Shown in pieces: positions 1 to 21,999 of a DNA stretch of 21,999 nt; position 1 is the stretch's first letter, and every line of letters starts with the position of its first letter. The stretch is from a virus. The stretch covers positions 1 to 21,999 of IMG/VR virus record IMGVR_UViG_3300021964_000620, one strand, 5' to 3'. Made by a program: the position numbers and the translations under genes. The notes under the pieces are model-generated. The model worked only from the letters and a program-made list of their open reading frames with translations, had not been told where the DNA came from and searched no databases.

Positions 1-236
1 TCTAAATTGTTTGTTTGGTCAGCAGTTAAAGAAAGTGTAATAACACCTGTTGTACGGTCATCGGCAATAGATGTTGAAATTGTTGTACGAGTACGAGTTG
101 AGGCATAGCCTCTTGCCATTTTAGCACTAGCAGTATAACCTGTTAAGTCAAATGCGTTTCCGTCATTGTCTTTTACAGTTACGTCTGTACTAAAGGTTGC
201 GCCTTGGTCAATTATTAGATTCGCTGTCGCTGCCAT
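1..236 (-). CDS. Fibre or baseplate-associated protein, N-terminal part (cut by window edge)
   Basis: The reading frame starts at the ATG at 236-234 and stays open to the window edge, giving 78 residues (MAATANLIIDQGATFSTDVT...). The pattern of an N-terminal strand, then DNDGNAFDLTGYTASAKMAR, then a segment ending TTGVITLSLTADQT resembles the beta-sandwich N-terminal domain of phage baseplate upper or receptor-binding protein subunits (BppU_N-like: D..G...DLTGYT...G.I.LSLT). That assignment rests on remembered pattern only. The start overlaps the end of the DUF6447 gene by 29 bases in another frame, and there is no convincing Shine-Dalgarno sequence, so translation may depend on coupling to that gene. 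It is the last gene of the unit driven by the late promoter at 466-473. A role in the virion is inferred from position and fold type. Confidence 0.75.
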   Translation of the reverse strand, partial: MAATANLIIDQGATFSTDVTVKDNDGNAFDLTGYTASAKMARGYASTRTRTTISTSIADDRTTGVITLSLTADQTNNL

Positions 237-432
237 CTGTTTTGTCTAATTCTTCTTTTATTTTTTTATTATAATAATCAGTCAAAACAGCAATCTTTTC
301 TAATTCAACTTCATGTCTAACTTTAGACTTTTGAATTTCTTGTCTTGCCACAATAATATTTTGCAAATAAGGTGATAATTTTTCTAATTCGTATTCTTTA
401 CCATCTATAGTTAATTTAGTCGTTTCACTCAT
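208..432 (-). CDS. DUF6447-like small protein
   Basis: This 74-residue protein opens with MSETTKLTIDGKEYELEKLS and continues as a long charged helix (about residues 20-62), ending in an acidic Ser/Asn tail (DGSDSESNN). The opening 'T-x-DGKEY-x-L-x-x-LS' followed by a Gln/Glu/Lys helix matches what I know of the DUF6447 family, which is common in marine T4-like phages and has no known function. The start is supported by AAAGGATG about ten bases upstream of the ATG and by an exact late-promoter box at 466-473. It overlaps the next gene by 29 bases. A coiled-coil or chaperone-like role for the neighbouring fibre protein is only a guess. Confidence 0.8.
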   Translation of the reverse strand: MSETTKLTIDGKEYELEKLSPYLQNIIVARQEIQKSKVRHEVELEKIAVLTDYYNKKIKEELDKTDGSDSESNN

Positions 433-465
433 AATTTATTCATCCTTTGTTATGTTATATTATTA

Positions 466-473
466 TATTTATA
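466..473 (-). promoter_or_regulatory. T4-type late promoter box TATAAATA
   Basis: The minus strand reads TATAAATA exactly, the T4 late-promoter element recognised by the gp55/gp33 late sigma system. It lies 33 bases before the ATG of the DUF6447 gene, which gives room for a leader of about 25 nt that contains AAAGG. It would drive the DUF6447 gene and the partial fibre gene separately from the enzyme genes upstream. Confidence 0.8.
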
Positions 474-506
474 TACCTTACATATAATAATAGGTCTTTT
501 CTTTAT

Positions 507-2030
507 CTATTTATTATAGATATTATTCTTTAAAAATTTATACAATGAGGGTAAATGTTGTATCATGTTATTCCAATCTTTTTTTCTCATATCCAATTTT
601 TTAATAGGATGTTGCCATTCTCTAGCTAATTCTTCTTTTGTTTTTTGTTGATATAAAGAAATAGTTTCATAGTCAGTAGGAGGCCAATTCATGCCAGCTG
701 CAATACAATGTAATCCATCGTTTTTTGGAAAGTGATAGTCGTCATCTTTATTAATAGCAGCGTCAACAAAGCCATTTGTTAGATTTCTTTTTAGATTAAT
801 TAAGTCATTTGACCATTCTTTATTAAAGTTATCTCTCCAATATTCTGTATCCGTTCTTTGTGACATAGCATAGTGCATGGCTACAAATTCAGCAAAATCT
901 CTAAAGAGTCTTTTACATTGATATGTGTAATTGTCTTTATCCCATTGAGATATTTTATCTCTATTTAATGTTCTAACTAATCTCATTAAAAATTCATGTA
1001 CAGTAAATAATCCGTTACTTTCTAAAGGTTCAATAAATCCAGCAGATAATCCTATAGCAGCCACATTTTTTACAAATAATCTATTGTGAATACCTACTCT
1101 CATTTTTAATTTTTTAAATTCTAAATTATCTCTACCCAAATGCTTTTTAAATTCATCTAGCGCTTCTTCATCACTAATATATTTGTCTGAATAAACATAT
1201 CCAGTACCAATTCTACTCCACAACGGAATATGCCAAACCCAACCATTACCTAATGCTGTGCAATTTGTAAAAGGTTGTAATTCCTCTTCTTTATTTTCAT
1301 AAGGTATTTTTGTGGCCCACGCTGAATTATTAGGTAACATATCTGAATAACTTTCAAAGGGTTCTTTTAAAGTTTTACCTAACAATAAAGATTTAAAACC
1401 TGTACAATCAATAAACAAATCAGCAGTGTGTTTATTATTTAAAGATTTAATTCCATTATTATCTTTTTCAATGCTAACAATATCTTCTTTGATATGTTTT
1501 ACACCCTTGGGTACACAATAATGGTCTCTTAACCAAAGACCAAATTTAGTAGCATCAAAATGATAAGCTGTATGTTTATCAAAATCAAAAGGTATAATTT
1601 GTGGTTTGTTATAATCAATTTTATTATTATTTACTAATGCCATTTGTGGAAAATGACAAGTTGCATAATCTGAATTATCTAATTTTGGATTTAAAAATTT
1701 CTTAAACCACCAATCATTTAGTTCTGCTTGATTACCTTGGGTAAAAGGTTTGCCAAATGGATAGTGAAAAGATGTTCCTTTTTTACCAAAGTCTGTAAAT
1801 TTAATACTTAATTTATAACTGCCGTCTGTGTGTTTTAAGAAATCTTTATCATCAATCTCTAAATATTTTGTCCAAAATTTAATACCGCCAATTGTACTTT
1901 CTCCTACACCCATAGTAGGTATGTTAGGACTTTCAATTAAGGTAATATCTTTATTTGGAAAAGTTTTTATTAAAGTAGCTGCTGTCATCCACCCAGCAGA
2001 TCCTCCACCAACTACAACTATTTTTTTCAT
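507..2030 (-). CDS. Flavin-dependent (tryptophan-type) halogenase, viral
   Basis: This 507-residue protein is a full-length FADH2-dependent halogenase of the tryptophan halogenase family. FAD-binding motif VVGGGSAGWMTA is at about 6-17 and VGESTI at 42-47. The halogenase signature WxWxIP appears as WVWHIP at 264-269. The catalytic lysine equivalent to PrnA K79 is K73 (GSYKLSIKF), and the glutamate equivalent to PrnA E346 is E337 (FIEPLESNG), so the active site looks intact. In this family FADH2 and O2 oxidise halide to hypohalous acid, which travels down a tunnel to the lysine. A cyanophage homologue, VirX1, is known to halogenate, preferring iodide, but its natural substrate is unknown. No flavin reductase is in the window, so reduced flavin would have to come from elsewhere. 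The gene starts two bases after the stop of the upstream dioxygenase and has no clear Shine-Dalgarno sequence, suggesting coupled translation. Specificity for free tryptophan is not established. Confidence 0.95.
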   Translation of the reverse strand: MKKIVVVGGGSAGWMTAATLIKTFPNKDITLIESPNIPTMGVGESTIGGIKFWTKYLEIDDKDFLKHTDGSYKLSIKFTDFGKKGTSFHYPFGKPFTQGNQAELNDWWFKKFLNPKLDNSDYATCHFPQMALVNNNKIDYNKPQIIPFDFDKHTAYHFDATKFGLWLRDHYCVPKGVKHIKEDIVSIEKDNNGIKSLNNKHTADLFIDCTGFKSLLLGKTLKEPFESYSDMLPNNSAWATKIPYENKEEELQPFTNCTALGNGWVWHIPLWSRIGTGYVYSDKYISDEEALDEFKKHLGRDNLEFKKLKMRVGIHNRLFVKNVAAIGLSAGFIEPLESNGLFTVHEFLMRLVRTLNRDKISQWDKDNYTYQCKRLFRDFAEFVAMHYAMSQRTDTEYWRDNFNKEWSNDLINLKRNLTNGFVDAAINKDDDYHFPKNDGLHCIAAGMNWPPTDYETISLYQQKTKEELAREWQHPIKKLDMRKKDWNNMIQHLPSLYKFLKNNIYNK

Positions 2031-2032
2031 AT

Positions 2033-2662
2033 CTAATTTTTATATTGTTTTATATTAAAGGATATTGATATTCTATTGTCATCTTTATCATCTGTGAGAT
2101 TTATATCCACATCATGTGCCAACCATGCAGGAAACATAATTAGTCTTCCTTCTAATGCGTCATAACCAATTTCACGGCATTGTTTTAAAGGTTTTTTATC
2201 TTTATCATAAACGGGTGCCATTCTTTCATTTTCTGTTCTTGGATCGTAAAAACAAATATTACCACTATTTTTAGGAACTTGAACATAGTAAACACCTGAA
2301 AAAAAACTGTTAGGATGTGTGTGACATTTATTATAACTGTATTTAGGATTTACATTTGCCCACATATTATCTATATCAATGTGATTAGAATTAAAATTAT
2401 ATCCTTCATTTTTAGCAATTGAATTTGCTACCTTTATTATTTCATCACATATAATTTTGTACTTAGGTCTTTTATTCATATCACCTGGACTGTGCCAACC
2501 ATTTTTATTTGACCTTACAATTCCTTTGTCTTTATCTTTCCATTCTAATATATTTTTTTTTAACTCTTTATTGATTTCTTTATAATTAGCCACATCTTTA
2601 AAATAGATATTTGTAGGCCACCATTGTTCACAAACTATTCTGTCTGTAATTTTTTGAGTCAT
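2033..2662 (-). CDS. 2OG-Fe(II) oxygenase, TIGR02466 type
   Basis: This 209-residue protein matches the small TIGR02466 / 2OG-FeII_Oxy_5 family of putative 2-oxoglutarate and Fe(II) dependent oxygenases. Family marks visible are CHTHPNSFFSGVYYVQVP (113-130), FYDPR (138-142), LIMFPAWLAHDV (174-185) and RISISFNI (197-204). Likely metal ligands are H114 or H116 and the distal H183, with R197 placed to bind 2-oxoglutarate. A classical HxD/E triad is not evident: the first motif is HxH, as I recall for this family. The substrate is unknown; related enzymes hydroxylate amino acids or protein side chains. Its stop is followed after two bases by the halogenase ATG, and its own ATG abuts the stop of the upstream dioxygenase (TAA-ATG), so the three enzymes are very probably co-translated. 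Confidence 0.9.
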   Translation of the reverse strand: MTQKITDRIVCEQWWPTNIYFKDVANYKEINKELKKNILEWKDKDKGIVRSNKNGWHSPGDMNKRPKYKIICDEIIKVANSIAKNEGYNFNSNHIDIDNMWANVNPKYSYNKCHTHPNSFFSGVYYVQVPKNSGNICFYDPRTENERMAPVYDKDKKPLKQCREIGYDALEGRLIMFPAWLAHDVDINLTDDKDDNRISISFNIKQYKN

Positions 2663-3304
2663 TTATTTAAAGGTAACCCCATGAACCCATCCTACTATAG
2701 CATCTCTAGTTCCTTTTGTAACTTTAGTAACTCTATGGGTTAAAAATGATGGATATATTATACAAGTTCCTTTTTTTCTAAAAGCTTCCGTATTTACTTT
2801 TGTTCCTAAAAATTCTAAATCACCACCTTCGTACTCTTTAGAATCAGTTAATTGAATTGTAAAACTTAATTTTCTATGCGATACAGAATTACCAATATCT
2901 AAATGCCAATCGTAATGTCCTCCCTTTTTATACCTCATAATTGATGGTGTGTCTTCTTCTAAAAATCCATAACAATTAAACTTATAATTAACATCATTTG
3001 CTTGTTTAGCAAATTTAATTACTTGCATTAAAGGCCAACCTTCTTTATTCATTGGTACAGGTTGAACCTCAACCTTTCTCATATTATTTTTAATATTATT
3101 TCCTTCTACTTTTCCAGGTAACCATAATTCATCAAGTAATTGACCTGTGATAGCATCACACTCTTTCTCTGAAAAAAGTTGTCCATGTAAAATAGAGCAA
3201 AATTTATTATTTAAATTTATTTTTGTTGGCAATTCGTTAGTAATATCTTTACTTTCAATAGATTGATTTTCTTCAAATTCTATCTTATATTCACTATTTG
3301 ACAT
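2663..3304 (-). CDS. 2OG-Fe(II) dioxygenase, prolyl 4-hydroxylase / PKHD-like
   Basis: This 213-residue protein carries the complete facial triad of a prolyl-hydroxylase-like 2OG-Fe(II) dioxygenase: H134-x-D136 in HYDWHLDIG, distal H190 in YPSFLTHRV, and R200 ten residues later in KGTRDAIVGWVHG to bind 2-oxoglutarate. EGGDLEF at 159-165 is the usual strand between them. These features place it near the 2OG-FeII_Oxy_3 / PKHD-type hydroxylases. Known relatives hydroxylate proline or other residues, and some phage members are proposed to modify proteins, but the substrate here cannot be read from sequence. Start choice is supported by AGGAGA seven bases before the ATG, the strongest ribosome site in the enzyme group. 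It is the first of three tightly packed enzyme genes. Confidence 0.93.
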   Translation of the reverse strand: MSNSEYKIEFEENQSIESKDITNELPTKINLNNKFCSILHGQLFSEKECDAITGQLLDELWLPGKVEGNNIKNNMRKVEVQPVPMNKEGWPLMQVIKFAKQANDVNYKFNCYGFLEEDTPSIMRYKKGGHYDWHLDIGNSVSHRKLSFTIQLTDSKEYEGGDLEFLGTKVNTEAFRKKGTCIIYPSFLTHRVTKVTKGTRDAIVGWVHGVTFK

Positions 3305-3314
3305 ATTTTATCTC

Positions 3315-3404
3315 CTAATTTTTATATAGACCAGGTGTTGTAAAAGTTTTGTTTTTTACATTTATAGATTTTTTATTTGTGATGAATTTTAAAACTTTTT
3401 TCAT
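3315..3404 (-). CDS. Possible 29-residue protein before the enzyme genes
   Basis: The gap between the dioxygenase and the Trp-rich protein holds an open frame of 29 codons (MKKVLKFITNKKSINVKNKT then FTTPGLYKN). Its TAG stop is embedded in the TTAGGAGA ribosome site of the downstream dioxygenase, an arrangement seen at other junctions here (for example 13632). Against it, no Shine-Dalgarno sequence precedes its ATG, and it is short and Lys/Asn-rich as random AT-rich sequence would be. It resembles no family I know. Confidence 0.35.
   Translation of the reverse strand: MKKVLKFITNKKSINVKNKTFTTPGLYKN
3359..3366 (-). promoter_or_regulatory. Weak candidate late promoter, TATAAATG
   Basis: The minus strand reads TATAAATG, one base from the late box TATAAATA, 55 bases before the dioxygenase ATG and within the gap of 132 bases upstream of the enzyme genes. 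It could give the enzymes a promoter of their own, but it also lies inside the possible 29-codon frame and differs from the exact boxes elsewhere. Confidence 0.3.
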
Positions 3405-3436
3405 AATATAAGGATATATATAACAAAAATAAATAA

Positions 3437-4171
3437 CTAAAATTCTATACCTGGTGTCTTTTTATTATTCATACTTGCGTCAACTCTTAATCTTTCATGC
3501 TCTGCATTTGGTCCTATTGCTGTAGATCCTTTACCTGGTCTAAATTTATCTTTTGAGTTCATTCCTCTACCAAAATTATTAGTCATCTTTAATACTTGTT
3601 GCCAAATTATTGACTCACGTTTTCGTTTGTGTGCGTCTGACCTTAATCTTTCTTCATCTGTTGGCATTCTATTTAGTGGTTTTTTATTAGGATTCATATG
3701 TAACATTACATTACCAGAATCAGCTGCTCGCAACCATTGTTTCATTCTCATTGATTTATTAGGTTTATATTCTTGTATCCATTGACCAGTAATAGGATGT
3801 TGTTTTAAATTACCTGATCCCATAGGTTTTTTGGGTCTTTTCATCCACCATCTAAACCAATACATACCCAATTCATCCATTTTTCTAAAAAATGCCTTTG
3901 GATTTTCTTTAAATAAATGAAAGTCTTTTATTTCTTTCTCTTTCATCTCGTTTTGAATTATTCTTTTTTCCCAATTTCTTTCTCTAGCTTCTATATCTAA
4001 AGCAAAATCGTGTTCATATTGTTGAAGCTGCGCTAAAGTAATTTCACCTTTAGCATATTTTTTCTTCATATCTGCATGACCATGCCGATTTGATTGCCAA
4101 TGACCCCATGTTGAGGGCATTAGATATTTTCCAGAAAAGTTTTTGAGAGAATCTTTAAAATTAAAACCCAT
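3437..4171 (-). CDS. Basic, tryptophan-rich protein of unknown function
   Basis: I do not recognise this 244-residue protein. It is strongly basic (49 Lys+Arg against about 28 Asp+Glu by my count) and unusually rich in tryptophan: nine, at 22, 25, 67, 105, 108, 109, 131, 146 and 190, including the cluster MYWFRWWMKRPKKP. A helical, charged stretch spans about 48-100. The C-terminal part is rich in Asn, Met, Lys and Gly and contains a short repeat, ERLR-x-DA, at 174-180 and 226-232. No signal peptide or membrane segment is seen. AGGTGA eight bases before the ATG supports the start. It lies between the glycine-rich fibre genes and the enzyme operon, in the same direction, so it is probably a late protein, either a minor virion component or an assembly factor. 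Its position makes it a candidate partner or substrate of the enzymes, which is inference only. Confidence 0.8.
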   Translation of the reverse strand: MGFNFKDSLKNFSGKYLMPSTWGHWQSNRHGHADMKKKYAKGEITLAQLQQYEHDFALDIEARERNWEKRIIQNEMKEKEIKDFHLFKENPKAFFRKMDELGMYWFRWWMKRPKKPMGSGNLKQHPITGQWIQEYKPNKSMRMKQWLRAADSGNVMLHMNPNKKPLNRMPTDEERLRSDAHKRKRESIIWQQVLKMTNNFGRGMNSKDKFRPGKGSTAIGPNAEHERLRVDASMNNKKTPGIEF

Positions 4172-4216
4172 AATATTTCACCTTTTTTTTTGTTTTGTAT
4201 TATATATACAAAAAAT

Positions 4217-4411
4217 TTAAGAGCCTATTTTTGTACCAAAATATCCAGTAGTTTCATTCACACTTCTTGTATCTGAGGCATCTGTTGGATCATAAACCGA
4301 ATCGTCAGGAAGTTTTTTTATGACTTGTCCTTTTTTAGGACCAGAAGCGTATTTTACTTGATTTCCTGTATTTGGCTTTGTATTTGATTTTGTAGTTCTA
4401 TATACTGCCAT
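4217..4411 (-). CDS. Small protein of unknown function (64 aa)
   Basis: This 64-residue protein (MAVYRTTKSNTKPNTGNQVK...) is Lys/Thr/Ser/Asp-rich and probably largely unstructured. The segment ASGPKKGQVIKKLPDDSVYDP looks like one short strand-turn-strand unit. There is no known domain that I can name. The ribosome site GGAG overlaps the TAA stop of the upstream glycine-rich fibre gene (GGAGTTAA), so the two are probably coupled; the gap between them is six bases. A small virion or fibre-associated protein is the likeliest role from position. Confidence 0.75.
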   Translation of the reverse strand: MAVYRTTKSNTKPNTGNQVKYASGPKKGQVIKKLPDDSVYDPTDASDTRSVNETTGYFGTKIGS

Positions 4412-4417
4412 AAGATA

Positions 4418-6013
4418 TTAACTCCACTGTAGAGCAACACCATGTACTTTAACAGTATTATTTGCCAAAGCAATTTTATATTTCATACTAGTACCACTTG
4501 GTTGACCAGAAACATCAACAGTTCCAGTTAAAATTCTTTGTCCACTAGATCCTACTACATATCCTACGTCTGACATTGTAGCCGCTGTAAATGTAGTACC
4601 ATTATCTCTACTTACTGATACAATAATATCTGTGTTTAAAGTTGGTGTATCTACATCTTCTTCAAAAACAACTACTCTAGCACTTGAAGGTGCTGTTGAA
4701 GCAGTAAATGCGTCTGATTGAATTGTTGTTGACCTTGTTGACGCAGTAGCACCAGCAAATGTAAGTAATACATATCCGTCTTCTCCACTACTAGGACCTT
4801 GTCCAGGACCAGGAGGAGAACCTTCGTTAGTTCCAGCAACATTGTCTGGATCTGTAGCACCAGCACCTTGCGTTGATGAACCTTGTTCATTTGTAGCAGA
4901 TGATACTTCAGGATTTCCTATATATCCAGAACCTCCACCACCAGTTGCCCTTTGATTTGAGTCTCCAGTAGAACCACCGCCGCCATAATAACCAGAACCT
5001 CCAGCGCCGCCTGTATTACCATCGCCACCAAATAAGAATCCACCAGCTTGAGCACCAGTACCTCCAGCAGTTTGAGAACCACCTTCTCCTTGACCATCTT
5101 GTCCAGTATTACCGCCGCCAGCACCACCAGCAGTATTACTACTAGGATTTGAAGCGCCACCGCCTCCACCACCAGCAATCATAAAGTAATTGGGAGCATT
5201 CCCAGGTAATATCGATTGTGATGCTCCAGGAGCAGCCGCAGTTGCAATGGCAGATAATCCACCACCTTTCCCACCAGCAGGTGCTTGTCCTGCACCATCT
5301 GTGCCACCTCTATTTGGGTTATTTCCCCATCCAGAAGCTTGTTCTGGTTGTGGTGGGTTATCTCCAGCGGGACCACCACCTTCTCCAACATATATTGCGA
5401 ATGACTCACCAGGAGTTGTAGAAATTATTCCATCAGCAAATCCTCCTCCACCACCACCACCTAAACCAGCAGTGTTGTGGTGACCTCCTCTGGAAGCACC
5501 AGCACCCCAAACTTTAGCAGTTAAACTAGAAACATTATCTGGTGTAATAAAATTTCCAGAACCAAGTGTACCTAAAGTACCATTTGTGTGTGTTACGGAA
5601 GTATCTGGTTCAGTTATAGTAGTTGTAGAAAATCCAGCTGAAAGAGCTGCAACCGGTACGCCAGCGGGAGAGTCATCATTAACTATGTAATCTGATAAAC
5701 CTGGTGCAGCAGCAACAGGATTCATATTGGATGAACCAACTGGATCAAGTCCAGTTATATCTCTAAATTCATCAACGATACCGTCCTGTAAATTAAAAAC
5801 TGTTAGTCCTTCATTAACGGCAATTTTAAATCCTAAAAGACCTACGTTGTCTTTTACAGGATTAATTGTTGCGTCTGTGGCAACACCACTTAATTTTGTA
5901 CCAGCAATTGCAGCTGATGGACTTACATCAGCATCTGTAATCGTACTATTTTCGATTTCTGTAGATGAAATTGTTCCTGATGTTATATTTTCTTTTGTAA
6001 TTTTTGTTGTCAT
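4418..6013 (-). CDS. Glycine-rich tail fibre / adhesin-like protein
   Basis: This 531-residue protein has three parts. Residues 1-110 are a fibre-like N-terminus (MTTKITKENITSGTISSTEI...; SPSAAIAGTKLSG) typical of phage tail-fibre attachment or shaft regions. Residues about 164-418 form a glycine-rich domain beginning AKVWGAGA, with runs such as LGGGGGGGFADG (184-195) and MIAGGGGGGAS (278-288), and ending EDGYVLLTF, the layout of Gly_rich domains known from phage fibres; polyglycine-II packing of the kind seen in T-even adhesins is plausible. Residues 440-531 are a compact C-terminal beta domain (VVVFEEDVDT...NTDIIVSVSRDNG...SGQPSGTSMKYKI...HGVALQWS) that I associate with marine phage fibre proteins. 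The Shine-Dalgarno GGGAGA precedes the ATG. It probably contacts the host surface. The codons of the glycine tract are GGT/GGA-rich, making this the most GC-rich part of the window. Confidence 0.85.
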   Translation of the reverse strand: MTTKITKENITSGTISSTEIENSTITDADVSPSAAIAGTKLSGVATDATINPVKDNVGLLGFKIAVNEGLTVFNLQDGIVDEFRDITGLDPVGSSNMNPVAAAPGLSDYIVNDDSPAGVPVAALSAGFSTTTITEPDTSVTHTNGTLGTLGSGNFITPDNVSSLTAKVWGAGASRGGHHNTAGLGGGGGGGFADGIISTTPGESFAIYVGEGGGPAGDNPPQPEQASGWGNNPNRGGTDGAGQAPAGGKGGGLSAIATAAAPGASQSILPGNAPNYFMIAGGGGGGASNPSSNTAGGAGGGNTGQDGQGEGGSQTAGGTGAQAGGFLFGGDGNTGGAGGSGYYGGGGSTGDSNQRATGGGGSGYIGNPEVSSATNEQGSSTQGAGATDPDNVAGTNEGSPPGPGQGPSSGEDGYVLLTFAGATASTRSTTIQSDAFTASTAPSSARVVVFEEDVDTPTLNTDIIVSVSRDNGTTFTAATMSDVGYVVGSSGQRILTGTVDVSGQPSGTSMKYKIALANNTVKVHGVALQWS

Positions 6014-6027
6014 TTATCTATCTCTCC

Positions 6028-6270
6028 CTAGACTGGCATTTCTCTAATTACTATTTGTACACCACTTGCAGGTGCTGTACCAAAAGTTAATGTTGTTCCA
6101 GAAATTGTATAGTCAGTTGTGGGTTTTTGTAAAACACCGTTTTCTGTAACAAATACCTTGTCAACTGTCACACCTTGAGTTACTGTAAAACCAGTTGTAG
6201 TACCGTCACCTGTTGCTGACCTAACATTAATTTCGGTTGGTCTGTCTTTTGCAGTTATATATCTAACCAT
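6028..6270 (-). CDS. Small fibre/baseplate beta protein (80 aa)
   Basis: This 80-residue protein contains the common marine-phage fibre unit 'GFTVTQGVTVDKVFVTENGVLQ' followed by P-TTDYTIS-x-TTLTF...AP-x-SGV-x-IVIREMPV. The same unit is found as a domain inside longer fibres and structural proteins of cyanophages and pelagiphages; here it stands alone and fills residues 18-80. It is probably a virion beta-domain protein of the fibre or baseplate periphery. The ribosome site is weak (GGAAAC). It lies 14 bases before the glycine-rich fibre gene and 48 bases after the preceding gene. Confidence 0.8.
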   Translation of the reverse strand: MVRYITAKDRPTEINVRSATGDGTTTGFTVTQGVTVDKVFVTENGVLQKPTTDYTISGTTLTFGTAPASGVQIVIREMPV

Positions 6271-6318
6271 GTTGTTTCCGTTCTTTAATTCTTTTTTTAA
6301 TTTATTAAATTAAATAAA

Positions 6319-6690
6319 TTAAACGTCTTCTAATACTGATAAAGTTACATCTAATGATGAACCAGCAGATGCTTCTGCTCTTAATACATCACCAGTAGTT
6401 CCATCATTTTGTAATACAAGTTTATTACCTTGCATAATTTCAACTGTAGTATTTCCTGGTATTTTAAGACCATTTACAATATAAGAGTCATTTCCAGAAC
6501 CACCTAAGTGATCCAAAAATAAACCTAATGTTCTTTCTGAAGAATTTTTATTACAGACTGAAATTCCAATAACTATTGATTCTAATGCAGTAGAACCTGA
6601 ACCAGCTGGTACTGTATAAACAGCGTCACCAGAGGCACCAGTACTTGTTCCAGTATCAGGATTTGTTAATCTTTTAAAATCGTTTGCCAT
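6319..6690 (-). CDS. Small virion structural protein (123 aa)
   Basis: This 123-residue, nearly all-beta protein has the pattern DAVYTVPAGSGSTALESIVIGISVCN, then KIPGNTTVEIMQGNKLVLQNDG, then DVLRAEASAGSSLDVTLSVLEDV. This order (cell of small hydrophobic strands, 'GNKLVLQ.GD.LR..AS..SSLDV.LS.LE' at the end) is common in short structural proteins of marine myophages and other tailed phages. A decoration or fibre-collar role is likely; which one cannot be read. It has an excellent start: AAGGAAA precedes the ATG, and an exact late promoter box sits 20 bases upstream, with a second box 50 bases further. Confidence 0.8.
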   Translation of the reverse strand: MANDFKRLTNPDTGTSTGASGDAVYTVPAGSGSTALESIVIGISVCNKNSSERTLGLFLDHLGGSGNDSYIVNGLKIPGNTTVEIMQGNKLVLQNDGTTGDVLRAEASAGSSLDVTLSVLEDV

Positions 6691-6717
6691 TTTTGTTTTT
6701 CCTTATTACTATTTATA
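6686..6717 (-). repeat. Late promoter-leader block, copy 2
   Basis: From the TATAAATA box to the ATGGC start these 32 bases match the block at 15139-15170 at 28 positions: box, two variable bases, AATAAGGAA, a variable A-rich spacer, then AAAATGGC. The spacing is the same. This is the same expression signal used before two different virion genes. Confidence 0.75.
6710..6717 (-). promoter_or_regulatory. T4-type late promoter box TATAAATA (proximal)
   Basis: An exact TATAAATA on the minus strand, 20 bases before the ATG of the 123-residue structural gene, with AAGGAAA lying just after the expected start of transcription. It probably drives the fibre unit leftward from 6690, perhaps through to the enzymes. 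Confidence 0.8.
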
Positions 6718-6756
6718 CAGGTATTATTGTTTTACATAAAAAAAATATGTACCTGT
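6717..6756 (-). other. Inverted repeat between the two late boxes
   Basis: ACAGGTA (6717-6723) and TACCTGT (6750-6756) are perfect inverted copies separated by 26 bases, with a smaller AT-only palindrome (ACATA...TATGT) inside. A stem could form in transcripts that start at the upstream box but not in those from the proximal box. There is no clear T-run for a terminator. Function unknown. Confidence 0.35.
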
Positions 6757-6759
6757 TCA

Positions 6760-6767
6760 TATTTATA
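6760..6767 (-). promoter_or_regulatory. T4-type late promoter box TATAAATA (distal)
   Basis: A second exact box in the same 84-base gap, starting eight bases after the stop codon of the 182-residue fibre gene. A transcript from here would have a leader of roughly 60 nt including the inverted repeat at 6717-6756. The sequence joining the preceding stop codon to this box resembles the one at 15163-15176. Confidence 0.75.
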
Positions 6768-6774
6768 TTCATGT

Positions 6775-7323
6775 TTATCCCAATGCAACTGCTTGAGCAA
6801 TTGCAAAAGGTTGTGTTGCTACATTAACACTATTTATTGTCATAGCCGCACTATCTACACTAACTAAACTACTAAATGTTCCACTTGTTAATGACGCTGT
6901 ACCATCAGTTATAGTTCCACCTTGTATTGTTCCAGAACCTGTAAAATTTACAGCACTTGTGACTGAACCACTATTAATTGATAAAGTACCATCTGACAAT
7001 GTTGTAGAAGTTAAACTTGTAATTCCTGAAACTGTTCCACTTAAAGAGATTGTTAAAGTGTCTGTAGCACTTACAACAGCAGTAACACCATTACTACCAA
7101 CAATATTTAATGTATCTCCATCTGCGATAGATTGTACTGAAGATGTTGAGTCTCTTAACGTAAATGCTGAAGTGCTTAATAACACCTCATTCATAGCAGC
7201 TACAATACTAGATTTTGTAGTAGTATTTAATGATTGTAAATCACCCATATCGGTTGCTAATGTATTAAACGTTGTTCTAAACGTTTGAAGTGTATCCGAT
7301 GATGCTACTGAACGTAATGCCAT
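6775..7323 (-). CDS. Fibre-like virion protein (182 aa) with FAIAQAVALG C-terminal tag
   Basis: This 182-residue protein starts with a helical segment (MALRSVASSDTLQTFRTTFNTLATDMGDLQ, then TTTKSSIVAAMNEV) that is common at the head of marine phage fibre-like proteins. A Ser/Thr/Gly-rich beta region follows, with short repeating phrases such as TLSDGTLSINSGSV and GTITDGTASLTSGT at about 105-160. It ends TQPFAIAQAVALG, and the last ten residues are almost identical to the end of the 221-residue protein at 15174-15839. A trimeric fibre or whisker-like structure is plausible. GAGG lies 12 bases before the ATG. Its ATG overlaps the TAA of the upstream gene by one base (TAATG), so the two are coupled. 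Confidence 0.78.
   Translation of the reverse strand: MALRSVASSDTLQTFRTTFNTLATDMGDLQSLNTTTKSSIVAAMNEVLLSTSAFTLRDSTSSVQSIADGDTLNIVGSNGVTAVVSATDTLTISLSGTVSGITSLTSTTLSDGTLSINSGSVTSAVNFTGSGTIQGGTITDGTASLTSGTFSSLVSVDSAAMTINSVNVATQPFAIAQAVALG
6785..6804 (-). other. RNA hairpin in C-terminal coding tag, copy 2
   Basis: On the transcribed strand the sequence folds as GCAAUUGC-UCAA-GCAGUUGC: eight pairs, one of them a U-G wobble, closed by a four-base loop. It encodes AIAQAVA just before the stop codon. The matching hairpin at 15184-15203 has a different base pair at the third position, so pairing is kept although the bases changed. Confidence 0.6.
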
Positions 7324-7544
7324 TATTTTTTAATTACCTCTTTTAATAAACTTTTGATTTCATATAATTCAGACTTTAAAGTATTTATTTCCTTTACAGT
7401 ATTTCTTAATAAATCATTATTTTTTTCTCTTGCTTTATATTTTCTCATGTAAGCAGTAAATTCTGTAGTGTCAGTATTAACAATTGCGTTAGAATTTGTA
7501 TCTCTTACTAAACTTGTATATCCTTGTACTCGTACTTTACTCAT
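7323..7544 (-). CDS. Small coiled-coil protein with V-GYTSLVRD head (73 aa)
   Basis: This 73-residue protein begins MSKVRVQGYTSLVRDTNSNA and continues IVNTD-x-TEFTAYM, a head I associate with a small conserved protein of T4-like marine phages that sits among tail genes. The rest (about residues 36-73) is a strongly charged helix with hydrophobic residues at heptad spacing (L45, L46, V50, I53, L56, L60, I63, L67, V70), consistent with a coiled coil that may oligomerise. No catalytic motif is seen. It starts one base after the stop of the 2024-residue gene and shares one base with the next gene, so all three are co-translated. Its biochemical role is unknown. Confidence 0.8.
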   Translation of the reverse strand: MSKVRVQGYTSLVRDTNSNAIVNTDTTEFTAYMRKYKAREKNNDLLRNTVKEINTLKSELYEIKSLLKEVIKK

Positions 7545-7545
7545 A

Positions 7546-10500
7546 TTAAACCGCTAATGCAATACCTCTCATATCTCTTAATATTGGTGGATATGATGAA
7601 ATACTTCCTTTCAATACAATTTTTAATTGGAATGAAGTAAAGTCATGTATATCTGTATCTGTAAATTTGTATTCTTTAAATGTTGTATCATCTTCAGCAG
7701 GTACAATTGTAACGTCTGAACTTCCATCTGAATTAAATGGTGTCCAACTTAAATCATCTATGTTTCTTTCATCTTCAGGACCTGTAACTCTATAGTACAT
7801 TAACACACTTGAACTTGAACGAATATTTGCTGTTAATCTTATATCTAATGCTGTTGAAGCATTTTCTAAAATAATTGGTTTAGTTAAATACACAGCAGCA
7901 GATGATGTGCCAGTTGCAGCTGTATCAGCAACAAAGTCTGGTGTGTTACCAGAGGTTGGATTATTTAATCTGTTTTGAATTGTAAAGACACTCATTCTTT
8001 GTGTATCTAAAACAGGTGATAATTTTGTATTTGTAGTTGTTAATTCTAAAATTGTATAGAATGATTTACCACCCGACATTTCATTTGTTTCATTTATTTC
8101 ACTTGCTACTATTTGTGGTGAAGTGAAAAATATATTATCATTGTTTACCACAGCAAGTTTATTAGCAGCAGAAGTTAAACTAAATTCTGATTCAGAACCG
8201 TGTATTGATTTACCTGTTGTTGGTCTCACATAATAATCTATATTTGTTCCTGGAACAAGCATAGTTTGAATACCACCAAGGTTTAGTACATCAAATGCTC
8301 TGTTTTGTGTTGCGGTTACTGTTGCACCACCAACATCTCCTGTTGCGGTTGCTGTACCAGCAGTTGTAACATCATAACTATCTAAAGTTACGTTTGAAAT
8401 ACTTGTGTATGTTGTATTGATTTGTGCCGAAGTAATACCATTGTATGTACCACTTGCTACACCAGCAATGGTAACATTGTTATCTGTGCCGTGCATTCCG
8501 TGATTTGGATGGAATACTCTAATTACACCAGAACCATTTGTTGTTCTAATTGGATTATTTTTTAACGTTCTACTTGATAACGTATCGTTTGTTAAAGTAA
8601 CTGTACCTGTAACTTGACTAAATTCTGCTCTTCTCAATAAGAATTTCATATCTTCGTTTTGGTCAGCAGTCCAAGTTGAACCGTTTTGAGATTTAAATAA
8701 TACACCAGCATATGGCTGTTGTGATATGGTTCTATCAGAACCTAAATTTGTCTCACCTAATCTTGCCACATAAGCATTGTATTCTTGTGAGTTTGCCAAT
8801 ACTACAATACAATGTTCAACATTATCCTGTATGTAAACAGGACTTGAAAAAGTAAATTTAGTTGCTGTAGAAGCATCCGAACTTACATTTACAGCACTTG
8901 GATTTAAAGTTGTTTCTGAAAATGGTAATATTTTTTGTCCAGGATATCCATTTACAACATCTCTAATTTGAACTGTAATTGGAATATTATCATCTTTTGA
9001 ACTAAAAAATAAATCAACTGAAGTTAAAAATACACCACCTTCATCATCAATTAAGAATGTTTGAGCAAGTGGATCGTGGTAACCAACCTGTCTTTCAGTT
9101 GTTCTTGTAGATGTTCTTGTTATAGTTTGAGATTCTGTTACACTTCTCATTTCAACACGAGCTTCTCTACTTGATAAAATAGTTTCTCTTACAGTTTCTA
9201 ATAATCCTCTTGCAACGTATTCAGCGTTTGCGGCTGTTTCAACGTTTGCATTAGTTAAACTGTTTGTTGATGAACTTGTTAATCTGAATAATCTTTGACC
9301 TGTTCTCCATCTAGGATTTGCGTCAACTTTAGGGTCAGGTATTGCAAACGTTCCTTCAACTTTACCATTTGCGTCACTAATTAAATTTCCACCTAATGAA
9401 CCACCATCTGGAGTTACATATGAAGAAACATCAATATTATCAAAGAATGGATAAACTCTTGTATTTGGTTTTAATCTTGTTGCAACAAATGTTAATGTTC
9501 TACTTCTAATAAATGGAACAAATGCAACTGAAACAACTCTATCACCAATTGATGTTCTTACTGTTTCAGGTACAGCAACTGCTCTAATTCCTGTTCTTGT
9601 TTGTGAAACTTGTTGTGCTGTTGTAATTTCTTCTCTAGCGATAACTCTCCAACCGTGACCACCTCTTGTTTCATACGTACCAACTCGTCTTCTTTCTGTT
9701 TCAACAGGTCTTCCTGTCCATGTATCTTGCCATGAATTCCAAACAGTTGACATAGGAAATTCAGATAACTGAGCAGAGTTACCCGAGTTTTTAGTTAAGT
9801 TATCCCAACTACCATTAGGATTGTTAATAACTAATTCAGGTGCTCTTTCTGTTTCTTTCCACTCATCACTTGGTGGAGTTAATTCTATTGAACCAATCCA
9901 GGTAAACACACCAAATGGGTTTACATTAATTGATTTACTTGCATACGGTTGGTCTATTAAAGTTGATTCTGTATAAGGTAGTGTAATTAAATCACCAGTT
10001 TTTTGATAATTAGCCGCTGTTCTATCAGCAGCTACAATAGCAGTACCATCGTCATCTCTTTCAATTAGTTGCACGGCGTCTTCATGGAAAGTTGGTCTTA
10101 ATTCACCTTTAGCATAATCAATAGAAATTTTGTAATCATTATTTCCTACGTCTCCAATATTATGACCTGTAAAATTATCAACAACAAATCCATTTTTAAA
10201 TCTATCAAAACCATCTGCGTCTTGTATTTGTAAATTTTGTGCTGCTGCTTCCAATAATGAAAGTTGAGTATAGTATTCAACTGTATCAATTCTGTTTTCG
10301 ATACGTCCAATATCTCTCATTGTGTATCGTTTATTATCTACAGTTTCAACTCCAACATCAGCTGTATCAAGTGTGTATGCGGGTAAAAATAATGTGTAAA
10401 GGTGCATAGCATTATCTAAAGTACCAGGTACTCTTGGTTGTGCCGAACTTGAACCTTTTAATACTTTAAAATTACCATCTTTGTCTAAATAAATTTTATC

Positions 10501-13500
10501 AACTCTTCCTAAATAAAATTCAAAATCTGAAGATACATCAGAATTAAATTTAACAACATCAATTGTTGAAGCACCTGTACCATCAAAACTTCTATCTTGG
10601 CTGCCAGAATCAATCGTACTTGCGTCATCAACTCTTGGTCTAAAATCTAAACTATCTCTTAATTCATATCTAACACCAGATGATGTTGAGGTATAAGAGG
10701 GAATATTTTCATAATCAATTACTCCAGAATATGAATCTACATCAAAATAATCTCCAGAGCCATGTGAGAAGTAATCAAAATCAACAAGTAATCTGCCTGT
10801 TGGTGCAAGTTGTCCATCTTTTAATTTTAATCTACCAATGTCATAGAAGTTATCTCTTTGTCCTGTATCTAAATCAAATCTGTCGGTAATGTCTGTATCT
10901 GAAACAGTAGCAGCAGTTGAAAAATCAGCAGCCATATAAACGTTATTAACTTGATATACGTCTGCTTTGCCCAATCCAATAGTACCACTTTCAATTGTAG
11001 TTTGGTCTGATATTGCTACTGTTGAATTTGAGTTTAATGTTTTTGTTTTACCACCAGCCACACTTCTACTTAATGTTGCTAAAACTTTTAATTTAGCACT
11101 GCCATATGCTGTACCAAAATCAAGTGTTAATGTTTTACCTGTTGGTGAACCACCTAATGTAAATATAGCACCACCATCACCATTGTTTCCAGTTAAACTT
11201 AATACATCTCCTGTAACAGCACTTCCACTTCCTGACATTACTGAAACTGTATAATCGCCTTCTAATAGAGAAGCAAATGTTTCATTTGTTCCAGCAGTAA
11301 TAGTTTCTGAACCTGAAGATAAGTTTATAACAAACTGTCTTCTTACACTAAAGTTTGTGTCTGTAATTCCAGAGTTGTTAGTTGTTTTTAAAGTTTTAAT
11401 ATTTTCATATGGCAACTTAAATATAGAAATATTTTTTTCAGGTGATTGTACAACTGTTCTTCTTCTTGTTACAATTGTTTTTGTAGAAGCTGCAGCGGTA
11501 ACTGTAGATAGCGTTAAACTTGAATTAGAAATAATTGCTTCTACTATTTTTGTTTCTGTATTGCCACTATCATTTGTAAATGAAATTGAATCACCTATAA
11601 CTAACTCTTCCGTAAATCTTGTATTAATACCTGTAACTGAAGCACTACCAGAACCAACGTCAATTGTACCTGAAAGTGTAAAGTTACTTCCATTAGTAGT
11701 GTCTAATGCTGTATCGGCAGTATATGTTGGAGAACCTGCCATACCGATTTGTTTAATTTGAGGGAAATCAAAATCAGTAACACCTTTAAATCCAACAGCG
11801 TCTGCTTGAATAACAGCAGTATTAGATGATGTGCCACCTGTAATTGTTTCTCCAGCAGAAAAATCTCCTTGTACATTTGATAATACAACAACACCATGTG
11901 TAGCAGTACCACCAGAACTAAAAGAGGTTACATTAACGGCAGTTGTACCATCTGAACTATATAATTCAAAAGTATTTGTATCAGGATTTCTTACCGTAAA
12001 TACAGCAGTACCTTGTGCTGTAGAGTCTACTTGATAAGTTGCACTTGAAATTGTAACTTGTTGTCCTTCTTCAAATCCGTGAGATGTTGCTGTTACAACA
12101 CCAGGACTTGCAACCGTAATGTCTGTGATTGCAACTGACCTTGTTGTTGAAAGACTTTGTACAACACCAGTTGCATTAGAAGTGCCACCACTAACTACTT
12201 CACCTGTTGTAAATGATTGGTCAGTAGTAATATTTAAATGTGTAAACAATGTAATATCAAACATATAATGTTTGTATATCGCACTTGTCAATGAACCACT
12301 AGCAAAAATATTTGATGAAGCTGTACCTGATGAATATTCAAAACCTTTTGATTTTGCTCTACCGATTTGTTGTACTGTTGCACCACTTGTTGACTGTTCA
12401 GTACCACGAGAACTTGTAGCAGTTTTATATAAATTTAAAACTTTATAAGCTTCAGTTTCTCCTGAAACAAATCCTATATCAGGTGCACCATAAACATTGG
12501 TAACATTTACAAAGTTACCTATATCAAATCTTGTATTAAAATTATTTTCTGTATCGAAATCTCTTGCCTTATCTACATCAACAAAAGTTGTACCTATTTT
12601 TTCAATTTCATAACCTTTAACATATGCTTTTCCTGGAGATAATCCTACAGCAAGTTTAGTTGCGTCGCCACCATTACCAGATGTATAGATACCTCTATTA
12701 TTTCCAGAATTTAAATGTTCTCTAACATCAATATCAAAAGGTCTAACTGTATAATCACCTGACTCATCAAATGTTCTTCTAGCAAATGTATCTTCTAATA
12801 CAGCATATTCAGTTGTTCTAACTTGGTTTTGTAAAGTACCATTTGATAATCTTAATAATTCATAAAAATTTGTATCTTCGGTACTTGTTAATGATTTTTT
12901 AGCAAGTGTTAATTCTATTTTAAATCTGTGAGCACCTGGTGCATTTGTATTTGAAACACCTTGTGCGTTGTCATTTAAACTTGAGTCATCACCTGGTGTT
13001 ACAAAAGACTCGACAACTGTTAAACCAACTCTATAACTTGGAGTATTTGTGTATTTGTCTAAAATTAAAGTTTGTGCTGATACTTGAACATGAAAACCGT
13101 TAATGTAATAAACACCTTGTTGTATTTGTGCAGCTGAACCTGTAGCAGTTGTGTCAACAACAGCAGTTGGTGTTCCTGTACCATCAGATGTAATTGTTTC
13201 ACCATCTGTAAATTCTATTGTTGTGTTGTCGGTAGTGTTTGTATTTAAATATTTAACGTATAAAGTATCGGGATCAGTTCCATCAGTTGCAACAGCATTA
13301 ACAACTTTAGCAGTAACACCTGACGTTCCACCAGTAATTACTGTATCAACATAATCAGTCACACTTGAAGCAGTTTTAGAAGTTAATTTTACAGCATAAT
13401 AATTTAAGTCATATCCAATTTCACCAGGAATAATCATGGCACCTTTATCAAAAAAGTGATCCGACACTCTTTCAATTTGGTTTTGTAATTGTGTTTGTGA

Positions 13501-13620
13501 CTGTGTTAACTCTCTTGCCTGTACTGCAAATGACGGTCTAAAAAGTAATCTATGAAATTTTTTACTTTCTGTAAAGTCATCATAATAAGGAGAGAGGTTA
13601 AAGTCTGTTGGACTTGGCAT
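7546..13620 (-). CDS. Very large DUF4815-type baseplate/tail structural protein (2024 aa)
   Basis: This is the longest gene in the window. The N-terminus (DFNLSPYYDDFTESKKFHRL, then LFRPSFAVQARELTQSQTQLQNQIERVSDHFF, residues 7-57) is characteristic of the DUF4815 phage proteins found after gp8 in marine T4-like phages. KAYVKGYEIE (331-340) is another family mark. Beta modules of the form ITGGTSGVTAKV recur at about 94-107, 474-488 and 592-605. Repeats of Arg/Glu/Thr-rich sequence lie in the second half, and the C-terminus (KEYKFTDTDIHDFTSFQLKI ... LRDMRGIAL) is a typical end domain. No enzymatic motif is seen. It probably forms part of the outer baseplate or a fibre connector, taking a place filled by gp9/gp10-like proteins in T4, but I cannot assign one-to-one homology. 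The start has AGAGGA upstream, overlapping the TAG stop of gp8. Confidence 0.88.
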   Translation of the reverse strand: MPSPTDFNLSPYYDDFTESKKFHRLLFRPSFAVQARELTQSQTQLQNQIERVSDHFFDKGAMIIPGEIGYDLNYYAVKLTSKTASSVTDYVDTVITGGTSGVTAKVVNAVATDGTDPDTLYVKYLNTNTTDNTTIEFTDGETITSDGTGTPTAVVDTTATGSAAQIQQGVYYINGFHVQVSAQTLILDKYTNTPSYRVGLTVVESFVTPGDDSSLNDNAQGVSNTNAPGAHRFKIELTLAKKSLTSTEDTNFYELLRLSNGTLQNQVRTTEYAVLEDTFARRTFDESGDYTVRPFDIDVREHLNSGNNRGIYTSGNGGDATKLAVGLSPGKAYVKGYEIEKIGTTFVDVDKARDFDTENNFNTRFDIGNFVNVTNVYGAPDIGFVSGETEAYKVLNLYKTATSSRGTEQSTSGATVQQIGRAKSKGFEYSSGTASSNIFASGSLTSAIYKHYMFDITLFTHLNITTDQSFTTGEVVSGGTSNATGVVQSLSTTRSVAITDITVASPGVVTATSHGFEEGQQVTISSATYQVDSTAQGTAVFTVRNPDTNTFELYSSDGTTAVNVTSFSSGGTATHGVVVLSNVQGDFSAGETITGGTSSNTAVIQADAVGFKGVTDFDFPQIKQIGMAGSPTYTADTALDTTNGSNFTLSGTIDVGSGSASVTGINTRFTEELVIGDSISFTNDSGNTETKIVEAIISNSSLTLSTVTAAASTKTIVTRRRTVVQSPEKNISIFKLPYENIKTLKTTNNSGITDTNFSVRRQFVINLSSGSETITAGTNETFASLLEGDYTVSVMSGSGSAVTGDVLSLTGNNGDGGAIFTLGGSPTGKTLTLDFGTAYGSAKLKVLATLSRSVAGGKTKTLNSNSTVAISDQTTIESGTIGLGKADVYQVNNVYMAADFSTAATVSDTDITDRFDLDTGQRDNFYDIGRLKLKDGQLAPTGRLLVDFDYFSHGSGDYFDVDSYSGVIDYENIPSYTSTSSGVRYELRDSLDFRPRVDDASTIDSGSQDRSFDGTGASTIDVVKFNSDVSSDFEFYLGRVDKIYLDKDGNFKVLKGSSSAQPRVPGTLDNAMHLYTLFLPAYTLDTADVGVETVDNKRYTMRDIGRIENRIDTVEYYTQLSLLEAAAQNLQIQDADGFDRFKNGFVVDNFTGHNIGDVGNNDYKISIDYAKGELRPTFHEDAVQLIERDDDGTAIVAADRTAANYQKTGDLITLPYTESTLIDQPYASKSINVNPFGVFTWIGSIELTPPSDEWKETERAPELVINNPNGSWDNLTKNSGNSAQLSEFPMSTVWNSWQDTWTGRPVETERRRVGTYETRGGHGWRVIAREEITTAQQVSQTRTGIRAVAVPETVRTSIGDRVVSVAFVPFIRSRTLTFVATRLKPNTRVYPFFDNIDVSSYVTPDGGSLGGNLISDANGKVEGTFAIPDPKVDANPRWRTGQRLFRLTSSSTNSLTNANVETAANAEYVARGLLETVRETILSSREARVEMRSVTESQTITRTSTRTTERQVGYHDPLAQTFLIDDEGGVFLTSVDLFFSSKDDNIPITVQIRDVVNGYPGQKILPFSETTLNPSAVNVSSDASTATKFTFSSPVYIQDNVEHCIVVLANSQEYNAYVARLGETNLGSDRTISQQPYAGVLFKSQNGSTWTADQNEDMKFLLRRAEFSQVTGTVTLTNDTLSSRTLKNNPIRTTNGSGVIRVFHPNHGMHGTDNNVTIAGVASGTYNGITSAQINTTYTSISNVTLDSYDVTTAGTATATGDVGGATVTATQNRAFDVLNLGGIQTMLVPGTNIDYYVRPTTGKSIHGSESEFSLTSAANKLAVVNNDNIFFTSPQIVASEINETNEMSGGKSFYTILELTTTNTKLSPVLDTQRMSVFTIQNRLNNPTSGNTPDFVADTAATGTSSAAVYLTKPIILENASTALDIRLTANIRSSSSVLMYYRVTGPEDERNIDDLSWTPFNSDGSSDVTIVPAEDDTTFKEYKFTDTDIHDFTSFQLKIVLKGSISSYPPILRDMRGIALAV

Positions 13621-13631
13621 TTATTTTTCCT

Positions 13632-15143
13632 CTAAAATTCAACTATTAATTTAATGTTTTCAGTTTGGTCTGTAGCCCTTGTTATTGGTGCTCTATTTTC
13701 TACATAGATAATATCACCAGTATCAGAGTCTAATTCTGAAGATGAATAACCAGATGTAAAAGAAGAACCGTTAACTGTATCTGTAAATCCTGTGTCAGGT
13801 GTAGCAGTAGCACTTGAAGATTGTCCTGTAATTGCAGCTGCTGTTGAAAACGCAGTTAAATCTCCATTACTATCAACACCTTGGTCGTTAAATCTTGTTT
13901 GTATATAATATAAAATTCTGTTCGTTGCATCCCATTCTACAACTTTACCTACAGCGCCTGTAGTTGCCTGATTAATTTCTTCATCAACAGTAAATGTGCC
14001 TGGTGTTGGAGAAGCTGCCATACGAATTGCTTTTGTTGCTCTTAATGTTGTTGCTGATGCAGCTGAACCACCAGATTGTGGATCTCTAATTAATGTGACT
14101 TTTCTAAAATCATTGGCGGTTGTAAAGTCAGAACCTGAACCAGACTCAGCACCTTCAAAGTTTGTATTTAACATTACAAAAAATCCACCTAACTCTTTTA
14201 CTGCGTCAGCACCGTGTCCACCATAAGCAGAACCTGCTGAATTTAAATTTCTAGGTTCAATTACACAATCTAATTCAGCACCTGAACCAGCACCTCCAGC
14301 ATTTGTTCCAGAAATAATATCAGCATCGGTTATGTAACCAAAAGTATATCCTGATCCTGCATTTGTAACTGTAACATCTGAAATAGCACCAGCAGTTATA
14401 GTGACTGTAACTGTTCCACTAGAACCATCACCTCTTATAGGTATATCTGAAATTGTAGAACCAGTTGATGTTGTAAATCCTGTTCCACCTGTTTTAATTT
14501 TTACAATATTGATTGCACCATCAACTGCGGCTGCGCTAACTGTTGAGTTAGTTGCGACTGCCATAAAGTCTGTTGATAAAAAGTTTGATTGTTGTGAAGC
14601 AGATAAAGTGTACATATATTTCCACTTATATCCATCTCCAGTTGTTAAAATTGTATTTGATGTTCCAGTTGGTTCTACTGTTGAAGAAGCGTTATCATTA
14701 TTATCTAAACATTTGTAAACGTTAAAGGTACTTGAAACAACATAAAAAGTTGAGTCAAATAAATTTGTTGCACCAGAATTAGCTGTTTGAGTTGTTGTAC
14801 CACCAGTAATTCTTTCACCATAATCATGTCTATAATAATCGTAAACTGTTCCAGTTGTCCAATTTCTTCTAGGAATAACAAAAGAAATATCTGAACTTGT
14901 AATTTTTTTAGCAGCTATAGTGTCATCAAAATCATAAAATTCCCTTGAAATACTATCAGGTGGAGTTAAAGGAGCAGCGTCTGTTCCTTCGTTATCTGTT
15001 CTACCATCACCTCTAGTTGATGTTGCAAATGCTTGAGGTCTAGCGATTGCTAAATAATATACATTTGGCGCTGCTTCTGAAAATGATTCAGAAAATTGTT
15101 CAGCGTTATGTATTCTAAATTTGTTTGTTATAATTGCTGCCAT
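13632..15143 (-). CDS. 8: Baseplate wedge protein gp8
   Basis: This 503-residue protein is a homologue of T4 gp8 by its ends. The N-terminus has AAIITNKFRIHNAEQFSESF, corresponding to the T4 opening IVTSKFR...; IPRRNW (90-95) matches T4 IPRRDW; NVYKCLDN (141-148) and GDGYKWKYMYTL (169-180) match VYRCLD and GDGYVWEYLFEI; and the C-terminus IIYVENRAPITRATDQTENI (478-497) then KLIVEF matches T4 IYMENRPPI..A.DQTEEINILFTF. T4 gp8 has 334 residues, so this one carries about 170 more, chiefly between about 200 and 470, made of Gly/Ser/Thr-rich beta sequence. gp8 is a dimeric part of the baseplate wedge. The start is well supported by AAGGAA and by a late promoter box 20 bases upstream. Confidence 0.93.
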   Translation of the reverse strand: MAAIITNKFRIHNAEQFSESFSEAAPNVYYLAIARPQAFATSTRGDGRTDNEGTDAAPLTPPDSISREFYDFDDTIAAKKITSSDISFVIPRRNWTTGTVYDYYRHDYGERITGGTTTQTANSGATNLFDSTFYVVSSTFNVYKCLDNNDNASSTVEPTGTSNTILTTGDGYKWKYMYTLSASQQSNFLSTDFMAVATNSTVSAAAVDGAINIVKIKTGGTGFTTSTGSTISDIPIRGDGSSGTVTVTITAGAISDVTVTNAGSGYTFGYITDADIISGTNAGGAGSGAELDCVIEPRNLNSAGSAYGGHGADAVKELGGFFVMLNTNFEGAESGSGSDFTTANDFRKVTLIRDPQSGGSAASATTLRATKAIRMAASPTPGTFTVDEEINQATTGAVGKVVEWDATNRILYYIQTRFNDQGVDSNGDLTAFSTAAAITGQSSSATATPDTGFTDTVNGSSFTSGYSSSELDSDTGDIIYVENRAPITRATDQTENIKLIVEF

Positions 15144-15170
15144 TTTTATTATTCCTTATTCATATTTATA
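15139..15170 (-). repeat. Late promoter-leader block, copy 1
   Basis: These 32 bases from the TATAAATA box through AATAAGGAA to the ATGGC start of gp8 match the block before the 123-residue structural gene (6686-6717) at 28 of 32 positions with identical spacing. Confidence 0.75.
15163..15170 (-). promoter_or_regulatory. T4-type late promoter box TATAAATA before gp8
   Basis: Exact TATAAATA on the minus strand, three bases after the stop codon of the 221-residue gene and 20 bases before the gp8 ATG. It would drive gp8, the 2024-residue gene and the two small genes after it. Confidence 0.82.
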
Positions 15171-15173
15171 ATG

Positions 15174-15839
15174 TTATCCTAACGCTATTGCCTGAGCAAT
15201 AGCAAAAGCTGTTGACGCCTTTCCGTCTAATTGAGTTTGAATTGGTCCTGTTACTCCATTTAAATAACTAAATTCTGTATTATCTACACTTCCACCACCT
15301 ATTTGAGTCGCATTGATTCCAGACGATAATGCTACAGTAAATGTAGATGAAGATACAGAAACATCTATTCCTGAACCACCATCAATTCTTAATGTTCCAC
15401 CTAAAGAAACTGAACCTGATGTAGATGAAGTATCTAGTAATCCTAATGCAGGAAATGTATTTCCACTACCTGTTAAATCTTTGTTTGTAAGTGCCTCAAC
15501 ACCAGAAAGTGTTGTAAAACTAGCAGATTGTAAAGCTGCATTGAACTCACCAATACTACCAGTTAATGTGTTGTTTGCTAAGTCAATAGTTTTGTTTTCT
15601 AATGTTATTGAACCTGTAGCAGTAACAATATCAGTTGGTTCAAATTTATTAGACGTACTATTATAAGTTAATCCTTGTCCATTAGTTGCACCAGTTAAAT
15701 TGAACTGTATTGTTGAACCATCGCCAACACCTGAATAAATTTCGTTAAAGTTATCATTAATTAGGTCACCACCATCTCTTAATGTAGTACCCGTTCCATC
15801 GTTTGCTGTAACGCCAATATTAATTGTTTGTTTTGCCAT
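15174..15839 (-). CDS. Fibre-like virion protein (221 aa) with FAIAQAIALG C-terminal tag
   Basis: This 221-residue protein opens with MAKQTINIGVTANDGTGTTL followed by RDGGDLINDNFNEIY, a head ('INIG..ANDGTG..LRD....INDNF.E') very common in phage fibre and structural proteins. The middle is Ser/Thr/Gly-rich beta sequence with fibre-like phrases (ITLENKTIDLANNTLTGSIG, EALTNKDLTGSG, RIDGGSGIDVSVSSSTFTVALSSG). Residues 188-205 (NTEFSYLNGVTGPIQTQLDG) are a phrase frequent before fibre tips. It ends AFAIAQAIALG, shared with the 182-residue protein at 6775-7323. The start is preceded only by a weak AAGAAG. A late box lies upstream at 15978-15985. It probably attaches to the wedge between the gp7-like protein and gp8, which is inferred from gene order. 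Confidence 0.8.
   Translation of the reverse strand: MAKQTINIGVTANDGTGTTLRDGGDLINDNFNEIYSGVGDGSTIQFNLTGATNGQGLTYNSTSNKFEPTDIVTATGSITLENKTIDLANNTLTGSIGEFNAALQSASFTTLSGVEALTNKDLTGSGNTFPALGLLDTSSTSGSVSLGGTLRIDGGSGIDVSVSSSTFTVALSSGINATQIGGGSVDNTEFSYLNGVTGPIQTQLDGKASTAFAIAQAIALG
15184..15203 (-). other. RNA hairpin in C-terminal coding tag, copy 1
   Basis: On the transcribed strand GCUAUUGC-UCAG-GCAAUAGC is a perfect eight-pair stem with a four-base loop. It codes for the palindromic peptide AIAQAIA and ends eight bases before the stop codon, about 14 bases before the next late promoter box. No T-run follows, so it is not a standard intrinsic terminator. Confidence 0.65.
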
Positions 15840-15990
15840 TTTTTTCTTCTTTTAGTTGTTTAACTAATATTTTTGAATTTGGTTCTGGTGGAATATTAAA
15901 TATTAATTTTTCATTAATTATCTTATAATCCTTATCCACTTTCTGTTCAATATCATTTACGGTAACAACTATACTACTATTTATACTCAT
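15820..15990 (-). CDS. Possible 56-residue protein between the gp7-like gene and the fibre gene
   Basis: An open frame of 56 codons starts two bases after the stop of the gp7-like gene and overlaps the start of the next gene by 20 bases. It reads MSINSSIVVTVNDIEQKVDK, then DYKIINEKLIFNIPPEPNSK, then ILVKQLKEEKNGKTNN: a strand, a charged helix, a Pro-turn and a second helix, which looks more like a real small protein than random sequence. The same close packing is seen at other junctions. Against it, there is no good Shine-Dalgarno sequence, and the TATAAATA box at 15978-15985 lies inside its first codons, so transcripts from that promoter would miss its start. It would have to be read from the gp6/gp7 transcript. 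I recognise no family. Confidence 0.5.
   Translation of the reverse strand: MSINSSIVVTVNDIEQKVDKDYKIINEKLIFNIPPEPNSKILVKQLKEEKNGKTNN
15978..15985 (-). promoter_or_regulatory. T4-type late promoter box TATAAATA
   Basis: Exact TATAAATA on the minus strand, eight bases after the gp7-like stop codon and 139 bases before the ATG of the 221-residue fibre gene. The leader would be long (about 130 nt) compared with the others. It lies within the start of the possible 56-codon gene. Confidence 0.7.
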
Positions 15991-15992
15991 AA

Positions 15993-18599
15993 TTATGTCT
16001 TATCAAATGTAACATCAAATGTATTACCATCAACAGTATGTTGTGTAGCATCAAATGTTGTTAGTGTTTCATCAAATGTGTCACTTCCTAACACATAGAT
16101 TTCAGATGGTACTGCCAAATTAGTTTTTAATTTAAATGAAAAGTCACTTAAATTATTAGTTTCTCCATCAATACTACTATCTAATGTTCCAGTCAATCTT
16201 AAATCATTTAGTTGGTCAATTCTAACTTGATTAGCATAGTTATCACCTAAAATTAATTCGTTTATTCCTCTTAATGTAGGTCCTGCAGCTGGTACTCCAT
16301 ATTTTGTAGCGTTAGACCTTATTGTGGTTAATTCTTTTATAATACCTCCTGCAGCAACTAACTTGTAAGCTCTACTTAAAGTAACATCTCTTGTATTTGT
16401 TGTAAATAAGTCAGGTGTACTATCTGTTAAATCTGGATCAACTCCAAGTAATGAATTAGGCCTTAAAGAAGTTCCATCGTCAATTGTTCCAAGTCTTCTA
16501 CCAAAAACAGTTGAGTATAATATATTGTAAGTTTGGAATAACTGTTCAGTTATACCAGTATTGATACCAGTAACATTTCTCATTCTACCACTTAAAGAAG
16601 TTTCAATGTTAACTTGTCCTGTAAAATAAAAACCAGCAGAGTGTAAAGTTTTCTTGTAAGTATCTCTCCAGTTATTAATTGATTCGCCAACTTTAATAAT
16701 GTAAGAATAATCTTGGTACAATAAACTATCCTGTATTCTCATTGAGTCTTCAGAAATATGTCCATCTTGGTTAATAAAAATACCATCTGAAAGAGCTGTT
16801 GAGTTAACAGTTGATGTGGCAGTTGCTTGGTCAAAGTTTTTAATTGTTGCTGTTGCACCACCAGATGATGTTATAGTTACATCTGTACCAAATACTCCAG
16901 AGGCATTTGAAAGTTTTAAAATATTTGTATCAGTATTAATGTTTACAACTGTTGCTGTAACTGTTGTTGATCCATCGGATCCAATAGCACTTACAGTTTG
17001 ATTTGGTAAAAAACTTCCAGATACATTTAAAACAAATAAGTAAGTTGGTAAAGTTAAGGTTGGAGGAGTTGGAGATAATTGATAATCTGTTCCAAACTCA
17101 ATAGTTTTTAAAGTTAATACTTTTCCTATATCATTACCATATGCAAATATCGAAGCATCAGAACCACCTGATGATGTAATTGTTAATGTTGGTAATGATG
17201 AATAACCATTAGCGGCATAAACAATTCTTACATCAGTTATATCACCAACACCTGTGTTAGACTCTTGTACAATTTTATTTCCTGTATATGGATCACCTCT
17301 TGTTGTTTCATCTTCTAAAACAATGTGGTCATCTGTCGTTGATGTACTTTCTTCTTGTGTAAAACCACCATTAACAACTGAAACTTTTGCTTGGGCTGTT
17401 CCTGAACTAAAATTTACGACATCATTAATTTCATATCCAGTACCACCATCTTCAACATAAATTTGGTCTATTGATCCTGTACCTATAGTATCTACTTGAA
17501 TATTAGCGTTATTACCACCACCTGATACAACAGCAATATCTCCAGAATTATAAAATGAACCATCGTTTGTGATTGTTTTAGTATTAATTATACCCTTTAG
17601 TGTTAGTGTAATTAATATATCTTCATCTGTATTATCAACACCAGTTATATTTTGTCCACTGATAAAAGTACCAACGATAGAGTCTTTTCCTAAAACTAAT
17701 TCTACAACTTGATTTCCACCTATTAAAAATGTGTTAACACTTTCTACAATAGCTGTTGCCTCATTAATACTATCATTAAGTGGAACATTAGCTTGTGTTA
17801 TTGTTTGCCCCACTAAATTATTAGGATCAGTATTTCCTACAAGTGTACATCTAGCAACTCTTTGAGTGTCCCATTTACCATCTGAAGCTCTTAAAATATT
17901 TTCTTTAGGAAAAGTTATCTCTGCTTGTTCATTAAATAGAAGTTTAAAAAATATTTCACTTGCACGTTTTGTACCTTTTGCACGATATAGTGACTTTACA
18001 TTTTTTATTAATTTTCTTTTATCAATACTTGTATTAAGTGTGTTAGAAATTGTGTTTAAAAAAGCATTTCTAAATTTTGTTAAAAATCCTTGAATGGTTT
18101 TGTCTGGATCAGGATAATCTAAAAGTTGTTGAATGTTTTGTATTGGATTTGCTCTATATTTTAAAATAGTTGCTTCAGCAGCGGATGATGAACCTACAAT
18201 TAATTCACCTTCTATAAATTTATTTTGATGAGTAGTAAATAATCTAGCATTAGCATCAACATCTTCAATTAAAACTGTTGCTGTGGCACCTGAAGTTTGG
18301 CCTGTGATTGTTTCACCATTTATAAAATCACCATAACTTGTGTCTTCTAAAAGTATTCTATCATTAGCATCGTCACCTTTAACATTTGTTCCACTTAATT
18401 GTAAAAAATTATTTGTAGAAGTTTGTGTTTCTAATTGAATATGGTCTGGATCACCAATGTTGGTTAATGTAATTTCAGCAGACTCTAAAAAAGTATAATA
18501 TGCTTTTACAAATTCTAAAAATAATGGATGGTCCTCAAGTACAAAGTCTGGTACTTGTGAATTTATTAAGTTTGATATTTTATCTTTTAAATTGGCCAT
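15993..18599 (-). CDS. Baseplate wedge protein, gp7-like
   Basis: This 868-residue protein follows gp6 as gp7 does in T4 and is the usual 'gp7' of marine T4-like phages. Family marks are LINSQVPDFVLEDHPLFLEF at 11-30 with VKAYYTFLE (31-39), and SLYRAKGTKRASEIFFKLLF at 203-222. Beta modules of the form ITGQTSGATATV occur at 97-109 and a related one at about 130-145. 'DGGTGYEINDVV'-type phrases follow around residues 380-390, and the last 200 residues are predicted to be compact and mixed. T4 gp7 is 1032 residues, so this is somewhat shorter, and direct sequence similarity to T4 gp7 is not obvious to me; the name is given by position and by marine homologues. It ends two bases before the possible 56-codon gene. 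There is no clear ribosome site, so coupling to gp6 is likely. Confidence 0.8.
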   Translation of the reverse strand: MANLKDKISNLINSQVPDFVLEDHPLFLEFVKAYYTFLESAEITLTNIGDPDHIQLETQTSTNNFLQLSGTNVKGDDANDRILLEDTSYGDFINGETITGQTSGATATVLIEDVDANARLFTTHQNKFIEGELIVGSSSAAEATILKYRANPIQNIQQLLDYPDPDKTIQGFLTKFRNAFLNTISNTLNTSIDKRKLIKNVKSLYRAKGTKRASEIFFKLLFNEQAEITFPKENILRASDGKWDTQRVARCTLVGNTDPNNLVGQTITQANVPLNDSINEATAIVESVNTFLIGGNQVVELVLGKDSIVGTFISGQNITGVDNTDEDILITLTLKGIINTKTITNDGSFYNSGDIAVVSGGGNNANIQVDTIGTGSIDQIYVEDGGTGYEINDVVNFSSGTAQAKVSVVNGGFTQEESTSTTDDHIVLEDETTRGDPYTGNKIVQESNTGVGDITDVRIVYAANGYSSLPTLTITSSGGSDASIFAYGNDIGKVLTLKTIEFGTDYQLSPTPPTLTLPTYLFVLNVSGSFLPNQTVSAIGSDGSTTVTATVVNINTDTNILKLSNASGVFGTDVTITSSGGATATIKNFDQATATSTVNSTALSDGIFINQDGHISEDSMRIQDSLLYQDYSYIIKVGESINNWRDTYKKTLHSAGFYFTGQVNIETSLSGRMRNVTGINTGITEQLFQTYNILYSTVFGRRLGTIDDGTSLRPNSLLGVDPDLTDSTPDLFTTNTRDVTLSRAYKLVAAGGIIKELTTIRSNATKYGVPAAGPTLRGINELILGDNYANQVRIDQLNDLRLTGTLDSSIDGETNNLSDFSFKLKTNLAVPSEIYVLGSDTFDETLTTFDATQHTVDGNTFDVTFDKT

Positions 18600-18605
18600 T
18601 TTTCA

Positions 18606-20465
18606 TTAGTTGTAACTGCTTGTTGTGGTATATCCTACACCAGCATTTGCTGAACCTCCAACTAATGTGTCAGCTTCTACATTTACTGTGCTGTTTGCCA
18701 CATCAATTTCTAAAACTTGATTTCTTACAGGTACAATATCGTTTGAGTTTGGCTCTACTGTTAACTCTATTACAGTTGAAGCAACATCTCTAATATTTTC
18801 TATTGAAGAAATATTTAAACTATTTAAAACAATTTGACCAGTTGAATATGTTATAGTTCCTTGTGTATTATTTGCATATGTTCTTGTTTGACCAACTAAT
18901 CGGTATCTTCTAACATTACCTTCACCATCATCATCCAAATACCAAACGTTAGTTGCGTCACCATTTATTTTAAAACCTGATGATTGAAGAATACCTCCAA
19001 CGTTAGTTCTATGTCCTGTATGTGGATTGTAAAATGCGTTGTTGAAATTAATTGTATATTTTGTTGAACTGCCTATTGTAGGCAAAAAAGTTTTTCTAAA
19101 TTTAACTGTAGTAACATTTGATAAAATACTTTCATCTGTATCATCAATTAAACCAATCAATTTTGAATGTCTAAACATACTATCAAATTTCTGAAGCGTA
19201 TTTGCATTGTAATTTGTAATAGTGTTTATTACATCCGTTTTTAAAGTATCTAAAGATTTTGTTGTAGATTGTTCATCATACTTAACTGTTGTTGTTAAAA
19301 GAATTGATGTAGTTTCTGGATCAACAATTACAGGTGTAACAGAAGCAACTGAATATTTTTTAAGTTGAGTAACTATAGAACTTTTAGTTGTTTCTGTTAA
19401 ATTAGAACCACTCGTTGGTAAGATAGAAATATAAACTCGGCCATAAAAAGGAGTGTCGTTATCCTCACCACCCCAAGCAGAAACAGCTTGTGTGTTAGCA
19501 TATAATTGTTTAACTTTAATTTTATAGTCTTCAGTTGTTACTGCTCTATCTTGTGAAGAATAAAAACTAGGTGCATTTACTTTTATACTATCAACACTCT
19601 CTGGCTCTGAACCACCTTGTGCATTTGAATTTACTGTTACTGTAACATCAGTAAATCCTGAAATTGAACCTGCTAAAGTAAATGATGAAGCACCATTTGC
19701 TTCTGTCTTGTTGGTAACAACATAACTTATATTAATAATATTTCCATCATCTAATTTTTTTCCAATTACACCATCACCAAAATAAATTTCAAATTGTCCA
19801 TCTTCAGCTTCTTGTAAAAAATAAACTTTTGATGTATTATCTAATTCTGTGATTGAAGTAGCTTTAGTGTAAGTATTTGATGTTGTATCTTCAGCGCTAT
19901 TCTGTACAACGACTCTCATAGTCGTAGTATCGATTCTTTCTGATGGAATTAAAAATCTTTGGTCAACATCAGCAGCATCATAAGTGTACTGATAAGTTAC
20001 ATAAGTGCCCTCATAAACATTTAAACTTTGTGCTGTGTAAACACCATCAACTGGTGAGACAGTTGTGCTTGATGTTGTAACAAAATTATAAGTTAAATTA
20101 TCAATAGCTGTTGTAAATTTTGTACCTGCAGGTATTGTAATTGAAGAACCTGTACCATCATTAATTACTAATTTTAAATCAGCGACAGGTGCTCTAGCAG
20201 AGTTGGGAGTATATCCAACTAATTTTGCTAATGAAGCAACACTACTTCTTAATTGAGCTGTATCAATAAACATTTCATTGGCAACAAAATTAGCATTGTA
20301 AGCCAAATAGTGAGTATTGTAAGCAAGTAGGTCTAATAGAATTGCTAATGAACTTCCTTCAAAATCATAATCTTTAAATTCGTTTTGATTGGATAAAAAT
20401 CTTTTAAGTGAACCTTTTATATTTTCAAAATCTAATTCTGATATGTCTAATCTATGTTGTGCCAT
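18606..20465 (-). CDS. 6: Baseplate wedge protein gp6
   Basis: This 619-residue protein is gp6, the core of the contractile-tail baseplate wedge, which forms the inner ring by dimerising with its neighbours (the TssF/gpJ-like role). The signature DYDFEGSSLAILLDLLAYNT (32-51) followed by HYLAYNANFVANEMFIDTAQ (52-71) and LRSSVASLAKLVGYTP (72-87) is diagnostic. VTTEDYKIKVKQLY in the middle and NDIVPVRNQVLEID near the end (about 570-585) are also usual. T4 gp6 has 660 residues, so length agrees. It starts one base after the gp25 stop and its own stop lies seven bases before the gp7-like ATG, as expected for wedge genes made in fixed ratio. Shine-Dalgarno is weak (TAAGAT). Confidence 0.96.
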   Translation of the reverse strand: MAQHRLDISELDFENIKGSLKRFLSNQNEFKDYDFEGSSLAILLDLLAYNTHYLAYNANFVANEMFIDTAQLRSSVASLAKLVGYTPNSARAPVADLKLVINDGTGSSITIPAGTKFTTAIDNLTYNFVTTSSTTVSPVDGVYTAQSLNVYEGTYVTYQYTYDAADVDQRFLIPSERIDTTTMRVVVQNSAEDTTSNTYTKATSITELDNTSKVYFLQEAEDGQFEIYFGDGVIGKKLDDGNIINISYVVTNKTEANGASSFTLAGSISGFTDVTVTVNSNAQGGSEPESVDSIKVNAPSFYSSQDRAVTTEDYKIKVKQLYANTQAVSAWGGEDNDTPFYGRVYISILPTSGSNLTETTKSSIVTQLKKYSVASVTPVIVDPETTSILLTTTVKYDEQSTTKSLDTLKTDVINTITNYNANTLQKFDSMFRHSKLIGLIDDTDESILSNVTTVKFRKTFLPTIGSSTKYTINFNNAFYNPHTGHRTNVGGILQSSGFKINGDATNVWYLDDDGEGNVRRYRLVGQTRTYANNTQGTITYSTGQIVLNSLNISSIENIRDVASTVIELTVEPNSNDIVPVRNQVLEIDVANSTVNVEADTLVGGSANAGVGYTTTSSYN

Positions 20466-20466
20466 T

Positions 20467-20898
20467 TTATCTTACTCTTTGTAAAAATGTTGATACTGTA
20501 ATTGGTTCTTCAGTACCATTTACTAAAAATGATACCATAATGTTAACTCCATTTTTTGCCTCTTCTGGAGATATTACAATATCTTCTACTGATACCCTTG
20601 GTTCAAATTTTTCTATAGCAGATGAAATTCTATCTTTCATAACTACCATAACAGGATCAGTAATATGTTCAAATAGAAATCCTCTTAAATTACATCCAAA
20701 ATTTGAATTAAAAGGTCTTTCGTATTTGTTTGTTAAAATTATATTTTTAACAGCTCTTTTAATTGCCTGTATATCAAAAATCTTTGCAACATCCTTAGTA
20801 GAAGGATTTTTAGTAAAACTTAAATTCAAGTCGCTATAAATCCTATTTGAACGCTTACTTTTATTTGTTGTTGTTGCGTCATAGTTTGAGTAGGCCAT
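20467..20898 (-). CDS. 25: Baseplate wedge protein gp25
   Basis: This 143-residue protein belongs to the GPW/gp25 family (T4 gp25, 132 residues; homologous to TssE of type VI secretion). Marks seen: KRAVKNIILTNKYERPFNSN (47-66), FGCNLRGFLFE (67-77), and the EPR motif at 99-101 in KFEPRVSVEDIVI, which is needed for contact with the sheath and gp6 core bundle. Despite an old lysozyme annotation in T4, the family acts as a structural baseplate part that starts sheath polymerisation. There is no Shine-Dalgarno sequence, and a late promoter box lies only five bases before the ATG, so initiation from that transcript would be almost leaderless. It abuts gp6. Confidence 0.96.
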   Translation of the reverse strand: MAYSNYDATTTNKSKRSNRIYSDLNLSFTKNPSTKDVAKIFDIQAIKRAVKNIILTNKYERPFNSNFGCNLRGFLFEHITDPVMVVMKDRISSAIEKFEPRVSVEDIVISPEEAKNGVNIMVSFLVNGTEEPITVSTFLQRVR

Positions 20899-20903
20899 AA
20901 CAA

Positions 20904-20911
20904 TATTTATA
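20904..20911 (-). promoter_or_regulatory. T4-type late promoter box TATAAATA at gp25 start
   Basis: Exact TATAAATA on the minus strand with only TTGTT between it and the gp25 ATG. T4 late transcripts begin about six bases after the box, which here is at the start codon itself. Either gp25 is translated from a leaderless message, or this promoter mainly serves gp6 and gp7 while gp25 is read from the upstream unit. Confidence 0.7.
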
Positions 20912-20916
20912 TAGTA

Positions 20917-21216
20917 TTACAGACCATTTACTAATACATTTAAAGAACCTGAAATCATTTCACCTGCGTCAGCACTATCAGTTTGCCGTCCCCATGGTAA
21001 ACCACCAACTAATACATTTAATGAACCTTGATTTAAAGCTGCAACATGAGGAGTGCATGCTGGTGATGGTGGAAAAGGGTGTGCAACGGTAGGAGTGCCT
21101 TGTACAGCACAAGTTATGTTATTTGCTTTTACAGTTTGAACTAAAGACGTATCTAAAGAAGTAATACTCGAACAAATATGTCCAGTTGTTAAAAAATCAC
21201 CCTCTCTTACGGCCAT
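20917..21216 (-). CDS. PAAR-domain tail spike tip protein
   Basis: This 99-residue protein is a PAAR-repeat protein, the zinc-containing cone that caps the central spike of contractile tails (gp5.4 in T4; also VgrG tips). It begins VREGDFLTTGH with H13 and C15, and carries HPFPPSPACTPH with H46, C54 and H57, which are the likely zinc ligands. GSLNVLVGG (64-72) is repeated as GSLNVLVNG (90-98), as expected for the internal symmetry of the fold, and GRQTD-SADAGEMI (76-88) is the usual PAAR phrase. Whole length is one PAAR domain with no toxin or adaptor extension. Its start is supported by AAGGAAAAGG upstream, overlapping the end of the preceding small gene. It lies next to gp25, as in other marine T4-like phages. 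Confidence 0.93.
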   Translation of the reverse strand: MAVREGDFLTTGHICSSITSLDTSLVQTVKANNITCAVQGTPTVAHPFPPSPACTPHVAALNQGSLNVLVGGLPWGRQTDSADAGEMISGSLNVLVNGL

Positions 21217-21217
21217 A

Positions 21218-21367
21218 TTAACCTTTTCCTTGTCCGTTATACGCTTTCCAACTACGTTTTTTAGATTTATTCATTGATCCAAACTTAACACTTCGTTTTC
21301 TTTTAGATTGTGAAGTTGTTTTGTAAGTTTTTTCTCTTGCTACAAAGGTTTTACTTAATTTTGCCAT
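21218..21367 (-). CDS. Small, very basic protein of 49 residues
   Basis: A complete 49-codon gene fills the space between the PAAR gene and the 68-residue gene. It reads MAKLSKTFVAREKTYKTTSQ, then SKRKRSVKFGSMNKSKKRSW, then KAYNGQGKG. Its ATG overlaps the stop of the upstream gene (TAATG), TTAGG lies about eight bases before the start, and its stop codon directly precedes the PAAR start, with its own last codons providing the PAAR ribosome site AAGG. About one residue in three is Lys or Arg. I recall similar short proteins before PAAR in marine T4-like phages, but the function is unknown; binding of nucleic acid or of an acidic tail protein is a guess from charge only. Confidence 0.78.
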   Translation of the reverse strand: MAKLSKTFVAREKTYKTTSQSKRKRSVKFGSMNKSKKRSWKAYNGQGKG

Positions 21368-21573
21368 TATTTACCTAACTTTTTCTTTCTACCTAACGGC
21401 AATTGTATAGAAGACACAATTTTTTTGCCTTTTTTACTAATATATTCAAATCCAATCAGTTGATTCTTAAAATTTTCTTGTACTGACTTAACAGCCTTCT
21501 TAAAACTTGTGTTTTCTTTTTTTTCTTCTTGTCCTGATTCGTTCCAGAACAGAAACTCACGCATTTTTGCCAT
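21367..21573 (-). CDS. Small basic protein of unknown function (68 aa)
   Basis: This 68-residue protein reads MAKMREFLFWNESGQEEKKE, then NTSFKKAVKSVQENFKNQLI, GFEYISKKGKKIVSSIQLPL and GRKKKLGK. It has a short hydrophobic start, an amphipathic helix (about 24-38), then a strand pair and a Lys-rich tail. I cannot name a family. It is the first gene of the rightmost late unit: an exact TATAAATA box lies 30 bases upstream of the ATG and GAGGAAA is a strong ribosome site. It shares the TAATG junction with the 49-residue gene. Being co-transcribed with the spike tip suggests a virion or assembly role. Confidence 0.78.
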   Translation of the reverse strand: MAKMREFLFWNESGQEEKKENTSFKKAVKSVQENFKNQLIGFEYISKKGKKIVSSIQLPLGRKKKLGK

Positions 21574-21603
21574 AATTTCCTCATTTTTTAGTTAATTTTG
21601 TAC

Positions 21604-21611
21604 TATTTATA
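21604..21611 (-). promoter_or_regulatory. T4-type late promoter box TATAAATA, start of the late region
   Basis: Exact TATAAATA on the minus strand, 30 bases before the ATG of the 68-residue gene, followed by an AT-rich leader of about 25 nt with GAGGAAA. It is the rightmost late box and marks the border of the leftward late region. Confidence 0.82.
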
Positions 21612-21706
21612 ACGGTTTTTGTTCTACTTTTGTTCTTTATGTGCCAAAACCTACGGTTCCCAACGTAAAAAAACGTCATTTTTTTGGTATTTTATCCCGA
21701 AAGTGC

Positions 21707-21734
21707 TTGAATTCCTTGCTCAGTCTGATATAGT
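21707..21734 (+). promoter_or_regulatory. Candidate host-type (early) promoter, rightward
   Basis: TTGAAT (21707-21712), a 16-base spacer and TGATATAGT (21726-21734), which is an extended -10 with TG one base before TATAGT. This looks like a promoter for the bacterial housekeeping sigma factor facing right, opposite to the late box at 21604. Transcription would start at about 21741, the first base of the next ATG. Confidence 0.5.
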
Positions 21735-21740
21735 AGCAGT

Positions 21741-21953
21741 ATGAAAACAACAAAAACAAATAATATGAATATGGCAATTGTTAGAAACGTTGCATATAGA
21801 CAAATCGGTAAAATAAACAAAAACATAAAAGAGATTATTGAAGTTGATAATACTCTTTTAGATATGATTGATATTAATATGAAAAATGCAATTAATAAAA
21901 TCATTAACAACTACAAAGTATACCAACAAACTGGTGTATTAAAAATTAAATAG
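21741..21953 (+). CDS. Small protein of unknown function, plus strand (70 aa)
   Basis: This 70-residue protein reads MKTTKTNNMNMAIVRNVAYR, then QIGKINKNIKEIIEVDNTLL, DMIDINMKNAINKIINNYKV and YQQTGVLKIK. It is mostly helical, Asn/Ile/Lys-rich, with no motif I can name. It is the first gene of a rightward unit and is followed after ten bases by another start with a strong ribosome site. There is no Shine-Dalgarno sequence before the first ATG, and in-frame ATGs at codons 9 and 11 are alternatives. A candidate promoter ends seven bases before the ATG, so a leaderless message is possible. An opposite-strand frame here is hydrophobic low-complexity sequence and is less credible. Confidence 0.65.
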   Translation: MKTTKTNNMNMAIVRNVAYRQIGKINKNIKEIIEVDNTLLDMIDINMKNAINKIINNYKVYQQTGVLKIK

Positions 21954-21963
21954 AAAGGACACT

Positions 21964-21999
21964 ATGAATATAACAGACTTTAACACTATGATGACTACA
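21964..21999 (+). CDS. Start of a plus-strand gene (cut by window edge)
   Basis: An ATG preceded by AGAAAGGACACT, a strong ribosome site, opens a frame of twelve codons (MNITDFNTMMTT) that runs to the window edge. The site lies directly after the stop of the 70-residue gene, so the two are probably one operon. Too little is present to identify a product. Confidence 0.6.
   Translation, partial: MNITDFNTMMTT

Follow-up and report, generated by a model that had tools for sequence, protein, structure and literature searches.

A cassette of three enzyme genes in pelagimyophage DNA may be, with about an even chance, the local form of a module, widespread in marine phages, by which host-recognition proteins of the phage itself, an adhesin or its companion, are modified late and post-translationally. 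The window (the whole stretch of 21,999 nucleotides analysed here) is a fragment of a pelagimyophage, a virus of ocean bacteria. This reading is favoured by the position of the cassette in a host recognition cluster between late promoters, by the recurrent linkage and co-divergence of its enzyme families with fibre genes, by the protein-hydroxylase-like profiles of the oxygenases, and by the lack of a free-tryptophan motif in 90 related halogenases.

The sequence-only reading had described three abutting enzyme genes at positions 507-3304, and these were found to be intact and on the minus strand, namely a VirX1-like halogenase (P0001), a type of enzyme that adds chlorine, bromine or iodine, and two 2OG-Fe(II) oxygenases (P0002 and P0003; Table 1). 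The TAA stop of P0003 abuts the ATG of P0002, and the TAG stop of P0002 is followed by 'at' and then by the ATG of the halogenase, as had been stated; the one strong ribosome site claimed is also there, as a single clear Shine-Dalgarno sequence ahead of the first gene. The exact T4-type late promoter TATAAATA is enriched in minus-strand intergenic sequence (6 observed versus 0.55 expected, Poisson P = 2e-5). No exact copy exists directly upstream of the cassette, where only TATAAATG was found, and this match is weak because one-mismatch matches are no commoner than chance. The cassette may be expressed late.

Table 1. Features of the window, in order of position
Feature	Position	Strand	Evidence or remark
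Tail-fibre-annotated gene, start only, cut at contig end	3..236	-	Mosig_00070, 68%
Tail-region gene 3' of cassette	208..432	-	65.5% identity to Mosig_00071
T4-type late promoter TATAAATA	466..473	-	Just 3' of cassette, before tail gene 208-432
P0001, VirX1-like flavin-dependent halogenase, 507 aa	507..2030	-	PF04820 E 7.6e-110; phrog_2928 E 5.1e-150
P0002, 2OG-Fe(II) oxygenase of PF13759/TIGR02466 type, 209 aa	2033..2662	-	PF13759 E 4e-25; TIGR02466 E 7.7e-40
P0003, 2OG-Fe(II) oxygenase, PiuC/PKHD- and prolyl-hydroxylase-like, 213 aa	2663..3304	-	PF13640 2OG-FeII_Oxy_3 E 1.6e-15
Shine-Dalgarno AGGAG	3312..3316	-	7 nt before P0003 ATG; read from sequence
Possible cassette promoter TATAAATG, one mismatch to T4 late promoter	3359..3366	-	Weak
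P0004, orphan Trp-rich protein, 244 aa, 3.7% W	3437..4171	-	Position of Trp-rich companion gene in other islands
P0005, small protein, 64 aa	4217..4411	-	No family match
P0006, Gly-rich fibre/adhesin-like protein, 531 aa, 20% G	4418..6013	-	PF12810 Gly-rich domain E 1.9e-8; phrog_1589
P0007, P0008, P0009, small tail-fibre/structural genes	6028..7323	-	P0007, P0009 tail-fibre PHROGs; P0008 island family c14 E 1.1e-8
T4-type late promoter TATAAATA	6710..6717	-	Upstream of tail genes preceding cassette
Further T4-type late promoter TATAAATA	6760-6767	-	Upstream of same tail genes
VrlC-like giant baseplate protein, 2024 aa	7546..13620	-	Upstream border of cluster; phrog_358; 65.6% identity to Mosig_00100 VrlC

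The PF04820 profile covers residues 3-455 of P0001 and places it in that superfamily with all catalytic motifs; GGGSAG (8-13), K73, WVWHIP (from 264) and E337 (in EPLES) confirm the earlier description of an intact halogenase, and K73 and E337 are kept in 90 of 90 relatives. Its best solved relative is VirX1 of the cyanophage Syn10 (PDB 6qgm, E = 3.2e-105). GxGxxG, the Lys, WxWxIP and the Glu are common to both proteins, although VirX1 is longer (531 aa) and P0001, known from sequence, comes from another phage group. P0001 has relatives of 76% identity; a bacterial origin was rejected, as the lone match in a bacterial genome sits on a contig full of phage island genes.

In the accessible literature, halogenases of phages and the majority of their 2OG oxygenases count as auxiliary metabolic genes, in antibiotic protection, nitrogen sensing or DNA repair. 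The accessible parts of PMC2984593, PMC9964418 and PMC3037559 contain such proposals, by which the halogenase would chlorinate free tryptophan, in a pyrrolnitrin-like protection against antibiotics, and the oxygenases would tune host 2-oxoglutarate, nitrogen status or DNA repair. However, the free-tryptophan motif [YHF]YHG (YYHG type) was found in none of the 90 halogenases, which places P0001 outside the PrnA/RebH/PyrH groups A and B. The motif is listed as absent from VirX1 and from the peptide-acting MibH, and free Trp is not a substrate of group C enzymes like MibH and BrvH (PMC8269204). MibH and further group C halogenases that act on peptides or indoles share the Trp_halogenase branch of P0001 and, like it, lack the motif; MibH acts on Trp inside a peptide and belongs to a lantibiotic cluster, whereas no precursor peptide was found in the window. 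With no further pyrrolnitrin genes recognised in the window, and with a late tail-gene location and linkage to fibre genes, a role in host metabolism seems very improbable.

In the first oxygenase, P0003, the HxD...H and R200 noted earlier are borne out, H134, D136, H190 and R200 being invariant across 22 relatives. In P0002 the motif is HxH...H rather than HxD, because H114, H116 and H183 are invariant among its relatives. P0002 passes the curated TIGR02466 cut-off (136.9 versus 62.5 bits) with the conserved His present, and fits the module family Oxy5_c0 (E = 4.8e-55, by a model built with P0002 included); with P0003, members of both Oxy3_c2 and Oxy5_c0 are present in the window. P0003 scores 80 bits (E = 1.7e-22) against PRK05467, the YbiX/PiuC equivalog, below the curated cut-off of 143, and is thus not a member. 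Its family profile matches PKHD/PiuC (3e-17), P4H (about 1e-8) and EGLN1, and shares HxD...H, the Arg and overall profile similarity with PKHD-type PiuC/YbiX proteins and prolyl 4-hydroxylases. The fold of another island oxygenase family, c4, resembles an EF-Tu-binding P4H of P. putida; DNA modification by c4 was discarded, the Tet-like match reaching only E of about 0.3 and the fold being closer to protein prolyl hydroxylases. These profiles point to a likeness between the module oxygenases and protein hydroxylases.

The slot is that of the hypervariable "host recognition cluster", which lies downstream of VrlC in the structural region, contains tail fibres and ends before the neck gene gp14. 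In the window, VrlC is found upstream, tail fibres are present, orthologues of Mosig_00070 and Mosig_00071 follow the cassette, and tail genes and T4-type late promoters exist on either side; the gp14 side is outside the window. The same post-VrlC, hypervariable, fibre-bearing slot is described, in the accessible portions, for pelagi- and cyanomyophages (PMC7029224) and for metaviromic islands (PMC3909814, of 2014), the latter already naming Fe(II)-dependent oxygenases in its list of host-recognition genes. A halogenase is absent from those portions of both papers, as are a recurring oxygenase module and virion modification.

The cluster also raises the possibility that the enzymes modify surface or envelope proteins or glycans of the infected host, the receptor of the phage's own adhesin, and so exclude superinfection. 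LPS glycosyltransferases are many in the pelagimyophage cluster, and a change of the host surface was proposed for them in the accessible text of PMC7029224; sulfotransferase or carbamoyltransferase genes are added in some islands, and co-divergence of enzymes and adhesin would equally be predicted. However, the scan of window proteins revealed no glycosyltransferase; for superinfection exclusion, a place in the late tail region comes late; and PiuC/P4H-like and VirX1-like enzymes, from what is known of their families, should work in the cytoplasm and require a protein or a free aromatic compound as substrate. We consider this explanation unlikely.

The sequence-only reading had looked to phage gene neighbourhoods for pairing with oxygenases and for a tail setting, and both were borne out in most of 81 loci (the window and 80 IMG/VR relatives). 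A 2OG oxygenase lies three genes or fewer from the halogenase in 75 loci, mostly overlapping or abutting, and model-recognised tail or structural genes share the contig in 70. In six loci of one lineage and in cyanophage S-B64 the halogenase is in the gp46/47 DNA-metabolism region. A fixed pathway of three enzymes is unsupported, because the usual partners share only some 30-40% identity with P0002 and P0003, and the halogenase has repeatedly been gained or lost. A conserved orthologous trio is ruled out, as P0002 and P0003 have no close relatives (best identity 36% and 40%, respectively; P0003 is 30% identical to gp65 of HTVC023P).

Judged from gene content, the basic unit appears to be a 2OG module rather than the trio of the window. 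It comprises a PiuC/prolyl-hydroxylase-like oxygenase, a PF13759-like oxygenase and a 2OG-fold protein misnamed "ferrochelatase", and next to it lie a fibre gene rich in Gly and a small tail gene rich in Trp (phrog_7759). The isolate HTVC023P carries this unit, as do hundreds of contigs from marine phages. Complete islands, bounded by the Gly-rich fibre and phrog_7759 genes and by a conserved tail gene, were found in 151 contigs (131 distinct); the tail gene 3' of our cassette has an ortholog closing two of the islands (L061 and L081). The PiuC-like oxygenase is present in 28 of 28 complete islands with a halogenase, and 103 islands have no halogenase. With at least 8-12 gain or loss events on the oxygenase tree, the halogenase is an optional insert. 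The fibre is independent of the enzymes, since 13 empty islands keep it and phrog_7759 without any oxygenase. Shared transcription cannot be the sole cause of the linkage, because the linkage survives in nine whole and six partial islands in which the module is inverted against the tail genes and still adjoins the fibre.

Isolates show comparable settings. In Syn9, S-RIM44, S-CREM1, S-WAM1, S-SZBM1, Sf-FR1 and Sf-CH11 the halogenase is near Gly-rich or fibre-assembly genes and adjoins 2OG genes; the VirX1-type halogenases of Syn9 and its sister phage Syn10 are placed much as in the islands, the Syn9 genes, as in the window, adjoining fibre genes of the Gly-rich kind together with 2OG oxygenases. 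In HTVC023P-type pelagiphages, gp59-gp72 comprise Gly-rich genes and phrog_7759, then PiuC-like, PF13759 and c4 oxygenases beside tail genes; unlike the window, this stretch has c4 and c16 but no halogenase. The accessible texts on the virion proteomes of S-CREM1 and S-SZBM1 (PMC9964418, PMC9146016) report neither hydroxylation nor halogenation and contain no statement of a search for them, and in the accessible text on the HTVC027P transcriptome no class is stated for gp73, an oxygenase of that phage.

The divergence of the oxygenases and the halogenase tracks the fibre genes and not the phage backbone. For the halogenase, the partial Mantel correlation with fibre divergence given the backbone is 0.66 (p = 0.002), against -0.08 with the backbone given the fibre. 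The three module oxygenases follow the same pattern, although c4 often adjoins a backbone gene. The two flanking backbone genes correlate with each other at r = 0.92, but their correlation is just 0.11 with phrog_7759 and 0.20 with the PiuC-like gene. If the region were exchanged as a single block, this co-divergence could also result. Another view is that the enzymes are passengers in a hypervariable hot spot, which takes any cargo tolerated late and is tied to the fibre only as a recombination site. The slot content is indeed very diverse, the block recombines separately from the backbone, and the halogenase comes and goes; yet the content is non-random, the same oxygenase families standing in the same order beside the same fibre gene pair in most c4-bearing loci sampled, and the catalytic residues are invariant. 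We therefore hold the passenger view to be improbable.

The same linkage and co-divergence are left unexplained if the cassette serves to build or tailor a small molecule, a glycan or a peptide, such as a halogenated metabolite. The pairing of a halogenase with 2OG oxygenases is typical of tailoring chemistry, many small aromatics serve VirX1 as substrates in vitro (PMC8407142), and the Mosig slot contains aminotransferases, radical-SAM-type enzymes, carbamoyl- and acetyltransferases, nitroreductases and an FMN reductase. However, the core module members are protein-hydroxylase-like, and no scaffold-building genes were recognised in the window, which makes such a product rather unlikely.

If adhesin modification is the function, P0006 and P0004 are the nearest candidate substrates in the window. 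P0004 has no match in family profiles, phages or IMG/VR. P0006 is unmatched by the model built for the Gly-rich gene in other islands, which counts against this reading. So do the occurrence of the module without halogenase and of the fibre and phrog_7759 without oxygenases, the halogenases of the gp46/47 region, and the lack in the 22-kb window, part of an incomplete genome, of both c4 and phrog_7759 (homologues of the latter were searched with single proteins), by which the window falls outside the module definition. Phrog_7759, whose predicted fold (pLDDT 96) has no PDB match and whose W-motif at the C terminus has fused with c4 in a single lineage, remains a candidate substrate. As an obligate one it was rejected, being present in empty islands and missing from the window, with a Trp content that hardly varies with the halogenase (7.0 per protein with it, 6.2 without).

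We infer a protein substrate, an order of reactions and a biological effect as follows. The cassette would be expressed as part of the late transcript of the tail genes; the two oxygenases, of PiuC/prolyl-hydroxylase-like and PF13759 type, would hydroxylate side chains of the new Gly-rich fibre/adhesin or its small Trp-rich companion; before these proteins are assembled, the VirX1-like halogenase would then halogenate a Trp or Tyr side chain exposed on them; and the adhesive tip would thereby be diversified or tuned. More tentatively, at somewhat less than an even chance, we propose that marine phages halogenate and hydroxylate their receptor-binding proteins, a 2OG module common in pelagiphages, those of HTVC023P type among them, with an optional VirX1-type halogenase, diversifying the adhesive virion tip.

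If this is true, it would be, to our knowledge, the first halogenated virion protein, and adhesin modification would be the natural role of VirX1. Linkage and co-divergence place VirX1-like halogenases and a common oxygenase module within the host-recognition machinery of phages that are very abundant in the ocean, which makes the question of the natural substrate of VirX1 testable in existing isolates. If the reading holds, side-chain chemistry would be a second phage route to adhesin variation, besides sequence change.

The window, a 21,999-base IMG/VR record of 32.5% G+C, encodes a T4-type baseplate region (gp25-like, gp6-like, gp8 and a VrlC-like protein of 2024 aa), and because its gp8 and VrlC are 68% and 65.6% identical to those of Pelagibacter phage Mosig EXVC030M, it represents a pelagimyophage-like fragment. 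The three enzyme genes picked out by the sequence-only reading are real and intact, with abutting stop/start junctions as described and a single AGGAG before the first gene. The halogenase P0001 was assigned to PF04820/phrog_2928, its closest solved structure being VirX1 of cyanophage Syn10, and the two 2OG-Fe(II) oxygenases to PF13759/TIGR02466 (P0002) and PF13640 (P0003, PKHD-like). Catalytic residues are kept across relatives.

Features of the cassette, its slot and related islands
Feature	Location	Remark
P0003, oxygenase	2663-3304	minus strand
P0002, oxygenase	2033-2662	minus strand
P0001, halogenase	507-2030	minus strand
TATAAATG	3359-3366	weak candidate promoter for cassette
TATAAATA	6710, 6760	closest exact sites upstream of cassette
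Two genes	208-432, 3-236	directly downstream of cassette; 65-68% identical to Mosig_00071, Mosig_00070
VrlC gene, 73-aa gene		upstream of cassette; match Mosig_00100, Mosig_00099
Trp-rich 244-aa orphan	3437-4171	between Gly-rich gene and cassette
Enzyme island in this slot	Mosig EXVC030M 54.7-71.8 kb	genes on both strands; also encodes MoaA-like proteins, nitroreductases
phrog_7759 example	L080:2873-3265	
W-motif-c4 fusions	L050, L052, L053, L055, L056, L058, L059	
Misnamed-family examples	L014:3697-4317, Syn9 gp51, Syn9 gp54	

Seven exact TATAAATA sites exist in the window, every one on the coding strand, and six are intergenic against 0.55 expected (dinucleotide model; Poisson P 2e-5), which is good evidence that the phage uses T4-type late promoters in this region. 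The window scan found no exact site directly before the cassette, and late expression of the cassette, through read-through, is predicted as likely.

The slot occupied by the cassette is the "host recognition cluster" of pelagimyophages and cyanomyophages, placed between VrlC and gp14 (PMC7029224), and is one form of metaviromic island (PMC3909814). Between the same borders, Mosig carries a 23-gene island of unrelated enzymes (Asp/Arg-hydroxylase-like, TauD-like, carbamoyl-, amino- and acetyltransferases). In L061 and L081, contigs with downstream genes common to the window, the slot holds a Gly-rich gene, phrog_7759 (a small Trp-rich companion), oxygenases and a halogenase. No relatives of the window's Trp-rich orphan were found in the phage or IMG/VR collections.

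A viral_contigs scan gave 136 halogenase relatives, of which 80 (59-76% identical) were kept, and a 2OG oxygenase lies within three genes in 75 of 81 loci, mostly with abutments or 4-32-base overlaps between the halogenase and its neighbours. The exceptions are L025 and five loci of one gp47 type, with the halogenase between a late-sigma-like gene and gp47; oxygenases are present nearby in L044, also of gp47 type. In the phages collection, VirX1-like halogenases lie near tail-fibre and 2OG genes in Syn9, S-RIM44, S-CREM1, S-WAM1, P-RSM6, Sf-FR1, S-SZBM1 and Sf-CH11. For most of these phages, the genes just upstream carry tail-fibre-assembly or collagen-like annotations, and the products that were translated contain 22-30% Gly. 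Syn9 gp40, S-CREM1_68 and S-WAM1 gp211, immediately before the halogenase genes, are small proteins with 3-4% Trp. The halogenases of P-SSM2, S-MbCM6 and HTVC008M are more distant (about 30-35%) and located elsewhere. Tandem halogenase pairs (Syn9 gp41-gp42, S-RIM44, P-RSM6, L051 and L060) suggest two target sites or two substrates. A complete island with halogenase also occurs in a bacterial genome bin, on NZMJ01000017.1, labelled a Maricaulis MAG but apparently a mis-binned phage contig.

Searches with phrog_7759 and c4, a 2OG-fold protein, show that the recurrent island is not centred on the halogenase. The recurrent order is Gly-rich gene, phrog_7759, Oxy3_c2 (the P0003 family), Oxy5_c0 (the P0002 family), c4 and a conserved tail gene; the c4 scan matched at least 600 stretches (598 confirmed), and neighbourhoods were taken from the best 80. 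The whole module is present in the isolate HTVC023P, whose group is reported to be more abundant than any other known type of pelagiphage (PMC12753301). The halogenase occurs in 28 of 131 distinct complete islands, collected through halogenase, phrog_7759 and c4 queries, so that proportions describe this sample rather than all phages. Oxy3_c2 accompanies it in 28/28 islands, against 83/103 without it (Fisher P 0.007, ignoring relatedness), and in 13 islands no oxygenase was recognised. Islands with the halogenase also carry sulfotransferases more often (6/28) than those without it (3/103). Mapped on the Oxy3_c2 tree, the halogenase switches between presence and absence 12 times, and well-supported branches account for at least eight of these changes. 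A fixed three-step pathway is not borne out by the comparison. Nol-like carbamoyltransferase or sulfotransferase genes are inserted in the oxygenase islands L019, L021, L022, L028, L081, L203 and L244, and L071, L089 and L162.

Halogenase distances follow those of the Gly-rich gene with the tail gene controlled (partial Mantel 0.66, p 0.002, n=15) and of phrog_7759 (0.57, n=18), and do not follow the tail gene (-0.08 and 0.18 in the respective sets). All three oxygenases likewise follow the fibre genes; even c4, often physically adjoining the tail gene, gives 0.39 for phrog_7759 against 0.11 for the tail gene. Since, in addition, flanking backbone genes correlate at r 0.92 with each other and only at 0.11 with phrog_7759 and 0.20 with Oxy3_c2, the fibre, its companion and the enzymes shift together as one block relative to the backbone. 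Functional coupling would account for such co-movement, as would mere block exchange. The module is inverted whole in nine complete islands and partly in six, still beside fibre genes, and these inversions, with an association independent of gene order, speak for coupling. In one lineage of seven contigs, c4 ends in a fused W-motif (WWDExxQSW) like that at the C-terminus of phrog_7759, and apart from that lineage and phrog_7759 itself no protein family was found to end in it. phrog_7759, widespread in marine phages and encoded next to Gly-rich fibre genes, has invariant Trp residues and a confident predicted fold, for which no PDB match was found. In cyanophage S-TIM4 adapting to sub-optimal hosts, the 2OG gene ORF23 was among the few non-particle genes mutated, together with tail-fibre and baseplate genes (PMC6224464).

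Oxy3_c2 profiles match PiuC/PKHD structures (3e-17), prolyl 4-hydroxylases (1e-8) and EGLN1, and c4, annotated ferrochelatase, has a 2OG oxygenase fold closest to a prolyl hydroxylase of P. putida whose structure was determined with EF-Tu. Because the c4 family folds in this way, with HxD...H and Arg, the "ferrochelatase" names of phrog_2954 and phrog_3531 are probably wrong, as probably are the "DNA endonuclease V" names of phrog_2297 and phrog_274, since these families overlap 2OG families by profile. None of 90 halogenase relatives has the free-tryptophan motif, and VirX1 has been grouped with non-free-Trp enzymes including MibH, whose substrate is a Trp inside a peptide (PMC8269204). Metabolic roles have been proposed for these phage genes instead (PMC2984593, PMC9964418, PMC3037559), and a literature search covering few subscription papers found no link between a phage halogenase and a virion protein. 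The protein-hydroxylase-like oxygenases, the absent free-tryptophan motif and the grouping with MibH make a protein side chain a plausible target, and the idea of tail-linked virion modification is strengthened by the comparison with related islands.
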